From the IMG/VR virus record IMGVR_UViG_3300009103_000001, positions 146,158-210,157 of that record: a DNA stretch of 64,000 nt. The stretch is one strand, 5' to 3'. Below, piece after piece: positions 1-64,000 of the stretch. This DNA is from a virus. The notes below the pieces were generated by a model that saw nothing but the letters and a program-made list of their open reading frames with translations, had not been told where the DNA came from and did not search any database. The stretch's first letter is position 1, and each line of letters starts with the position of its first letter. Both the position numbers and the translations under genes were made by a program.

Positions 1-561
1 AGAACCACCTAACCAACCAAATCTTATTAATTTATTTGATTTTTCTGGGTTTGGTGTGAATTGTTTTTCTTCTGGGTCTATTGTATTAGGGAATACTACT
101 ACGTTTTTATTTAAATTTTTAATTTCTTCAGCGAATATTTTAGTGGTAGTACTAACATAGTTAACTTTTTTTATGTTTTCTCTTATTTTTTGACTTAATT
201 TTTCTTTAATTATTATCTGATAAGCAGGATGTTCTTTACTTGGTTGCCAATAATCATCTAAATCCATTATAGTCAAAATACCTAGTTTATGTATTTTATT
301 CAATATCTCAAACATATCTTCTAGATATACTTGTTGATATGCACCGTTTTTTAATGATGGTAGTGTTCTGTGAAAATGTATAATATCAAAATTTTTCAAA
401 TACTTTTCATCCCAACTAAAAGTATCTGTACCGGCTGGCACAATTTCAACATAGAAATCATCATTATACAATTCTTGTAATTTCATATGGGGTTCAATTG
501 AACGAAATTTTGAAACCCCTGTTCTATCTGAAGGGAATACTAAAACATTTATTTTACTCAT
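1..561 (-). CDS. Glycosyltransferase, GT-B / family 4-like (N-terminal part, cut by window edge)
   Basis: Reading the minus strand from an ATG at 561 gives 187 codons with no stop before the window edge, so only the N-terminal part is present. The product starts MSKINVLVFPSDRTGVSKFR, carries TIMDLDDYWQP near residue 105, then VVFPNTIDP and IRFGWLGGS at the edge. The order (Rossmann-like N-terminal domain, an N-x-I-D linker segment, then a strand ending W-L-G-G) is typical of GT-B glycosyltransferases of the GT4 type. Such an enzyme would move a sugar from a nucleotide sugar to a glycan, protein or modified DNA base; the acceptor cannot be told from this fragment. It is the last visible gene of a minus-strand block. 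The catalytic C-terminal domain lies outside the window. Confidence 0.68.
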   Translation of the reverse strand, partial: MSKINVLVFPSDRTGVSKFRSIEPHMKLQELYNDDFYVEIVPAGTDTFSWDEKYLKNFDIIHFHRTLPSLKNGAYQQVYLEDMFEILNKIHKLGILTIMDLDDYWQPSKEHPAYQIIIKEKLSQKIRENIKKVNYVSTTTKIFAEEIKNLNKNVVVFPNTIDPEEKQFTPNPEKSNKLIRFGWLGGS

Positions 562-622
562 AATTTTTAATTTGTATTAATATAATACATTATGAGTACT
601 TAGTAAATAAAAAATTATTTTA

Positions 623-676
623 TTACTTTTTTACTTTTCCTTTGTTTCCTTTACAACCACATCCTTTTTGTGCCAT
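623..676 (-). CDS. Tiny Cys/Lys/Gly peptide (17 aa)
   Basis: A minus-strand ORF of 17 codons encodes MAQKGCGCKGNKGKVKK. It sits between the 174-aa unknown gene and the glycosyltransferase and ends about 60 bases before the latter starts. The peptide is highly basic with a G-C-G-C core, which could bind a metal or nucleic acid, but nothing shows this. The leader is A-rich, as for other genes here. It is so short that it could be chance; the simple, non-random composition and its position in an otherwise unexplained gap are the only support. Confidence 0.35.
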   Translation of the reverse strand: MAQKGCGCKGNKGKVKK

Positions 677-702
677 TTTAATATTTCTTTTTTAGAATTT
701 AG

Positions 703-1227
703 TTATTTTTTCTTTACCGTTTTAATCTTTCTTAATAAACTGATATTTTCTTGTATCATTTTTTTATCAAAATACTTCTCAACGATAGAAGGTAAAGCTT
801 TAGCAATTTCTTCTGCTATCATTTTTCTTAAAATATTTGGATTTATAGTAGCAGCGTCTTGCTTTAAATTTTTTGGTGTGTGTCTTTGTTCAGTCATAAA
901 ATCAAAACCCATTTCATCATCATAATTTGGGTTAATATCTTTAATATCAGATTCATTAAATTCATTGACCATTGATGGTTGTGGTATTGGGTTATCCATC
1001 ATAGCTTTTTGTATTTCTGGTGGTAATTTTGATTTTTTTATCTGTTCTTTATATTGTGGTGAATCAATACTTATTTTAGGTTTTTCCATAACTTGTGTCT
1101 CACCCATTTGTTCATATAACCCATTAGTTTTTGTATTAGTTGTTGTAGTTGGGTTAGTGTCGTATTTTGTAGCAGCTTTATCTATAGCTTTTGCTTTTTG
1201 TAGTATTGCTTTTAATTTTGGGTCCAT
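703..1227 (-). CDS. Hypothetical phage protein, 174 aa
   Basis: I do not recognise this protein. It is hydrophilic. Residues 1-60 are rich in Lys, Thr and Asn (AKAIDKAATKYDTNPTTTTN) and look disordered. The C-terminal third (about residues 128-174) is an amphipathic helical stretch, NPNILRKMIAEEIAKALPSI, followed by a basic tail. A disordered N terminus with a helical C terminus would suit a small virion or assembly factor, but this is a guess. It is the downstream member of a tight minus-strand run: its start at 1227 lies one base past the stop of the WYL-like gene at 1229, so the genes are probably cotranscribed. Confidence 0.6.
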   Translation of the reverse strand: MDPKLKAILQKAKAIDKAATKYDTNPTTTTNTKTNGLYEQMGETQVMEKPKISIDSPQYKEQIKKSKLPPEIQKAMMDNPIPQPSMVNEFNESDIKDINPNYDDEMGFDFMTEQRHTPKNLKQDAATINPNILRKMIAEEIAKALPSIVEKYFDKKMIQENISLLRKIKTVKKK

Positions 1228-1228
1228 T

Positions 1229-1612
1229 TTAGAACTTTGCTTGTTTATAAATTTGTGTCATACTCCCATCACCTCTATCATTATACTTAGGAACCCTAGG
1301 GTCTCTATCTGATATTGGTGAATAAAAGATTTTTGGGGTTTTAACCCAAGATGTTATTCTATCTGCTCTAAATGTTTTCCATCCAGGTTGGTCAGTATCA
1401 GTAACACCCTCAACTTGGTAGACCCTAATTATTGGATTGCCAGCTTTAGATATACCATAAACATAGGGTTCAATCCATCTCCAACCCTTTTCCATAGTAT
1501 TATCACCCTCATAGTAACATCTTATTGTTCTATGTTTTTCTATGGCGTCCTCAATTTCAGACCTACTTGCATTTTCTAATATAAGATTTTCAAGTAGATA
1601 GTAAAGTTTCAT
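1229..1612 (-). CDS. WYL-like domain protein with capsid-targeting-like N terminus, 127 aa
   Basis: I chose the ATG at 1612 because it lies one base after the stop of the upstream gene (1614); an upstream in-frame ATG at 1711 would overlap that gene by about 100 bases. After a leader MKLYYLLENLILE the protein reads A-I-E-K-H-R-T-I-R-C-Y-Y, then W-R-W-I-E-P-Y-V-Y-G and F-R-A-D-R-I. This order (short helix, I-x-Y-Y strand, R-x-I-x-P, R-x-F-R-x-D-R-I) is the pattern of WYL domains, ligand-sensing modules usually fused to helix-turn-helix regulators. No HTH is present. The leader ends in LILE, like a prohead-protease cleavage site, and strongly resembles the start of the protein at 40462 (MGKLSYILEEVILE, then IEKHRKI). 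I infer a small head-packaged WYL-fold protein. The fold assignment is moderate and the packaging is inference. Confidence 0.55.
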   Translation of the reverse strand: MKLYYLLENLILENASRSEIEDAIEKHRTIRCYYEGDNTMEKGWRWIEPYVYGISKAGNPIIRVYQVEGVTDTDQPGWKTFRADRITSWVKTPKIFYSPISDRDPRVPKYNDRGDGSMTQIYKQAKF

Positions 1613-1613
1613 T

Positions 1614-1979
1614 TTACCAATATTGTTCACCGAAATTATATGTATAATAGTTAAACCCTGGTTTGTATTTATTACCAGATGAGTAAAGTAATACATCTTT
1701 TCTTTGTTCATCTATAAGTGTTCCAACACCTTGACCAGGACCAACCTCACCCCTACCATGGTCATCACCATCGTGTTGAGCGTTTGGATGTTGTGAACTA
1801 TATCCTTGGTTTGGCACATTCTTATATTCATTAAACGAGGTTTGCTGTGCTCTTTGTACATTACCCTCAACTTTAAGTGATGGTAATTGATTTGTTACAG
1901 CTCCACCATTTGGGTTTAATTCTTGTACTGAAGCAGCGTCTGTTAATATTGGTGCTATAGAAGTTAAATGATGTGACAT
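1614..1979 (-). CDS. Hypothetical phage protein, 121 aa
   Basis: Family not recognised. The product starts MSHHLTSIAPILTDAASVQE, has a low-complexity Gly/His/Asp middle (NAQHDGDDHGRGEVGPGQGVG) and an aromatic C terminus (PGFNYYTYNFGEQYW). There is no signal peptide or membrane segment. The coding region overlaps the upstream gene (stop at 1964) by 16 bases and ends one base before the WYL-like gene starts, so translation is probably coupled along the minus-strand operon. The flexible middle and aromatic tail suggest a structural or head-associated role, without proof. Confidence 0.6.
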   Translation of the reverse strand: MSHHLTSIAPILTDAASVQELNPNGGAVTNQLPSLKVEGNVQRAQQTSFNEYKNVPNQGYSSQHPNAQHDGDDHGRGEVGPGQGVGTLIDEQRKDVLLYSSGNKYKPGFNYYTYNFGEQYW

Positions 1980-2455
1980 AATTTTTTATTTTTATTAATT
2001 ATTGTTATAAAGTCTTCCATGACTCTTATATTATAAATACCTTCTTGTCTTAAAATTTTTTTAACATCAGAATCATTATTGTTTATTTTAACATTATCTA
2101 TGTTAATTTCATCTTTTTGATATTGGTTGGGCATCCCAACATTCTTCATGCTACTTTTTTTAGAGTCAATATTATTTCTCATATTACTTAAACTCATATT
2201 TACCCAATCTTTCATTTTTGTTCCACCATTCAAAAGATATGGTGTATCACTTTTTTTACCAGAAAAGTTATCAAAAAAGTTTTTAATTCTTTTTAATTGT
2301 TCATATGATATATTTTTATTATCACACAAATTTTTTAATCTGTTATAACCTTCAACTGTTTTATCACCACAATAAGCATTAAAAATTTTACTTAAATGTT
2401 TATTAACATCCTTATCTATAGTTATTTCTATGCCAACTAATTCACTATTAGCCAT
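1964..2455 (-). CDS. Hypothetical phage protein, 163 aa
   Basis: Unknown function. The N-terminal 90 residues look like a compact helical domain: EGYNRLKNLCDNKNISYEQL, then LKRIKNFFDNF and YLLNGGTKMKDWVN. The middle is Asn/Asp/Lys-rich, and the last 30 residues form a second short helical part (RQEGIYNIRVMEDFITIINK). I have an impression of similar Y-E-Q-L-K-R-I-K-N sequences in other phage genomes but no functional name. Its ATG overlaps the upstream stop by one base (TAATG type at 2455), indicating translational coupling. Confidence 0.6.
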   Translation of the reverse strand: MANSELVGIEITIDKDVNKHLSKIFNAYCGDKTVEGYNRLKNLCDNKNISYEQLKRIKNFFDNFSGKKSDTPYLLNGGTKMKDWVNMSLSNMRNNIDSKKSSMKNVGMPNQYQKDEINIDNVKINNNDSDVKKILRQEGIYNIRVMEDFITIINKNKKLCHII

Positions 2456-3036
2456 TATTTAAATTTTTTTTTAAGTTCTTCTTTATACTCTACTGGTATA
2501 TCTGACATATCCATATCTAATAAAAAATTTAATAATATAGCTTTTTCTTCTCCAGTTGCGTTATTTTTTTCTATTAATTCTTTTAGTGAAGAAACTTTTC
2601 TAATTAAAATGGGGTTGGTATCTCTAATAGCATCTATATTTTGTATACCATTTAATCTTAAATCTTTTACTTTGTCTATAAATTCCCTATCAAAATCTTT
2701 TTTTGTAAAAATATCTTCTATTAAAGAATTCATTTTTATTCTAGAATTTTCTTTAATTTTATTTTTAGATTTTTTAGATTTTTTAGGTTTTTTAGGTTTT
2801 TTAAATTCTTTTTCTGGTGTTTCTAAATCATCATTAGTATCATCGTTCTCACCATAATATACCCTATAACCTAAACCATATTCATTATCAGCATTTTTAG
2901 GTTGTCTAGACATTCTTATAAAATCATCTGTAGTTAATTTAGATGTGGTCATGTTATCTATTTGATTTATAGGCATGTCCCCACCAATTCTACTACCATC
3001 TTTATCTATTAATTCTGAAAGAAATAAAATACTCAT
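2455..3036 (-). CDS. Hypothetical phage protein with Lys/Pro-rich linker, 193 aa
   Basis: First gene of the 703-3036 minus-strand operon; an ATATTTAT-type element lies about 12 bases upstream on the minus strand. The N-terminal half is polar (TTDDFIRMSRQPKN, GLGYRVYYGEND). A basic linker KKPKKPKKSKKSKNK at about residues 82-97 separates it from a helical C-terminal half (residues 100-193) ending VEYKEELKKKFK. The repeated KKP/KKS units could bind nucleic acid. No family is recognised. The late-type promoter suggests expression with virion genes. Confidence 0.6.
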   Translation of the reverse strand: MSILFLSELIDKDGSRIGGDMPINQIDNMTTSKLTTDDFIRMSRQPKNADNEYGLGYRVYYGENDDTNDDLETPEKEFKKPKKPKKSKKSKNKIKENSRIKMNSLIEDIFTKKDFDREFIDKVKDLRLNGIQNIDAIRDTNPILIRKVSSLKELIEKNNATGEEKAILLNFLLDMDMSDIPVEYKEELKKKFK

Positions 3037-3047
3037 AATTACTTTTA

Positions 3048-3058
3048 TATATAAATAT
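3048..3058 (-). promoter_or_regulatory. Putative late promoter element (ATATTTATA, minus strand)
   Basis: On the minus strand the sequence reads ATATTTATATA, ending about 12 bases before the ATG at 3036. The same core occurs at similar positions before most virion genes in this window. Confidence 0.35.
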
Positions 3059-3065
3059 TAGGTAA

Positions 3066-5984
3066 TTATGATAATTTTACTTTATTTTCTACAATATTAG
3101 ATGTTTTATAAACTAAATTAGAATCTTTAGAGTCTATTGAATCTATTGGGCCATTAAACCTATCTTTAATCATATATGTTGGTAATATTCTTTTCTTCTC
3201 CCAAAATTTAAATTCCTCTGGACTTGGTGTCATCAATTCTTTTAAATCGTCTTGGTCTCCAATATTAGTTGGTATACCAGAAACTAATTCTAATTCTGTT
3301 CTTGTAAAATATTGTTTTTCTGATGGGTCTGTTAATAATAAAGATTCTCTGATATGTGTATTAAATACTACTAAAAGTGGTTCTACTTTTTTATTAAAAG
3401 CATCAATATATCTAGGTACATTGTAATCACCTTTCATTTCTGGATTTTTTTCTATATCATCAGCACTAATTAAATAAGAATTAAAGATTAATGTACCCTC
3501 TGGTGGGTCTTTTTTTGTTTTTCTAACTTGTATATCTCCATGTGATTTTCTTGTCCCATTATTAACATAATACACATTATCACCTAATTGTGGGTTAATT
3601 TTATTTTCTATTAACAACTCCATATGTGCTTGTCTAGGTAATGGTTGACCGTTTTTATTTAAACCACGATTTCTATATTGTTTTATTGTTTTTTTAACTT
3701 TAGAGTTATTAGCTATTTCAGCTAATGGTATGTCCATATTATAAATTCTTTCTAAGTAATTATTATAATAATCTACAAACTCTTTACCATTACCATTCAA
3801 TAACATTTTTATACCATTATTTAAAAATGTTTTAATATATTTTTGTATTGTTTTACCTTTTATTGTATTACCAGTTAATTTAATTTTACCGTTTGGTTTT
3901 AATGTTGCGTAATTTTTACGAGATAAGTTAATAGTTGCTGGCCAAACTTCATCTATATCTAACCCCATAACCCCATGCATAAACCTATCATTATATTCAG
4001 CAACATCTGCGTCAATACCATTATATTCTTTACCCTCTTCAACAAACCTATGATAACCACGACCAATATATTTATGGTCATTAACTTTTTTGTCATAAGA
4101 AAAATTAACACCATCAGTATCTAACACTAAAGGTTTATAATTTCTTTCCATAAAAAACCCAATCATATGTCTCAAATATTGTCTACCAGTACAAGTAATC
4201 ATTTCACCCGAATCAATGTCACCCCAAGGGAATATGTATGGAGCGGATATAGAACCAAAAGCAGAGTTATTAAATATTTTAATCGGTAGTTGTTTTTTAT
4301 CGAATTTACTACCTAATTTTTCATTACCTTCTTTATAATATTTTCCAGATAGAAATTTATATTCATTACGAGTATCTAAAAGATATTGTAACATAGCTTC
4401 TAAAGCCCCAGAAACATCAACATCAGGGAATACATTATGTGTTAATTGTATCGATGGATAAAGTGAAGCGTAATCAAATTTAGCTATATTAATACTATAC
4501 CCTAAATTTAACAACCTAGATAAACCACCAACAAAATCTCTTTTAGGTTGTACATCTGGTAACGCTAAATCATTCTCATATGACCAAGCCATCATAAGTG
4601 TTTTCCACATTGTAGCGGTACCCATAGTGATTGAACGATTAAAATTTGTTGGTACTAAAGCCGCGGTTAAAAACCCAGCTTGAGCATAGATGTCATCCAC
4701 TTGTTCAGTTTCTAAAAGGTCGTCATTTAGATATTCTTTTAATAAGAACCTACCATTTACGGTTTCCCACTTATCTTCATAACCTTCAACAACCTTTGCT
4801 AATGGTTTATCATCACCCAAACCATACCATTGACCTGAAGTTGGATTATAGTTAAATTCTTTATTTTCTTTCCAAATCTCACCTAATTTAGTACCATCTA
4901 TATAAACTCTATTAGGTCTTTCCAAACCAGCTTCTTGAGCGATATACTTTAACTTACCAAATTGTAAATTTGAATTTAAAGCCATAGCTTGTCTAACCCT
5001 ATGATATGTATCCATAACATTATGTCCCCACAATAGTGTTTGGTCATAATCTTCAATTTCTGCACCCAATTTTAAAGTAGACTTTTTTCTTGTCATTTTT
5101 ATCATTGGATGTTTTGTTTTAGCGATTTCATCTAAATTCATGCCCAATAACTGTACTCTACCTGGTATTAGTTTTTTCTCTATTTTAGGTCTTCTACGAC
5201 CAGTAGTAACCTTAGTTTCTTCATTTTTACCAATTAAATAAGTCCAGTCAAAGTTTTCTGAGTTATAACCAATAATAATTGTTGGTTCCAACTCGTGTAT
5301 AATTTGGAAAAAGTCTTTTATCATTTGTCTTTCACCTTCCTCACTATAGTTACCGTCACCATCGTAAGCTGTTAATAATTTTTTAAAACCACGATTATCT
5401 TTAACCCCAATCATAAATGCATGACCATCAGATGGGCTAAGGCTAGTTGTTTCAATATCAAATGTTAGTTTATGGACTTCAGTATAATCTTCATAACCTT
5501 TAAAAAGTCTTTTACCAGTTTGAATCATAAATTGTTCTACTGGTGGTAATATTTGCACTAGTCTTCTATCTCTATCCCAAGGATTTACACCACCTTTTTT
5601 AAAAAAGTTAACTAAATCACGATAAGTACCACTAGTTTTAACAATATATTTAAAACCGTCTTCTAATCTTTTATTATTACCTGTTTTTAGTTTTTGTGTG
5701 TATATTCCGTATTTTCTGGCTTCTCTTCTAATAACCTCTAAATCGTCATTATAAAAACCACTACCTCTAAGTGATTTAGTCCAGCAAAATGGTGTGAATT
5801 TTTGTATTTTTATTTTTTTACCCTTAACTGGGTCATCTATGATAATATAAACTTTATTGGTTTCATCTATTGACCAATCATTCGTTTGGTCCAATTCAAT
5901 TGAAACTATGTACTTTTCTTCATCATAACCTTCTAGGAATTTTTTTATATCTTCTGGTGTCGCCTTTTTTATTTCTTCATTCAT
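3066..5984 (-). CDS. DNA polymerase, family B (replicative)
   Basis: A 972-aa protein with the ordered motifs of a proofreading family B polymerase. Exo I is LTFDIETTSLS (about residue 175), Exo II is IIIGYNSENFDWTYL, motif A is KFDYASLYPSIQL (about residue 500), motif B is NNSAFGSISAP (about 573) and motif C is VLDTDGVNF (about 620). It would copy the phage genome 5'-3' with 3'-5' editing. T4 gp43 is about 898 aa, so this one is slightly longer. Motif C reads DTDG instead of the common DTDS, keeping both catalytic Asp residues. No intein is seen. A small inverted repeat (6005-6019) lies 20 bases before the ATG. The gene stands alone between two minus-strand neighbours. Confidence 0.95.
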   Translation of the reverse strand: MNEEIKKATPEDIKKFLEGYDEEKYIVSIELDQTNDWSIDETNKVYIIIDDPVKGKKIKIQKFTPFCWTKSLRGSGFYNDDLEVIRREARKYGIYTQKLKTGNNKRLEDGFKYIVKTSGTYRDLVNFFKKGGVNPWDRDRRLVQILPPVEQFMIQTGKRLFKGYEDYTEVHKLTFDIETTSLSPSDGHAFMIGVKDNRGFKKLLTAYDGDGNYSEEGERQMIKDFFQIIHELEPTIIIGYNSENFDWTYLIGKNEETKVTTGRRRPKIEKKLIPGRVQLLGMNLDEIAKTKHPMIKMTRKKSTLKLGAEIEDYDQTLLWGHNVMDTYHRVRQAMALNSNLQFGKLKYIAQEAGLERPNRVYIDGTKLGEIWKENKEFNYNPTSGQWYGLGDDKPLAKVVEGYEDKWETVNGRFLLKEYLNDDLLETEQVDDIYAQAGFLTAALVPTNFNRSITMGTATMWKTLMMAWSYENDLALPDVQPKRDFVGGLSRLLNLGYSINIAKFDYASLYPSIQLTHNVFPDVDVSGALEAMLQYLLDTRNEYKFLSGKYYKEGNEKLGSKFDKKQLPIKIFNNSAFGSISAPYIFPWGDIDSGEMITCTGRQYLRHMIGFFMERNYKPLVLDTDGVNFSYDKKVNDHKYIGRGYHRFVEEGKEYNGIDADVAEYNDRFMHGVMGLDIDEVWPATINLSRKNYATLKPNGKIKLTGNTIKGKTIQKYIKTFLNNGIKMLLNGNGKEFVDYYNNYLERIYNMDIPLAEIANNSKVKKTIKQYRNRGLNKNGQPLPRQAHMELLIENKINPQLGDNVYYVNNGTRKSHGDIQVRKTKKDPPEGTLIFNSYLISADDIEKNPEMKGDYNVPRYIDAFNKKVEPLLVVFNTHIRESLLLTDPSEKQYFTRTELELVSGIPTNIGDQDDLKELMTPSPEEFKFWEKKRILPTYMIKDRFNGPIDSIDSKDSNLVYKTSNIVENKVKLS

Positions 5985-6004
5985 ATATTTAGATTTTTGG
6001 TACG

Positions 6005-6019
6005 GGTTAATCTTTAACC
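6005..6019 (-). promoter_or_regulatory. Inverted repeat in the polymerase leader (possible translational operator)
   Basis: GGTTAA-TCT-TTAACC is a perfect 6-bp stem with a 3-base loop. In the minus-strand mRNA it lies 20 bases before the polymerase ATG and is not followed by a T-run, so it does not look like a terminator. T4 gp43 represses its own translation by binding a hairpin in its ribosome-binding region; a similar role here is only an analogy. Confidence 0.25.
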
Positions 6020-6043
6020 ACTCGTTATTAGTTAATAATAAAA

Positions 6044-6075
6044 ATAAAAAAATACAATCTAAATAGATTTAGATT
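6044..6075 (-). terminator. AT-rich hairpin terminator after the DHH gene
   Basis: AATCTAAAT and ATTTAGATT (6056-6064 and 6067-6075) form a perfect 9-bp stem with a 2-base loop overlapping the DHH stop codon. On the minus strand it is followed by a T-rich run. The stem has few GC pairs, so strength is doubtful. Confidence 0.4.
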
Positions 6076-7498
6076 ATTTCTTACTAGAGTCGATTTTTTC
6101 TTTTAGTTTCTTTACGAAGGTTTGAGCAAATGCTTTCAAAAATCTATTACCATCTTTACCAAAATACATTAAACCAGATATATTAGTAATACATTTATGT
6201 CCGCCACTATTTGCCTGTAACATATCCCAACCAGTTACAGATAATAATTTTAAAGCCTTTTTTTCATTATTACTTAATGAAGTATATGGTTTAGACATTA
6301 CTGTTTTTAGTGCTTTTTGCCATCTTTCTATTGTATAATCTTTTGGGGCCTTTTTAGGCATACTATTTAAACCTATTATGCCGTCATCAGTATCTTCAAA
6401 CATGGCAATCATATCAGTATAATTAAACCCAACAGATTCATCATCAAAAGATTTATGTTTTTCAGCAAAATATTTTATAGTATCTACAGTTATTTTTTTA
6501 CTTTTTAATCTAGATTTATACACATCTAAAACTTCTTGAGCTATTTCACCCAAATTGACACCCTTTAATTCTCTATTAGCTTTGAACGGATTACAAGAAG
6601 ATTGTAATAACCCTAAAGGCCAAGCAATAACTAAAAAATTAGCATCAGGATAATTTTTAAAAGGAACATATCTATCGTAAGAACCGGGTTTAAATAGATT
6701 ACCACCACCATATTGAGCTATAATACCGTAATCTTCTAGGTAAGTCACTTTATCACTGTCTTTTTGTGATTGGATATAATTAGCAATATTTTTTTTCATA
6801 ATATCAGGAGAAACATACCCTTCTTCTTTAGCTAATCTAACTATGTTTAAATAAATGTTTAATAGAGATGGTGTTGATTCTAAAACTAGTCTTTCTAAGA
6901 ATCTTGGTTTATTTTTATAGGCTAATAAAAGTTTATTTGTTACTAAGGCCATTATTTTTTTATTTTTAGATAATTCTTTTTCTTTATCTAATTCAAAAAT
7001 ATAAGTCATAACATCTTCTGGTTTAATACCCATTTTAACAAAATCAGCAGAATCAACTGTTGATATCATTTTAATATCAAAATCTGGAAATATATCTGTT
7101 GGTGAAACTATTTGTGAAATAGTTTCTACGTTAGACCTAGATTGTCTAAAAGATTTTGAAGCTTGTTTTTCAGCACCAACTTGTTTATCGTGATGGTCGG
7201 TATGGACTACAAACATTGGTTTACCGTGAGCAAAGTCAACTAACACAGGCATTATATCACCCTTAGCCGAGGGTTTTTTTATGGCAAACTCTTTATCACC
7301 ATATTGTATAACTTCCGCATCAACAACTTTAATACCATTATTTTCTAAATAATTTTTCATAGCTAAAGCTGTTGTAACACCATCTAAATCTTGGTGAAAG
7401 TATATTTTAGCTTTATCATATCTATTAGATAAATTACGCATATTACGTAAACCACTTTCACTTAATATACTACTTAACATGTTTTCTTTTAATATCAT
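6074..7498 (-). CDS. DHH-family phosphoesterase with capsid-targeting-like N terminus
   Basis: A 474-aa protein. H-Q-D-L-D-G (residues 35-40) is the first metal-binding motif, a further Asp is at VDFAHG (88), and V-H-T-D-H-H-D (residues 98-104) is the name-giving DHH motif. S-G-G-H-K near residue 431 is the GGHK-type motif of a DHHA1 substrate domain. Family members are metal-dependent enzymes that cleave short RNAs, pAp or cyclic-dinucleotide products; the substrate here is unknown. The start may be the ATG at 7498 or the one at 7480: the late-type element at 7502-7512 lies too close to 7498 but at a normal distance from 7480. From 7480 the protein begins MLSSILSE, then SGLRN, an I-x-E cleavage-like site as in internal head proteins. 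Packaging in the virion is inferred from this alone. Confidence 0.85.
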   Translation of the reverse strand: MILKENMLSSILSESGLRNMRNLSNRYDKAKIYFHQDLDGVTTALAMKNYLENNGIKVVDAEVIQYGDKEFAIKKPSAKGDIMPVLVDFAHGKPMFVVHTDHHDKQVGAEKQASKSFRQSRSNVETISQIVSPTDIFPDFDIKMISTVDSADFVKMGIKPEDVMTYIFELDKEKELSKNKKIMALVTNKLLLAYKNKPRFLERLVLESTPSLLNIYLNIVRLAKEEGYVSPDIMKKNIANYIQSQKDSDKVTYLEDYGIIAQYGGGNLFKPGSYDRYVPFKNYPDANFLVIAWPLGLLQSSCNPFKANRELKGVNLGEIAQEVLDVYKSRLKSKKITVDTIKYFAEKHKSFDDESVGFNYTDMIAMFEDTDDGIIGLNSMPKKAPKDYTIERWQKALKTVMSKPYTSLSNNEKKALKLLSVTGWDMLQANSGGHKCITNISGLMYFGKDGNRFLKAFAQTFVKKLKEKIDSSKK

Positions 7499-7501
7499 TT
7501 A

Positions 7502-7512
7502 TTATAAATATT
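7502..7512 (-). promoter_or_regulatory. Putative late promoter element before the DHH gene
   Basis: On the minus strand it reads ATATTTATAAT. It sits within 5 bases of the ATG at 7498 but about 21 bases from the ATG at 7480, which favours the second start if this is a promoter. Confidence 0.35.
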
Positions 7513-7603
7513 TCATTATATAGTAAATAAAAAATTACGTTAAAAAAATAACTGTATACGTTGGGAAAGTATAGGTAACTTTTATATTATTTTAATACTA
7601 TAT

Positions 7604-7684
7604 ATGTATAAAAAATTAACTATGGAAAATAATATAAATACACTAATTGTTGAATTGATAATCGATATAAATAATAAATCATGA
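7604..7684 (+). CDS. Possible 26-aa leader peptide upstream of the T9SS-type protein
   Basis: An ORF of 26 codons encodes MYKKLTMENNINTLIVELII plus six more residues. Its TGA overlaps the ATG of the next gene as ATGA, a typical coupling arrangement. A second in-frame ATG at 7622 is possible. TATAAATA-like sequences occur at 7633-7640 and 7666-7673. The region is so AT-rich that a chance ORF is quite possible. Confidence 0.2.
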   Translation: MYKKLTMENNINTLIVELIIDINNKS

Positions 7685-8100
7685 GAAAACTAAAATTAAT
7701 TATATTACTATTATTAATACCATTTTTTAGTATTAAAACACAAAATGTAACAAAGTATAGAGTTGTTGCCGTAAGTTTTAATAAAAACGTTATTAGTGTC
7801 TCAAATACAATATCTGTAGTAAAACCATTGAGATTATACGCTCCAAATGTTTTTTCACCCGATGGTGATGGGATAAATGACCATTTTGAGGTTAAAGGTG
7901 TTGGTATAGAAGAGTTTGATTTAGAAATTTATAATAGATGGGGACAATTAGTGTATAAATCTGACACACTTTTAGCTTGGAATGGTGAATATAGAAACAG
8001 ACCAGTACCAATGGGTACTTATGTTTATCAAGTAAGGGCTAGAAATTATGATGGTTCTGATATAATAGTTAAAGATGGTACTGTAACATTAGTACGTTAA
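7681..8100 (+). CDS. Secreted protein with type IX secretion C-terminal domain (gliding-motility/CHU_C type)
   Basis: A 139-aa protein with an N-terminal signal peptide (basic MRKLK, hydrophobic LIILLLLIPFF, end near residue 20). From about residue 50 it matches the C-terminal sorting domain of Bacteroidota T9SS cargo: APNVFSPDGDGINDHF, then DLEIYNRWGQLVY, W-N-G and PMGTYVYQVRA. These are the hallmark positions of the 'gliding motility-associated C-terminal domain' (type B sorting signal). In hosts this domain directs large adhesins or enzymes through the T9SS to the surface. Here there is almost no passenger, only some 30 residues between the signal peptide and the domain. In a phage genome this suggests a surface-exported small protein or a T9SS decoy. 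It converges with and overlaps the DUF3310 gene by 4 bases. Confidence 0.85.
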   Translation: MRKLKLIILLLLIPFFSIKTQNVTKYRVVAVSFNKNVISVSNTISVVKPLRLYAPNVFSPDGDGINDHFEVKGVGIEEFDLEIYNRWGQLVYKSDTLLAWNGEYRNRPVPMGTYVYQVRARNYDGSDIIVKDGTVTLVR

Positions 8101-8300
8101 CAATCTTCAGATAATTCAATTAATTTATCTAAATATTCTTTAGCTTTATATAAATCTTGTTTTCCATTTTTATGTTTCCATCTAGTAACATATTTAACAA
8201 TATTACCCTCAAAAAAATCAAGATTATGTGAGTAGGCATAATCCCACATTTCAATACCAACATTATAATGATTTGGGTGTTTTACTTTTTCTTTTGACAT
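8097..8300 (-). CDS. DUF3310 protein (67 aa)
   Basis: The small protein reads KHPNHYNVGIEMWDYAYSHN, then F-F-E-G-N-I-V-K-Y-V-T-R-W, then DLYKAKEYLDKLIEL. The P-x-H-Y start, the central N-x-x-K-Y-x-x-R segment and the DL-x-K-A-x-x-Y-L-x-x-L-I helix are the pattern of the phage DUF3310 family. These short proteins are common in replication and nucleotide-metabolism regions of phages; the biochemical role is unknown. It converges with the T9SS-type gene and is divergent from the cREC-like gene. Confidence 0.8.
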   Translation of the reverse strand: MSKEKVKHPNHYNVGIEMWDYAYSHNLDFFEGNIVKYVTRWKHKNGKQDLYKAKEYLDKLIELSEDC

Positions 8301-8338
8301 ATTTTTAAAAATAACTTTTTTATTATTAATAAATTTAA

Positions 8339-8346
8339 TATATTTG
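8339..8346 (+). promoter_or_regulatory. Bacteroidota-type -7 element (TATATTTG) before the cREC-like gene
   Basis: TATATTTG matches the TAnnTTTG -7 consensus of Bacteroidota and ends 22 bases before the ATG at 8369. A TTG at the expected -33 position is missing (TTT there), so this is a half match. Confidence 0.35.
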
Positions 8347-8368
8347 TGAATAATAAATAAAATAAATA

Positions 8369-8722
8369 ATGAAAAAATTATTATGGTTAGACGATGTTAG
8401 GGACCCATTTGTGATGTCACAATGGTTATTACAATGGGCGCCAGAATATTACTACGAAAAGGATGAAGGAACCCATGAAGTTATTTGGGTTAAACATTAT
8501 GATGGATTTGTAGATTGGATACAAGAAAATGGTTTACCAACTGAAATTGGATTTGACCATGACCTTGGTAGAACATTAAGTGGTATGGATTGTGCTAAGT
8601 GGTTGGTCGACTATTGTATCCACCATAATAAAGAAATACCACAATTTTTCGTACAAAGTGCAAACCCTGTTGGTAAACAAAATATAATAACATTACTTAA
8701 TAACGCTAAAAAACATATATAA
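8369..8722 (+). CDS. Cyclic-phosphate-processing receiver-like (cREC) protein
   Basis: A 117-aa single-domain protein. It starts MKKLLWLDDVRDPF (a receiver-like D-D-x-R), has E-I-G-F-D-H-D-L-G near residue 70 and ends with F-V-Q-S-A-N-P-V-G near residue 107. The L-W-L-D-D-x-R, F-D-H-D-L-G and S-x-N-P motifs in this order fit the cREC family, a receiver-like fold predicted to act on cyclic phosphates at RNA ends. I infer a possible RNA-repair or anti-defence function. It may be transcribed from a host-type promoter (8339-8346), which would make it an early gene. It converges with the helicase gene, 5 bases between stops. Confidence 0.7.
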   Translation: MKKLLWLDDVRDPFVMSQWLLQWAPEYYYEKDEGTHEVIWVKHYDGFVDWIQENGLPTEIGFDHDLGRTLSGMDCAKWLVDYCIHHNKEIPQFFVQSANPVGKQNIITLLNNAKKHI

Positions 8723-8727
8723 AAATA

Positions 8728-10548
8728 TTAACCAATAATTTTATTAAATAACTCATTTGTTATATCTAATGTTTCATGTTCATCACCCATTACAGTATCG
8801 ATAATTTTCCTTTTCTTTTCTAAAACACTATAAATCATCTCATCTATAGTTCCAACAGCGATTGGGTAATACACATTAACGGTTTTATTAGTACCGATTC
8901 TCCAAGCTCTATCTTCTGCTTGAGCATGGTTTGATGGGACAAAATCTAAATCATTCATTATAACAATTTCAGCTTTAGTTAATGTTATTGCGGTACCAGC
9001 TGAAATTAAATTACCTATAAAAATTTTTATATCGTCATTTTCTTGGAATTGGTCTATTGACCTTTGTTTTTGTTTATCATTCATTTTACCGTTATGACCA
9101 ACAGCAATTTTTCCAAAGTGGTCTATTAAAGCGTCAAATGAATGTGTAAAAGTGGTAAATATTATAACTTTTTTTCCATTTTCTATAGCTTGTTCAGCTA
9201 GTTCAATACTTTGTTTTGTTTTTTCTAAAGCCAAATATTTTCTTAAAACAACTAATTCAACCATATGCCTACCAGCTCCTAAATTTTTACCCTCACTTTT
9301 AGCCCACTCTAAATACTCATTAAAAACATTATTATATTCTTTCATATCATCAATTTCCATATAATATGGTGCAACAATTTTTGGGGGTAAGTCTAAATGG
9401 TCTTCTTTCTTTCTTCTTAATATTAATGATTTCGTTCTTTCATGTAACTCTTCTAGATTAGAAGCCCCATCAGTAATCCAAATATCTTTATAAAAACCAT
9501 TTTTGGTTTTTTTACGAAACTTTTTAGCGGCACAATACCTAAAAGCATAATATTTCCAACTATTAGTTATTGGAGATTCACATAAATATAGTAAATTATA
9601 AAAATCCATTGGTCTATTGGCTATTGGCGTTCCTGTTAATAACCATTTTCTTTCAATAACCTTACTTAATTGATTAATTACTTTAGTTCGTTGTGATTTT
9701 GGGTTTTTAGCCATATGACACTCATCTACTATCATTAACTCAAAACCTTCATTAGCTAAGTGACGATTTATCTCATGGTCCTTATATTTTTTTCTACCAT
9801 CCACAAGAGTGTGAAAATTTTTTAAAATATCATAATTGATTATAGTAAATTTTTTAGGGTTCCAATGTCCGGTTTTAATTATTGAAATATCCTCTTCTGG
9901 TACAAAATTAGATATTTCTCTAAACCAATTAATTTTAGCGTTAGCAGGACAAATAACTAATATTTTATCTACACCACATTCTAATGCGGCTATTATTGAC
10001 ATATAGGTTTTACCTAACCCCATATCATCACCCAAGATACATTTATTTTTACTTAATAAAAACTTTACACCTTTTTCTTGGTGTTTAAAAGCTTTCCACC
10101 CTCTTTTATCTATTTTAGTGTATTTTTCGAAATCAACATTAACATTAACATCTTTTTCATATAAATTTTCAAAAACTTGTGTTTTTGGTACATAAAACAT
10201 TGGTGAGTATTTTTGGTTTTTAAATACTTTACCTTTAACGTGGTAACTTTTTTCTGTATCACCTAAAACTACCTCAACTAATATTTTTTCTGGAATATGA
10301 TTTAAATCAAATTTTTCTTGTAGTTGTTTACCTAAAAACTCAGTAATACCAACCACTCTGTTTAAATTAAAAGGTTCTTTATTGAAATTATTATTTATAT
10401 ATTCTGATAAACTAGGGGTTATTGGGAATGGCCCCTTTTTTTCTAATTTTTCTTTTAATGATAAAATATATTCATTATTTCCATTATATTTTTCTAATTT
10501 AAATAATGTTTTTCTATTTTTTAATTTATTAATATCTAACATAATCAA
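8728..10548 (-). CDS. SNF2-family DNA helicase/translocase
   Basis: A 606-aa superfamily 2 ATPase. Q-motif region WKAFKHQEKGVKFLL, Walker A G-D-D-M-G-L-G-K-T (about residue 172), Walker B D-E-C-H (about 273), motif III L-L-T-G-T-P-I-A-N-R-P (about 303) and motif VI Q-A-E-D-R-A-W-R-I-G (about 543) are all present and intact. The G-D-x-M-G-L-G-K-T and Q-A-E-D-R-x-R-x-G forms place it with SNF2 (SMARCAL1-like) enzymes, which translocate on double-stranded DNA and remodel forks. The N-terminal 150 residues show no domain I know. It may assist recombination-dependent replication. No chromatin-type accessory domains follow. Confidence 0.9.
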   Translation of the reverse strand: MIMLDINKLKNRKTLFKLEKYNGNNEYILSLKEKLEKKGPFPITPSLSEYINNNFNKEPFNLNRVVGITEFLGKQLQEKFDLNHIPEKILVEVVLGDTEKSYHVKGKVFKNQKYSPMFYVPKTQVFENLYEKDVNVNVDFEKYTKIDKRGWKAFKHQEKGVKFLLSKNKCILGDDMGLGKTYMSIIAALECGVDKILVICPANAKINWFREISNFVPEEDISIIKTGHWNPKKFTIINYDILKNFHTLVDGRKKYKDHEINRHLANEGFELMIVDECHMAKNPKSQRTKVINQLSKVIERKWLLTGTPIANRPMDFYNLLYLCESPITNSWKYYAFRYCAAKKFRKKTKNGFYKDIWITDGASNLEELHERTKSLILRRKKEDHLDLPPKIVAPYYMEIDDMKEYNNVFNEYLEWAKSEGKNLGAGRHMVELVVLRKYLALEKTKQSIELAEQAIENGKKVIIFTTFTHSFDALIDHFGKIAVGHNGKMNDKQKQRSIDQFQENDDIKIFIGNLISAGTAITLTKAEIVIMNDLDFVPSNHAQAEDRAWRIGTNKTVNVYYPIAVGTIDEMIYSVLEKKRKIIDTVMGDEHETLDITNELFNKIIG

Positions 10549-10598
10549 TTAAATATAAAAACAAATGAAATAAAATAAACTAAATAGGGAATAACTAA

Positions 10599-10608
10599 AT
10601 ATTTATAA
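10599..10608 (+). promoter_or_regulatory. Putative late promoter element (ATATTTATAA)
   Basis: ATATTTATAA ends 12 bases before the ATG at 10621, at the head of the plus-strand tail gene block. Confidence 0.4.
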
Positions 10609-10620
10609 AAAAAAAGAATT

Positions 10621-11136
10621 ATGCCTAATAAAAAAAAGTGGCCAATAACTCGTGTAAGTAAATTTTATGATAAAACAGATTTTAGTCTAGAAAATGATAT
10701 GGCTAGAGAATTTGTTGAGGGTGACCTTAATTTTATTGTGGTTTTGTTTAAGGTTGATAGAATTAAAAGTCAAACCGATGATACATATGGTGAAGCTGAT
10801 GCTGAAGAAATACAATTTCACCCACCATTAGAGATTAAAGTTAGACCAGTATTAAACCCATCTGAACAAAAATCATATTCAGAAGGTTATGGTAGATATG
10901 AAGATTATGGTAATTTAGTTTTTACTGTATTTGTAGACCAATTAAAAGAATTAGATACCGATATAGATTATGGTGATTATATTGGTTATCCAGATTTTGA
11001 AGATAATATAAAATATTTTACAGTTGTTAATGATGGTAAAATATACTCAGATAATGAACATACAAGATTAGGGTATGAGGGGTATTATAGAACAATAACT
11101 TGTGTTACAGCAGATGAAGATGAATTTAATGGTTAA
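10621..11136 (+). CDS. Putative neck/tail-completion structural protein, 171 aa
   Basis: First gene of the long plus-strand tail block. No family is firmly recognised. The protein is acidic and beta-rich by appearance: NFIVVLFKVDRIK, PPLEIKVRPVL, YGNLVFTVFVDQL, DYGDYIGYPDFED, YRTITCVTADEDEFNG. It lacks signal peptides and membrane segments. The next gene, two bases away, resembles the T4 gp15 sheath-completion protein, and in T4 the neck protein gene 14 lies next to gene 15. This context suggests a neck or connector role; the sequence itself does not prove it. Confidence 0.5.
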   Translation: MPNKKKWPITRVSKFYDKTDFSLENDMAREFVEGDLNFIVVLFKVDRIKSQTDDTYGEADAEEIQFHPPLEIKVRPVLNPSEQKSYSEGYGRYEDYGNLVFTVFVDQLKELDTDIDYGDYIGYPDFEDNIKYFTVVNDGKIYSDNEHTRLGYEGYYRTITCVTADEDEFNG

Positions 11137-11138
11137 TT

Positions 11139-12176
11139 ATGGCTTTACCTAAAAAAAGAAAAAAAAATATAGATATAAAAGTTGTTGACCCTAACAGTGG
11201 TCCAGAAAAATGGGTAAGTCAGTTTTTAGAAAAAAATAAACAATTTTTACCTAGGTCAGTAGATTTTGCTGATTTAGATGGTGGGTTTATTGATTTTGTA
11301 AATAATGATTTAGGTATAGTATTAAAGGGAAAAAGAGTACCAACACACTTTTTAACACTACAGAGATGGAATGAATTCGCTAAAATTTGGCCACACACAG
11401 ACAAGTATAAAAACATGAAAATACCATTTATTTCTATTGTTAGAAGACCTAATCCGGAAACAGGTACTAACCCTGCCGACTTTAAAATACCGATAAGAAA
11501 AAATTTCCCTTATATGCAAATACCTGTTTGGGACGGTAACCGTAAGGGGGCGGATATATACGGTATACCAAACCCAGTAGGGGTGGATATGTTCTATACT
11601 GTTAGATTTTTTTGTTATAGAATGCGTGAATTAAATAAATTAAGCCAAAAAGTCTTACAAACATTTGCGTCAGCACAAGCATATATTAACATAAAAGGAC
11701 ATTATTTCCCTATTATGTTAGAATCTATTGGAGATGAAAGTCAAATAGACGATTTAGAGGGTAAAAGATTTTATGTACAAACATATGAGATGAAGTTAAT
11801 GGGTTATATTGTAGATGAGGAAGAATTTGAAGTTAAACCAGCTGTTAGTAGAATTTTTGTCACACAAGAAGTGGATGATAAAAAACCAAAACCAATTGTT
11901 AACTTTATGAATGATGAAGATAATGATAAATCATTAAAATGTATAATACAATTTTTACCAAATGCTCCAACACAAATTAAATTTAAAGCAGACAATAAAA
12001 CTAATTTTTCTAGTATTGAGGTAGATAATATAACTACTTATGATATATATAAAAATGGTGTGTTAGTAACTGTACCTTTCACTGTAGAAGATACTGACCT
12101 TATAACTATTAATATTGTTAAAACAGATTCAACTAAAATTAGTGAAATAATACTTAGAGGATTAATTATAGTATAA
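11139..12176 (+). CDS. Putative tail completion / sheath-stabiliser (gp15-like) protein, 345 aa
   Basis: After a basic start (MALPKKRKKNIDIKVV) the protein has GVDMFYTVRFFCYRMRELNK, then LSQKVLQTFASAQAYI, then KRFYVQTYEMKLMGYIVDEE. T4 gp15 has a similar order: a strand entering F-x-x-x-x-D-x-M-x-Q-I, a helix ending at an aromatic-rich turn, a strand, then RR-x-E-W-x-L-x-F-E-x-x-G-W. On this basis I propose a gp15-like protein that caps the tail and stabilises the sheath. The extra C-terminal 90 residues (from about 255) look like a separate beta domain. Its stop overlaps the next start (TAATG). Confidence 0.45.
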   Translation: MALPKKRKKNIDIKVVDPNSGPEKWVSQFLEKNKQFLPRSVDFADLDGGFIDFVNNDLGIVLKGKRVPTHFLTLQRWNEFAKIWPHTDKYKNMKIPFISIVRRPNPETGTNPADFKIPIRKNFPYMQIPVWDGNRKGADIYGIPNPVGVDMFYTVRFFCYRMRELNKLSQKVLQTFASAQAYINIKGHYFPIMLESIGDESQIDDLEGKRFYVQTYEMKLMGYIVDEEEFEVKPAVSRIFVTQEVDDKKPKPIVNFMNDEDNDKSLKCIIQFLPNAPTQIKFKADNKTNFSSIEVDNITTYDIYKNGVLVTVPFTVEDTDLITINIVKTDSTKISEIILRGLIIV

Positions 12177-15100
12177 TGAGTGACGGATGTGGACCTGACA
12201 TAGTAAAATATTTTATTGTAGAACCTGGTGGTAGTGGTTCTGCAACGTTAACTGGGGTTACTGGTAATTTTAGTGTTTGTTCTGGAACAACATTTTTAAA
12301 CACCATATCTGGTTGTACAGATAATGTTAATTTTAATAATAATATTTTTTATAATAATGGAGAAGTATTATTTGATTCCACTTTAACCGCCTGTACGGGA
12401 ATATACACATCAAACATATATGGTTGTTCACCAATAACAGTTCAGGACGATTTAATATTAAATAGTGGTTTAACTTTTAATACGATAACTAATAATAATA
12501 TTTTAGATAGGGTATTAGTTGTTAATAGTGGTGGTACTGTGGAATATAGAGATGTTAGTTCTATTGCACCAGAAGCGAAACTACAAAACACATATTTTGT
12601 TTCCTCATTAAGTGGTGACAATTCTACGGCTTTGGTTGGGGACATAAATAAGCCTTGGAAAACGATAACGGGTGCTAGAGATGCATTATTAACTGATGCG
12701 TTAAGTGGGCAAACTTTAATATATGTATACCCAGGTATATATGATGAAGAAGAGATACAATATGAAAATGGTAATATGTATCTATCTCCAGGGGTTTTAA
12801 TAAAACCACCAAGAAGGTTTCATAGTTTAGATATTATTGGGGTAAACACGGGAACTAAAACTTTTACTGTTAATGGTAATTGGGCAACTTATATTACAGT
12901 AGGTTCCCAATTTAAAATGATAGGAAGTACAGGAAATGATGGTATTTATACCGTTTTTAGTGTTTCTGATGTTGCGGCTACAACCGAAATAATAACTGTA
13001 GAACCTATTCCAGATGCTACGGTTGATGGATATATTACTTCTAATAGATATATTATTCCTCTAGGTATTGCCCCAACATATGCACCACTATCTTCATCTG
13101 CAACAACATTTAATTTGTTTGGTGAAGGTGAAATTTATATTGATAAAACCATTGACGATGATTGGGCCAATGGCTTTATTAGTGCCAATAATGATAGTCA
13201 GTTATATTGTGATATAAATAAAGCAACTATAGTTAAGGGGATTATTTGTGGCTTGGGAGGTGATAGTAATGTTATATTTAAAGGTAATGTTTTATCTGTA
13301 ACAGAAGATGGTTATGCAATGTCACCCAGAGGAAGCTCTAATTCTGTATTTGATTTTCAAAAAATTATAAGTTCTGGAACTACTTGGACGTATCGTATTA
13401 ATGGTTTTAATGGTACAACCGTTCTTAATGCAGGTACATTACAAAATTATGGTGGTGGTGGATTATATGATGCTCCAATATCGATATCATATATGAGTGG
13501 TGGTAGGGCGACTATAAATTGTCCTGAAATAATTGCTGGTGATAGTGCTAAATATGGTGTGGTTACAACATTTAATAGTGGTGGTAGATTTGAAGTTAAT
13601 GGAAATATAATAGCTGGTACTGGAGTTCAGGGCGTTAGTATTAGTAGAGATACTGGTTGTGAAACAATAATAAATGGTAACATTACGACATATGATTCAT
13701 ATGCGTATATTAACGATAATATTTTAGGTGGTAGTAGTTCTAATTCTAAAACTTATATTAATGGTGATATAATTGTAACAAATGGTACAGCAAATGCGAT
13801 ACGACACAATTCCCAAACACTTAGATTAAATGGTGAAATACTAAATGTTGACCCCTCTGGTACAGGAACAACTTATAACGGTATTAATATTGCTAATTCT
13901 GGAAATCTTATAATAGATAATCTTAAAATAAAAACAGATAATGAATCAATTACCGCAAGTGCTCCTAGAACAGTAAATATAGAAAATGCTTTATATATTG
14001 ATAAACCATTACATTCCAACATAACAACAACTGGTTTATATAATTTTACAGGGACTACAAATGTGGGTGATTTAGTAATATATAATACTCCGACAAATGA
14101 CAATTCTTTAACTCAGATATTAGGTAGAAATTCTACAACTGGTGCTATAGAATATGTAGATGTTAATTCTATTATAACTGGAGCAACTTCACAAGATACA
14201 TTTGTTACAGGATTCACATTTAATAATTCAACTTACGATTTAACAATTAAACAAAATGAAGGACAACCTGATTTAGTCTCTAACTTAGCTGTTTTAGCTT
14301 CAGACGTATATGTTCTTAGTGGTGTATATAACCCTTCAACAGGTATTGTAACTTATACAAATTCAACAGGTGGTACATTCCAAGTTAGTGGCTTTACAAC
14401 AGGTATGACCGATTCTTATACGACTGACGCGTACATAAGTGGTACAGAGATACGATTTGATAATAATATTCAGGGGATTAATTTTTATAGTGTAGATTTA
14501 TTACCATTATTAAGTGGTAAAACCGATAATACAACATTCAATAGTTATACCGCGATTACCCAAATGCAACTTGATACTAAAGTAGATTCTGCTAATAATG
14601 TTGGTGGTGCGAATGAATTTTTTAAAGATAAAAGTGGCACAACATTAAACTTTAGAACCCTTTCAGGTGGTTCAAATACAACAGTTTCTACAGTAGGTGA
14701 TGTGGTTAAGGTGGACGTTACTATTCCAGCTGATACAAACACATTTGTCACAGGATTCACTTATAACGACTCTAATACATTCACTATATCTAGAAATGAT
14801 GGCGTAGATTTATCGGCCTCTATTAACACAATGACAGGTTTAACTGTTAATGGTTCTGTATCAGCAACAACTTATTTTGGTGATGGGTCTAACTTAACAG
14901 GCATCTCTACCGATGATAACTTTGTTACAGGTGGTACTTTTAGTACTGGAACACTTACTTTAGAAAGACAAAACGGTATTGTAACTGTTACAGGGTTTAC
15001 TAATGATATTGATACATTTAGTACTGGTGGTACTGTAACACAAGCCGCGACAAGTGGTAGTAGTGAGGTAATAGTACAGATAACTGGAAACGATGGTTTT

Positions 15101-17122
15101 ACACCATATAATATAACAGGATTAACAGATACTTTTGTTAGTGATTTTTCTTTTAGCTCCAATACATTTACAATAACCCAAAATGACGGCTCCACTTTTG
15201 ATAGTAATTTAAATACGATTGAATTAGGTAATATATTAAGTGCTGTTACATTTAATATAGCAACATCAGGTACTATTTCAGCCACAACATTTAATGGCGG
15301 TACATTTAATGGAACCTTTATTGGTGATGGTAGTGGTTTAACAGGTATAACAGACAACGATACTTTTGTAACAGGGTTTACATATAATAACGCAAATACA
15401 TTAACAATAGAAAGAAATGATGGTATTAATTTAAGTACTTCGATTAATACAATGACAGGTTTAACTGTTAATGGAACATTATCAGCAACAACTTATTATG
15501 GTGACGGAAGTAATTTAACTGGTATTGGTGGGACATTTACAGGAAACACATCCGCTACTTGTATTACAGATTTATGGGTAACAAACATTAGTGGGTGTAG
15601 TCCGGTTACTATAGGTACAGAAGCAATATTTAACCAAGATGTAAGTGGCGCTACATCTTATTGGACAACCCCAAATACTGGTGGTGGTGGGCCAGGTTCA
15701 ATGACTCCAGCGATAACGATAACACAACAAGGTAGTAGTCAAAATTATTCGGGTCCAGCCATAAAACTTCATAATACAGTTAATAATGAAAATGCTTATT
15801 TATTTTATCAAGATGGTGGTAGTGGTGCAGATAATGGTAACGCATTTAACTTTATAAGTGACGGTGGTTTTAATTTTGAGGCATCTGGTGACTTTGGAAC
15901 TGGCGGTACAGGATTTTTCAAAATCGCTAAAGGGCAATCAAGTTTTATAATAGATGATAATGGGTCAGCACCAAGAACAGATATTAAAATACATAATGCT
16001 AATGGTGGTACGGCATACGCAAGATTAAATTTAGGGGCAACTAATGATTATTGGTATTTTGAGGCAGATGACATTACTACACCAATGCATATTGGGTGGG
16101 ATGACGGTGTTACAGAAAAAAATGTTTTTATATTTACTACAGATTCAGGAACTATAGATACACCACTTTTCATAACAAGTGGGGCAAGTACAAACCAAGA
16201 CCTTTTAACTGTTAGTGGAAGAACAAGAACAATAAATTTCCAAATGATAAGTGGCGCAACTGATGGTTATATTTTAACTTCAGACGCAGATGGTAACGGT
16301 ATATGGTTACCAAATATTTTTGTTACAGGAACAACTTTCGCTAGTAATCAATCAATAACATCAAGAAATGATGGTACAGAGATTTTTAAATTAAGTGGTG
16401 GTACGAATGTAACCTTATCAAACCCATCATCAAATCAAATTAAGATAGATGTAACAGATACCAATACAACAATAACTGGGTTTACTTATGATGACGCTAA
16501 CACATTCACAATAAGTGATAGTGATGGGTCAAATTATTCTGCTTCTATTAACACAATGACAGGATTAACCATTAATGGTGATTTAAATGTTAATGGAGAA
16601 TCAGTATTTAGTGGAAATAGTACAGATGTTGTACAAATATATGGTTCTGGGTCAACATCTCCAATATTTAGAATTCAAGGTTCAAGTGGTGAGTTGTTTA
16701 GTGTAACAGATAGTCTTGTTGGTGAATTATTCGCTGTTAATGATATTTCTGGGATACCTATTTTACAAGTATATTCTGATAATAGAATAATATTGGGCGA
16801 TAATTTAGCCCCATCATTATATACAACCGCTAAAGTAACCGCCTCATCTGGTTCATCGACATCTATTTATTCAGTACCAGTTAGTGCATATACGGGTGCG
16901 TGGTTTGAGTATACGGCTAATGATGGAACAAATTTAAGGGCGGGTAACATAGCTTCAATATTTACTGCTTCAGATGTTAATCATAATGAAACAACAACCA
17001 CAGATATTGGGAATACAAACGATTTAATAATGGATGTTTCGGTTTCTGGTGGTAATGCAACACTAACAGCGTCAGCAACTACGAGTAATTGGGAAATAAA
17101 AACAATTATAAGGAGTATTTAA
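12176..17122 (+). CDS. Long tail fibre / adhesin protein, 1648 aa
   Basis: A low-complexity, Thr/Ser/Gly/Asn-rich fibre. Near residue 158 the segment K-P-W-K-T-I-T-G-A-R-D-A, followed by YVYPGIYDEE, marks a right-handed beta-helix (pectate-lyase-like) domain of some 350 residues. The second half has repeated units: T-F-V-T-G-F-T-Y-N, a short strand, INTMTGLTVNG, then YYGDGSNLTGI (about residues 901, 1050 and 1108), typical of triple-stranded fibre shafts. The last 250 residues form a separate tip. The C-terminal part is paralogous to the N-terminal part of the 1129-aa protein at 26822 (F-V-T-G-T-T-F-A-S-N-Q and NVTLSNPSSNQIKID are shared). It would contact the host surface. It opens the adhesin cluster and is coupled to the upstream gene. 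Confidence 0.8.
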   Translation: MSDGCGPDIVKYFIVEPGGSGSATLTGVTGNFSVCSGTTFLNTISGCTDNVNFNNNIFYNNGEVLFDSTLTACTGIYTSNIYGCSPITVQDDLILNSGLTFNTITNNNILDRVLVVNSGGTVEYRDVSSIAPEAKLQNTYFVSSLSGDNSTALVGDINKPWKTITGARDALLTDALSGQTLIYVYPGIYDEEEIQYENGNMYLSPGVLIKPPRRFHSLDIIGVNTGTKTFTVNGNWATYITVGSQFKMIGSTGNDGIYTVFSVSDVAATTEIITVEPIPDATVDGYITSNRYIIPLGIAPTYAPLSSSATTFNLFGEGEIYIDKTIDDDWANGFISANNDSQLYCDINKATIVKGIICGLGGDSNVIFKGNVLSVTEDGYAMSPRGSSNSVFDFQKIISSGTTWTYRINGFNGTTVLNAGTLQNYGGGGLYDAPISISYMSGGRATINCPEIIAGDSAKYGVVTTFNSGGRFEVNGNIIAGTGVQGVSISRDTGCETIINGNITTYDSYAYINDNILGGSSSNSKTYINGDIIVTNGTANAIRHNSQTLRLNGEILNVDPSGTGTTYNGINIANSGNLIIDNLKIKTDNESITASAPRTVNIENALYIDKPLHSNITTTGLYNFTGTTNVGDLVIYNTPTNDNSLTQILGRNSTTGAIEYVDVNSIITGATSQDTFVTGFTFNNSTYDLTIKQNEGQPDLVSNLAVLASDVYVLSGVYNPSTGIVTYTNSTGGTFQVSGFTTGMTDSYTTDAYISGTEIRFDNNIQGINFYSVDLLPLLSGKTDNTTFNSYTAITQMQLDTKVDSANNVGGANEFFKDKSGTTLNFRTLSGGSNTTVSTVGDVVKVDVTIPADTNTFVTGFTYNDSNTFTISRNDGVDLSASINTMTGLTVNGSVSATTYFGDGSNLTGISTDDNFVTGGTFSTGTLTLERQNGIVTVTGFTNDIDTFSTGGTVTQAATSGSSEVIVQITGNDGFTPYNITGLTDTFVSDFSFSSNTFTITQNDGSTFDSNLNTIELGNILSAVTFNIATSGTISATTFNGGTFNGTFIGDGSGLTGITDNDTFVTGFTYNNANTLTIERNDGINLSTSINTMTGLTVNGTLSATTYYGDGSNLTGIGGTFTGNTSATCITDLWVTNISGCSPVTIGTEAIFNQDVSGATSYWTTPNTGGGGPGSMTPAITITQQGSSQNYSGPAIKLHNTVNNENAYLFYQDGGSGADNGNAFNFISDGGFNFEASGDFGTGGTGFFKIAKGQSSFIIDDNGSAPRTDIKIHNANGGTAYARLNLGATNDYWYFEADDITTPMHIGWDDGVTEKNVFIFTTDSGTIDTPLFITSGASTNQDLLTVSGRTRTINFQMISGATDGYILTSDADGNGIWLPNIFVTGTTFASNQSITSRNDGTEIFKLSGGTNVTLSNPSSNQIKIDVTDTNTTITGFTYDDANTFTISDSDGSNYSASINTMTGLTINGDLNVNGESVFSGNSTDVVQIYGSGSTSPIFRIQGSSGELFSVTDSLVGELFAVNDISGIPILQVYSDNRIILGDNLAPSLYTTAKVTASSGSSTSIYSVPVSAYTGAWFEYTANDGTNLRAGNIASIFTASDVNHNETTTTDIGNTNDLIMDVSVSGGNATLTASATTSNWEIKTIIRSI

Positions 17123-17123
17123 A

Positions 17124-17816
17124 ATGAGTTTTGGAGATAAGAATTTTACATATGGTCCTAGAATAATAAAGGGTGGTTTGGTATTCTATGTAGATGCAGC
17201 AAATCCTAAATCTTATGTTAGTGGAGATACAACAACTAATGACTTAATTTCAAATATTACTGGAACGCTAGAAAATGGTGTAGGTTACTCAATTGATAAT
17301 AACGGTAGTTGGTCATTTGACGGTAGTGATGATAATATATCTTGTGAACCAATAAATGAAATAAATAATGTAACATCATTAACATTTTCGTTTTGGGGTA
17401 AAAAGAATGGGTCAGGAGAGGTATTAGGGTTCAACACGATTCAAGATGTCACCACAGATAAAGTAGTTCTTTACTGGTGGTCAAATGGAATTGTTTATTT
17501 TGCTTGTAGAAATGGGGCATCAAATGTAAGTCCTAGCATTTCATTATCATATGATACTAATTGGCATCATTTTGTGGGTGTTTATGTTGGTGGGGGTAAT
17601 TTAAAATTATATGTTGATGGGGAATTATCTGATACTGAAAGCGGTGCACCAGCATCCCTAAGTTCAAATATTGGTGATAATTTAACCATTGGTTATGTTA
17701 ATAATAGTAACTATTCAAAAGGAAACATATCAAATGTTAAAATATATAATAGGGCGCTTTCACAAACAGAAATAACACAAAACTATAACGCACTAAAAGT
17801 AAGATTCGGATTATAA
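17124..17816 (+). CDS. LamG-like (concanavalin A-fold) tail protein, single domain, 230 aa
   Basis: A single LamG-like domain preceded by about 25 residues. It begins GLVFYVDAANPKSYVSGDT, then W-S-F-D-G-S-D-D-N-I at about residue 67, F-S-F-W near 88, W-H-H-F-V-G-V-Y near 148, L-K-L-Y-V-D-G-E-L and I-S-N-V-K-I-Y-N-R-A-L-S near the end. These are the usual strand signatures of phage LamG/laminin-G-type domains, which bind carbohydrate. It follows the 1648-aa fibre by one base and overlaps the next gene (TAATG). Likely a receptor-binding or decoration subunit of the distal tail. Confidence 0.8.
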   Translation: MSFGDKNFTYGPRIIKGGLVFYVDAANPKSYVSGDTTTNDLISNITGTLENGVGYSIDNNGSWSFDGSDDNISCEPINEINNVTSLTFSFWGKKNGSGEVLGFNTIQDVTTDKVVLYWWSNGIVYFACRNGASNVSPSISLSYDTNWHHFVGVYVGGGNLKLYVDGELSDTESGAPASLSSNIGDNLTIGYVNNSNYSKGNISNVKIYNRALSQTEITQNYNALKVRFGL

Positions 17817-20614
17817 TGGGGACGACAAGTGGATATATAACTAGAAATCAAGACTTAATCATTAATATGGATGCAGCTAACTCTCGTTCATATACTAGTG
17901 GTAGTACAACTTGTGAATGTTTGGTATCTACAGTATCGGGTACTTTTGAGAACGGAACTAGTTTTTCACCAGAATTTGGTGGGGGATGGACATTTGATGG
18001 GACAAATGATTATTTAAATTTAGGAAACAGACCAAATATAAATCCAGAATTAGATAGTTTTACGTGTAATATTTTTTTTAAGATAGACCCATCTTCTACA
18101 AGTAGTAATATTATTGCTAGTAAGGGTAATAATATAACCTCAGATATTGGTTGGATGATATATTATTCTAGTACTAATGAGGTTTTAACTGTTAGGTGTA
18201 ATGGAAACAATACTACATCTCAAAGAGCAGCACAATATATTCCAATAAATAAGGGTCAAAACTATATGGTTACAATGGTAATTAATAGAACCGATAACAC
18301 GATTAAAGGTTATTTAAATGGTAGTAATGTTGGTTGGGTAAATGGTAATTATAGTCAATCATTTACAGGAAATTCAATATCTGGTTTTGGTTCAATAACA
18401 AATAGTGATGACTTTTTAATAGGTGAAAGACCAAATCTAAATTTACCAATGTTTGGAACTATATATTTTTTTCAAACATATAATTTTGCACTATCTGAAG
18501 CACAGGTGTATAGAAATTTTAGTTTTTTTGGTGGTAGGTATGATTTATCAGTTCCACCTCCACCTCCAACATTTTTTGATGATTATTCATTTAAATTTGA
18601 TGGTGTGGATGAGTGGATAAGTTTAGGCGTAATAGATGATTTAAATGGCGGTATAAGTGATTTTAGTACCTCAACTTGGTTTAAATACGATGGTACTTTA
18701 GGTACATTAAGTCATATGATTTTAAGTGGTGGTATAGGTGTTACTGATAGATTTTATATTCAATTAATAGCAAACAATACTTTAAGGTATGCTATGGGTG
18801 GTGGTTTTGATGATGTCACAATTACCACATTAAGTACTGGAACTTGGTATAATTTAATAACTGTACAAAACGGAGCAGATGTAGATATTTATTTAAATGG
18901 AAGTTTACAAGGTAGTTTTACCGACCAAATACCTACAAGCAACATTGGTACTATAGTAAAGATTGGAAACTATATAAGTGGCAGTTATTATTGGGATGGT
19001 AACATAGATGAGGTGGCAATTTGGAATAGTGTTTTAACAACCGACAATATTAACGATATCTACAATAGTGGTACACCCACTGATTTAACAAGTTTAAATC
19101 CAGTTGCTTGGTATAGAATGGGAGATAATGCCGTTTACAAATCACCACAATGGTTATTACCATCAAATGAAAATAAGGATAAATTCAGTAATTATTCGAT
19201 GAGTTTTGATGGTACTAATGATTATATTGATTGCGGTGTTCCAACTTATTTAGATGGTAGTGAAACGGTAAGTGTTTCAATGTGGGTTAAATTTACAGAT
19301 GTAACTACCGCTAGTTATACTACACTATTAACTTTAGGTTCTTCTTCACCAAGAGATTTATTTATGAGAATTAGACCATATGGAACCTCAAGAAGGATTG
19401 AGTTTGGTGTGTCTAATAATTTCGCAAGAGCAACAAGTACGGAATTTTCTGATTTTTCTTCAGGAGTTTGGTACCACGTAATGGGGTTTTTTAATAGAAA
19501 TCTTAATGATGGTACTGATTGTGAAATATGGTTAAATGGTTCAAAAATATTTGATATTGATGTTAATACATCTTTACCCGCAACCATTACAGATAATATG
19601 TATTTAGCTGCATTAGGAGAATGGGCACCACTTGAGGGTAGCTTGTGTGAAGTCGCTGTATGGAATACTGATGAAAGGGCTAACGCGTCAACAATATATA
19701 ATGGAGGTGTTCCTTCAGACCTTTCAAGTCTTAATCCAAATTCATATTATAGATTGGGTGAAAACGCAACATTCAAAGACCCACAATGGCTATTACCAAA
19801 TAACGAAAATAAAGATAAGGCATCAAATTATTCAATGAGTTTTGATGGCGCTGATGATTATATAACGGTTCCTAATTTCACAACAAGTGGTGATGATGTA
19901 ACTATTTCTTTTTGGTTTAAATCTGTAAATTTATCTGGTAGTGACCCACATACTACATCTGCATTTGTTTGGGGTGATAGTAATAACTTTGTGTATTATA
20001 ATGTCAATGAAGTAATTTATGCAAAAATAAATGGAAGTACCTCAATAATAGTTGCGAATTCTGGTGGTGTACCTCAATTGTTTGGGTTAGGTAATTGGCA
20101 TCATTTAGCTGTTGTTAAAAACAGTTCTACTGTTACTTGGTGGATAGATGGAATTTCTTACTCAGACTTAGGTTCTGGTGGTTCTGGTGGGTTTACAATG
20201 AATACAATAGGTTCAGCAACTGCGGGAGCATATTACTTCTTAAATGGAAGTATGGATGATGTTGCAATTTTTGATACTGCTTTAAGTAGTGGTGATATAG
20301 CAACAGTTTATAATAATGGAACACCATCTGACTTATCTTCCTTAAATCCATTATGTTATTGGAAACTTGGAGATGACGCAACATTTAACACAAACTGGAG
20401 TATCACTGACCTAGGAAATGGTGGGTATTCTGGTGGTACAAGTAGTAATATGGATATAAATGATAGAGTAGGTGAAGCGCCAAGTAGTTCAGGAAATACA
20501 GTTAGTATCAACATGGATATAAACGATAGAGATGGAAATGCACCAAATAGTGAAAATAACGCATTAAGTTATAATATGGTATTAAGTGGAAGAACAACTG
20601 ATGTACCAACATAA
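17816..20614 (+). CDS. Multi-LamG tail adhesin, four domains, 932 aa
   Basis: Four LamG-like domains start near residues 1, 253, 457 and 670, each marked by F-D-G-x-x-D/E-x-I, W-x-H/N near the middle and I-D-E/D-V-A-I/V-W/F near the end. A proline run (SVPPPPPTFFDD) separates the first from the second. Domains 3 and 4 follow copies of a linker, P-Q-W-L-L-P-x-N-E-N-K-D-K. The last 58 residues are a tail signature of repeated N-M-D-I-N-D-R units ending SGRTTDVPT, shared with the proteins at 20627 and 24593. Each domain probably binds surface glycan. Near-identical linker DNA makes domain shuffling likely. Confidence 0.8.
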   Translation: MGTTSGYITRNQDLIINMDAANSRSYTSGSTTCECLVSTVSGTFENGTSFSPEFGGGWTFDGTNDYLNLGNRPNINPELDSFTCNIFFKIDPSSTSSNIIASKGNNITSDIGWMIYYSSTNEVLTVRCNGNNTTSQRAAQYIPINKGQNYMVTMVINRTDNTIKGYLNGSNVGWVNGNYSQSFTGNSISGFGSITNSDDFLIGERPNLNLPMFGTIYFFQTYNFALSEAQVYRNFSFFGGRYDLSVPPPPPTFFDDYSFKFDGVDEWISLGVIDDLNGGISDFSTSTWFKYDGTLGTLSHMILSGGIGVTDRFYIQLIANNTLRYAMGGGFDDVTITTLSTGTWYNLITVQNGADVDIYLNGSLQGSFTDQIPTSNIGTIVKIGNYISGSYYWDGNIDEVAIWNSVLTTDNINDIYNSGTPTDLTSLNPVAWYRMGDNAVYKSPQWLLPSNENKDKFSNYSMSFDGTNDYIDCGVPTYLDGSETVSVSMWVKFTDVTTASYTTLLTLGSSSPRDLFMRIRPYGTSRRIEFGVSNNFARATSTEFSDFSSGVWYHVMGFFNRNLNDGTDCEIWLNGSKIFDIDVNTSLPATITDNMYLAALGEWAPLEGSLCEVAVWNTDERANASTIYNGGVPSDLSSLNPNSYYRLGENATFKDPQWLLPNNENKDKASNYSMSFDGADDYITVPNFTTSGDDVTISFWFKSVNLSGSDPHTTSAFVWGDSNNFVYYNVNEVIYAKINGSTSIIVANSGGVPQLFGLGNWHHLAVVKNSSTVTWWIDGISYSDLGSGGSGGFTMNTIGSATAGAYYFLNGSMDDVAIFDTALSSGDIATVYNNGTPSDLSSLNPLCYWKLGDDATFNTNWSITDLGNGGYSGGTSSNMDINDRVGEAPSSSGNTVSINMDINDRDGNAPNSENNALSYNMVLSGRTTDVPT
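19148..19212 (+). repeat. 65-bp LamG linker repeat, copy 1
   Basis: Begins caatggttattacc and ends ttttgatgg; encodes the end of the W-L-L-P-x-N-E-N-K-D-K linker and Y-S-M-S-F-D-G. Seven equal-length copies are present. Confidence 0.75.
19784..19848 (+). repeat. 65-bp LamG linker repeat, copy 2
   Basis: Same 65-base unit as at 19148, with the variant K-A-S-N in the linker. Confidence 0.75.
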
Positions 20615-20626
20615 TATTTAAATGAT

Positions 20627-23600
20627 ATGATAATAACACATAACGGAATAATTGTAATGAATAATGGGACTATCCTAAGTAAGGTGTCAGGTGATGGACC
20701 AGGTCCAGGCCCATTCACACCGTTTTCTAACGATTATTCATTTGAATTTGATGGTACGGATGACTACGTTTCGATTTATAACGGTGCGTCAGGAAGTGGC
20801 CCAATACAGTTTACTGCTTCAGATGATTTTTCTATTTCTGCATGGATAAAAACATCAAGTCTATCATTAACTAATTATATCTTATCATTTAGGGGTACAG
20901 CTTTAATATGGTTAAATACTTTTGCATCAAGTGGAAATATAAGGGCAAGATTATATTTGAGGGATAATAGCTCAAATGTTGTAACTATATCAACCTTTAA
21001 TAATTCAACTGGTTGGATTGCTGCAGATACTTGGACTAATGTAATAGTCACAAGAAATGGGACAACAAAAGAATTAAATATTTATTTAAATGGACAATCA
21101 GCACAACTAACAACATCAGACACCACAACTGATGATTTTACTTTATACGATAAAATAAGTATAGGAAATGATAATTATACAACTGGTCGCTATTGGTTTG
21201 ATGGTAAAATAGATGAGGTTTCTATTTTTAATACTGAATTATCGTCTGGTAATATCTCAACAATCTATAATAATGGTACACCCTCTGATTTAACAAGTTT
21301 AAACCCAGTTGTTTGGTATAGAATGGGAGATAATGCCGTTTACAAATCACCACAATGGTTACTACCAAATAATGAAAATAAGGATAAGATATCAAATTAT
21401 TCAATGTCGTTTGATGGTACTAATGATTATGTAGAGACATCTAACACTTTTTCATTGTTAGATGGTCAGACAACCGCTACCTTTTCAATGTGGATTAAAC
21501 CAGATGCCATTGGAGCTTATCAGTATTTGTTTTCAGTAGTTAGGAGTGCAACGAGTACAGAATTTCAAGTTTCATGTTATTTGGATAATGTAGGTAGGAT
21601 TAGAGTGTTTGGAGATAGTACAGCAAGATATGTTTATTCAAATACAGGGGTAGTGAGTGCAGGGGTTTGGACTCATCTTTGCGTTACTTTTGATTTATCA
21701 CAATCACTTGCAGACAGGGTAGCAATCTACGTTGATGGGGTTGATGAAGTAGCGGTGGGATTTGCCCAGATGCACCAAACTCAATTCGCAACCTCAACAA
21801 GTGGGTTAGCAATAGGAAGAAATCAAAATGGGCATTTACCAAATTTTGCAGGATTGATAGACGATGTATCTGTTTGGGATTCTGACCAATCCGCTAATGT
21901 TTCTACAATTTATAATGGAGGTGTTCCTTCGGACCTTTCAAGTCTTAACCCTATTAATTATTGGAGAATGAGTGAAAACGCAACATTCAAAGACCCGCAA
22001 TGGTTATTGCCAAATAACGAAAATAAAGATAAATTCAGTAATTATTCAATGAGTTTTGATGGGACGGATGATTATATAAGTTTAAATTCATTAAATTCAA
22101 CTTTACAACCTTTATCAGTTGGTACTATATCAATGTGGTGGAAACCAACTAACTCAACCCCATCACCTGGTGAGTGTTTATTTAGTGTGGCAAGTACAAC
22201 AGTTACAAATGATTATTTCGCCATGTATAATACCTCAAGTGGTAAATTTTATGCCCAATTAAAAGATAACAATACAAATTATTGGGTATTAGAAACTGAT
22301 ACTGCTGTATTTTTAAATGATGCTTGGGCACACGTTGTAATAAGACATAATGGTACTGAACCAGAATTATATGTTAATGGAAGTAAACCATCACAAACTT
22401 TTACAATATCCATAAATAAAACTAAGTGGTGGGATGATATTACAATAGAACTAATAAATATAGGTTCTTTAATTTGGTCTGGTGGTCATTCAGGCAAAGC
22501 AACTGGTAATATAGATGAAGTTTCTGTTTTTGATTCTGCGTTATCGTCTGGTGATATTTCTGCAATTTACAATAATGGTACACCCACTGATTTAACAAGT
22601 TTAAATCCCATAGCTTATTATAAAATGGGAGATGACGCAACCTTCTCTACAAACTGGACCATACCTGACCAAACTGGAAGTAATGATGGCACAAGTGCTA
22701 ACATGGATATTAATGATAGGGCTGGAGATGCTCCAAGCAGCTCAGGAAACACAGTTAGTTATAACATGGACATTAATGATAGGGTAGGAGAAGCACCAGG
22801 TAGTGAAAACAACGCATTAAGTTATAATATGGTATTAAGTGGAAGAACCATAGATGTACCAAAAGAACCATTTTCAAAAAATTCAATGAGTTTTGATGGT
22901 ACGGATGATTATATAGACTTATCACAACAAAATTTAGGAACAACAAACACTATTAGTTTATGGTTAAAAAACCCATCAGTTAAAGGTGTAGTACAAGAAA
23001 CTTTATTAGGTAACCCACTAAACACATTTAATCAATTTTTAAATGTTGATTGGAATACCGGTAAAATGTTTTATAAAGACAATTCTAATAATAGAGTTGA
23101 ATGGAATACTTTATCCAATATTAATAACACTAATTGGAATAATATTATAATTACAAGAGTCGGTGCAACAGTAACTTTATATTTTAATGGGGTAAGTCAA
23201 GGAACTGGTACATCTTTTGGTACGTTAGGAGATAGTGAATTTAGATATTTAGGTATTAATTTTAATAGTAATACACAAGCGTTTGAGGGTAATATTGATG
23301 AAATGGCCGTTTGGGATACCGACCAAACATCAAATATCTCAACAATATATAATAATGGTGAACCTACTGACTTAACAAGTTTATCTCCACATTTGTGGTT
23401 TAGGTTGGGTGAAAACGCAACATTTAAAGACCCACAATGGTTAATTCCAAATAACGAAAATAAAGATAAATTCAGTAATTATTCGATGAGTTTTGATGGT
23501 ACAAATGATTATATTGATTGTGGTGATAGTAATGATTTTAGTTTTGGTAATGGGACAACTGACAGTCCTTTTAGTGTTTCATTTTGGTTAAACGCTAGTA

Positions 23601-24277
23601 CTTTCGCAACTAATCTTGGGATTATATCAAAAGATTATGATGGTTCTAATAGAGAGTGGACTATTGGTCAATTTTCATCATCTAATAAAATAAGATTTTT
23701 ATTAAAAAATAATGGTGGTGGTAATCAACAAAGTATTGACAGTACAAATACATTATCAACAGGACAGTGGTATCACATAGTTTGTACATATGATGGGAGT
23801 GGCGGTAATAATGCAGCTGATGGATTAACAATTTATATTGATGGAACCGCTGAAACACCAACAAACATTACCAAACAAACTTATACTGCTATGGCTAACA
23901 CCATTGCCCCGTTAACATTTGGGGCATACCAAACAGGTGCGAGTCAATTAGGTATAAGCGGTAAAATTGATGACGTTTCAATATTTTCAGTAGAACTATC
24001 AAGTTCAGAAGTATCCACCATTTGGAATAATGGTATACCTAAAGATGAAAGTGGTACACCTAATTTGGTTGGTTACTGGAGAATGGGAGAAGAATCCATT
24101 GTGGGATATATTGGTGGTGTTCCAGCATACTGGACCATACCTGACCAAGTAGGTGGTAATGACGGAATAAGTACCAATATGACTATTGATGACAGAGTTG
24201 GAGACGCTCCAGATAGTTCAGGAAATACAGTTAGTTTTAACATGGATATTAATGATAAAACTACTGACGTACCATAA
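20627..24277 (+). CDS. Multi-LamG tail adhesin, five domains, apparent tandem fusion, 1216 aa
   Basis: Starts MIITHNGIIVMNNGTI, then a P-G-P-G-P linker. LamG-like domains start near residues 33, 255, 470, 751 and 949, each with F-D-G-T-x-D-Y. The C-terminal signature that ends the 932-aa and 715-aa proteins (N-M-D-I-N-D-R ... S-G-R-T-x-D-V-P) occurs twice: once in the middle (about residues 688-748) and again, shortened, at the very end (about 1180-1216). The middle copy runs straight into another LamG domain. This indicates that the gene arose by fusion of two former genes or by unequal recombination. Role as for the neighbouring adhesins: probable glycan binding at the tail tip. Confidence 0.8.
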   Translation: MIITHNGIIVMNNGTILSKVSGDGPGPGPFTPFSNDYSFEFDGTDDYVSIYNGASGSGPIQFTASDDFSISAWIKTSSLSLTNYILSFRGTALIWLNTFASSGNIRARLYLRDNSSNVVTISTFNNSTGWIAADTWTNVIVTRNGTTKELNIYLNGQSAQLTTSDTTTDDFTLYDKISIGNDNYTTGRYWFDGKIDEVSIFNTELSSGNISTIYNNGTPSDLTSLNPVVWYRMGDNAVYKSPQWLLPNNENKDKISNYSMSFDGTNDYVETSNTFSLLDGQTTATFSMWIKPDAIGAYQYLFSVVRSATSTEFQVSCYLDNVGRIRVFGDSTARYVYSNTGVVSAGVWTHLCVTFDLSQSLADRVAIYVDGVDEVAVGFAQMHQTQFATSTSGLAIGRNQNGHLPNFAGLIDDVSVWDSDQSANVSTIYNGGVPSDLSSLNPINYWRMSENATFKDPQWLLPNNENKDKFSNYSMSFDGTDDYISLNSLNSTLQPLSVGTISMWWKPTNSTPSPGECLFSVASTTVTNDYFAMYNTSSGKFYAQLKDNNTNYWVLETDTAVFLNDAWAHVVIRHNGTEPELYVNGSKPSQTFTISINKTKWWDDITIELINIGSLIWSGGHSGKATGNIDEVSVFDSALSSGDISAIYNNGTPTDLTSLNPIAYYKMGDDATFSTNWTIPDQTGSNDGTSANMDINDRAGDAPSSSGNTVSYNMDINDRVGEAPGSENNALSYNMVLSGRTIDVPKEPFSKNSMSFDGTDDYIDLSQQNLGTTNTISLWLKNPSVKGVVQETLLGNPLNTFNQFLNVDWNTGKMFYKDNSNNRVEWNTLSNINNTNWNNIIITRVGATVTLYFNGVSQGTGTSFGTLGDSEFRYLGINFNSNTQAFEGNIDEMAVWDTDQTSNISTIYNNGEPTDLTSLSPHLWFRLGENATFKDPQWLIPNNENKDKFSNYSMSFDGTNDYIDCGDSNDFSFGNGTTDSPFSVSFWLNASTFATNLGIISKDYDGSNREWTIGQFSSSNKIRFLLKNNGGGNQQSIDSTNTLSTGQWYHIVCTYDGSGGNNAADGLTIYIDGTAETPTNITKQTYTAMANTIAPLTFGAYQTGASQLGISGKIDDVSIFSVELSSSEVSTIWNNGIPKDESGTPNLVGYWRMGEESIVGYIGGVPAYWTIPDQVGGNDGISTNMTIDDRVGDAPDSSGNTVSFNMDINDKTTDVP
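21353..21417 (+). repeat. 65-bp LamG linker repeat, copy 3
   Basis: Same unit, encoding N-N-E-N-K-D-K-I-S-N and Y-S-M-S-F-D-G. Confidence 0.75.
21998..22062 (+). repeat. 65-bp LamG linker repeat, copy 4
   Basis: Same unit, encoding N-N-E-N-K-D-K-F-S-N and Y-S-M-S-F-D-G. Confidence 0.75.
23435..23499 (+). repeat. 65-bp LamG linker repeat, copy 5
   Basis: Same unit; differs from copy 4 at only a few positions. Confidence 0.75.
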
Positions 24278-24289
24278 AAATAAAATAAT

Positions 24290-24299
24290 ATATTTATAA
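24290..24299 (+). promoter_or_regulatory. Putative late promoter element (ATATTTATAA)
   Basis: Lies 27 bases before the ATG at 24327, in the short gap after the 1216-aa adhesin gene. Confidence 0.4.
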
Positions 24300-24326
24300 T
24301 AATAACAATAAAAAAAACAATAAATT

Positions 24327-24590
24327 ATGTCACATAAATATGAACACAGAAATTTTATGATTTTCAATGTAAGTGAATTGGGTTCTGTTAACTTTTCAGA
24401 AGTTTTGGAATCTTCAATTAATACAGTTAGAAAATCCATAGATGGAACACAAACATTCGTTAAATGGGATGATGAAACAATACCACCTTCGGTTGATGCT
24501 TTAACAACAAAAGATGGTCCACATCTTTACGAAGATATGTTAGCAATATTATCAACTTCTGGTTGGACAAATACAGAAATAGTTGAGTAG
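24327..24590 (+). CDS. Small tail-region protein, 87 aa
   Basis: An 87-aa protein starting MSHKYEHRNFMIFNVSELGS, with V-R-K-S-I-D-G-T-Q-T-F-V-K-W and PHLYEDMLAILS. The second part resembles a short fold often seen in small phage proteins (E-x-x-R-x-S-x-D-G-x-x-x-x-V-K). No biochemical function is known to me. It is inserted between two LamG adhesin genes, with its own late-type element, and ends two bases before the next ATG. A role as fibre-assembly factor is possible from position only. Confidence 0.6.
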   Translation: MSHKYEHRNFMIFNVSELGSVNFSEVLESSINTVRKSIDGTQTFVKWDDETIPPSVDALTTKDGPHLYEDMLAILSTSGWTNTEIVE

Positions 24591-24592
24591 TT

Positions 24593-26740
24593 ATGAGTGG
24601 AGTAGTCGGACCAAGATTATCGACCATACCACCAACATTTTTTGATGATTATTCATTTAAATTTGATGGGTCAGATGATAATATACCTATTGGTACAGCA
24701 TCACTTGGTATAACATCATCAATATCTGTTTCTGCTTGGGTTAAAATACCCACCACAAACACAGGTGGACCAGCACCAAATATTCAAGAAATAATATGTG
24801 AGGATACAACAGGTGGAACACAAAGAAATTGGGGTTTATTTTGGAGACATATAAGTGTAGCAAACAAGTATTTTCAATTTAGCGTTTTTCACACCGATGG
24901 TACGGCTACAGGAATTCAATCGACAGGAATAGTCCCTAATGATGGTAATTGGCATCACGTTATGGGAACTTTTGATGGAACAACAAATGCAAATGGATTA
25001 AAATTATATGTCGATGGTACTTTATTTCAAACTACTGCTGGAAGTACAGGAATAAGAAGTACATCAACTGTAGAACCTTCAATTGGTAGTTTAACTAATG
25101 CAGGAAATTGGTTTTTTGAAGGTAACATTGATGAGGTATCGGTTTGGGATAGCGTACAAGATATTAGTAATGTTTGGGATGGTAATGGTAAACCGATAGA
25201 TATAACTTCCACAAATCCAATGGTTTGGTACAGAATGGGAGACAATGCAACATATAGGGACCCTCAATGGTTACTTCCAAATAACGAAAATAAAGATAAG
25301 GCATCAAATTATTCAATGTCGTTTGATGGCACTAATGATTATATTGATTGTGGTAATATCCCAGAAATAAAAAATAATACTGAAATGACACTTTCATTTT
25401 GGGCAAAAATTGAAGATATGGCTTTCAGGATTTTATTTGGTCAAAATTTAGTGGCGGGTAATGATATTTTTCAATTATATCTATGGGGAGCAACACCTGT
25501 TTTGTATATGTGGATAAAAAATGGTGGTACGGGAACGGTTAGTTATGTAGACAACGCAACATTAACTTCTTTAGTTAGTGTTGGGGTTTGGAATCATTTT
25601 ACATTAGTGTTTAATGGTTCTTTAACTAATGACGATAGATGTAAATTATTTATTAATGGTGGTGGTGATGCAATTACAAATAGAGGTACAATGCCAACAG
25701 CATTTACTAATAGTGATGAACCATTTTTAATAGGTAGAGGAACAAATGGTTATTTTCAAGGAAATATAGACAATGTTGCAGTTTGGGATTCTGACCAATC
25801 CGCTAATGTTTCTACAATATATAATGGTGGCATTCCTTCAGACCTTTCAAGTCTTAATCCTATTAATTATTATAAAATGGGAGAAAACGCAACATATAGG
25901 GGTCAATGGTTATTACTTTCAAATGAGAATAAAGATAAATTTAGTAATTATTCAATGAGTTTTGATGGGACGGATGATTATATTACAATGGGTAACCCTT
26001 CAGAACTACAAATTACAGGAAATCTTACTTTATCTGCGTGGATAAAACATCCTAACCCAATTACAAATAATAATTTTATTTGTGGTAGGGATAACGGCTC
26101 TGCTAGTCGTAACTATTCTATTTGGAGTAGAAGTGGGACAGGAGTAGCGTTTGCTATATTTAAAAGTGGTGTATTTACATACATAGCAGATAGTGTCACA
26201 ACAGTAGATGATGGTGAATGGCATCATGTGATGGGGGTTAATGATGGCACTGACTTGAAACTATACATCGATGGGGCGTTAAAAGGGACTAATTCTGGAG
26301 GTGGAGGAACCATCGACAATGATGTTGTAGATTTTACGGTTGGGTCTTACGTGGTTTATAGTGGAGATGAGTTTGAGGGTCAGATTGATGGTGTGGCTGT
26401 TTTTAATAGTGATAAGAGTGGTAATATAAGTACAATCTACAATGGTGGTATTCCTACAGACCTATCGGGAGAATCTGGGTTGGTTGGCTATTGGAGAATG
26501 GGAGAAGATGCAACTTTCTCCACAAACTGGACAATACCAGACCAAGTAGGAGGTAATGATGGCACAAGTGTTAACATGGATATTAATGACAGAGTTGACG
26601 ACGCACCAAGTAGTTCAGGAAATACAGTTAGTTATAATATGGATATTAATGACCGAGTTGGGGATGCCCCAAATAGTCAAAATAATATATTAAGTGCAAA
26701 CATACCATTAAGCGGAAGAACAACTGATGTTCCCACGTAA
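24593..26740 (+). CDS. Multi-LamG tail adhesin, three domains, 715 aa
   Basis: LamG-like domains start near residues 16 (YSFKFDGSDDNIPIG), 237 (YSMSFDGTNDYIDCG) and 450 (YSMSFDGTDDYITMG). Each has W-H-H-V-M-G or W-N-H-F in the middle and I-D-E-V/N-V-A-V-W near the end. The first domain starts with the same T-F-F-D-D-Y-S-F-K-F-D-G segment as domain 2 of the 932-aa protein. The last 60 residues are the shared N-M-D-I-N-D-R tail ending RTTDVPT. Third of three large LamG proteins; they may be alternative or co-assembled receptor-binding proteins. Confidence 0.8.
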   Translation: MSGVVGPRLSTIPPTFFDDYSFKFDGSDDNIPIGTASLGITSSISVSAWVKIPTTNTGGPAPNIQEIICEDTTGGTQRNWGLFWRHISVANKYFQFSVFHTDGTATGIQSTGIVPNDGNWHHVMGTFDGTTNANGLKLYVDGTLFQTTAGSTGIRSTSTVEPSIGSLTNAGNWFFEGNIDEVSVWDSVQDISNVWDGNGKPIDITSTNPMVWYRMGDNATYRDPQWLLPNNENKDKASNYSMSFDGTNDYIDCGNIPEIKNNTEMTLSFWAKIEDMAFRILFGQNLVAGNDIFQLYLWGATPVLYMWIKNGGTGTVSYVDNATLTSLVSVGVWNHFTLVFNGSLTNDDRCKLFINGGGDAITNRGTMPTAFTNSDEPFLIGRGTNGYFQGNIDNVAVWDSDQSANVSTIYNGGIPSDLSSLNPINYYKMGENATYRGQWLLLSNENKDKFSNYSMSFDGTDDYITMGNPSELQITGNLTLSAWIKHPNPITNNNFICGRDNGSASRNYSIWSRSGTGVAFAIFKSGVFTYIADSVTTVDDGEWHHVMGVNDGTDLKLYIDGALKGTNSGGGGTIDNDVVDFTVGSYVVYSGDEFEGQIDGVAVFNSDKSGNISTIYNGGIPTDLSGESGLVGYWRMGEDATFSTNWTIPDQVGGNDGTSVNMDINDRVDDAPSSSGNTVSYNMDINDRVGDAPNSQNNILSANIPLSGRTTDVPT
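25265..25329 (+). repeat. 65-bp LamG linker repeat, copy 6
   Basis: Same unit, with the K-A-S-N variant as in copy 2. Confidence 0.75.
25904..25968 (+). repeat. 65-bp LamG linker repeat, copy 7
   Basis: Most diverged copy (L-L-S-N-E-N-K-D-K), still 65 bases long. Confidence 0.7.
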
Positions 26741-26766
26741 TTTTTATTCATTTTAATTAATTCTAC

Positions 26767-26777
26767 ATATTTATTAA
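26767..26777 (+). promoter_or_regulatory. Putative late promoter element (ATATTTATTAA)
   Basis: Lies about 45 bases before the ATG at 26822, farther than usual for this element. Confidence 0.3.
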
Positions 26778-26821
26778 TATAATAACATTTTAATCTACTG
26801 GATAGGGAAAGTAATTAAATA

Positions 26822-29800
26822 ATGGCGAACGAATTTGTAATAAAGAACGGTTTTATCTCCAAGGGAGATTCTATAGTTAATGGAACCATTTCTGGTGAAA
26901 CATTAAATCTTACAACAATACCGACAAACGATAATTCTCAAACACAAGTATTAGTTAGAAATAATACCACAGGTGTGGTAGAATATAGAGACGCATCATC
27001 ATTAAGTGGTGGGTCAGGGACAAATACATTTGTAACAGGAACAACTTTCGCTAGCAATCAATTTGTTACCACAAGAAATGATGGTGTAGATGTATTAAAA
27101 TTTAGTGGTGGGTCAAACGTAACTTTATCCAACCCATCTTCAAACCAAATTAAAATAGATGTTTCTTTACCACCATCTATGAATACGTATGTAACTGGTT
27201 TTACATACAACGATAATAACACATTTACAATATTTGATAACGTTGGTGGGGTATTCCCAGCAACAATTAATCAAGTAAGTGGTTTAACGGTTAATGGTGA
27301 TATTACAGTAACAGGTATATCTAATTTAAATACTGTAACCGCCACCACAATTGATTTTGATTTAAATTATACTGGTGCAACGGCAGAAGGTAGATTGTCT
27401 TGGAACGGAGATGATGGGACACTTGATTTAGGAATGGGTGGTGGAAATGTAACCCAACAAATTGGTCAAGAAATATATTATAAAATTAAAAATCAAAGTG
27501 GGGCAACAATATCTAATGGTAGGGTTATTAGAAATGCGGGTTCGCTTGGTGCATCAGGAAGAATATTAGGTGAGTATATGATTGCGGATGGTACATATCC
27601 TTTCGCAAAAACTTTAGGTATTGCAACAGAAGATATCGCAAATGGTGACGAAGGTTTTGTTACTGAATTTGGTGTTGTTAGAGGAATTGACACCACAGGT
27701 TCTATTTATGGTGAATCTTGGTCAGATGGTGATGTATTATATGTGTCTCCAACCATTGCTGGTGGATTAACAATCGTTGAACCAACCGCACCGAATCAAG
27801 TTTTAGAAATGGGCGTTGTATTAAATTCGGCTATTAATGGTTCTATATTTGTAGATAGACATCTTTCTACTAAGTTAGGTGATATTAGTGATGTAGAAAC
27901 CACAGGTTGTACAAATGGTGATTTAATTGTTTATAACTCCGCAACCACTGTTTGGGAATATAGTAAAGTATTAAATGGTGATTATGATATTAACGGGACA
28001 TTGTCTGCAACAACATATTATGGTGATGGTTCTAATTTAACTGGAATATCTACACAAATAGATACTGGAAATGTTCTTTGGGTTGATAATATATTTGGAA
28101 ACGATGGTACTGCATTAGTAGATAGACAAGATAGACCTTGGGCTAGTATCGCCACCGCTATTAGTAATGCATCTACAAATGATACTATATTAGTTAGACC
28201 AGGTGATTATGTTGAATCATCGTTTACGTTAAACCCAGCGACATCATTAGTAAGTCAAGGTGGGGCTAAAGTAACATCTATCAGTGCGTCAACTACTACA
28301 GGTAATTTTATTACTATTTCAGGTTCTTCTTATATGGAAGGATTTACAGTTTATACCCCCACAGATGATTCCGCAGCATTATATATGAACGACTCAACCG
28401 CTGGTATTGTAACCACTTTAAATGATGTACATTTTAAAGGTTCAAGTACAGTATCACCACCTTTAGGTAAGGGTGTTGTTATGGATACGGGATTAGCTGG
28501 TAATGGTAAAATTATATATAGAGAACTTAGATATGGTGGTGGTAATTTAAATATATTAGCTGAAGTTAATAAAGGTATTTTTGCATTAGATGGTATGCAT
28601 GTACCAGGTGGAGGAACAGTTAATAAAGCCATCCAAATGAATGGTGGTAGAGGTCAATTAATTAATGTTAATGTTGGTAACCCCTCTTGCGATACTGCAT
28701 TAAGTGTTAGTGGTACATCTTCAAACAAACCAGTTGTTGCGGGATTTGGTTTTAACATATTTAATGTTCCAATAGGGATAGAAATAACATCAGATGACTA
28801 TGATGTTGAGGTTCAACAAGGTAGATTAGATGCTGGAACTACAAACGTATTAGTGTCAAGTGGTGTTACAGGGTCAAATGGTAAATTAAATCTAACCTCA
28901 TTTTCAATGGATTCAACAAAGTTGTCTATTCCGTATGGTTGGGTTGATTCACCACACACATTTCAATTTTCAGATATTGGTAATTCACAAAATATTGAAC
29001 CTATTTTAAGAAGTTGGTCAAACTTTGAGGTTGGTCATGCAAATAAGGGGTTTGAAACCAATCTTGGTCGTGGTTCTGAATATCAGAATGGGTTACATGT
29101 TCATAGTAGTGGAACAACAGGTACAACACACCTTTCAATGTCTGCCAAAACAGAGGGTGTTACTTGGTCTTTTGAGTCATTAACCGCTGGAGAACAACTT
29201 TATATTGGTAGTGAAGAAAAATATTCTAATGGTGAATTTGTTAGATTTAACGGTTTTGAGGTTGGTTATACTGGTTCGACTGGTGGGACATATACAATAG
29301 AATATTATTCTGGTGGTACTTGGGTAGATGTAAAATATCAAGTAGTACACCATAATTTAGGTTATAATTACGCAAATACATTGTTTTCTAGGTCGGTTGA
29401 TTCTTTGGAGGATATTAGGATTGGTATAGATGAGAATAGTGGTTGGGAAAGTACAACACTTTTTGGTCATGAGGCAAAATGGATTAGAATTACAATGGTT
29501 ACACCTCCAGCATCCTTACCCCAATTTGATTTATTGTGGTTGGAACCATCACATACAGAAGTTAATGATAATGGTATATTAAATTTTTACGGTAATGCTC
29601 TATATAGGGACACATTAGTTTCTGCTGGTAATATATTTGGTTTAGATGGTGCGGTTACAGATGCATCAATAACGGTTGGTTCTACGGTAACTTGGGACCA
29701 TATTATGGAAAACTCACAATTTAATACTTCGGGTATGATGGGCACTCAACCAGGTGATGCAATAATGTTACAAAGTATTCTACCTAAAGGTACTTGCACA

Positions 29801-30211
29801 GCATACCCTTTAAGAGTAATTATACATTATATTTTAACAGGTAGTGGCCCATTAACTACTTTACCAGAAATAACTTTATCCGTTGTTGGGAAAGAGACTT
29901 ATAATAATTTTAACGCAGACCCAGCAGGTGGATTGGCACCAACAAGGAGAACTTTAACAAATACAAATGATTTAACTACTGGTGGTGAGGAAGTAAATAT
30001 AGAATTAGGAGAACTAGCTGATTTTTCATCAGAATATCTTTCTGTTACTGAAGAATATGATTTTGACATATCTTCATTATATGAAAGTGATGGGGTATTT
30101 ATAAGAATAGAATTTTTTGATGAGGGTGTACCCTCACAAACAATAACATTTCCCGCAATTGAAGCTTCAATTGTTAAATGGGCATTGGGTGATAGAATAA
30201 GAGTAGAATAA
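26822..30211 (+). CDS. Tail fibre with beta-helix domain, 1129 aa
   Basis: The N-terminal 190 residues repeat the shaft units seen at the end of the 1648-aa fibre (FVTGTTFASNQ, LTVNGDITVTG). A middle part (about 200-370) has a conserved phage fibre module: E-I-Y-Y-K-I-K-N-Q-S-G-A-T-I, VIRNAGSLG and W-S-D-G-D-V-L-Y-V-S. Near residue 420, W-V-D-N-I-F-G-N-D-G-T-A and R-P-W-A-S-I-A-T-A-I begin a beta-helix domain parallel to that in the 1648-aa protein. The final 450 residues form a beta-rich tip with aromatic residues. I infer a second long host-recognition fibre. Confidence 0.75.
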   Translation: MANEFVIKNGFISKGDSIVNGTISGETLNLTTIPTNDNSQTQVLVRNNTTGVVEYRDASSLSGGSGTNTFVTGTTFASNQFVTTRNDGVDVLKFSGGSNVTLSNPSSNQIKIDVSLPPSMNTYVTGFTYNDNNTFTIFDNVGGVFPATINQVSGLTVNGDITVTGISNLNTVTATTIDFDLNYTGATAEGRLSWNGDDGTLDLGMGGGNVTQQIGQEIYYKIKNQSGATISNGRVIRNAGSLGASGRILGEYMIADGTYPFAKTLGIATEDIANGDEGFVTEFGVVRGIDTTGSIYGESWSDGDVLYVSPTIAGGLTIVEPTAPNQVLEMGVVLNSAINGSIFVDRHLSTKLGDISDVETTGCTNGDLIVYNSATTVWEYSKVLNGDYDINGTLSATTYYGDGSNLTGISTQIDTGNVLWVDNIFGNDGTALVDRQDRPWASIATAISNASTNDTILVRPGDYVESSFTLNPATSLVSQGGAKVTSISASTTTGNFITISGSSYMEGFTVYTPTDDSAALYMNDSTAGIVTTLNDVHFKGSSTVSPPLGKGVVMDTGLAGNGKIIYRELRYGGGNLNILAEVNKGIFALDGMHVPGGGTVNKAIQMNGGRGQLINVNVGNPSCDTALSVSGTSSNKPVVAGFGFNIFNVPIGIEITSDDYDVEVQQGRLDAGTTNVLVSSGVTGSNGKLNLTSFSMDSTKLSIPYGWVDSPHTFQFSDIGNSQNIEPILRSWSNFEVGHANKGFETNLGRGSEYQNGLHVHSSGTTGTTHLSMSAKTEGVTWSFESLTAGEQLYIGSEEKYSNGEFVRFNGFEVGYTGSTGGTYTIEYYSGGTWVDVKYQVVHHNLGYNYANTLFSRSVDSLEDIRIGIDENSGWESTTLFGHEAKWIRITMVTPPASLPQFDLLWLEPSHTEVNDNGILNFYGNALYRDTLVSAGNIFGLDGAVTDASITVGSTVTWDHIMENSQFNTSGMMGTQPGDAIMLQSILPKGTCTAYPLRVIIHYILTGSGPLTTLPEITLSVVGKETYNNFNADPAGGLAPTRRTLTNTNDLTTGGEEVNIELGELADFSSEYLSVTEEYDFDISSLYESDGVFIRIEFFDEGVPSQTITFPAIEASIVKWALGDRIRVE

Positions 30212-30221
30212 ATATATTAAA

Positions 30222-31478
30222 ATGGCAACTACAAATCAATTATTATACACACAAGAGTTTACAGGAACAACATTTACTGTAACACATAATTTAGATAGAT
30301 TAAATTTAGATTATAGAGTTGTTTGTAGTGGTAGTAGTAGACCAGATTTAGTACAATCTATAGAATTTTCGACTGGAAATGAAAGAAATAGTTTTGATGT
30401 TTATTTAACTTCATCTAATGTTGGTGTATTACAAGTATTGGATACTACTAGATATCCAATTAATTTACCTTCACCTGAAAGAATTAATGTAGGTTCTCAA
30501 ATAGGGTTCATTAGTGGAACAACTCTTAATGGTGATATATTAGAATTAAATAGAACTGGTGGTCATCCAGCACTTACAACAGATTTATCTACAATTGATA
30601 CCGATAGATATGTGACTGGTGCAACATTAAATTCAACAACTTTAGAAATAGGAAGAAATGGTGGACTTTCAGCTGTAACGGCAGATTTATCAAGTATAGA
30701 TGGAACTGTTAAGCGGGTTGATGGTGTGGGGACAGTTAATGGGTTAACATTGACTGGTACTATAACTGATAATGGTGATTTAACTTTAGGTGGTACACTA
30801 GCTATAAATGATGGTGATTGGTCTGGAACTGATTTATCTATTACAAATGGTGGTACAGGACAAAGTAACGCACAAGATGCGATAAACGCATTAACTCAAG
30901 TTAGTAGTGCGACAAATGAACATGTATTAACAAAAGACACCTCCACAGGTAATGCGACATGGAAAGCTGGTGGTGGTGGAACAGATAAATTTGTTAGTGG
31001 TGGTACTTTTAATACGGGAACAACTAGTATAGATTTAGTTGGTAACTCTTCAGACACAACATTTAGTGTTGATATGGGAATCATACAACATGATAGACAA
31101 GTCGCTGACATACCTACATGGAGCCCTAGTGGTCCATCGTCATATACTGACATTACTGATGCTACTCTCGACACAGGTAATTTAGGCACAAATGGTGATT
31201 ATATTATAATATTTAACGCTAACTGGCAAGGTAGTGCTAAAAATGAAGAAGCTGATTTTCAGATACTTGTTGGTGGTTCTGTGGTATCAATTAGTGAAAG
31301 GGGTCATTCTAATCATAAAGCTGGTGAAGATTACACAATATCTTCATCTATTATGGTTGAAAATGTTGCTAGTGGTACAACAATTAAAGTACAAGGTAAG
31401 ATAAGTGGTGGTAATTTAACAGTGCAAAGGGGTACATTAATAATTGACGGAATAAGAACAACAAACAATATATCATAA
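30222..31478 (+). CDS. Short tail fibre with jelly-roll (C1q/TNF-like) tip, 418 aa
   Basis: The N-terminal part reads TQEFTGTTFTVTHNLDRLNL, a typical tail-fibre attachment fold. The middle has ITNGGTGQSNAQDAINAL followed by V-L-T-K-D-T-S-T-G-N-A-T-W-K-A-G-G-G-G, a common phage fibre stalk sequence. The last 130 residues (about 290-418; DYIIIFNANWQGSAKN, TIKVQGKISGGNLTVQ, GTLIIDGI) look like a C1q/TNF-like jelly roll, a trimeric tip fold. It follows the 1129-aa fibre by 10 bases and precedes the next gene by one base, so the three form one unit. Confidence 0.7.
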   Translation: MATTNQLLYTQEFTGTTFTVTHNLDRLNLDYRVVCSGSSRPDLVQSIEFSTGNERNSFDVYLTSSNVGVLQVLDTTRYPINLPSPERINVGSQIGFISGTTLNGDILELNRTGGHPALTTDLSTIDTDRYVTGATLNSTTLEIGRNGGLSAVTADLSSIDGTVKRVDGVGTVNGLTLTGTITDNGDLTLGGTLAINDGDWSGTDLSITNGGTGQSNAQDAINALTQVSSATNEHVLTKDTSTGNATWKAGGGGTDKFVSGGTFNTGTTSIDLVGNSSDTTFSVDMGIIQHDRQVADIPTWSPSGPSSYTDITDATLDTGNLGTNGDYIIIFNANWQGSAKNEEADFQILVGGSVVSISERGHSNHKAGEDYTISSSIMVENVASGTTIKVQGKISGGNLTVQRGTLIIDGIRTTNNIS

Positions 31479-31479
31479 T

Positions 31480-32214
31480 ATGAATTATAATTTATTTGCA
31501 TATAATATTAGTGGACAAACAGTAGGGGTAGATATAAATTCTTGGTGGCCCGAAGAATTAAATGGTAACGAACCATTTGTTTTAGTTAGTGGTCAAACAT
31601 TTAATGGGTATGATAATATAACCTCAATTGAGGATATGTATAATTGGGGGTCTAACCCTTGCGGTAGTTATCAAACTTGGCAAAAAGGTGTTAGATTATG
31701 TGGTTATGAAACTGGTTGGACAGCAATGACAGATACAGAAAAGGATATTATTATAGATATGTATGCATATCCAGAAGGTTCAACGGAAATAGTAACTTAT
31801 TTGGTAATAACAAAAGGGATGACAGTTAATGAAGCAGAAGATTATTTAATTGATAAGTGGCACATCTATTGGAATAGTTTCTTGGAAGATTGTCCAGAAA
31901 GATGGAGTAATGCGGCTAAGGTTACTGTAGGTTATTTACCATTTAGTGCATCATCACAATTATTAGATACAGTAAATGTACTGGTTGACAAATATATTGT
32001 TGCTGGAAGATTGGGGATTGGTTATGGTGATACAAGTGATGGGTTAATGAATTTCATTATGTCATCAAGTGGTTACGTTGGAAATGGATTAGAAGAATAT
32101 TGTACTTCACAAGGGTTTACACTAAAGAAAGGTGATTATGATAATTTTAGATTGGATTTACAAAATACTATAATTGACCCTTATTTTTGGCCTGAGATAG
32201 AACAATATATTTAA
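31480..32214 (+). CDS. Hypothetical tail-cluster protein, 244 aa
   Basis: Not recognised. Starts MNYNLFAYNISGQTVGVDIN and contains many Trp and Tyr residues, an IDMYAYPEGSTEIVTYLVIT segment, four Cys (N-P-C-G-S, R-L-C-G-Y, E-D-C-P-E, E-Y-C-T-S) and an acidic end. No signal peptide or membrane segment. It is the last gene of the fibre cluster and begins two bases after the jelly-roll fibre gene, which suggests a fibre tip or fibre chaperone. No direct evidence supports either. Confidence 0.55.
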   Translation: MNYNLFAYNISGQTVGVDINSWWPEELNGNEPFVLVSGQTFNGYDNITSIEDMYNWGSNPCGSYQTWQKGVRLCGYETGWTAMTDTEKDIIIDMYAYPEGSTEIVTYLVITKGMTVNEAEDYLIDKWHIYWNSFLEDCPERWSNAAKVTVGYLPFSASSQLLDTVNVLVDKYIVAGRLGIGYGDTSDGLMNFIMSSSGYVGNGLEEYCTSQGFTLKKGDYDNFRLDLQNTIIDPYFWPEIEQYI

Positions 32215-32261
32215 CCTTTATTTTTACTTTAAACTTACTATTTTAATATAAAATTTAAGTT

Positions 32262-32672
32262 TTGGATAGAGTTTTATTTAAATCTAATAAAATAGGTATT
32301 AAAAAATCACCCATACATGGTTGGGGTGTATTTGCATTGGAAGATATTGAAATTGGTGATTTGATTGAGGAATGTCTCTATGTTCCAATAGAAACCTATA
32401 ATGAGGGTGATGTGATAATACATTATTCATTTCCCTATCCAAGAATTTTTGGTGAGATTAAAGATAGTAATAAAAAAATAGATAAAATAATTCAAGTAAT
32501 AGTATTAGGGTATGGTTCATTATATAATCATTCTCTAACACCAAATATTGATTATGTAACTAATACTGAATTAGGTGTGTTTGAATTTATATCGTTTAAA
32601 AAAATAAAAAAAGGAGAAGAATTATTTATAAAATATCATAATAATCCAGATTTTATAAAAGAGAAAAAATAA
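32262..32672 (+). CDS. SET-domain protein (putative protein methyltransferase), 136 aa
   Basis: A minimal SET domain. H-G-W-G-V-F-A (residues 19-25) is the N-terminal SET motif, L-Y-N-H-S-L-T-P-N (87-95) is the SAM-binding N-H-S motif, and KKIKKGEELFIKYHNN (about 113-128) is the C-terminal G-E-E-L-x-x-x-Y motif with the catalytic Tyr. SET proteins transfer methyl from SAM to lysine in proteins. The substrate is unknown; a host or virion protein is possible. The start is a TTG at 32262, since no ATG precedes the first motif. It is the first gene of a three-gene cassette; its stop overlaps the next ATG by one base. Confidence 0.82.
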   Translation: MDRVLFKSNKIGIKKSPIHGWGVFALEDIEIGDLIEECLYVPIETYNEGDVIIHYSFPYPRIFGEIKDSNKKIDKIIQVIVLGYGSLYNHSLTPNIDYVTNTELGVFEFISFKKIKKGEELFIKYHNNPDFIKEKK

Positions 32673-33322
32673 TGGAAGCAACATTTAAAATAAACATGGT
32701 GGATATTTGTGACATCCAATTAGGTGACCATTTTAATACATTAGTAAACAAATATTCTAATATTGCACAAACTTTAAATCCTGATAAATTTAATAAAGAA
32801 GAATTAGATTTAAACTTTCCTTATATAGAATCTAAACAACGTAAGTATTATGGTTTAGTAGAAACACTATGGAATAGTGGGTTATTAAAAGATAATATGA
32901 AAATTATAGATTTAGGTTGTGGTTTATGTACAACATTATATAATTTAAATTTACAATTTAAAAATTATAATATACCATCTAGTTTTTATGGTGTAGAATA
33001 TAATGAAGAGTTATTAAAAATATTTACCAAATATTTAAGTCCTCTTTGGGAAAATAATTTCCCTAAATTTGCTTTAGGCGATATTATGGACTGTGATTTG
33101 TCACAATACGATTTAATATTATCATATCAACCATTTAAAGATTTAGAATTATTAGAAAAAATGTATAATAAAGTTTTTAGTGAAATGAAATCTGGTTCTG
33201 TTTTTCACGAACACAATTATAAAGATAGAGAAGAAACTTTACTAAGAAGTGTCAATAATAACATTGAACCGAAAATATCTTTATTTGGTGGTGAAAAACA
33301 ACCTTTATTTATAAAAAAATGA
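32672..33322 (+). CDS. SAM-dependent methyltransferase (class I), 216 aa
   Basis: MKIIDLGCGLCTTLYNL (about residues 76-92) is the glycine-rich SAM motif I. S-F-Y-G-V-E-Y-N (acidic residue for ribose binding) follows at about 109, K-F-A-L-G-D-I-M-D is near 134 and Y-D-L-I-L-S-Y-Q-P-F near 147, in place of the N-P-P-Y of DNA methylases. The S-Y-Q-P-F form argues against an adenine-N6 DNA methylase. The acceptor cannot be predicted. It overlaps both neighbours (SET gene by one base, patatin gene by four), so the three products are made together. Confidence 0.75.
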   Translation: MEATFKINMVDICDIQLGDHFNTLVNKYSNIAQTLNPDKFNKEELDLNFPYIESKQRKYYGLVETLWNSGLLKDNMKIIDLGCGLCTTLYNLNLQFKNYNIPSSFYGVEYNEELLKIFTKYLSPLWENNFPKFALGDIMDCDLSQYDLILSYQPFKDLELLEKMYNKVFSEMKSGSVFHEHNYKDREETLLRSVNNNIEPKISLFGGEKQPLFIKK

Positions 33323-34266
33323 AAGCATTAGTAGTTTCAGGTGGTGGTAGCAAGGGCGCCTTTGGTGGTGGTGTTGCACAATACCTAATAGAAAAAGAAA
33401 AAAAAGAATACGATTTATTAATAGGGACTTCCACTGGTAGTTTACTTGTACCATTTATTGCCATAAAAAAAATGGATACATTAAAAGAGGCATACACAAC
33501 TGTTACCCAAAAAGATATTTTTAATGTTAACCCATTTAAAGTTAAAAGTGATGCAAATGGTGTAGTTAAAGTGGGGATTAATTTTAAAAATGTTTTATGG
33601 AATATATTGGTTAGGAGGAAGAAGTCATTTGGTGATGCAGATAATCTTAAAAAATTGATAAGGAGATTTATGAGTGAAAAAGATTATAGAAAAATAAAAG
33701 ATTCGGGTAGAGAAGTAATTTGTACCACCACAAACCTAACATTAGGTAAACCAGAATATAAATCAACAAAAGAATATGGGTATAAGGATTTTTGTGATTG
33801 GACATTAGCTTCAGCAACAGTACCACCATTTATGAGTGTGGTAGAAAAGGATGGTTATGAATATGCGGATGGAGCAATATTGGAACATGCTGCGATACAA
33901 GAAGCGATAAATAGAGGGGCGAAAGAAATAGATGTTATTATTCTTAGAAAGGAAGAAACTGAATTACCCCCAGAATTAATTAGAAATGCTTTTCACTATA
34001 TATTTAGAACAATAGATTTAATGATGTTGGAGATAGGTAGGTCTGATGTTCAGATTGGTAAATTAAAATCTAAAAAAAATGATGTTAAATTAAATTTTTA
34101 TTATACACCAAGAAAACTTACCAACAATTCTTTGATATTTAATAAAGAGAACATGTCGAGTTGGTGGGAAGAAGGTTATATGTCCGCAAGAAAGAGATTT
34201 TGTAAGTCATATAATTTATGTGGCAAGAAAAAGGCTAAGTTAACATATGATGGTACAATAGATTAA
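33319..34266 (+). CDS. Patatin-like phospholipase, 315 aa
   Basis: The oxyanion-hole loop is V-S-G-G-G-S-K-G-A-F-G-G-G (residues 6-18). The nucleophile elbow G-T-S-T-G (36-40, Ser38) and the dyad motif Y-A-D-G-A-I (about residue 193) are intact, so it is probably active. Patatins hydrolyse membrane phospholipids. In bacteria they serve as toxins and as effectors of anti-phage systems. In a phage, this one could damage membrane at lysis or kill a superinfected cell. The ATG overlaps the upstream TGA (ATGA). The stop overlaps by a few bases that of the opposite-strand regulator-like gene at 34263. Confidence 0.88.
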   Translation: MKALVVSGGGSKGAFGGGVAQYLIEKEKKEYDLLIGTSTGSLLVPFIAIKKMDTLKEAYTTVTQKDIFNVNPFKVKSDANGVVKVGINFKNVLWNILVRRKKSFGDADNLKKLIRRFMSEKDYRKIKDSGREVICTTTNLTLGKPEYKSTKEYGYKDFCDWTLASATVPPFMSVVEKDGYEYADGAILEHAAIQEAINRGAKEIDVIILRKEETELPPELIRNAFHYIFRTIDLMMLEIGRSDVQIGKLKSKKNDVKLNFYYTPRKLTNNSLIFNKENMSSWWEEGYMSARKRFCKSYNLCGKKKAKLTYDGTID

Positions 34267-34415
34267 TATTCACCATAAATATCTTTCTTAGGGGTACATT
34301 TTTCTCTTATTAACTTCTCAACAAAGGAGAACATTTTAAGGCCGTTTTTTTCACAATAGTCTTTTAATAATTTATGTGAATGAGGTGTTATTTTTAGGTT
34401 TTTAGTTCTTTTCAT
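34263..34415 (-). CDS. Small ribbon-helix-helix-like protein, 50 aa
   Basis: A minus-strand ORF of 50 codons starting MKRTKNLKITPHSHKLLKDY and continuing CEKNGLKMFSFVEKLIREKC. A short basic strand (T-K-N-L-K-I-T), a helix (HKLLKDYCEKNG) and a second helix (SFVEKLIREK) match the ribbon-helix-helix layout of small DNA-binding repressors. A TAnnTTTG -7 box (34438-34445) and a perfect palindrome (34460-34489) lie directly upstream, as expected for a self-regulating repressor. The gene converges on the patatin gene, overlapping its end by 3 bases, and points away from the tail sheath gene. Confidence 0.6.
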   Translation of the reverse strand: MKRTKNLKITPHSHKLLKDYCEKNGLKMFSFVEKLIREKCTPKKDIYGEY

Positions 34416-34437
34416 TAGCTTTTCTTTATAAGTATGA

Positions 34438-34445
34438 CAAAAGTA
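34438..34445 (-). promoter_or_regulatory. Bacteroidota-type -7 element before the RHH-like gene
   Basis: On the minus strand it reads TACTTTTG (TAnnTTTG), 22 bases before the ATG at 34415. No TTG lies 20 bases upstream; the palindrome occupies the -33 region instead. Confidence 0.35.
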
Positions 34446-34459
34446 AGACTTTTATCTCA

Positions 34460-34489
34460 TTTATTTTGTGGTATATACCACAAAATAAA
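34460..34489. promoter_or_regulatory. Perfect 30-bp palindrome (probable operator)
   Basis: Two 15-base arms, TTTATTTTGTGGTAT and its exact complement, with no spacer. It lies between the RHH-like gene (minus) and the tail sheath gene (plus), 45 bases from the first start and 65 from the second. It covers the -33 region of the RHH gene's proposed promoter. No gene ends here, so a terminator is unlikely. I read it as a dimeric-repressor binding site. Confidence 0.55.
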
Positions 34490-34508
34490 ATTTTTGGGTT
34501 TTTAAGTA

Positions 34509-34520
34509 ATATTTATATAA
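34509..34520 (+). promoter_or_regulatory. Putative late promoter element (ATATTTATATAA) for the tail sheath
   Basis: Ends 33 bases before the ATG at 34554 and 20 bases after the palindrome. Confidence 0.4.
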
Positions 34521-34553
34521 AAAATAACTTAGAAACAAAAAAATAAAAATTAA

Positions 34554-37337
34554 ATGCCTGATAATAAGATATTCGTATCACCTGGTGTATTTACATCTGA
34601 AAAAGATTTAAGTTTTGTAGCCCAACAAGTTGGTGTTACCACATTAGGTGTGGCTGGAGAAACTGTAAAAGGACCAGCTTTTGAACCCATATTTATAACA
34701 AACTATGATGAATACACAACAATATTTGGTGGATTAAATCCAGCTAAATTTAGTGATAACAAACCAAAGTATGAAACATCGTATATAGCAAAAAGTTATT
34801 TATCACAATCAAATCAACTTTTTATTACAAGAATTTTAGGTCTTACTGGTTATGACGCTGGTTCGGCTTGGATGATTACAACGGACGCTAATTACGACCC
34901 AGATACAATAGTTACTGGTACTACATCAGCGTTTAGGGCTGATTTTAGTGGTGGAACAACATATTTTAATTTTACCGATACTTTTGGTCCAGGTGGAGCT
35001 GTTGACGCGATGTGGTTATATAGTTTAGGTTTATTCCCTAATGGACCAACCTTAACAACAGAAGCCGTACCTGGTATTACCACAACATACCCAGAAGGTA
35101 TTGTTTTCACAAAAACAGCACCAACAACATTTAGTGGTACTTCAGCGATAGTTACATTATTAAGTGGTTCTAGTTTAAGTGGTACTATAACTGGTACAAC
35201 TACAGATTATACAGCGACAGCATACACAGAATATGAAGGTATTGTATTAGCTATGTTAAGGTCAAGAGGTAGTGTTTCTAGTGATGTGTTATCATACGAT
35301 ACTTTACAAACAAGTGGTGGTGTTGAAATAAATATTAATGGAGCATCTACTGACCCAGAAGCTGATTTTGAATTATCCGCAACAACATCTAGTAGTGTTG
35401 TTAAATATGATGTGTCTTTAGATACTACAGCAAGAAATTATATAACTAGAGTATTGGGTACGGATTGTTTTGATAAAGACGCTTTAATATTTGTAGAAGA
35501 ACAATACCCAAATTTATTGGCAGATTTAATATCCAATAACTATATTTTAGGGTTAAATGGTACTTTAGCTTTTACAACTGATTTTGACAACTATCAACAA
35601 CAATGGCAAACACCTGAAACACCATGGGTTGTTTCTGAACTACGTGGTAATGTTGTAGATAAATTATTTAAATTTATAACAATATCGGATGGTAATTCAG
35701 CAAATAAAGAAATTAAAATTTCTATTCAAAACATTAAACCAGATACTAAACAATTTGATGTTGTTGTTAGAGAATTTTATGATACAGATTCTAGACCTTC
35801 AATTGTTGAAAGGTTTGCTAAATGTGTTATGGACCCAACTGATGACAATTATGTAGCTAGAAGAATAGGTACAGCAGATGGTGAATTTAGTTTAAGAAGT
35901 CAATATATAATGGCGGTTATGAATGAGGACGCACCAATAGACGCTTTCCCAGCAGGATTTGAAGGTTACATTGTTAGAGATTATGACGCTGGTGTTTTAC
36001 CACCTAGTTTAGTTTATAAAAACACTTATGACCCAACAAATGAAAGAATTAAAAAGGTTTATTTAGGACTTTCTAATACTGTAGGTATAGACCAAAATAT
36101 GTTTAACTGGAAAGGTTATACTAATGACAGTACACCAAATCAATGGACGGCAACAACTAGTGGTTTCCATATGGATAGTGGGGCAACTATAGCCGGTGAT
36201 TTTGTTGTTGGGTGTTGTCCTTTTAGAACTACAGCTGGAATTGAAGGTACTAATTATGAATCTATTTTCTCTAGAAAATTTACTTTCGCACCTTACTTAG
36301 GGTTTGATGGTTGGAATTGTTATAGACAATCAAGAACAAATACTGATAGGTATAAGGTTGGTAAAGCAGGGTTTACAGCAGGTTTAGCTTCAACTGAATT
36401 TACACAGTATGGTTCTGATTTAGGTAATTCAGATTATTACGCTTACTTAGAGGGTATAGAAACTTATCAAAATCCAGAAGCGGTTAATATAAACGTATTA
36501 GCAACACCTGGTATAGATTACTCAGAAAATGAAGACCTTGTAGCATTAACAATCGATATGGTGGAAGAAGATAGAGCTGATTCAGTGTATATTTTGACAT
36601 CACCAGAAGGTGTAACTTATGATAATAGTGCTCAACTAACTGGTATAGGGTTTACTACAGCAGATGTTCTAGCACCAGAAGATATTGTTGACTTATTAGA
36701 TGTGGCAGATATTGATTCTAATTATACAGCAACATATTGGCCTTGGATTCAAGAAAGAGATACAGAAAATAGTTTAAATGTTTGGTTACCACCAACATTA
36801 GAAGTTGTTAGAAATATAGCTTTAACAGATAACGTATCTTTCCCTTGGTTCGCTTCAGCTGGTTATACAAGAGGTCTTACAGAAGCTCTTCAAGCTAGAC
36901 TTAAACTTACTGAGGAAATGAGAGATACATTATATGAAGGAAGAATTAACCCAATGGCAACATTCTCAGACCAAGGGGTTGTGATTTGGGGTAATAAAAA
37001 CCTACAAATTAAAGATTCTTCTTTAGATAGACTTAACATTAGAAGATTGTTATTACAAACAAGAAAATTAATTTCAGCAGTAGCTGTTAGATTATTGTTC
37101 GAACAAAATGACCAAATAGTTAGAAATCAATTCCAAAACTTGGTTAACCCAATATTGGAAAATATTAAAAGAGAAAGAGGTTTAGCTGATTTTAGAATTC
37201 AACTATCTGATGACCCAGAAGAAATTGATAGAAATGAGTTAAGAGGTAAAATATTCTTAAAACCAGTACCTTCATTAGAATTTATTATATTAGAGTTTAA
37301 TGTAACTTCTACTGGGGCTTCTTTTGATGATGTATAA
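34554..37337 (+). CDS. Tail sheath protein (gp18-like), 927 aa
   Basis: The N terminus KIFVSPGVFTSEKDLS, followed by V-G-V-T-T-L-G-V-A-G-E-T-V-K-G-P-A-F-E-P, is the classical contractile sheath start. The middle has a Thr/Ser/Gly-rich insertion (about residues 120-300), so the protein is longer than T4 gp18 (659 aa). The C-terminal third has the conserved sheath core: P-W-F-A-S-A-G-Y-T-R-G, INPMATFSDQGVVIWGNKNL, LNIRRLLLQTRKLISAVAVR and a final strand F-I-I-L-E-F-N-V-T-S. It forms the outer contractile layer of the tail around the tube encoded at 46468. A late-type element precedes and a hairpin terminator follows. Confidence 0.95.
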   Translation: MPDNKIFVSPGVFTSEKDLSFVAQQVGVTTLGVAGETVKGPAFEPIFITNYDEYTTIFGGLNPAKFSDNKPKYETSYIAKSYLSQSNQLFITRILGLTGYDAGSAWMITTDANYDPDTIVTGTTSAFRADFSGGTTYFNFTDTFGPGGAVDAMWLYSLGLFPNGPTLTTEAVPGITTTYPEGIVFTKTAPTTFSGTSAIVTLLSGSSLSGTITGTTTDYTATAYTEYEGIVLAMLRSRGSVSSDVLSYDTLQTSGGVEININGASTDPEADFELSATTSSSVVKYDVSLDTTARNYITRVLGTDCFDKDALIFVEEQYPNLLADLISNNYILGLNGTLAFTTDFDNYQQQWQTPETPWVVSELRGNVVDKLFKFITISDGNSANKEIKISIQNIKPDTKQFDVVVREFYDTDSRPSIVERFAKCVMDPTDDNYVARRIGTADGEFSLRSQYIMAVMNEDAPIDAFPAGFEGYIVRDYDAGVLPPSLVYKNTYDPTNERIKKVYLGLSNTVGIDQNMFNWKGYTNDSTPNQWTATTSGFHMDSGATIAGDFVVGCCPFRTTAGIEGTNYESIFSRKFTFAPYLGFDGWNCYRQSRTNTDRYKVGKAGFTAGLASTEFTQYGSDLGNSDYYAYLEGIETYQNPEAVNINVLATPGIDYSENEDLVALTIDMVEEDRADSVYILTSPEGVTYDNSAQLTGIGFTTADVLAPEDIVDLLDVADIDSNYTATYWPWIQERDTENSLNVWLPPTLEVVRNIALTDNVSFPWFASAGYTRGLTEALQARLKLTEEMRDTLYEGRINPMATFSDQGVVIWGNKNLQIKDSSLDRLNIRRLLLQTRKLISAVAVRLLFEQNDQIVRNQFQNLVNPILENIKRERGLADFRIQLSDDPEEIDRNELRGKIFLKPVPSLEFIILEFNVTSTGASFDDV

Positions 37338-37347
37338 TAAAAACAAT

Positions 37348-37382
37348 AAAAAGGGGATTAAATTAATTTTTTTCCCTTTTTT
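37348..37382 (+). terminator. Hairpin terminator after the tail sheath gene
   Basis: AAAAAGGG pairs with CCCTTTTT (37348-37355 with 37374-37381) across an AT-rich loop, and the 3' arm ends in a T-run, just after the sheath stop codon. Confidence 0.5.
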
Positions 37383-37385
37383 AAT

Positions 37386-37394
37386 ATATTTATA
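37386..37394 (+). promoter_or_regulatory. Putative late promoter element (ATATTTATA)
   Basis: Immediately follows the sheath terminator and ends 15 bases before the ATG at 37410. Confidence 0.4.
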
Positions 37395-37409
37395 GTAAAA
37401 TAGAATATT

Positions 37410-37922
37410 ATGTCAAAAATTATAAAAAAAGGTGAATTAGATTTAGTTATTGAATCAACACTAAAAGAAGTAAAATTAAATGTAGATAGTGGCATTGAAG
37501 TTGAGTTAGACTCAAACTTAGAAGTTAATGAGGCTAAAACATATAATACTTCAAAAAATAATTCTTCTACTAAAGTAGAGGCTAAAACATATAATACTTC
37601 AAAAAATAATTCCTCAAGTAAAACCGAATCTGAAGATGTTATTGGTACTGGTGATACTGGTGATTCTGATGAAGCTGGTGCACCTGAGTCTGAAAAGGGT
37701 GAAAAAGAGTTTGATAAAGATGAAGATAAAACAAATATCTCAGAAAAAGAAAATACTTGTGATGATTGTGGTAAGTCTAATGAAGATTGTGAATGTGAAA
37801 AAGAAGATATCGTTGAGGTATCAGTAAGTGATTTGGCAGAATCAGTTGTTAAAACAACACAAAACGACATATTAAAAGAAAGTCTTGAAAACTTTAATAA
37901 ACTAATAAATTATAGAAAATAA
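37410..37922 (+). CDS. Acidic low-complexity protein with targeting-like leader and Cys motif, 170 aa
   Basis: Unknown family. The start MSKIIKKGELDLVIESTLKE has V-I-E and L-K-E sites like those of head-targeted proteins. Then come two tandem 16-residue repeats E-A-K-T-Y-N-T-S-K-N-N-S-S (48-bp DNA repeats at 37530-37625) and a long Glu/Asp/Ser stretch. A compact C-D-D-C-G-K-S-N-E-D-C-E-C motif at about residues 116-128 could bind zinc. The last 40 residues are helical. A long ORF on the other strand here is a shadow. It is the first gene of a two-gene unit ended by the terminator at 38659. Confidence 0.6.
   Translation: MSKIIKKGELDLVIESTLKEVKLNVDSGIEVELDSNLEVNEAKTYNTSKNNSSTKVEAKTYNTSKNNSSSKTESEDVIGTGDTGDSDEAGAPESEKGEKEFDKDEDKTNISEKENTCDDCGKSNEDCECEKEDIVEVSVSDLAESVVKTTQNDILKESLENFNKLINYRK
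37530..37625 (+). repeat. Two tandem 48-bp repeats inside the acidic protein gene
   Basis: gaggctaaaacatata... occurs at 37530 and again at 37578; the first 35 bases of the two units are identical. It encodes two copies of a 16-residue unit. Confidence 0.8.
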
Positions 37923-37929
37923 TTAAAAA

Positions 37930-38640
37930 ATGACTAAAAGATATAAAATCAGAAAAGAACAATTAGAAAGAGTAGTAGAGTCTTTCGTAATGGAGTCAGC
38001 AGCACCTGAAGCTAAAAAACATGTACAGGGATATAATGATAAAGAAGATGAGTCTTTAGGTATGAGAACTGGTAAGGAATCTACTAAAAAACAATCTGAT
38101 AAAGCTCGTAGAGATGATTCATATGGTAAATGGGGTAAAAGAGGTAAATATGGACCTGAAGCTAAAAAACATAAAATGTCAATGGGAGCTGAACAAACTG
38201 ATGATTCTGGTGAAGGTATGAAAAAACCTTCAGTTGCGAAATCTATGAAGATGAAACACGCTCCTGAAGCTAAAAAACATGTTAAAGGTGGTTCACTTTC
38301 TGAAGCTAAAAAAAAAGAAATAACTAAACTTTTAGAGAATGGTGACATTTCTGAAGCAGAATTACAAGAATTTTTCGGTATTGGTTCTAAAATGAGAAAG
38401 AATAAAATCGAAAAGGAATTAAAAACTAGAGCATTTGCTTGGACAAAAAAGGGAGCAATATCAAAACCTAGTCAACAAGACTTAGATGATATAATGAAAA
38501 AAGCTGAAGAAGATGATTATAGTGGTACTATAAGAATACAAAACGGTAAAATCGCATATCAAACACAAGATGAATTTATGGCTTCTGGTGGTAAATACCA
38601 AGGTTCTGGAAATCCACAAGGAGGTGGTTTTGCTGGTTAA
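37930..38640 (+). CDS. Basic repeat protein with targeting-like leader, 236 aa
   Basis: Unknown family. Starts MTKRYKIRKEQLERVVESFV, then M-E-S-A-A; V-M-E is a possible cleavage site near residue 22. Three P-E-A-K-K-H units (about residues 25, 76 and 112) alternate with Lys/Gly-rich segments, giving a disordered basic first half. A small folded part follows (about 120-236): ITKLLENGDISEAELQEFFG, FAWTKKGAISKPSQQDLDD and a Gly-rich tail. A basic protein with a removable leader could be a DNA-associated internal head protein like T4 IPIII, which I offer as inference. It starts 7 bases after the acidic protein's stop; opposite charges may mean they interact. Confidence 0.6.
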   Translation: MTKRYKIRKEQLERVVESFVMESAAPEAKKHVQGYNDKEDESLGMRTGKESTKKQSDKARRDDSYGKWGKRGKYGPEAKKHKMSMGAEQTDDSGEGMKKPSVAKSMKMKHAPEAKKHVKGGSLSEAKKKEITKLLENGDISEAELQEFFGIGSKMRKNKIEKELKTRAFAWTKKGAISKPSQQDLDDIMKKAEEDDYSGTIRIQNGKIAYQTQDEFMASGGKYQGSGNPQGGGFAG

Positions 38641-38658
38641 TACTAAATAAAACTAACT

Positions 38659-38690
38659 AAAAAAGGTGTCTAATAGACACCTTTTTTTTT
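38659..38690. terminator. Strong bidirectional hairpin terminator
   Basis: GGTGTCT-AAT-AGACACC (38665-38681) flanked by an A-run and a T-run, so it can work on both strands. It separates the plus-strand unit ending at 38640 from the minus-strand gene ending at 38689. Confidence 0.85.
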
Positions 38691-39033
38691 ATAACCTTAT
38701 TTCATATTTTTGTAAAATATGTTTATTATTTTCTTTTAAAATACCACTTGATTCGTAGAACACTATTAAAGTTTTATATGATAAAAAAGCCGTATCTCTA
38801 TTAAATTTTGTTATCTTATGCCAACTATATGTTAAAAAAGACAGTATAAGTACTGGTAAATAAAACATATAACTATATCCTAATAAAAATATAAGTATAG
38901 ATATAATAAATTGTGACATAAAATGATTAAATCTAGTATTAGATTTATCGGTTAATTTATTAACATCATCAACAGATTCTTTTATTTGTGAATCCATTAA
39001 TTTTAATATTTCAATATCATTCATTTTAACCAT
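38689..39033 (-). CDS. Small membrane protein with two transmembrane segments, 114 aa
   Basis: Residues 1-40 are hydrophilic (MVKMNDIEILKLMDSQIKES). Two adjacent hydrophobic segments follow: FIISILIFLLGYSYMFYL (about 42-60) and PVLILSFLTYSW (about 60-72). A cytoplasmic-type basic C-terminal part completes it. An alternative ATG at 39024 would drop three residues. No family is recognised. It is a lone minus-strand gene among virion genes, with a full host-type promoter (39060-39090). This suggests early expression and a membrane role such as superinfection exclusion, but the sequence does not say which. Confidence 0.65.
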   Translation of the reverse strand: MVKMNDIEILKLMDSQIKESVDDVNKLTDKSNTRFNHFMSQFIISILIFLLGYSYMFYLPVLILSFLTYSWHKITKFNRDTAFLSYKTLIVFYESSGILKENNKHILQKYEIRL

Positions 39034-39059
39034 TTTATTATAAGTATTTTAATATATTA

Positions 39060-39090
39060 CAAATATAGTGAATATTTATATAAAAAACAA
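39060..39090 (-). promoter_or_regulatory. Bacteroidota-type promoter TTG-N20-TATATTTG
   Basis: On the minus strand: TTG at 39090-39088 and TATATTTG at 39067-39060 with exactly 20 bases between them. It lies 26 bases before the ATG at 39033. Spacing and boxes match the promoters of the ClpP and peptidase genes. Confidence 0.65.
39072..39080 (+). promoter_or_regulatory. Putative late promoter element (ATATTTATA)
   Basis: Ends 16 bases before the ATG at 39097 and lies inside the spacer of the minus-strand host-type promoter 39060-39090. Confidence 0.4.
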
Positions 39091-39096
39091 ATTTTA

Positions 39097-39957
39097 ATGA
39101 ATAAAATTCTAATAACAGAGTCACAATATGGTAAATTAAGGTCTTTTTTATTGGAAATGAGATTGCGGTCTTATATTTTTGATTGGGACGATAATATACT
39201 TCATATGCCAACTGAGGTATTAATAGACAAAAAAGTTGACGGTGAATGGGTACCAATGTCTATGGCAACAGGTGATTACGCTAAATTTAGAGAAGACCCA
39301 AATTATAGATTAAGAAATAATAAACCTTCCCAAGCTTTTAAATGGTTCTCAGATAATGATGCTTTTATAAAAGATGTTAAAAAGGCAATACATCATGAAA
39401 GTTTTGCACCTAGTTTTAACAAATTTAAAGAAGCTTTAATAAATTCTAATCCATTCGCAATAAATACAGCAAGAGGACATCAACCAACTACAATTAAAAA
39501 AGGTGTAAGAATTTTTATTGATATGGTTTTAACAGATAGTGAAAAAAATGAGATGGTCAATAATATTAGGAAAAATTTAAAATTAGCTGAAGGGTTAAAT
39601 GACGAACAAACCATTGATTTATATTTGGATGAACTGGGTGAGTATTATCCAGTATCTTCAGGTGAGTTTGGCAAGAGATTTGGTTTAGATGTACACGGAA
39701 GTGCAGCTAGTCCTGAACACGCTAAAAAAGTTGCTATAGAACATTTTACTAAAAAAGTATTTGATAATATGGACAAACTTATAAATAGTGGTTATAAAAA
39801 AATGTCTGTTGGATTTTCTGATGACGATTTGGGTAATGTTAGAGCTGCTGAAGAATTTATAGAAAATGAATTAAATAAAATGTACCCTGAGTTACACTTT
39901 GTTGTTTATGATACATCAGATAAGGGTATAAATAAGTTGGTCATCGAAAAAGAGTGA
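39097..39957 (+). CDS. HAD-superfamily phosphatase with capsid-targeting-like leader, 286 aa
   Basis: After the leader MNKILITESQYGKLRSFLLE the HAD motif I reads Y-I-F-D-W-D-D-N (nucleophile Asp29, acid Asp31). Motif II is FAINTARGH (about residue 124) and motif IV is V-G-F-S-D-D-D-L-G-N (about 242). A large cap region lies between residues 40 and 115. HAD enzymes remove phosphate from small metabolites, proteins or nucleic-acid ends; the substrate is unknown. The leader has I-T-E and L-L-E sites before the catalytic domain, like a prohead-protease-removed tag. First gene of a four-gene overlapping operon: its last bases overlap the GTG start of the next gene. Confidence 0.72.
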   Translation: MNKILITESQYGKLRSFLLEMRLRSYIFDWDDNILHMPTEVLIDKKVDGEWVPMSMATGDYAKFREDPNYRLRNNKPSQAFKWFSDNDAFIKDVKKAIHHESFAPSFNKFKEALINSNPFAINTARGHQPTTIKKGVRIFIDMVLTDSEKNEMVNNIRKNLKLAEGLNDEQTIDLYLDELGEYYPVSSGEFGKRFGLDVHGSAASPEHAKKVAIEHFTKKVFDNMDKLINSGYKKMSVGFSDDDLGNVRAAEEFIENELNKMYPELHFVVYDTSDKGINKLVIEKE

Positions 39958-40469
39958 AAAAATTAATCAAAAAAATATTAAAAGAAGAGTCAAAAGATTT
40001 TGATTGGACAAAGTCTGTAGACCCATTAGATGATTTTAGTGATTATTTTTATGGTACTGGTAACTACATCTTTAGAAAAAATACTCCAGGTAGATATATT
40101 AGACGTGATAGTGGTTGGTGGCGTAATTGGATTGAAGACGTTGAAATGGCACACCCAGCTATTATGGAAGATGTGGCAGACCTAGAGGATATGGTTGGGG
40201 ATTTAGTTAATCCAAGAAGAGGAAAAACTAAAGAATATAAAAAGTTAGCTGTTGATGTTTATGAGTTTTTTAAGGGGGTAAGAGTATTGGGTGGTAAGAG
40301 TATTATTGAAGACTCTGCTTCAACAATATTAGATGCTTATAATATCTTTGGTTTATATGCTGAACAAAATAATTTAACAATATTTGAGGTTATGGACATT
40401 TTTACTAGTTGGTTGGATAAAATGGATAATGAAGGTATACCATTACATGACAAGAACAAAGATGGGTAA
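39954..40469 (+). CDS. Unknown protein with targeting-like leader, 171 aa
   Basis: Starts at a GTG that overlaps the upstream TGA (GTGA). The leader MKKLIKKILKE, followed by ESKDFDW, ends in I-L-K-E. The body is helical and rich in Trp (SGWWRNWIEDVEMAHPAIME) with R-R-G-K-T-K-E-Y-K-K and D-I-F-T-S-W-L-D-K-M near the end. No family is recognised. Its leader and the D-F-D-W that follows closely match those of the protein at 42099 (MKKIILKILNE, G-D-W-D-W). No signal peptide or membrane segment is present; the leader is too short and charged for export. Confidence 0.6.
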   Translation: MKKLIKKILKEESKDFDWTKSVDPLDDFSDYFYGTGNYIFRKNTPGRYIRRDSGWWRNWIEDVEMAHPAIMEDVADLEDMVGDLVNPRRGKTKEYKKLAVDVYEFFKGVRVLGGKSIIEDSASTILDAYNIFGLYAEQNNLTIFEVMDIFTSWLDKMDNEGIPLHDKNKDG

Positions 40470-42102
40470 ATTAAGTTACATATTAGAAGAGGTTATACTA
40501 GAATCTCGTAGAAAGGATGTTATTGAAAAACATAGAAAAATTTTAGATGGAGGTTTTGGTGATACTTTTGGTGAAAATCCGACACATTTAGACGGTAAAT
40601 GGGTAGATTCTTTTGATGATGTCGTGATTTGGGTGGAAAAGGAGTTATCGCACCCAAAATACTTAGATTTTGTTTTAGGTGGGTTATGTTGTGGCGGATA
40701 TGGTGCAGAACCAGATTATATGGTTGACTTAGTTAATGACTTTCATGAATTATCAGAAAGAAATTACATAGAAAATAAGGATATATACTCCAAGGAATAT
40801 CAATCATCACCTAGTTCTAATTACACAGATTTTAATAGATTAGAAGAAGTTATAGAAAACGCCAAAATAAATTTAGAAAAAAAAGAAACAGAAAAAAGAG
40901 TTAAAAAAGATAAAGTAGTAATATATGAAGATGATAGGTGGCGTGTTATAGTACCTAAAACACATGAAGCTTCTTGTCATTATGGGGCTGGAACAAAATG
41001 GTGTACAACTAGTAAAGACGAGGTTGGTCATTTTACTAATTATACTGATATAGGTATATTATATTATATATTAGATAAAACAAAAACATCTGACGTAGAT
41101 GATGTTATGTATAAAATAGCCTTATTTTTAAGGTATCGTGTAACAAAAGAAGATTTTGGTGATGTTTATACAGCTATACCATTTAATAGGGCGGCAGAAA
41201 TGTTTGATTCACAAGATAGAGAGGTTAATTTTGAACACGTATTACCACTTTTACCAGCTGAGTTAGAAAATAGTGTAATAGCATATTATTATAAGATAAT
41301 AAAAGAAAATAATAATAGATTTGAACATAACACCAAAAAAATGTTTGTAGATAATAATTATCTAAATATTTTTATTGATAAATTTAATACAAAAACACTA
41401 AATGATGACTTTTTTAGTGGTATGGGTACTTTAGATTGGGACGTAAAAAATACTCATGGTTTAGTTTTCTTTAATTTTGGTGACGCGACATATTATTTAT
41501 ATTTTTTACCCACAACCAAAAATAGTGAAAATTCATATTTATATGATTTGTATGTTCGCAAACACGGTAGTGAGGCTAATATTCGAATTGATAAAGAATT
41601 TTTACCAGAAAGACAAATATCTAAAAAACTTAAGTTAGGACAAGATGAAAAATCTATTGTAAATGATATGATGGATTATTCTGTGTATGAGGTTTTAGCG
41701 GCAATAAAAAGACACTATTTTAATAAAAAAATTGAATCTGGTGATTCTAAAACATATATTGAAAAGGATAATACTATATATTGGAAACCTTTAAATAGTG
41801 CCTCTTCTTATAAATTTAAATATCCACCTAAAGAGGGTTCATTAACTTATGAATTTATTAAAGCAGTAAAGGAAAATCCAGGTATAACACCAAAAGAATT
41901 TTATAAAGATAAGTATGATTTTGATTATTATTCTGGGTATAATACACAGTTCTTCGGTTCAATTAAAGATTCGGGTATACTTAGAGTTGAAAAAGGACCA
42001 TATGGAATATTAAAATATTATTTAGGGCCTAATTATGAAGCATGGACAAAGGGTAATATAAAAAGATTACATGGTAGACATAAACCAATACACTTGTGGT
42101 GA
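40462..42102 (+). CDS. Unknown protein with Y-G-A-G-T-K-W-C motif and targeting-like leader, 546 aa
   Basis: I chose the ATG at 40462, which overlaps the upstream stop by 8 bases and gives the leader MGKLSYILEEVILE; earlier in-frame ATGs lie inside the previous gene. Residues 20-27 (VIEKHRKI) match the WYL-like protein at 1229. A domain centred at residue 173 reads V-I-Y-E-D-D-R-W-R-V-I-V-P-K-T, then C-H-Y-G-A-G-T-K-W-C-T-T-S. I have an impression that this segment recurs in other phage proteins, but I know no function. The last 90 residues (SLTYEFIKAVKENPGITPKE ... Y-G-I-L-K-Y-Y-L) look like a winged helix. Third gene of the operon; overlaps the next start. Confidence 0.62.
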   Translation: MGKLSYILEEVILESRRKDVIEKHRKILDGGFGDTFGENPTHLDGKWVDSFDDVVIWVEKELSHPKYLDFVLGGLCCGGYGAEPDYMVDLVNDFHELSERNYIENKDIYSKEYQSSPSSNYTDFNRLEEVIENAKINLEKKETEKRVKKDKVVIYEDDRWRVIVPKTHEASCHYGAGTKWCTTSKDEVGHFTNYTDIGILYYILDKTKTSDVDDVMYKIALFLRYRVTKEDFGDVYTAIPFNRAAEMFDSQDREVNFEHVLPLLPAELENSVIAYYYKIIKENNNRFEHNTKKMFVDNNYLNIFIDKFNTKTLNDDFFSGMGTLDWDVKNTHGLVFFNFGDATYYLYFLPTTKNSENSYLYDLYVRKHGSEANIRIDKEFLPERQISKKLKLGQDEKSIVNDMMDYSVYEVLAAIKRHYFNKKIESGDSKTYIEKDNTIYWKPLNSASSYKFKYPPKEGSLTYEFIKAVKENPGITPKEFYKDKYDFDYYSGYNTQFFGSIKDSGILRVEKGPYGILKYYLGPNYEAWTKGNIKRLHGRHKPIHLW

Positions 42103-42638
42103 AAAAAATAATACTTAAAATATTAAATGAAGGTGATTGGGATTGGGTTACAAATATACCACCATTTTTAGAGGTTGGTGACCCAGTTAGTAATAAAAAC
42201 CCAAAAGATAGTTGGAGGGTTATATGGAAAAATGGTTTTGGTGAGGATTATGGTACTTGGACTGATGAGTGGGCCAATATTAATAATAATGTAGAGGGTA
42301 TTGAAAGGTTAGAGTGGTTAATTAAAATTTTAAGTTTTAGTATGAAACCTGAACATAGAGGTCACATACCTATAGAAATATTATCCGAATTAGCTGCCGG
42401 TGGTGAGTCTTGGGTTTTAGGTCCATGGGACACCCAATATCGTAATGAACTAGAAGGTGAGGATAAGGAAGAAGCTATATTTTTAGCTAAAGATTGGTTA
42501 GTAGATTTATTAGAGGATTGGCATATTTTAAATCGTGACGATTATCATGCTTATTATGCAACATTGGAGGCTTGGGAGGTTAGGTATTTTGATAAATATG
42601 GTATAGAACATTTTGTTAAGGTAAATAATCTATGGTAA
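42099..42638 (+). CDS. Unknown protein with targeting-like leader, 179 aa
   Basis: Two adjacent GTG codons (42096, 42099) could start it. I prefer 42099 because it forms the same GTGA overlap as at 39954 and gives MKKIILKILNE, the near twin of that leader. After I-L-N-E comes G-D-W-D-W-V. The rest is Trp-rich and acidic (SWRVIWKNGFGEDYGTWTDE, E-A-I-F-L-A-K-D-W-L-V-D-L-L). Function unknown. Last gene of the operon; it converges with the ClpP gene, 10 bases apart, with no terminator visible. Confidence 0.6.
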   Translation: MKKIILKILNEGDWDWVTNIPPFLEVGDPVSNKNPKDSWRVIWKNGFGEDYGTWTDEWANINNNVEGIERLEWLIKILSFSMKPEHRGHIPIEILSELAAGGESWVLGPWDTQYRNELEGEDKEEAIFLAKDWLVDLLEDWHILNRDDYHAYYATLEAWEVRYFDKYGIEHFVKVNNLW

Positions 42639-42648
42639 GTCCCTTATC

Positions 42649-43338
42649 TTATTTTTTGTTAGGTTTTCCAATAACCTCATCAATAATTCCATAGTCTAAA
42701 GCCTCATTAGCACTTAACCATAAATCTCTTTGAGCGTCTTTTTCAACTCTTTTAGCGGTTTTACCACAATAACCGGCTAATAATTCAAATAATTCCTTAT
42801 TTATTTTCTCCCACTCGTCAAACCCAATTCTAGCGTCTATTATGTTTCCGCCAACACCACCACTTGATTGGTGTAACATTGTTCTTGAGTGTTTTAGTGA
42901 ACTTCTCATACCCTTTGTACCCGCTCCAAGTAATAATGAACCCATTGAAGCGGCCATACCAGTATTAATTGTCTGTATGTCCGCGTCAATATAACTCATA
43001 ACATCTATCATAGATAATCCAGCTTTAACTGAACCACCTGGTGAGTCAATATGCATTGTTATTGTTTTGTTTGGGTCTTGTTGTGATAAGAATAGTAGTT
43101 GTGCTTGTACTATAATAGCCATCCTATCGTCTACTGGTCCAGCACACCATATAATTCTGTCCATCATTAGTCTGTCAAAAACAGACATTGCGGCCACATT
43201 TAATTGACGTTCTTCTATAATTGTAGGTGTTACTGAATATTCTATGTTTGGAACCTTGGATTGTAGGTTTTGATAACTGTGTAGTGTATTTGAATTTACA
43301 TTCAAATGTTTTGTTGCGTAATTATTAAATTCTGACAT
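42649..43338 (-). CDS. clpP: ClpP-family serine protease, 229 aa
   Basis: A complete ClpP. IDSPGGSVKAGLSMIDVM (98-115), then G-M-A-A-S-M-G-S with catalytic Ser131, then M-L-H-Q-S-S-G-G with His156, then D-A-Q-R-D-L-W-L-S-A-N-E-A with Asp205. The Ser-His and His-Asp distances (25 and 49) equal those of E. coli ClpP. The N-terminal 45 residues are longer than usual, possibly a propeptide. ClpP forms a tetradecamer that degrades proteins fed by ClpX or ClpA. No ATPase is in the window, so it may use host Clp ATPases or act in head maturation. It is a lone minus-strand gene with a host-type promoter, suggesting early expression and proteolysis in the host rather than late assembly. Confidence 0.95.
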   Translation of the reverse strand: MSEFNNYATKHLNVNSNTLHSYQNLQSKVPNIEYSVTPTIIEERQLNVAAMSVFDRLMMDRIIWCAGPVDDRMAIIVQAQLLFLSQQDPNKTITMHIDSPGGSVKAGLSMIDVMSYIDADIQTINTGMAASMGSLLLGAGTKGMRSSLKHSRTMLHQSSGGVGGNIIDARIGFDEWEKINKELFELLAGYCGKTAKRVEKDAQRDLWLSANEALDYGIIDEVIGKPNKK

Positions 43339-43369
43339 TTTTATATTGTTATTAAATTTTTAACTACAT

Positions 43370-43400
43370 CAAAGATATTTATTATTATATAATAAGTCAA
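43370..43400 (-). promoter_or_regulatory. Bacteroidota-type promoter TTG-N20-TATCTTTG
   Basis: On the minus strand TTG (43400-43398) and TATCTTTG (43377-43370) are separated by 20 bases, 31 bases before the clpP ATG. Confidence 0.65.
43375..43384 (+). promoter_or_regulatory. Putative late promoter element (ATATTTATTA)
   Basis: 32 bases before the ATG at 43417. It overlaps the -7 box of the minus-strand clpP promoter. Confidence 0.4.
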
Positions 43401-43416
43401 ATAAAAAAACATTATA

Positions 43417-43806
43417 ATGGCACACGAAAAAAAAGTAGAAGAAATAACATTATACGAAACTGTTGATGGAAAGGTTTTTGAATCTAAGGATTCAGCTTTA
43501 GAACATGAAAATGATATATTAGGTGATGAAGAAGAAAGAGTAACAAAACTTAATATTACAAATGCTTTAGTATCAAATTATAGAAAATATTTAGGGTATA
43601 ACGGTAGTTACGCTGTTTTTGATAAAAGTTATTTAAAACATAAAATTTATTCAATTGCCGCAACATCAAACCCATCAGAAATACTATATAGTTTATTTGT
43701 TGATACACCAGAACACACATTAAAGTTACTTTTGGATATGAAAAGTAACGACCTTAAAGGCTATGAAGCAATAAGTGACGAAGAAGTAGAAGTAGTTGAA
43801 AAATAA
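43417..43806 (+). CDS. Hypothetical protein, 129 aa, with DGxxF...SAxxH module
   Basis: Function unknown. Residues 10-34 (ITLYETVDGKVFESKDSALE, then H-E-N-D-I) form a small module seen at the start of many phage proteins: aromatic, T-x-D-G-x-x-F, D-S-A-x-x-H. The next gene starts with a similar module. The rest is helical with an acidic C-terminal tail (D-E-E-V-E-V-V-E-K). First gene of a plus-strand unit running to 46411, preceded by a late-type element. Confidence 0.6.
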   Translation: MAHEKKVEEITLYETVDGKVFESKDSALEHENDILGDEEERVTKLNITNALVSNYRKYLGYNGSYAVFDKSYLKHKIYSIAATSNPSEILYSLFVDTPEHTLKLLLDMKSNDLKGYEAISDEEVEVVEK

Positions 43807-43829
43807 TTTATAAATAAAAAAAATATAAA

Positions 43830-44168
43830 ATGAAATCTTACGTAAGATACAAAACATCGGATGGACAATATCATGATGATGAAAAATCGGCAAACACACA
43901 TCAAAATAATTTAAATAGAAAAAATTTAAAAACATATCGTGTAGAACAATATAACGCAATGTTAGATAGATTGTCTGGGAAAAATGATATATGGAAAAAT
44001 ATTAAAAATAATAAGTACGATTCTTCTGATTCTAATGAGATTATACTTAAAATTTTTACTGAGTATAATAGAGACTTAATATTATTAGCCACTAATAACG
44101 CACATGAAGCCGGTGAATTACCAATAGAGGGCCCTGGTCTTATTGCTAGACCCAAAATAGCCGAATAA
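43830..44168 (+). CDS. Hypothetical protein, 112 aa, related module to its neighbour
   Basis: Starts MKSYVRYKTSDGQYHDDEKS, then A-N-T-H-Q-N-N-L, parallel to the module at the start of the 43417 protein, so the pair may be ancient duplicates. A helical basic middle and a Gly/Pro-rich end (L-P-I-E-G-P-G-L-I-A-R-P) follow. No function is known. It starts 23 bases after the previous stop and ends two bases before the 746-aa gene. Confidence 0.55.
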   Translation: MKSYVRYKTSDGQYHDDEKSANTHQNNLNRKNLKTYRVEQYNAMLDRLSGKNDIWKNIKNNKYDSSDSNEIILKIFTEYNRDLILLATNNAHEAGELPIEGPGLIARPKIAE

Positions 44169-44170
44169 AA

Positions 44171-46411
44171 ATGGATGAAAAAAAATATAATAACGCGTTA
44201 ACATTATTAGAAGAAAAAGAACTAGAAAAATTAAAACTAGACCTTTTAGAATGCTTAAAAGATATAGAATCTTTAAATGATAAAGTTTTCTTAACTGAAA
44301 GTGAAAAAATGTTAATGGAGGTTTCATTGTGGGATAAAGCTAAATATTATCTAGGTAAGATAGGTAGGTATAAAGCTGGGGGAAAAATATTTGGTAAGAA
44401 AAAGGTAGACCAAGAAGCGGCAGAAAAAATAGAAACAATATTAAATAAAAAGGGTAACGAATTTATTAAAAATCTTCACACAACAATCCAAAAAATGAAT
44501 AAAGGTGAAGATGGTAAAGGAAAGGGTGAATTTCCAAATAATATGGACCCTGAAATATTTTTAGAAATAGTTTTAACAATCGCAGCAACATATGACTCAA
44601 TTGTTGGGGCAACTAAAAAAGATGCTGAAGATGAAGGGTTTTTACCTGTTGATATGGCGAATAAAATAATTGCCGACCTTAGAGATTATGTTAAAAAATA
44701 TTTAGATGTAGATGTACAGTGGACACGTTCAATATTTGACCATGAAGAAGAATCTGATGGTGATTTATTAAATGAAAAATGGACTGACAAGGTTTGGAAT
44801 TTTGTTACTGGTGGTGGTAAAGATGATAAACATAAAGAAGTTAGAACAAAATTACAGGGTAAGGTAGGTAAGGATTCAGAAAAATTCGATTCTGAAAGAA
44901 TGAAAACACTATACTCTAATAAACTACCTTTAATACTTAGTGCTATAGGTGGTTCTTTAGGGGCTCTAGGTTGGTTAGCTCAAACAGATTGGTTAAAAAG
45001 TTTATTGGAGTCTTGGTTAAATACCGATGGTGTTCCAGGTCAAGATGCTGTAACACAATCTTTTGATGGTGGTAATGCAGACCCTGAAGGGATGGTTCAT
45101 TGGATGAGAGAAATTGACCCTAGTAATCCAGTTGAAACCGGTTCTGATATTAGTGATTTTATTAGTAAACATGGGGCGGAAAATGTTAGTCATATGTTTG
45201 ATGGTAATGGTGCTGGTGATTCTATGGAACAAATCGGTAAATTAAAAGACTTAATCGGTGGCGATGGAGCCAATCAAAGTGTTGGTGAGTTATTTAGGGG
45301 TGATACCTATGGTGACATGAAGGGGGGTAGAAATTTATTTGGTATTAGTAAGGCAGCCTCATTTGCGTCTAAGGTTATTGTTAAACAAGCGGTTAAAGCT
45401 ACGGCTGGTTCTGTTGCTGGAACAGTTTTAGCGGGTAAATTAGCCTTTTTAGGTTCTATACTGTTACCTATAGGTATAGGTATTTTAGGGACTGGTATTT
45501 TAGTTAAAACCATGAGGGTTAAGGGTAGAAACCAATCTAGAAGTAGGACATTGGATGATTTACTGCAATCATTACAGGATATTAAACCAACAAAAGTAAA
45601 CCCACCAATAATAGAACCAGACCCACCAGGACCAGGACCAGAGCCCGATGTAGACCCAGAGTTCTTAAAGGGAAATAGGAATATGCAATTAGCCCATTTA
45701 TCAAAATTATTTTTACCAATCGGTGAAGATTTTTGGTCACGATTGGGATTAAAAGATGGAACAAAAATACCTAGTGGATTTTTAGATGCAGCGTTAGCAC
45801 AAGGAAAACCAAACCAAGAAAAATATTTAAATGCCTATTATGACCATTTGGTTAAAAACAATTCTTTCACTAAGGAGGTCAGTAAAGATGATTGGATTAT
45901 GACAACACTAAAACAATCAGATAATTTAGCTTTAATAAGGTGGATTAGAAATACTAGAAAAGGTATAGGTAGTTTCTTAAATGCTTTAAGAAAGGCTTTT
46001 GATGATTTTAGTATTGGTGATAGAGCTAAGGCTAAACCATTAAGACCTGGAAAAGAAGGTGAAGCTATGGCTTTAGCTGGTGGTCAAACAGATGAGTCAA
46101 TAAAAAAAGAAGATAATTTACTCGTAGAAGTTGGTTTGGGGAAAATCGCTGGAGCGGCTGGTTTTGATGAAAATTTATTTATGAAAAATTTACCACAGTT
46201 TATGGCTATGTTAAGTGCTATGTATTATAGTACGAAAGGAGAACCATTACCATATGATGGTGAAGCTGTAATGAAAAGGTGTGAAAAGTATGGGTGTAAA
46301 GCCGGCTCTGATAAGACATATGAAAAAACAAAATCCGATGATTACCAATTTATGGAACAATCATCTAAATTAACAGAAGAAATTAAAAGAATTAAAAATT
46401 TAATGCAATAA
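44171..46411 (+). CDS. Large virion-type protein with hydrophobic segments and internal LxE sites, 746 aa
   Basis: Unknown family. Residues 1-50 are a charged coiled coil leading into F-L-T-E-S-E-K-M-L-M-E-V-S-L-W-D-K, with two possible prohead-protease sites. A similar joint, DLLNEKWTDKVWNF, lies near residue 200 and N-L-L-V-E-V-G-L-G-K-I-A-G near 655. Hydrophobic segments are LPLILSAIGGSLGALGWLA (about 255-273) and a longer one near 407-445 (GSILLPIGIGILGTGILV). A proline-rich linker PDPPGPGPEPDVDP (about 483-497) divides it. Helical and partly membrane-active parts would suit an internal protein ejected to help DNA cross the host envelope. This is inference from composition and from its place just before the tail tube gene. 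Confidence 0.6.
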   Translation: MDEKKYNNALTLLEEKELEKLKLDLLECLKDIESLNDKVFLTESEKMLMEVSLWDKAKYYLGKIGRYKAGGKIFGKKKVDQEAAEKIETILNKKGNEFIKNLHTTIQKMNKGEDGKGKGEFPNNMDPEIFLEIVLTIAATYDSIVGATKKDAEDEGFLPVDMANKIIADLRDYVKKYLDVDVQWTRSIFDHEEESDGDLLNEKWTDKVWNFVTGGGKDDKHKEVRTKLQGKVGKDSEKFDSERMKTLYSNKLPLILSAIGGSLGALGWLAQTDWLKSLLESWLNTDGVPGQDAVTQSFDGGNADPEGMVHWMREIDPSNPVETGSDISDFISKHGAENVSHMFDGNGAGDSMEQIGKLKDLIGGDGANQSVGELFRGDTYGDMKGGRNLFGISKAASFASKVIVKQAVKATAGSVAGTVLAGKLAFLGSILLPIGIGILGTGILVKTMRVKGRNQSRSRTLDDLLQSLQDIKPTKVNPPIIEPDPPGPGPEPDVDPEFLKGNRNMQLAHLSKLFLPIGEDFWSRLGLKDGTKIPSGFLDAALAQGKPNQEKYLNAYYDHLVKNNSFTKEVSKDDWIMTTLKQSDNLALIRWIRNTRKGIGSFLNALRKAFDDFSIGDRAKAKPLRPGKEGEAMALAGGQTDESIKKEDNLLVEVGLGKIAGAAGFDENLFMKNLPQFMAMLSAMYYSTKGEPLPYDGEAVMKRCEKYGCKAGSDKTYEKTKSDDYQFMEQSSKLTEEIKRIKNLMQ

Positions 46412-46424
46412 TTTAATTATTGGC

Positions 46425-46437
46425 ATATTTATTATAA
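46425..46437 (+). promoter_or_regulatory. Putative late promoter element (ATATTTATTATAA) for the tail tube
   Basis: Lies 30 bases before the ATG at 46468. Confidence 0.4.
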
Positions 46438-46467
46438 AAGATAACAATAAACTAAAAACAATATATT

Positions 46468-46956
46468 ATGGCAGATTTGCTGATGAGGATGCCCGTACCG
46501 TATGAACCAAAGAAAAAGAATAGGTTTATATTTAGATTTCCTACACCACTTGGTATTCAAGAATGGTTTGTGGCATCAGGTTCAAGACCTAGCGTCACTA
46601 TAGAAGAAACTGAAATACAGTTTTTAAATACCTCAACTTTTGTTGCTGGTAGATTTACATGGGAGACAATTGATGTTACATTCCGTGACCCAATTGGTCC
46701 TTCAGCAGCTCAAGCCCTTATGGAATGGGTTCGTTTACACGCTGAATCTGTTACTGGTAGAATGGGTTACGCAGCTGGTTATAAAAAAGATGTAGAATTA
46801 GAATTACTAGACCCAACAGGTGTTGTAATCGAGAAATGGATTTTACAAGGTACTTTCTTAACTGGTGTTAACTTCAACGATTTAGATTACTCTTCAAGTG
46901 ATATAGCTGATATTAACGCTACACTTAGATTTGATAGAGCAGTACACGTATTCTAG
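46468..46956 (+). CDS. Tail tube protein (gp19-like), 162 aa
   Basis: The length equals that of T4 gp19 (163 aa). Y-E-P-K-K-K-N-R-F-I-F-R-F-P near the N terminus, W-F-V-A-S-G-S-R-P-S-V-T, W-E-T-I-D-V-T-F-R-D-P-I-G-P-S and I-A-D-I-N-A-T-L-R-F-D-R-A at the end are the conserved blocks of T4-type tube proteins. It polymerises as stacked hexamers that line the tail inside the sheath. The gene stands alone, with its own late-type element upstream and a hairpin terminator after it, which suits very high expression. In T4 the tube gene directly follows the sheath gene; here the two are separated by about 9 kb. Confidence 0.93.
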   Translation: MADLLMRMPVPYEPKKKNRFIFRFPTPLGIQEWFVASGSRPSVTIEETEIQFLNTSTFVAGRFTWETIDVTFRDPIGPSAAQALMEWVRLHAESVTGRMGYAAGYKKDVELELLDPTGVVIEKWILQGTFLTGVNFNDLDYSSSDIADINATLRFDRAVHVF

Positions 46957-46976
46957 TCTAATAAAAATACTAAAAA

Positions 46977-47006
46977 TTATCCTCTTTTTTTAAGAGGATT
47001 TTTTTT
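46977..47006 (+). terminator. Hairpin terminator after the tail tube gene
   Basis: ATCCTCTT pairs with AAGAGGAT over a T loop, followed by eight T, 20 bases after the tail tube stop. Confidence 0.8.
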
Positions 47007-47014
47007 GCCCAGAT

Positions 47015-47110
47015 TTAAAATATTGTCATTATATAAAATAGTTGTAAAGCAACAATTAGACCTAATGTTGCAGTAACTAATAATATAAAAGTTTTATTAT
47101 TGTTTTTCAT
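47015..47110 (-). CDS. Single-pass membrane peptide, 31 aa
   Basis: A minus-strand ORF starts MKNNNKTFILLVTATLGLIV and continues ALQLFYIMTIF. A basic N terminus and one 24-residue hydrophobic helix make a convincing small membrane peptide. It lies downstream of the peptidase gene but beyond that gene's terminator, so it relies on read-through or its own promoter, which I cannot see. Possible roles include holin-like or membrane-regulatory functions. It is short; confidence is limited. Confidence 0.4.
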   Translation of the reverse strand: MKNNNKTFILLVTATLGLIVALQLFYIMTIF

Positions 47111-47124
47111 TTTTTTTAAGAATT

Positions 47125-47147
47125 AAAAAAGGGGGATACACCCCCTT
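47125..47147 (-). terminator. Hairpin terminator after the peptidase gene
   Basis: On the minus strand AAGGGGG-TGTAT-CCCCCTT followed by TTTT, 4 bases after the stop codon at 47151. The G5/C5 stem is the strongest in the window. Confidence 0.85.
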
Positions 47148-47150
47148 AAT

Positions 47151-48176
47151 TTACCAATCGAATTTTATGTCATTTGGTGAGTCATAGTACCTCACTGAAT
47201 AACCACCATTAAAATCGTCATAATCCCACATGTCATCGAAATCATCATTAGATTCAAACCTAGTGATATCCTCTACAGTTTCATCGTCTTCGTCATCACC
47301 CAACCACTCAAAATCATCAACATAGTGTTGTTCTTCCGAATGATTTTCAGATATAGGAGTACGACCAAACATAGAGGACCATAGGTTTTTCTTTGGTTTA
47401 TCGGACCTAACATATTTAGCTTCACCTAAAACATCAACTATTTTAAGACCCAATTCGAAAGCGTTTTCAACATCCTCAACAAGGACATATTCACTTTTGG
47501 TGTGATACCTATAGTACCCCGCCGCTAAGTTAAGACAAGAGAAATCGAATTTTTCGATTAACTGCCATATGTCAGTGTAAGGATGTTTAGCCCAATCATT
47601 AATACCGTGTTCAAGTATTAAAGGGCTCACTTTCTTACCAAAGTCGGTGTCAACACCAAACAAGTCCTTACTCATTAGAGACATACTCATAGAGTTTCCC
47701 TCTGGGGAGTCGTATTGAATGGCGTAACCGACATCTTTGAAGAATTGTGGGTCCGCGTAACGAGAACCCAAACACCCAATCTCTTCTGATACAAAAAAGG
47801 CAGCTTTAACGTTGTCCAATTTGTCCAACATCTCAAGACAAAGAAAGACACCACACTTATCGTCACCACCGATACCCGATGGCTCCTTAGTTTCACTGTC
47901 AATTCCAGTCAAGGTTAACCTACCTTGTTTGTCACTAGATTCTACAACTTTTAGATTATGGTTGATGTGATGAACGGTATCAGTATGAGAAACAAAACAA
48001 GGATAAAACTCTGCCTCACCTTTTGTAACATACACATTATTGTGTCCATCGATTGTATAATCGAAGCCTTTCTCTTCCAAAACGTCCTTTAGGTATTGAA
48101 CCATAAGGTCTTCTTCCCTTGAATGTGTCGGAACAGAAAGAACCTCTTTTAATCTATTTAATTTACTTTCAGTCAT
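47151..48176 (-). CDS. M20/M42-type zinc aminopeptidase (peptidase T-like), 341 aa
   Basis: Metal-binding motifs are in order: S-H-T-D-T-V-H (His64, Asp66), G-I-G-G-D-D-K-C-G (Asp105), F-V-S-E-E-I-G-C (Glu131 catalytic, Glu132), Y-D-S-P-E-G (Asp156) and a late His in YYRYHTKSEY. This fits co-catalytic di-zinc exopeptidases of the M20/M42 clan. A 75-residue acidic, aromatic C-terminal tail (from about 265: W-L-G-D-D-E-D-D-E, F-D-D-M-W-D-Y-D-D-F) is unusual. The coding strand is clearly richer in G+C than neighbours (25 of 60 bases in 47461-47520), with codons such as GTC, CTC and ACC, so it may be a recent gain from a host. A host-type promoter and a strong terminator frame it as a single-gene unit. 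Confidence 0.85.
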   Translation of the reverse strand: MTESKLNRLKEVLSVPTHSREEDLMVQYLKDVLEEKGFDYTIDGHNNVYVTKGEAEFYPCFVSHTDTVHHINHNLKVVESSDKQGRLTLTGIDSETKEPSGIGGDDKCGVFLCLEMLDKLDNVKAAFFVSEEIGCLGSRYADPQFFKDVGYAIQYDSPEGNSMSMSLMSKDLFGVDTDFGKKVSPLILEHGINDWAKHPYTDIWQLIEKFDFSCLNLAAGYYRYHTKSEYVLVEDVENAFELGLKIVDVLGEAKYVRSDKPKKNLWSSMFGRTPISENHSEEQHYVDDFEWLGDDEDDETVEDITRFESNDDFDDMWDYDDFNGGYSVRYYDSPNDIKFDW

Positions 48177-48195
48177 AGTTTTTTAATTTATAATA

Positions 48196-48226
48196 CAAAT
48201 ATAGACATAATTTTTTTAATGGCCAA
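48196..48226 (-). promoter_or_regulatory. Bacteroidota-type promoter TTG-N20-TATATTTG
   Basis: On the minus strand TTG (48226-48224) and TATATTTG (48203-48196) with a 20-base spacer; 19 bases separate it from the peptidase ATG. The remaining gap up to 48336 holds only AT-rich sequence and a weak CTATTTATTA match at 48256. Confidence 0.65.
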
Positions 48227-48336
48227 ATAATTATACAAAAAAAATCATTTTTTTCCTATTTATTATCACAAGCTTTACTTTATACTTAATATCTATAAAG
48301 TTATATTAATAACAAATATAAAAAAAAGTTTTTATA

Positions 48337-49092
48337 ATGTCTACAGAAAAAAATGAAATAAGTTTTGAAACGCCCTTTGATGTATTAGAATTACCATCAA
48401 AAGGTCTGTTATATCCAGGTCGACCAGAAACAGTTAAAGTTGAATATCTTACGGCCGCAGATGAAAATATTTTAACATCCCCAAATTTAATTAGAAGTGG
48501 TAAAGTTTTAGATGTTCTTTTAGAAAAAAAGATTAAAAGTACCGAAATACCAATGAAAGATATGTTAGTTGGTGATAGAAATGCTATTATGATTTGGTTA
48601 AGAGCGACAGGATATGGTGAAATGTATCCAGTTAGAATGGCTGACCCTATTACTGGTGAGGAATTTGAAACGGAAATAGATTTATCGAACTTAAAAACTA
48701 AGGAGTTGACAGCTCAACCAGATGAAAATGGTGAATTTAGTTTTGATTTACCAAGAAGTAAAAAGAAAGTTAAATTTAAACTTTTGACCGTTGGTGATGA
48801 AACTAGTATTGCTAAAAAATCGGAAATTAGAGGTAAAAACACACAAATTAGTAACGCTTTAACATATAGACTACAAGCACAAATTAAGGAAATTGATGGG
48901 AATAGAGACCCTAATGTGATATCAAGATTTGTAAATGTAATGCCAGCCTACGATTCACTTAAATTTAGAGAATATTCGGATGATATTGAACCAGGAATAG
49001 ATTTAGAGGTGGACGTGGAGGGTCCATCTGGCCCCTTTCGTAGTCCCTTTACAATTGGACTCAACTTTTTTTGGCCTAACGCCAGAGTATAG
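48337..49092 (+). CDS. Baseplate hub protein, T4 gp26/gp51 family (frame ends early), 251 aa
   Basis: Conserved blocks: F-D-V-L-E-L-P-S-K-G-L-L-Y-P, V-E-Y-L-T-A-A-D-E-N-I-L-T-S-P, L-I-R-S-G-K-V-L-D-V-L-L, L-V-G-D-R-N-A-I-M-I-W-L-R, T-G-Y-G-E-M-Y-P and F-S-F-D-L-P-R-S. These mark the T4_baseplate (gp26/gp51) family, hub components needed for baseplate assembly. The frame stops at 49092, but the next frame, open from 49055, carries what looks like the missing C-terminal part (E-Y-R-K-N-L-I-E-Q-I-Y-Y-M ... M-P-V-Y-E-R-R). A run of seven T at 49066-49072 precedes the switch. Either a programmed +1 or -2 frameshift, two coupled genes, or a sequencing indel would explain this. Confidence 0.85.
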   Translation: MSTEKNEISFETPFDVLELPSKGLLYPGRPETVKVEYLTAADENILTSPNLIRSGKVLDVLLEKKIKSTEIPMKDMLVGDRNAIMIWLRATGYGEMYPVRMADPITGEEFETEIDLSNLKTKELTAQPDENGEFSFDLPRSKKKVKFKLLTVGDETSIAKKSEIRGKNTQISNALTYRLQAQIKEIDGNRDPNVISRFVNVMPAYDSLKFREYSDDIEPGIDLEVDVEGPSGPFRSPFTIGLNFFWPNARV

Positions 49093-49270
49093 AAAAAATT
49101 TAATAGAACAAATTTATTATATGGTTAAACATATGAACTTCGGTTATATCGAAGTTCAATACATGCCTGTATATGAAAGACGTGTTTATTTAGATATGTG
49201 GCAAAAAGAGATGGAAGAACAACATAAACAACATAAACAAGCCCAAGCTAAAAGTAGGCGTAAAAGGTAA
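49055..49270 (+). CDS. C-terminal part of the gp26-type hub protein, or separate small hub protein, 71 aa
   Basis: Open in the +1 frame relative to the 48337 gene, overlapping it by 38 bases. The only start before the conserved part is a TTG (49055), giving MDSTFFGLTPEYRKNLIEQI; an ATG at 49121 would lose the first helix. F-G-Y-I-E-V-Q-Y-M-P-V-Y-E-R-R followed by a charged helix is what I expect at the end of gp26-type proteins. With a frameshift the joined product would be about 311 aa. It ends in a basic Gln/His/Lys tail. Confidence 0.55.
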   Translation: MDSTFFGLTPEYRKNLIEQIYYMVKHMNFGYIEVQYMPVYERRVYLDMWQKEMEEQHKQHKQAQAKSRRKR

Positions 49271-49277
49271 TTAATGG

Positions 49278-49287
49278 ATATTTATTA
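49278..49287 (+). promoter_or_regulatory. Putative late promoter element (ATATTTATTA)
   Basis: 13 bases before the ATG at 49301. Confidence 0.4.
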
Positions 49288-49300
49288 ATAAAAACTTTTT

Positions 49301-51073
49301 ATGACCAAAAAATTAATGGATATTATAAAAGAAGATGTTCCTTCAGAACTTCAACAATATAAGAAACCATATGATAAAATGATGAAATCTGCGTCAGATG
49401 ACACAGAAATGGTTCAGGCAAAACTAAGAGGTAGTGATGATGATTTGGACTCCGCCGCATCTAAATTTGGCATGGGGTCTGGTTTAGATTTTTATCCATT
49501 AGTTTCCATGGAAAAACCCTTCAATACAGCATTTGAGGTTAAATTTGTTGGTGCTAAAATACCTGTTCATTGGAAGGGTGAAAAATCAGAAATAGAAGGT
49601 GATTCAGAGGTAGATTCGTTTAATGCGGTAATTTGGTTAGACCCAGAGTCTTTTAAAAAAGTTAAAGGTGGTTCTACAGATGATGAATACAAATTCAAAA
49701 TTGTTAAAATTGATAACAAAGAGTTAAATGATAATTATTTAATTTTTAGAGGTAATGAAATAAACATTACAGATAAAAGAGTAGGTAAGGTTACACCACA
49801 ATTAAGTACTAGTAAAAAATATAATATAAATATATCTATCGGTGATGATGAGGTTACTGGTGGAGATGGTGGTGATACTGAAGGTGGTGACGTTGATGTA
49901 CCAGAAGAAATAGCTAACGGTAGGAATAGAAATGAGATATTTAGATTGTTATTAAATAGGTTTGGTGGTTTTAATGGTTATGTTGTTCATGGTGATGGAT
50001 TTAAAAATATTGAGGACGCTAGAGCCTATGGTAGGTTATTAAAAGCTATAAAAGCCGGAAAAGAAGATGAGTCAAAGGCAAAAGAATTTAGAGATAAAGT
50101 TAATAGAGATTCATATGCTATGATGATTTCTAATCTTAGAAAATCATTTCCTAGTAATTTTTTATCAAAACTATCAAAAGCTTTTCCAGAGTTTAACATA
50201 ACTTTCAATAAAGAAAGTATTGGAGAAAATATTGTTAAACAAAATTTATTAGAAGAAGAAAATTCAGACAAATATAAAAGGTGGAATATTGTATTTCCTG
50301 GTAAGGTTGTTGGTGGTAAGTCTATAGATGCTTTGGATAAAAATATTATTAATTTTATGAAAGCCGTTAAAAAATGGTTTGCTGTGCCAATAGATTATAG
50401 AGGAAAAAAACAATCATATACAATAAATTATGATGAAGATAAGGTTAATAAATATTTTTCAACTTTTTATAGTAAAAAGGAGAGTATGCTATCTATTGGT
50501 AATATCTTGAATGAAATAGTTAAAGATAGATTACATGAAGATGATGAAAATATTGGAACTGATACAGAAAAAAAACAGAAAATAGAACCAAAAATACAAT
50601 TAATTTTTAATAAAATAGAAGTTAAAGGTATGAAACGTGGTGAACAAAATTATAGTGATGATGATTTTGATAGAACAGCAAAATCTTTATCAGGTGGTGG
50701 TAAAGTAGAATTAAAGATTTCAAATTTTGAATTTAAAGATTCTTTAGATAAGATTAAGGAAAAAGCTGAAAAATCTAGTAAAAATTTCAGTTCAGGAGAG
50801 GTAGAATCTTTTATAGATGTATTAAAAAACATGAATAATAATACTGTTGGTTTAAAATCCGATAGAGAAAATTTAATGTTAAATATTGGTAAAACTAAAC
50901 TAAATAAAAATATATGGTTAAACATACCTATTAAAGATAATGGGGGTGATTTAAATGTTTTACTTAAAAAATTAGGTAATGGTGATACCTTTATTAAATG
51001 TAGTATAGCTTATGCTGACCCATACGACCCATTCATTAAGGATGATATTGTTATTAAATTAAAGTTAAAATAA
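49301..51073 (+). CDS. Unknown virion-region protein with targeting-like leader, 590 aa
   Basis: Begins MTKKLMDIIKE, then DVPSELQQY; I-I-K-E is a possible prohead-protease site at residue 11. A beta-rich part (about 60-195; F-Y-P-L-V-S-M-E-K-P-F-N-T-A-F-E-V-K-F) is followed by an acidic Gly linker (GGDGGDTEGGDVDVPEE). A helical part with N-L-L-E-E-E follows, then a second beta-rich half after residue 330. No family is recognised. It lies between the hub gene and the tape measure gene with its own late-type element, so a tail, hub or head role is equally possible. Confidence 0.55.
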   Translation: MTKKLMDIIKEDVPSELQQYKKPYDKMMKSASDDTEMVQAKLRGSDDDLDSAASKFGMGSGLDFYPLVSMEKPFNTAFEVKFVGAKIPVHWKGEKSEIEGDSEVDSFNAVIWLDPESFKKVKGGSTDDEYKFKIVKIDNKELNDNYLIFRGNEINITDKRVGKVTPQLSTSKKYNINISIGDDEVTGGDGGDTEGGDVDVPEEIANGRNRNEIFRLLLNRFGGFNGYVVHGDGFKNIEDARAYGRLLKAIKAGKEDESKAKEFRDKVNRDSYAMMISNLRKSFPSNFLSKLSKAFPEFNITFNKESIGENIVKQNLLEEENSDKYKRWNIVFPGKVVGGKSIDALDKNIINFMKAVKKWFAVPIDYRGKKQSYTINYDEDKVNKYFSTFYSKKESMLSIGNILNEIVKDRLHEDDENIGTDTEKKQKIEPKIQLIFNKIEVKGMKRGEQNYSDDDFDRTAKSLSGGGKVELKISNFEFKDSLDKIKEKAEKSSKNFSSGEVESFIDVLKNMNNNTVGLKSDRENLMLNIGKTKLNKNIWLNIPIKDNGGDLNVLLKKLGNGDTFIKCSIAYADPYDPFIKDDIVIKLKLK

Positions 51074-51080
51074 TTAACTT

Positions 51081-53675
51081 ATGGCAGAAAATTTAGACCC
51101 AAAAAACTTAGATAAGTTTGTTAAAAATATGAAAGCCGCTCAAGAATACTCTAAGGAGGTTAATGAGAGTTTTGCGGCGTGGGGTAGGTCTGCAGCTAAA
51201 ATAAAAGAATATAGTGACGCGATAAAAAATAGACAAAAAATTATTGCTGAACTACAAAATCAGATTGCTGACGCTACTGAGGAAGAAAAAGAACAGTTAG
51301 AAGCTCAGATAGCCTATGAACAAGAGAAGATAAAACTTAATCAAGAACAATTAAAATTATTAAAAAAACAACGTAGTACTTTAAAAACTTTAGCCAATGA
51401 AACAATAAGTTTCTTAGGTAAACAAGGTGGTTTAGTTAATAAAGTTGTCGATGGTTTTACTAAGATGGATGGTTCTGCTAGAAGAATTTCAGTAGAAATG
51501 GGTATGGGTACCCTTAGAATGAGCCAATTTCAAATGGCTTCAGCTCAAGCAGCACAACAATTAGAGTTAATTGGTATTGAAGCGGCTGGAGCGGCTGAAA
51601 TGATGAGTTCATATGCTGACGAGACTGGTAGACAAGTTATACTTGGTAAAACACAGTTGGTACAAATGGGGGCTTTATCAAAAAGAACTGGTATGGCTCA
51701 CACAGAAATGGCTGGGTTAGCTGGTCAAATGGAAAGTTTTGGTATTGGTGCTGATGATTCTGTTGAACTGATTAGTGAAATAGCTGATATGTCTGACAAA
51801 ATGGGTGTGAATACTGCTAAAGTAATTAAGAAAGTACAAGGTAACTTAAAATTAGTAAATAAACTTAGTTTTAAGGGTGGTATTAGAGGTATGGCCCAAA
51901 TGGCAGCTCATGCTGAAAAATATAAGATAAACATGGAAGAGGTGGCTGGTTTCGCTGAAAAAGTATTTAGACCTGAAGGTGCTATTGATGCAGCAGCTAA
52001 TCTACAAGTGTTAGGTGGTAGTTTAGCTAATATGGGTGACCCTTTTCAATTAATGTATCAGGCTAGGCATGCTCCTGAAGAATTGGCCAAGTCATTAACC
52101 AAAGCGGCTGCTCAATCCGCGGTATTTAATAAAACTACTGGTGAGTTTGAAGTTAATGCTTTAGAATTAGACAGGTTGAGGGAGGCTTCTGAAGCTACAG
52201 GTATGAGTATGGAAATGCTTGTTGGTGTGGCTAAACAGAGTGCTAAAATGAATATGTTTGAAGATGTTTTAAAGGTTGGTGGTGAAGATAAGGAGTTTCT
52301 ATCTTCAATTGCTGAAATGAAAGATGGTAAAGCCCAAATAGCTATTGATGTAGACCCTAAGACTGGTGAAAAACAATATGCAAAACTATCAGAACTTTCT
52401 GCTAGTGAACAAATGGCTGCGGCCAAAAGACTAAAAAAGGAAAAAGAGTCAAATGAAGAGGCGGCTAGAAGAGCACAAGCTTCAATGGAGTTAATGAGAA
52501 ATAGTATGAACGCTTTATTAGCCTCATTTTATCCAGTATTAGTACGATTAGATAAAACACTTAGACCATGGATTGAATGGTTTGTCGACCAAACATTATG
52601 GTTAGGTAGTATGATTAAAAAATATTTTTCACCTTTGGGTGCAGTATTAACCGCTTTCGCACTTAAGTTTGGTATTAAGATGGCCACATGGATTATGCGT
52701 GGTAGGTGGTTAGGTATGGGGTTCAATATGACAGCCGGTAAGGGTGGTATGTTAAGTAGGATGTTTGGTGGTAAAGGTGGTGGTGGACCAGTAACAAAAT
52801 CTGGTAAACCCGATATGAGGTTTAAAGCTAATAAAACAGCGATGGGCGGTCAATCAGCGAAAGGTTTAGGTGCGACAGGTAAAGCCGTAGGTGGTTTTTC
52901 AAGTGCTGTTGGTAGTGCTGCACAAATTATCGCAATAGCCGGAGCTTTGTGGATTTTATCAGACGCGATAGTTAAATTAGCCGAAATACCTTGGCCAAAC
53001 TTATTAATGGCAACAGGTGTTCTTCTTGCTTTGGGCGTTGGTTTAGCTATTTTTATGAATTTTATGGCTGGTTTAGGACTTAATCCAGCTGTGTGGTTAG
53101 GTGTCGCTTTATTATTAGCGGTTGGTGCGGCATTTATGATGTTAGGTGCAGCAATTTACTTCATATCGGCGGGTGTTGCTTTAATTGTAGAATCCTTTAC
53201 TGGTTTATTCAGTGTTATAAATGCTGATAATATTGGTGCTTTATTATTACTAGGTCCAGCTTTAGCTGGTATTGGTTTAGGTATGATGGTTTTAACCGCT
53301 TCATTGATTGGTTTTGGTTTAGCGTGGCTCATTGGTGGTTGGGCTTTTGAAGACATGGCAGAGTCTATTGGGGCTTTAGGTAATACAGATTTATCTGGTT
53401 TAGGTACTGCTGTCCAAGCGATAAATAATGTTGACATGAATAAAATCGAGGCTCTTAGAGATTTAGCTAGTGCATTATCACTATTTAGTTTATTTAGTGG
53501 TGGAGGTATTAAAATTGATTTCGGTGATTTAGATGTTAAAGGTAAGATTGATTTAGAAGGAGAAGGTGGCGGAAGAACTTCAACTGATTGGGTAGAAGAC
53601 CCAATATTTGTATCTAAATTAAAAGATTTAATTTGGGAAACAATGGAAGCTGATAAAACTGGCGGCAAGCCTTAA
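51081..53675 (+). CDS. Tail tape measure protein, 864 aa
   Basis: Residues 30-115 are a coiled coil (IKNRQKIIAELQNQIADATE, EEKEQLEAQIAYEQEKIKLN). A long helical body follows with Ala/Met-rich segments (MASAQAAQQLELIGIEAAGA, M-G-A-L-S-K-R-T-G-M-A-H-T-E-M-A) typical of tape measure N-terminal domains. From about residue 616 to 790 several hydrophobic helices (LLMATGVLLALGVGLAIFMN, GLGMMVLTASLIGFGLAWLI) alternate with Gly. Tape measures set tail length and are ejected to form a channel across the envelope. Position between hub and baseplate genes supports this. Confidence 0.85.
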   Translation: MAENLDPKNLDKFVKNMKAAQEYSKEVNESFAAWGRSAAKIKEYSDAIKNRQKIIAELQNQIADATEEEKEQLEAQIAYEQEKIKLNQEQLKLLKKQRSTLKTLANETISFLGKQGGLVNKVVDGFTKMDGSARRISVEMGMGTLRMSQFQMASAQAAQQLELIGIEAAGAAEMMSSYADETGRQVILGKTQLVQMGALSKRTGMAHTEMAGLAGQMESFGIGADDSVELISEIADMSDKMGVNTAKVIKKVQGNLKLVNKLSFKGGIRGMAQMAAHAEKYKINMEEVAGFAEKVFRPEGAIDAAANLQVLGGSLANMGDPFQLMYQARHAPEELAKSLTKAAAQSAVFNKTTGEFEVNALELDRLREASEATGMSMEMLVGVAKQSAKMNMFEDVLKVGGEDKEFLSSIAEMKDGKAQIAIDVDPKTGEKQYAKLSELSASEQMAAAKRLKKEKESNEEAARRAQASMELMRNSMNALLASFYPVLVRLDKTLRPWIEWFVDQTLWLGSMIKKYFSPLGAVLTAFALKFGIKMATWIMRGRWLGMGFNMTAGKGGMLSRMFGGKGGGGPVTKSGKPDMRFKANKTAMGGQSAKGLGATGKAVGGFSSAVGSAAQIIAIAGALWILSDAIVKLAEIPWPNLLMATGVLLALGVGLAIFMNFMAGLGLNPAVWLGVALLLAVGAAFMMLGAAIYFISAGVALIVESFTGLFSVINADNIGALLLLGPALAGIGLGMMVLTASLIGFGLAWLIGGWAFEDMAESIGALGNTDLSGLGTAVQAINNVDMNKIEALRDLASALSLFSLFSGGGIKIDFGDLDVKGKIDLEGEGGGRTSTDWVEDPIFVSKLKDLIWETMEADKTGGKP

Positions 53676-53763
53676 TTATTATTTATTATTTATATTTTAT
53701 TATTAATCTATTTATTTAAAGCTGTTATGCGCATAAATTTCGTAAGTAAATTTAAATATGTAA

Positions 53764-53774
53764 ATATTTATTAA
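53764..53774 (+). promoter_or_regulatory. Putative late promoter element (ATATTTATTAA)
   Basis: 12 bases before the ATG at 53787. Confidence 0.4.
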
Positions 53775-53786
53775 AAAAGTATTTTT

Positions 53787-56700
53787 ATGCCAAACGCAAT
53801 AAATCCAGATTCTTATAACATTGACTATTTCCCTTCATCTCTGTTGGGTGTAACAACCGCTGATGATTATAGAGAACATCTTTTTCTTAAAAACCTTGGT
53901 GGTGCTATAGCACCAGAATTAGTGAGTTCTCCAGCTGGTTCATTTTCAGTACCTTTTCAAGATAGAGGTGATTTTAAATCGATTAATTATGGTGGCATTG
54001 GTAATCCAGGTAATATTGAAGAATGGTTATCTGAAGGTGGTTTTCCTACTACAGTACATGAGGTTAGGGACATTGGTTTATTACAAGCACAAAATAAATA
54101 CGGACCACCAACAATATCAGCATATAATTGTCCAGAGTTAATACCAGAAGATACGGGATTCATACAATACCCAACGTCAAGTGGTGGTGATGATTATAAA
54201 ACAATTTTAATTAATGACGCAATTGATAGTAATGTTGGTTTGGGACCTGGAGCAACAATTAATTTCCCTTCAGAATTAAATGATATAGCAAAAGAGAGAA
54301 GAAAAGAGGAAGCGATTAATAGGGTTAAACTAAACGTAGAAGATAATGTATTAGGCAAGTTAAATTTGGACCCATTCGGTTTATTAGCAGGACAAGATTT
54401 AATTTTAAGAGATTATAAAATAACAACAAGAAGAAATATTGTTGGTAAAATATTTGATACTGTCGCTGATTCAGCTGGTTTTAACATACCAACAAGTCCT
54501 ATTAAAAAGGGTGCCTTTGGTAGATATGGTGATTTAGATAACGCTGAAACATATAAAGATTTATTAAAAGCTACTGGTTCAGGTACAAAAAGTTTATTAT
54601 TTGATTCTGTTGGAAAAAATAAATATGGACCACAATTACAAGAACCAAAAGGATTTATCGCTAATACAGTTGGTGCTGGACAGGCTCCACAACAAAATAC
54701 ATATTTAACAGACCCAACAGAACAAATACAAGAAGAGAAAAAGGCGAAAAGAAATAAACCATTAGTTGATAAAGTTAATCAAGCGATTGGTAAAGCTATT
54801 GATGCTGTCGCTGGTTCACAAGCGATAGGTAAAGAAGACGACCAACCACCTAGTGAATTTAAAAACCCAACGGTTGAACCAGAACTTAATAGTGAAGATT
54901 ATGGTTTTGATGGGTTACCAAATAGGTCTAAAGATACATGGGAATTGGCTGGACCTACTACTGAATTTGATATAGATGAAGGTAGTATAGGGACTAGAGC
55001 TCCATTTGGTCAACAAACTGATTTAGGTTTCTTTTCGTTAAAACAAGAAATGTTTTGGGGCTCCACACCTAAAGGTTCAACAAACCCATTTAAAAGAGGT
55101 ATTTTAAAATATACACAGGATTTAATAAACAACACAAATGATAACACAGATATAATAAGTAAAGCTAGATTTATTGGTGTGGTTAATGATGATAGTAATT
55201 TCGATTCAAAAACTAGAAAACATAAAAACTATTCAATGGGTAATACTGTATCTTCTGATGGAACTTATTGTCGTTCATGGTCTGTTAGAAACCCATATTT
55301 AAAAGTAGGTGATTTAATTAGACATGGGGCTAGTGATGGTGCTGGTGGTTTTAATAGTTTAACACGACCAGATAGGGATTTAAGTGTACTAGGAAACAAT
55401 GGTTTTGTTAAGGTTGCACCATATGTTGGTGAAAAACAAGGTGGTTATGATAGTGGTGGTAAGGTTTTAAACTTAGGTGACCCAACCATACAAAAATATA
55501 TGTTATCAATTGAAAATTTAGCTTGGCAAAATACAGAACATATATTAAAAGTACCACCATGTGAAGTTGGACCAAACGGTGGTAGAATAATGTGGTTTCC
55601 ACCATATGATATTAATTTTACAGATAACTCAAGTGTTAGTTGGGATACAACAAATTTTATTGGTAGAGGTGAGCCAATATATACATATAATAATACTGAA
55701 AGAATGGGTACATTAGCTTTTAAATTGGTTATTGACCATCCATTAGCAATTTCAGAACTAAGAGAACAAGGTGAACAGGCACTATTTCAATTTTTTGCAG
55801 GATGTAAAAACCCATTAGAAGAGGCAAGTGCTTTAATATCTGTGTCAGATATAGAAGAAGTTAAAATACAAAATACACAAACAAAGTTGTTCCCAAACCC
55901 AAAATACCAAGAAATTCAAACACAACCAGCAGGAGACCCACCATCACCAGTTAGTTTTTATTTTAGAAATGCGAGAAAAGGAGCTAAAGATACTGTTGGT
56001 ACACAACCAGACACAGAAATTAATGCTGGTTATTTATATGGTGACCCACCAACAGTATTACCATATATTGAAGAACAAACACCACAGGGACCAATAGGAG
56101 TATATAATCCAGCATTTTCTGGTGATGTGGCTGCAAACTATGAACAAAATCTTGATGACGCTAGAAATAAACTGGCTGTAGAAAGAATAACAGATGAAAT
56201 AATACCGTTTTTATTATCACCAAGAGGTAAAAGATTTACTATTAATATTGTTGGTAAAACTAGTGATGCAAATACATCAAGTTTTAATGAAAAATTAGGT
56301 GAAGCTAGAGCTAAAAATACCGAAGAATGGTTTTATCAACTTCTAAAAGGTAGTGAGTTGGGTACCGACCCAATAAAGGCTGAAAATCTCGGTTCAGAAG
56401 AAACATACCCAACAGAAACAACGTGGAAAGGCAGTAAGTTAAGATGGAATGTTTATTCGACAGGTGAAAAGGGGTCTTCTGATTCTGTAATAATAAACGA
56501 GGATGGTTCAACATCAATTGGCAGAGATGATAATAAAGTATATGGTGATACAGATTATAATGACCCAGGTGCGGTTAACGATAGAAGAGTAGATATAACA
56601 TTTACACATAACCCAGAAATAGATGATTCAATGATTGGACCTGCATCTGGAGAAAAAGAGTTTATATCTGTAACTACAACATCTGAAATAATACAACAAA

Positions 56701-58106
56701 GAGAAATTGACGCTGAAAGAAAAAAAGAATTGGAACAAATTGAACAAGCTAAAGTATTAGCGAGAAAGGCGTCACAATATATGGCTTGGGAATGTTCTTA
56801 TTTTGAGAAAATGAAACAAGATGACCCATTTGTGTATGATACACTAACACAAAAATTAAAATATTTTCATCCCGCATTCCACTCAATGACACCTGAAGGC
56901 TTTAATTCAAGGTTAACATTTTTAAAACAATGTACAAGACAAGGTCCTAATATTGCATCAAATGAACCAAATAATTTAGCATTTGGTAAACCACCTATAT
57001 GTGTATTAAGGGTTGGTGATTTTTATCATACAAAAATAGTTATTGACACAGTTAACTTAACATTTGACCCACTTATTTGGGATTTAAATCCAGAAGGAAT
57101 TGGGGTACAACCAATGGTTTGTAGTGTTGACCTTAACTTTAAGTTTATTGGTGGTTCATCATTAGGTGGACCAATAGCACAATTACAGAACGCCGTTGGG
57201 TTTAACTTTTTTGCTAACACAGGGTTATATAACCCAAGAACAATATATGAATCTGTGGGTGAATATAAGGCTAAAGAGGTGGACCCATCAACAGGTAAAG
57301 AAACAGAAACAAAAATAGATACACCAAATGAATCTAAACAACCATTTGGTTATGGAGCATTTATTGTACCAGGTGAGTCAATTCAAGATGGTGAGTTTAG
57401 TACTGAGGACCCAGTTAATGATTTTTATGAACAAAAACAAATACAAGCAGAAGCTGATAGAGCTAAAAAGGCTAAAATGGCACAAGCCGAAAGGGATAGA
57501 ATTGCGGCAAAAGAAGCGAAAGAGGCTAAAGAAGCCGCTATAGAGTCTGAAAAAGAAATAGCTAAAACATTTGGTAGTGTAACAAAGGCTACACTTAGGA
57601 ATTTAGGTGCCGGAAGTTGGTCCGAAACTGGTGTTTTATCTTTAGAGGTAGAAACAAGTGACCCATTTATAGTTTGGGATTCAGCACAACCAACAGACGT
57701 AAGTGGTACAGATAGTCCATTTAACTCTAATAATAAATATGGTACTGGTATTACGGCTTTAGTTGGTGAAGGTTTGAATGATGTTTTCTATTATTATCAA
57801 GACTTTGATAGTTGGGTTTCTTTTAATGGTACAAGTACTAAAAAAATTACTATTGTGTTTAAAAATTCATATAAAGCTTTAGATACCACGGGTAAAGGTA
57901 AAAATAGAAACTCAGAAAAAGTAGGAACTACACAATCTGTTAATGGTAAAACAATTTCGTTCACAATATTTGGTAAATTAATTGGTGATAGTGGTGAGGA
58001 TATAAAAGTTTCTACAAATATAACTTTTATAATGTCAGCAGAAGATAACGGTAAAACAAAAACATCATTTAATAATGAAAGCGAGATAATACCAACTACA
58101 ACATAA
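53787..58106 (+). CDS. Large baseplate protein with OmpA-like peptidoglycan-binding domain, 1439 aa
   Basis: The middle part has G-E-P-I-Y-T-Y-N-N-T-E-R-M-G-T-L-A-F-K (about residues 630-650), a sequence type common in myovirus baseplate proteins. Residues 800-940 look like an OmpA/MotB-type domain: I-T-D-E-I-I-P-F-L, F-T-I-N-I-V-G-K-T-S, N-E-K-L-G-E-A-R-A-K-N and the closing N-D-R-R-V-D-I-T-F. Such domains bind the diaminopimelate of peptidoglycan. A block near residue 1110 (G-V-Q-P-M-V-C-S-V-D-L-N-F-K-F-I-G-G) and an Ala/Lys/Glu coiled coil (about 1215-1260) follow. I infer a wedge or hub protein that anchors the baseplate to the cell wall. It precedes the gp53-like gene by 6 bases. Confidence 0.78.
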   Translation: MPNAINPDSYNIDYFPSSLLGVTTADDYREHLFLKNLGGAIAPELVSSPAGSFSVPFQDRGDFKSINYGGIGNPGNIEEWLSEGGFPTTVHEVRDIGLLQAQNKYGPPTISAYNCPELIPEDTGFIQYPTSSGGDDYKTILINDAIDSNVGLGPGATINFPSELNDIAKERRKEEAINRVKLNVEDNVLGKLNLDPFGLLAGQDLILRDYKITTRRNIVGKIFDTVADSAGFNIPTSPIKKGAFGRYGDLDNAETYKDLLKATGSGTKSLLFDSVGKNKYGPQLQEPKGFIANTVGAGQAPQQNTYLTDPTEQIQEEKKAKRNKPLVDKVNQAIGKAIDAVAGSQAIGKEDDQPPSEFKNPTVEPELNSEDYGFDGLPNRSKDTWELAGPTTEFDIDEGSIGTRAPFGQQTDLGFFSLKQEMFWGSTPKGSTNPFKRGILKYTQDLINNTNDNTDIISKARFIGVVNDDSNFDSKTRKHKNYSMGNTVSSDGTYCRSWSVRNPYLKVGDLIRHGASDGAGGFNSLTRPDRDLSVLGNNGFVKVAPYVGEKQGGYDSGGKVLNLGDPTIQKYMLSIENLAWQNTEHILKVPPCEVGPNGGRIMWFPPYDINFTDNSSVSWDTTNFIGRGEPIYTYNNTERMGTLAFKLVIDHPLAISELREQGEQALFQFFAGCKNPLEEASALISVSDIEEVKIQNTQTKLFPNPKYQEIQTQPAGDPPSPVSFYFRNARKGAKDTVGTQPDTEINAGYLYGDPPTVLPYIEEQTPQGPIGVYNPAFSGDVAANYEQNLDDARNKLAVERITDEIIPFLLSPRGKRFTINIVGKTSDANTSSFNEKLGEARAKNTEEWFYQLLKGSELGTDPIKAENLGSEETYPTETTWKGSKLRWNVYSTGEKGSSDSVIINEDGSTSIGRDDNKVYGDTDYNDPGAVNDRRVDITFTHNPEIDDSMIGPASGEKEFISVTTTSEIIQQREIDAERKKELEQIEQAKVLARKASQYMAWECSYFEKMKQDDPFVYDTLTQKLKYFHPAFHSMTPEGFNSRLTFLKQCTRQGPNIASNEPNNLAFGKPPICVLRVGDFYHTKIVIDTVNLTFDPLIWDLNPEGIGVQPMVCSVDLNFKFIGGSSLGGPIAQLQNAVGFNFFANTGLYNPRTIYESVGEYKAKEVDPSTGKETETKIDTPNESKQPFGYGAFIVPGESIQDGEFSTEDPVNDFYEQKQIQAEADRAKKAKMAQAERDRIAAKEAKEAKEAAIESEKEIAKTFGSVTKATLRNLGAGSWSETGVLSLEVETSDPFIVWDSAQPTDVSGTDSPFNSNNKYGTGITALVGEGLNDVFYYYQDFDSWVSFNGTSTKKITIVFKNSYKALDTTGKGKNRNSEKVGTTQSVNGKTISFTIFGKLIGDSGEDIKVSTNITFIMSAEDNGKTKTSFNNESEIIPTTT

Positions 58107-58112
58107 AAAATA

Positions 58113-58430
58113 ATGGCAAGAAGATATTACGATAGATACCAAGATTTTAAGGAAAATGGAAAAAGTACAACATTACCATTTTTAAAATTACCAGTGAAGA
58201 AAACAGATAAAAGAACTGTTACTGATAGCAGAACTAGATTTGACAAGATTAGTCAACAATATTATGGTACACCATACTATGGATGGTTAATTTTACAAGC
58301 TAACCCAGAATATGGTGGACTTGAGTTTGACATTCCTGAAAATACAATTATAATAGTACCATATCCTTTAAATACTTCTTTACAGGATTATCAGGCAGCA
58401 ATAACAAGATATAAGAGATTATATGACTAA
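58113..58430 (+). CDS. Baseplate wedge protein, gp53-like with LysM-type fold, 105 aa
   Basis: A short protein: R-T-R-F-D-K-I-S-Q-Q-Y-Y-G-T-P-Y-Y-G-W-L-I-L-Q-A-N-P-E followed by I-P-E-N-T-I-I-I-V-P-Y-P. This is a LysM-like arrangement (D-x-I-S-x-x-Y-Y-G, W-x-I-x-x-A-N, I-x-x-G/N-x-x-I-x-V-P) as found in T4 gp53 and related wedge proteins. T4 gp53 is longer (196 aa), so this is the conserved core only. It lies between two large baseplate genes and starts 6 bases after the upstream stop. Confidence 0.75.
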   Translation: MARRYYDRYQDFKENGKSTTLPFLKLPVKKTDKRTVTDSRTRFDKISQQYYGTPYYGWLILQANPEYGGLEFDIPENTIIIVPYPLNTSLQDYQAAITRYKRLYD

Positions 58431-58441
58431 AAGTTTTTAAA

Positions 58442-61400
58442 ATGGGAGTATTAGATGGTCCAGAACCAAGAGTTTATTCAGATAATGGCATTAGATATAT
58501 TGACCCTAACCCTACTGATGAAATTATAAACCAAGAAGACTTAGTTATTTACGTTAATTTAAAGGCTAGGACAAAGGGTAGAAGTATAGTAACAAATACA
58601 GATGCTTCAATAATAGAAATAGAGGGTTTTAATTCTAATGTAGCAAAAGAAACAAATTTCACTTATCCTACCGGACAAAGTGAATTAACAACAGATTGGA
58701 CAAATATTGGTGGTGGTACATTATTACCTGGTGAAGACACTGGTGGTTTTGGTATTACAAATGTTAACATCGAATTTAAGTCTAGTTTCATGCCAAAGAT
58801 TGTAATAGATTTTGTGGACATTAGAGGTGCAACACTTTTTGAACAAGGGCCATGTTCACCTTACGCAGCATTTTTTCATTTACCATACCCAGTGTTTGAA
58901 TTAACAATAAAAGGTTATTATGGAAAACCAGTTAAATATACCTTAGCTTTAGTTAAGTTTAACACAAAGTTTAATGCTGATACTGGTAATTTCGAATCAA
59001 GGGGTGAATTTGTAGGGTATACATATGCTTTTTTAGCAGACATACCAATGGGGTATGTTATGGCAGCAACCTATATGACAAAACCACTTAATGGTAAAGA
59101 AGTTTTAAAAGAAAAATGGGACAAATTAAAACAAGAACACCCAGAATTAGCCAACACAACAGATGGATTACCAAACGAACCACTAACAATACAAGATTTA
59201 ATATTAAAATCACAAAAGTTAGAAAAATTAGCACCATCAATAAGAAGTAGTCCAGAAGTTAATACGTTAAATAAAATTAACGCAATTAAAGATGACTTCC
59301 AAAAGGTGATAGCATTAATTACAGAATACCAACGAAAATTTAAAGAAATGGGTGGTAAAAGTAAAAAAGGTGGTGATGGTTTAGGTAATAAAATGGTGAC
59401 AGAACTAAGTAATTTAACAAAACTAAATCAAGGTACTGAGGGTGACCCAGGATTATCGTTAATATATTTTGGTGATGGTACTGAAACATCATTTAAAACA
59501 AGCCTTATTGGTACAAAATTAACTTTATTAATTTCTGAATTACAGGCGGGCGGTGTAATAAATGATATTAATTTAACAAGTTTTATACCTGATATTACTA
59601 TAGAAAAAATAAATAATAATTGTGTAAATTTTTTGGGGGGAACTGATGATAGAACTCAGGAATCTTATATTGATATTGGTGAATCTGTTTTAGTACCATT
59701 AAATATACAATTAAAGAGTTTAGATGAGTTTAATAAAAAAATAAAAGACAATGTAAAAGATGAGATAAATAGAGTGGTTAAAAGTGAAGCAGGTTTAGGT
59801 TTTAACCCAAGTGTTAGAAATGTTTTTGCTATAATTTTAATAAATGTTGAAGTATTTTTAGAGTTAATGGTGGTAACATCTGAAAACGCTGAAAATGAAC
59901 ATAAAACTAACTCTGAAAATATTAAAGGTAGTTTAAGTAGTACTAATAATATTTTAAATAATAAAAATAAAGATTCAGTAATATACCCATGGCCAACTTA
60001 TTATGAAGTTACAACTGGTACTCTTAAGGGTGAAAAAGAAACATACCCAGGTGAAAATATAAATTTTATTGCTTGGCCAGAAGTTATTTTTGTTGAAGAT
60101 TTTGTTAACGCTTTAACAAAACTTAGAATAGAATTAGATATTATAGCTGGTGATTTTGAAGATATGGCGGGCTTCGATAATTATAGACCAATATCACCAT
60201 TTGAAACACAAGCTTTTGGTGATGAAAGGGCACCAAATAGATGGTTTAATTTTGAACAATCTGGTGAACAGTTTATTAATGAGATTTGGAGAATTTTAGG
60301 TGAAAATGCTTTTTTAGTTGGTGACTATACTATGATTAATAGTCTTACTTTATGGAAGTCACAATTAGGTTTAAGAGATACATGGGGATATAATACACAA
60401 ACACAAACACCAGCAGGGATACCAAACCCATCAATGGGTGGGCCACCGAGATTCAAAGACTTAGATTTAGGTATTTCAAATGGTAAAATAACAAATAGAT
60501 ATAAATATACAGAACAAGAAGGTTGGGGTAAAAGAGGTGCAAGAGGTAAGATTACTACAACAAATAAAGAAAGAATGAAACAGTGGGGATATGTAGATGG
60601 TTTAAATTTCATCAACATATGTAAAGACGATGTTATATTAACATATGTAAAGAATTTAACAAATACAGAAGGTGGTGGCATAACAGATGAAGATGTGGAT
60701 TCAATAACAGAAAGTATAATAAGTTATATGTCAAAAAATAGTGATTTTACTGAACAAACATTTGACGAATGGAGAAACACAGCTTCAGCTGAAATAAATA
60801 ATGGTGTAGCTAATTCAGATTTTATACCAGACCCAGCAGTAGAACCCGAATATTGGAAAAATGCTTCACAGGGAGAAGATGGTGGTGAGGGTATGTACAA
60901 AGATAATCCAGACCCATTACCAGATAGTGCCGGAAACTCAGTATTAACACTAAAGGGTCCTATTAAGTTAAATGAGAACCTTGAAGTATCAGAAACATAT
61001 ATTTCAGCTAACCCACACAGAAATGCAATGTCTGGTGTTAGACTATTAGAACCAACGTCTAGTGAGTTAGATGGTAGAAATATTGATTTAAATATTGATA
61101 CCATTCCTGGTGGACAAGCCATGATTAGTGCTTATGAAGAAAATTATAGTGACACAACAGAATCAGACACAGATTCAGAAGAAACAAAAACAGGCGCTGT
61201 AAAAGGAAATTTATGTAGAATACTTTTAGATGGTAGAGGAAAAGGTGAATTAGGGTCTGTACAAAAAAGAAAAGAGCCAATAGCTTATCATAGTGAGATA
61301 AAAAAAACAAGTTTTACTAGCCCATATGATGTTCAAATTAGTTGTAGTTCCAATGCGAATTGTGGGTTCGCTAGAGATGAGTATAGGTTAAATGCAGACC

Positions 61401-63880
61401 CAAAAACAGGTTTATTATCATACGGTAAAGATTATAAATCAAACTTTTTTGTACAGGCCTATGAAAAAGGTTCAGGAAGTGATGAAGGTAGAGCGTTTTG
61501 GCATTTAGGTTCATCTAGAACTGTTTGGTATAACGCCCCAACAACCATTGGAAACGGTTTACAAGCTAATGCTGTTTGGGCAGATTTTATTGGAGCTACC
61601 GCTTGGTCAACAGATGGTTTAGCAGATTTATTATGGCAAACACCGTTATGGACACTTAATTACCCTTTATATAAGAGACCAGCATACACCATTACACTTG
61701 GATTTAAAACAGGTGGTGGGCCTAAGAATTATGTCTCACTATCTGAGAGACTCAATGCTGGAAATAAAGATGACCCACAAACATCTATTTCTACAGAAGA
61801 AAACTATAGTAGAAATTTTGATACTTGGTGGGGTTTAAATCAATATACAGTTAAAAGATTTGACCCAAATAACCCAGATGCGGCTGGCGGTCAGTTTGAT
61901 AAAACCTATAGAAATTATGGTAAACTAAAAGACCAAATTAAACCCTTAGCTTATTTATTTATAATGTCACAGGGTTTAAATGACCCAAATGATAGTTTTG
62001 GTTATTTTCCACCATACGATGGAATTTCTTTTAACCATATTGGTTGTTTTTCTAGTTTTGGTAGTTCTACTTGTATGGCAGACGTACCAAAATCTTGGGT
62101 TTTAGTTATTGGAGCAATTTTATGGAGAGCAAAGGAAAGTGGTAATTTAAATTGGTATTTAAGTTCAAATAATGATAACATAGAACCATCAAAAGCTTTA
62201 CCAAATGGGTGGAATAATGCGAATAAATCAGTTGGTATAGATGATTTAAATGACCCTGTTTGGTTTTTCCATAATTCCATCTCAAAACCATGGCATTGGG
62301 GTGGTTGTGTTTTTGATAACTGGGGAGCTACTCAAACTGGTGGAGGAATAATAGAGTGGAATGGTGGTGCTACTAGGTGGTCTAGAAAGTATTTAGGACA
62401 AACAGATACTGGTGTTGATAGGTGGGCTGGCACAGAATATTATGACCCAGATTCTACCTCCCCAAACACCCCAAAGGGTACCGATGACAATAAATGGCGT
62501 CGTACTAATTTTGCCATAGGACCTGACGTAGATTTTAGTTCACTTCATGGTGAGGATACGGGTAGTGTTAAGGAATTTACTAAAACTGAGCCAAGTTATA
62601 GAGGATGGACAAAATCACATGTTGGGGGTCAAATAGGGAGTGTAAAACGTTCAGACCAAAGTCTTGGAACATTACCAAAAAGGGAAGCGGAAGGGATTTT
62701 TGTTAAAGTTAATAGTAACATGCGTGGAGAACATAATATAAATAAAGGGTTATTCGATGTTTGTAGACCAGACCAAATACCAGTAATATATTATACACCA
62801 GGAGCAAACTATACGAATAAAAGAGATTCATGGGTTGGACAAGGACAAAATGACGGACCATATAGATTTCCATATAGACCAAAAACATTAGTTATTAGTG
62901 ATATTTCTGGTCAAGAAAAAAATCAAGACATTAAGGGGACAACTTATTCTTGGCCTAGTGGGGGTAACTCTAATTGGGTTAAAAATGCGACATATGATAA
63001 TAGATATCTTGATTTGAAGAGAGATGTTAAGGAATTAATGTATTTACCATCTAGTATAAAAAAAGATTTTATAAAAGCTTTTGAAGATTTCGCTAATGAT
63101 GCTCAGAGTTGGTTACCAGTTGTAGACCCATTAAATTGGGCAGCTAGTAGTAAAATGTTAGGTGAATATGAGGGAATAGATGGTACTGTCGCAGCATACC
63201 AAGGCATTAAGGGATTTCTTAGTGAAACAGAAAGAAATAATTTGAGTTGGGGTAAGGGTACTACCAAATCAACAGGATTTCAATTAGCTTATAGATTGGA
63301 CGTTAAACCGACATTGAGGACTTATAGTGTTGGTACATTAGGTAAAAGTGCGGCTAAGTCAACAGAGACCAACGCAAGAAGTGAGGCTGAAAGTGATGCC
63401 ATTACTAGTGGTGCTGTCTGTTTTACTTATGGACATAAAGTTAGACAAACATTTAATAAAGTTAAAAATATAGAAGATATAAATATTGGGGACACGGTTT
63501 TAAGTTATGACTTAGAGGAAAATGAATTTTTAGAAAAAGTGGTTAAAGATATTAAAATTAATTATATGGATAAATTAATTAAAATAATATTAAAAAATGG
63601 TATACATATAACCACCACAACACAACACCCATTTTTTATAAAAAATAAAGGATTAGCTTCTTATGATAATAGTGGGGTATCAACAGAAATGGGTGGAACT
63701 ATAAAAAAATTAAATATTAACGATATTTTATACTATTATAATGATAATGAGTTTATTGAAGTAGAAATTAAAAATATAATATTAATAAATAAACAAAAAA
63801 AGGTTTTTGATTTAGAGATAGAAGGTGGTAGTTCTTATATTGTAAATAATGTTTATACACATCAGGGTACTAAAAATTAA
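58442..63880 (+). CDS. Giant baseplate protein with C-terminal Hint (intein-like) domain, 1812 aa
   Basis: Residues 1-1650 look structural: F-K-S-S-F-M-P-K-I-V-I-D-F-V-D-I-R-G-A-T-L near 115 and Y-P-V-F-E-L-T-I-K-G-Y-Y-G-K-P near 160, both common in large myovirus baseplate proteins. Many Trp/Pro-rich beta segments follow. From Cys1660 a Hint domain follows: C-F-T-Y-G-H-K-V, N-I-E-D-I-N-I-G-D-T-V-L-S-Y-D, block B T-T-T-T-Q-H-P-F-F, L-N-I-N-D-I-L-Y-Y-Y and the closing S-Y-I-V-N-N-V-Y-T-H-Q-G. It ends three residues later. Hint domains carry out self-cleavage or splicing through the first Cys. Here the last intein position is Gln and the next residue Gly, and there is almost no C-extein, so cleavage is more likely than splicing. 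Confidence 0.8.
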   Translation: MGVLDGPEPRVYSDNGIRYIDPNPTDEIINQEDLVIYVNLKARTKGRSIVTNTDASIIEIEGFNSNVAKETNFTYPTGQSELTTDWTNIGGGTLLPGEDTGGFGITNVNIEFKSSFMPKIVIDFVDIRGATLFEQGPCSPYAAFFHLPYPVFELTIKGYYGKPVKYTLALVKFNTKFNADTGNFESRGEFVGYTYAFLADIPMGYVMAATYMTKPLNGKEVLKEKWDKLKQEHPELANTTDGLPNEPLTIQDLILKSQKLEKLAPSIRSSPEVNTLNKINAIKDDFQKVIALITEYQRKFKEMGGKSKKGGDGLGNKMVTELSNLTKLNQGTEGDPGLSLIYFGDGTETSFKTSLIGTKLTLLISELQAGGVINDINLTSFIPDITIEKINNNCVNFLGGTDDRTQESYIDIGESVLVPLNIQLKSLDEFNKKIKDNVKDEINRVVKSEAGLGFNPSVRNVFAIILINVEVFLELMVVTSENAENEHKTNSENIKGSLSSTNNILNNKNKDSVIYPWPTYYEVTTGTLKGEKETYPGENINFIAWPEVIFVEDFVNALTKLRIELDIIAGDFEDMAGFDNYRPISPFETQAFGDERAPNRWFNFEQSGEQFINEIWRILGENAFLVGDYTMINSLTLWKSQLGLRDTWGYNTQTQTPAGIPNPSMGGPPRFKDLDLGISNGKITNRYKYTEQEGWGKRGARGKITTTNKERMKQWGYVDGLNFINICKDDVILTYVKNLTNTEGGGITDEDVDSITESIISYMSKNSDFTEQTFDEWRNTASAEINNGVANSDFIPDPAVEPEYWKNASQGEDGGEGMYKDNPDPLPDSAGNSVLTLKGPIKLNENLEVSETYISANPHRNAMSGVRLLEPTSSELDGRNIDLNIDTIPGGQAMISAYEENYSDTTESDTDSEETKTGAVKGNLCRILLDGRGKGELGSVQKRKEPIAYHSEIKKTSFTSPYDVQISCSSNANCGFARDEYRLNADPKTGLLSYGKDYKSNFFVQAYEKGSGSDEGRAFWHLGSSRTVWYNAPTTIGNGLQANAVWADFIGATAWSTDGLADLLWQTPLWTLNYPLYKRPAYTITLGFKTGGGPKNYVSLSERLNAGNKDDPQTSISTEENYSRNFDTWWGLNQYTVKRFDPNNPDAAGGQFDKTYRNYGKLKDQIKPLAYLFIMSQGLNDPNDSFGYFPPYDGISFNHIGCFSSFGSSTCMADVPKSWVLVIGAILWRAKESGNLNWYLSSNNDNIEPSKALPNGWNNANKSVGIDDLNDPVWFFHNSISKPWHWGGCVFDNWGATQTGGGIIEWNGGATRWSRKYLGQTDTGVDRWAGTEYYDPDSTSPNTPKGTDDNKWRRTNFAIGPDVDFSSLHGEDTGSVKEFTKTEPSYRGWTKSHVGGQIGSVKRSDQSLGTLPKREAEGIFVKVNSNMRGEHNINKGLFDVCRPDQIPVIYYTPGANYTNKRDSWVGQGQNDGPYRFPYRPKTLVISDISGQEKNQDIKGTTYSWPSGGNSNWVKNATYDNRYLDLKRDVKELMYLPSSIKKDFIKAFEDFANDAQSWLPVVDPLNWAASSKMLGEYEGIDGTVAAYQGIKGFLSETERNNLSWGKGTTKSTGFQLAYRLDVKPTLRTYSVGTLGKSAAKSTETNARSEAESDAITSGAVCFTYGHKVRQTFNKVKNIEDINIGDTVLSYDLEENEFLEKVVKDIKINYMDKLIKIILKNGIHITTTTQHPFFIKNKGLASYDNSGVSTEMGGTIKKLNINDILYYYNDNEFIEVEIKNIILINKQKKVFDLEIEGGSSYIVNNVYTHQGTKN

Positions 63881-63884
63881 CTAA

Positions 63885-64000
63885 ATGACTTACCAGACAA
63901 GAATATCAGCACTAAAAATAGGTGGTAAAACAGTAGAACAGGAACAGGATGAAGTTGATGTAAATAATCCTAAAGCTGATGCTGCTATAGGGGATTTAAA
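63885..64000 (+). CDS. Start of a further tail/baseplate-region gene (cut by window edge)
   Basis: An ATG 4 bases after the previous stop opens a frame running to the window end (MTYQTRISALKIGGKTVEQE, then acidic residues). 38 codons are visible. Too short to name; close spacing suggests the same operon. Confidence 0.55.
   Translation, partial: MTYQTRISALKIGGKTVEQEQDEVDVNNPKADAAIGDL

Follow-up and report, generated by a model that had tools for sequence, protein, structure and literature searches.

Gene Content of the Locus

The window considered here is a 64-kb stretch of DNA that makes up the final part of a 210,157-base virus record (record coordinates 146158-210157), and within it four genes, all on the + strand, overlap by 4-8 nt (Table 1). 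Reading of the open reading frames bore out the first-pass annotation, which had described these overlapping genes and quoted a short N-terminal leader for each; the leaders of genes 1-4 measure 20, 11, 14 and 11 aa. For gene 1 that annotation had offered two cut sites, of which the second (SFLLE↓M) gained support from comparison of homologues, whereas the first (MNKILITE) is poorly conserved among them and was rejected. Single-protein scans with genes 2 and 3 gave no relatives; those of gene 3 were recovered through alignment A4 instead, and the gene order and leader type at gene 2 recur in the three relatives listed in Table 1. Genes 2 and 4 are members of a group of small proteins that have an acidic-aromatic-acidic-Trp motif (xFDW) after the proposed cut.

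Table 1. Genes and leaders discussed in the text; record coordinates are marked as such, and ↓ denotes a proposed cut.
Feature	Position	Strand	Basis or remark
WYL-domain protein, leader MKLYYLLENLILE↓NASR	1229..1612	-	PF13280 E=2e-5, over cut-off
DHH phosphoesterase, leader MILKENMLSSILSE↓SGLRN	6074..7498	-	junction conserved in relatives
Upstream tagged gene, leader MSKIIKKGELDLVIESTLKE	37410..37922	+	similar start in relatives
Upstream tagged gene, leader MTKRYKIRKEQLERVVESFVME↓SAAPEAKKHV	37930..38640	+	conserved in relatives
Gene 1, HAD-like phosphatase, 286 aa	39097..39957	+	[LI]xE conservation, HAD motifs, structure model
Gene 1 leader MNKILITESQYGKLRSFLLE	39097-39156	+	proposed cut after E20 (SFLLE↓M)
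Gene 2, small Trp-rich protein, GTG start	39954..40469	+	reading frame; relatives L007, L008, L015
Gene 2 leader MKKLIKKILKE	39954-39986	+	xFDW motif comes next
Gene 3, YGAGTKWC-family protein, 546 aa, ATG start	40462..42102	+	viral family comparison
Gene 3 leader MGKLSYILEEVILE	40462-40503	+	body begins SRRKDV
Gene 4, small Trp-rich protein, GTG start at 42096 or 42099	42096..42638	+	reading frame
Gene 4 leader MKKIILKILNE	42099-42131	+	then GDWDW motif
746-aa protein, possible long propeptide ending MLME↓VSLW (E50)	44171..46411	+	
590-aa protein, candidate leader MTKKLMDIIKE↓D	49301..51073	+	leader match in sequence
S77 (gp21-type) prohead protease	104209-105018 of record		PF03420 E=3e-26
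gp23 major capsid protein	110065-111888 of record		

The naming of gene 1 as a HAD phosphatase in the first-pass annotation holds in part. Its four catalytic motifs (D29xD31, T124, K210 and D242-D244) are invariant among 27 aligned relatives and, as motifs I (DxD), II (T/S), III (K) and IV (DD), they fall at strand ends in a confident structure model (mean pLDDT 84.7), in which the leader is weakest (63-65 over the first 20 residues) and its region is predicted to be helical at residues 8-22. No HAD model in Pfam matches, however, and sequence and fold searches of the PDB gave no significant match, HAD structures being among the best of the weak fold matches (cN-III 5'-nucleotidase, E=0.035). 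The core of gene 3 also yields a confident model, for which no match was found in the PDB. Its YGAGTKWC family comprises 517 viral loci, and the pattern used found none in the 84,980 cellular genomes searched; in L136, DHH and YGAGTKWC are fused in a single reading frame.

Reuse of the Leader across the Genome

In the part of the genome that was read, namely the 64-kb window, 60 kb surrounding the head module and a few loci close to 63 kb, about 25 proteins have basic, hydrophobic N-terminal leaders that end in [L/I]xE. Variants of a long form, MKKIIKLNENDIENLVKKIIKE, start six head-region genes (105015, 105627, 106011, 107461, 115360 and 116135). A seventh gene, if translated from an internal start close to 115739, also begins in this way. 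The short form, as in MEKLIKKILKE (84505), MKDLIKKILKE (89174-), MGLIRKIIKE (107805) and MNIKKIIRE (112748), resembles the long form's C-terminal half. Among the tagged bodies BLAST finds similarity only between YGAGTKWC paralogues, and the leaders are similar across unrelated bodies. The collection holds 27 leader matches, one gene being counted twice from two loci, and the residue following the proposed cut (P1') is E or D in 15 of them, compared with Ala in T4 ipII and ipIII, a difference that counts against a T4-type reading of the leaders. Three matches (131742-, 120886- and 114418-) appear to be due to chance.

A strict test, defined as a basic leader plus [hydrophobic]2-x-E, is passed by 15 of 124 N-termini over 124 kb, as against 0-4 at seven internal positions and a mean of 4.3 (maximum 13) in 2000 shuffles. 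The broad motif is found in 13 of the 22 head-module genes (104-117.8 kb), and in 6 of 11 genes in the operon region; between 117.8 and 144 kb the figure is 3 of 33.

Several of these proteins have recognizable bodies or informative relatives. One is an ECF-type sigma factor (PF04542 E=7e-14, PF08281 E=5e-13), whose crAss-phage relatives are without the leader. The leader of the WYL protein is read from an internal ATG at about 1612 and its junction is conserved in one relative; in a defence-system screen with PADLOC the sole match was a weak one, to WYL, in a tagged protein outside the operon. A polyprotein-like gene (112748-113842) contains three xFDW modules with [LI]xE ahead of each. Orthologues of the first upstream tagged gene have a similar start in L008, L010, L011, L012, L015 and L071, those of the second keep both leader and junction region in L007, L009, L011, L014 and L071, and relatives of the 746-aa protein read RLLE↓VSLW, VILE↓VSLW and RIDE↓GAW at the proposed junction.

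Conservation of the Boundary between Leader and Body

Alignment of leaders across relatives, a check that the first-pass annotation had put forward, showed the boundary to be kept in YGAGTKWC, DHH and phage HAD proteins alike. In 32 of 33 leadered YGAGTKWC members [LI]xE immediately precedes [GSNDA][RK] at the start of the body; six sampled members of the MAKxKDL subfamily are leaderless, as is the genome's own paralogue at 114418-115158. In the DHH family, for which a sequence search of the PDB gave no significant match, [LI]xE abuts [SGT]G[LI]R or TGIQ in 34 of 35 distinct N-termini, and the exception (L246) begins MGGIRN, exactly where the cut would fall, and the DNA ahead of this start is non-coding. 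The background rate of [LI]xE is 0.012 per position, a comparison in which the family members are not independent.

For the HAD-like enzyme, 72 viral loci gave 43 distinct leaders which vary widely (MNIKITESQYKILKE, MNHKKLVREILLE, MIINFKNFLLE and MDILRFDQFIRE, for example), and in 37 of them [LI]xE sits 7-15 residues upstream of FDWDDN; no such leader is present in L068, L077, L041 and W03, nor in W04, which was counted apart. Cellular homologues, mainly from Kiritimatiellae and Verrucomicrobia, keep the body and have [LI]xE upstream in only 8 of 71 cases (Fisher p = 5e-16 against the phage leaders, a value that ignores relatedness), these eight lying mostly in a conserved PYINE stretch and one in a probable phage contig.

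The first-pass annotation had counted homologues without the leader as evidence against its reading. That check came out mixed, though in the manner of a tag: the few such homologues keep the body. Loss of the leader through loss of the protease was considered and found no support, since W03 and W04 have a protease match yet an untagged HAD; the genome's own YGAGTKWC paralogue (114418-) is likewise an untagged homologue in a phage with a protease match. Such cases count against the capsid-targeting reading. Most other HAD contigs are uninformative on this point because they are fragments without the head module.

Prohead Protease, Capsid Protein and Virion Evidence

A genome-wide check for a gp21-like protease, also proposed in the first-pass annotation, recovered an S77 enzyme, and gp23 is present as well. 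The protease shares 45% identity with gp21 of Flavobacterium phage immuto and retains the HPES and GISSRG motifs. The gp23 propeptide ends in LINE↓T in this genome and in IVSE↓A in immuto (aligned as [LIV]xE), and nine further relatives have similar ends (e.g., HLINE↓A, YLINE↓Q, STLISE↓T and QLVVE↓A). Because these propeptides all end in [LIV]xE, the T4 L/I-x-E cleavage rule is to be expected here. S77 is also present in 10 of 10 large YGAGTKWC contigs that have a full gp23. A phage ClpP adjoining the operon was rejected as the cutting protease, as it resembles true ClpP and has no tie to the [LI]xE rule.

Direct virion evidence is at the level of the family and comes from Pseudomonas phage PA5oct, whose genome encodes S77 and whose gp279 (MKLFEVFTLYE↓DKAEL), a distant YGAGTKWC relative (about 24% identical to the query member), is annotated as a structural protein from ESI-MS/MS, in an annotation silent on cleavage. 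A bare [LI]xE within 25 residues of the N-terminus did not predict virion proteins in this phage (17 of 85 MS-flagged proteins versus 39 of 126 others, no enrichment), so the motif alone is non-diagnostic and the argument rests on the leader together with a conserved boundary. The PA5oct MS list includes enzymes that were likely co-purified (RNR, thymidylate synthase).

Proposed Function and Alternative Explanations

Overall, the original proposal that the [L/I]xE leaders are T4-like tags is strengthened by the presence of S77 and gp23, by the reuse of the leader and by junctions conserved in three unrelated families, and the explanation in which we have considerable confidence is that they are cleavable capsid-targeting leaders on the head cargo of a T4-superfamily phage. 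Their assignment to the capsid-targeting type, with cleavage by the gp21-like protease, is well supported by the sequence comparisons, and the tagged proteins, including the four of the operon, are very probably packed in the head with the DNA. A basic, amphipathic leader of 11-20 residues would bind the prohead core or scaffold; during prohead maturation the S77 protease would cut after [L/I]xE, as proposed because the junctions are conserved and the protease is in the genome, and the body would be freed inside the head. It would then be packed with the DNA and, by analogy with the T4 IP and Alt proteins, would probably enter the host at infection. A single tag would in this way serve HAD-like, DHH, ECF-type sigma, WYL, YGAGTKWC, xFDW and small head-region proteins. 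We infer delivery with the DNA, and the cargo may, as the first-pass annotation suggested, counter host defence; the tagged set fits host-takeover factors that work before phage gene expression.

The most serious competing explanation accepts that the leaders are cut but gives the proteins a core or structural part in assembling the head; they would remain there or exit from it, and none would be delivered to act in the host. The clustering of tagged genes around gp21, the scaffold and gp23 is what this would predict, as is the small size of many tagged proteins without a known domain; but sigma factor, DHH, HAD-motif and WYL bodies would be odd choices for scaffolding, and the HAD family occurs untagged, also in PVC bacteria. 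We regard assembly helpers as the less likely alternative. It is improbable that the leader is instead an amphipathic localisation helix, directed to a membrane or replication compartment and never cut: the leaders are basic and the one that was modelled (gene 1) is predicted to be helical, but the [LI]xE junction persists across leaders that differ in length (5-21 aa) and sequence, the gp23 propeptide ends in the same motif, one leaderless homologue begins at P1', and junctions repeat within the three-module protein. Chance, by which AT-rich coding would yield similar Lys/Ile/Glu-rich N-termini, might account for a bare [LI]xE, which is common near the N-terminus in PA5oct, but is contradicted by the comparative data, namely near-identical 22-residue leaders on unrelated bodies, higher motif counts at N-termini than at internal positions or in shuffles, and boundary frequencies far from the background rate in families whose members are not independent.

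A broader and more tentative idea, to which we give somewhat less than an even chance, is that widespread large phages of the T4 superfamily inject a takeover kit of sigma factor, phosphatase, DHH, WYL and YGAGTKWC proteins under a leader private to each lineage. The tagged sigma factor would start early transcription, the phosphatase and DHH-phosphoesterase would perhaps act on nucleotide alarm signals, and any gene would become cargo on gaining the leader of its lineage. If the capsid-targeting reading itself is right, leader style combined with a conserved [LI]xE boundary would reveal from sequence which proteins many large uncultured phages inject, a virion-carried sigma factor would be predicted, the phage-only YGAGTKWC family (>500 viral loci) would be placed in the virion, and natural tags would be at hand for loading phage heads with proteins.

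Comparison with Known Systems

A literature search, which covered few subscription papers and leaves priority unproven, returned the T4 and giant-phage precedents and no account of such a tagged set. Phage immuto (vB_FspM_immuto), a relative, shares gp21, gp23 and leader-like starts on unrelated proteins, among them a 5'-nucleotidase beginning MKKVMGNLADLLLE↓ESD, but it has a different cargo set and is annotated without leaders; no virion proteomics for it was found in PMC7077304. In SPN3US and phiKZ, a prohead protease removes propeptides from head and ejection proteins (PMC5694885). These large phages also have protease-removed N-termini, with processing gained and lost among relatives (PMC5694885), but their propeptides are mostly far longer (often >100 residues), the cleavage motif is another and the protease has diverged.

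The T4 internal proteins IPI-III and Alt carry capsid-targeting sequences that are cut by gp21 (Mullaney and Black 1996, reviewed in PMC9026906) according to the rule L/I-x-E (PMC9026906). Common to T4 and the present genome are a short N-terminal leader with an [LI]xE end, S77 together with gp23, and varied cargo behind a common leader. The leader sequence itself is different, its likeness to MKTYQEFIAE of T4 being limited to [LI]xE, and about 25 tagged proteins stand against a handful in T4, with a predicted cargo that includes enzyme-motif and sigma-factor bodies. In the huge phages LR745206 and LR756502, HAD and DHH bodies bear another type of leader (MIKKFNQFLE / MISKYNQFINE and MDILRFDQFIRE / MLRKYGQFINE), one that resembles MKTYQEFIAE of ipII and ipIII in the T4 record, and genes of their head region begin MKINKYKKFLE, MKYLSKYNMFIE or MKHIKRFNE. 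The FLE and FNE ends stray from strict [LI]xE, and the cut rule may therefore be looser in these two phages. Leader style, as far as these sequences tell, goes with the virus and not with the body, which would be explained by a tag that fits the virus's own core rather than by a leader that belongs to the enzyme.

Tagged and Fused Genes beyond the Operon

Outside the window, an ECF-type sigma factor of the same virus carries a short basic leader, and a similar N-terminal start was found in one relative (locus L224). This protein may be delivered with the virion. A second gene has three modules in a single reading frame, each bearing the acidic-aromatic-acidic-Trp motif (xFDW) and preceded by [LI]xE, and its product looks like a polyprotein destined for cutting into three cargo pieces. 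The motif (FDW, WDW or FEW) is common to many proteins that otherwise differ, and lies right behind the predicted cut at window 39987-40010 and 42132-42150 and in many relatives.

In locus L136 (contig IMGVR_UViG_3300024520_000047), one 973-aa frame joins a DHH phosphoesterase to the YGAGTKWC domain, which suggests that the two would act together.

Features within and outside the window (G000, whole virus record)
Feature	Coordinates	Strand	Basis
ECF-type sigma factor	G000 84505-85050 (L002 511-1047)		leader MEKLIKKILKE
Three-module frame	G000 112748-113842 (L003 8748-9842)		
Phage-encoded ClpP homologue	window 42649-43338	minus	NF011091, E=3e-75, under the model's cut-off
Patatin-type lipase-like	window 33319-34266		GGGSKGAFGGG, GTSTG; judged by eye
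SET-domain-like protein	window 32262-32672		GWGVFALEDIEIGD; judged by eye

Genomic Surroundings and Huge Phages

The ClpP homologue keeps its position next to the operon in relatives. Leaders are nearly absent from a minus-strand block of genes resembling sugar- and methyl-transferases (G000 124080-143991, L004). In four huge-phage records (W01-W04: LR745206, LR756502, LR756501 and LR756504), the S77-like match falls within frames of ~700-800 aa.
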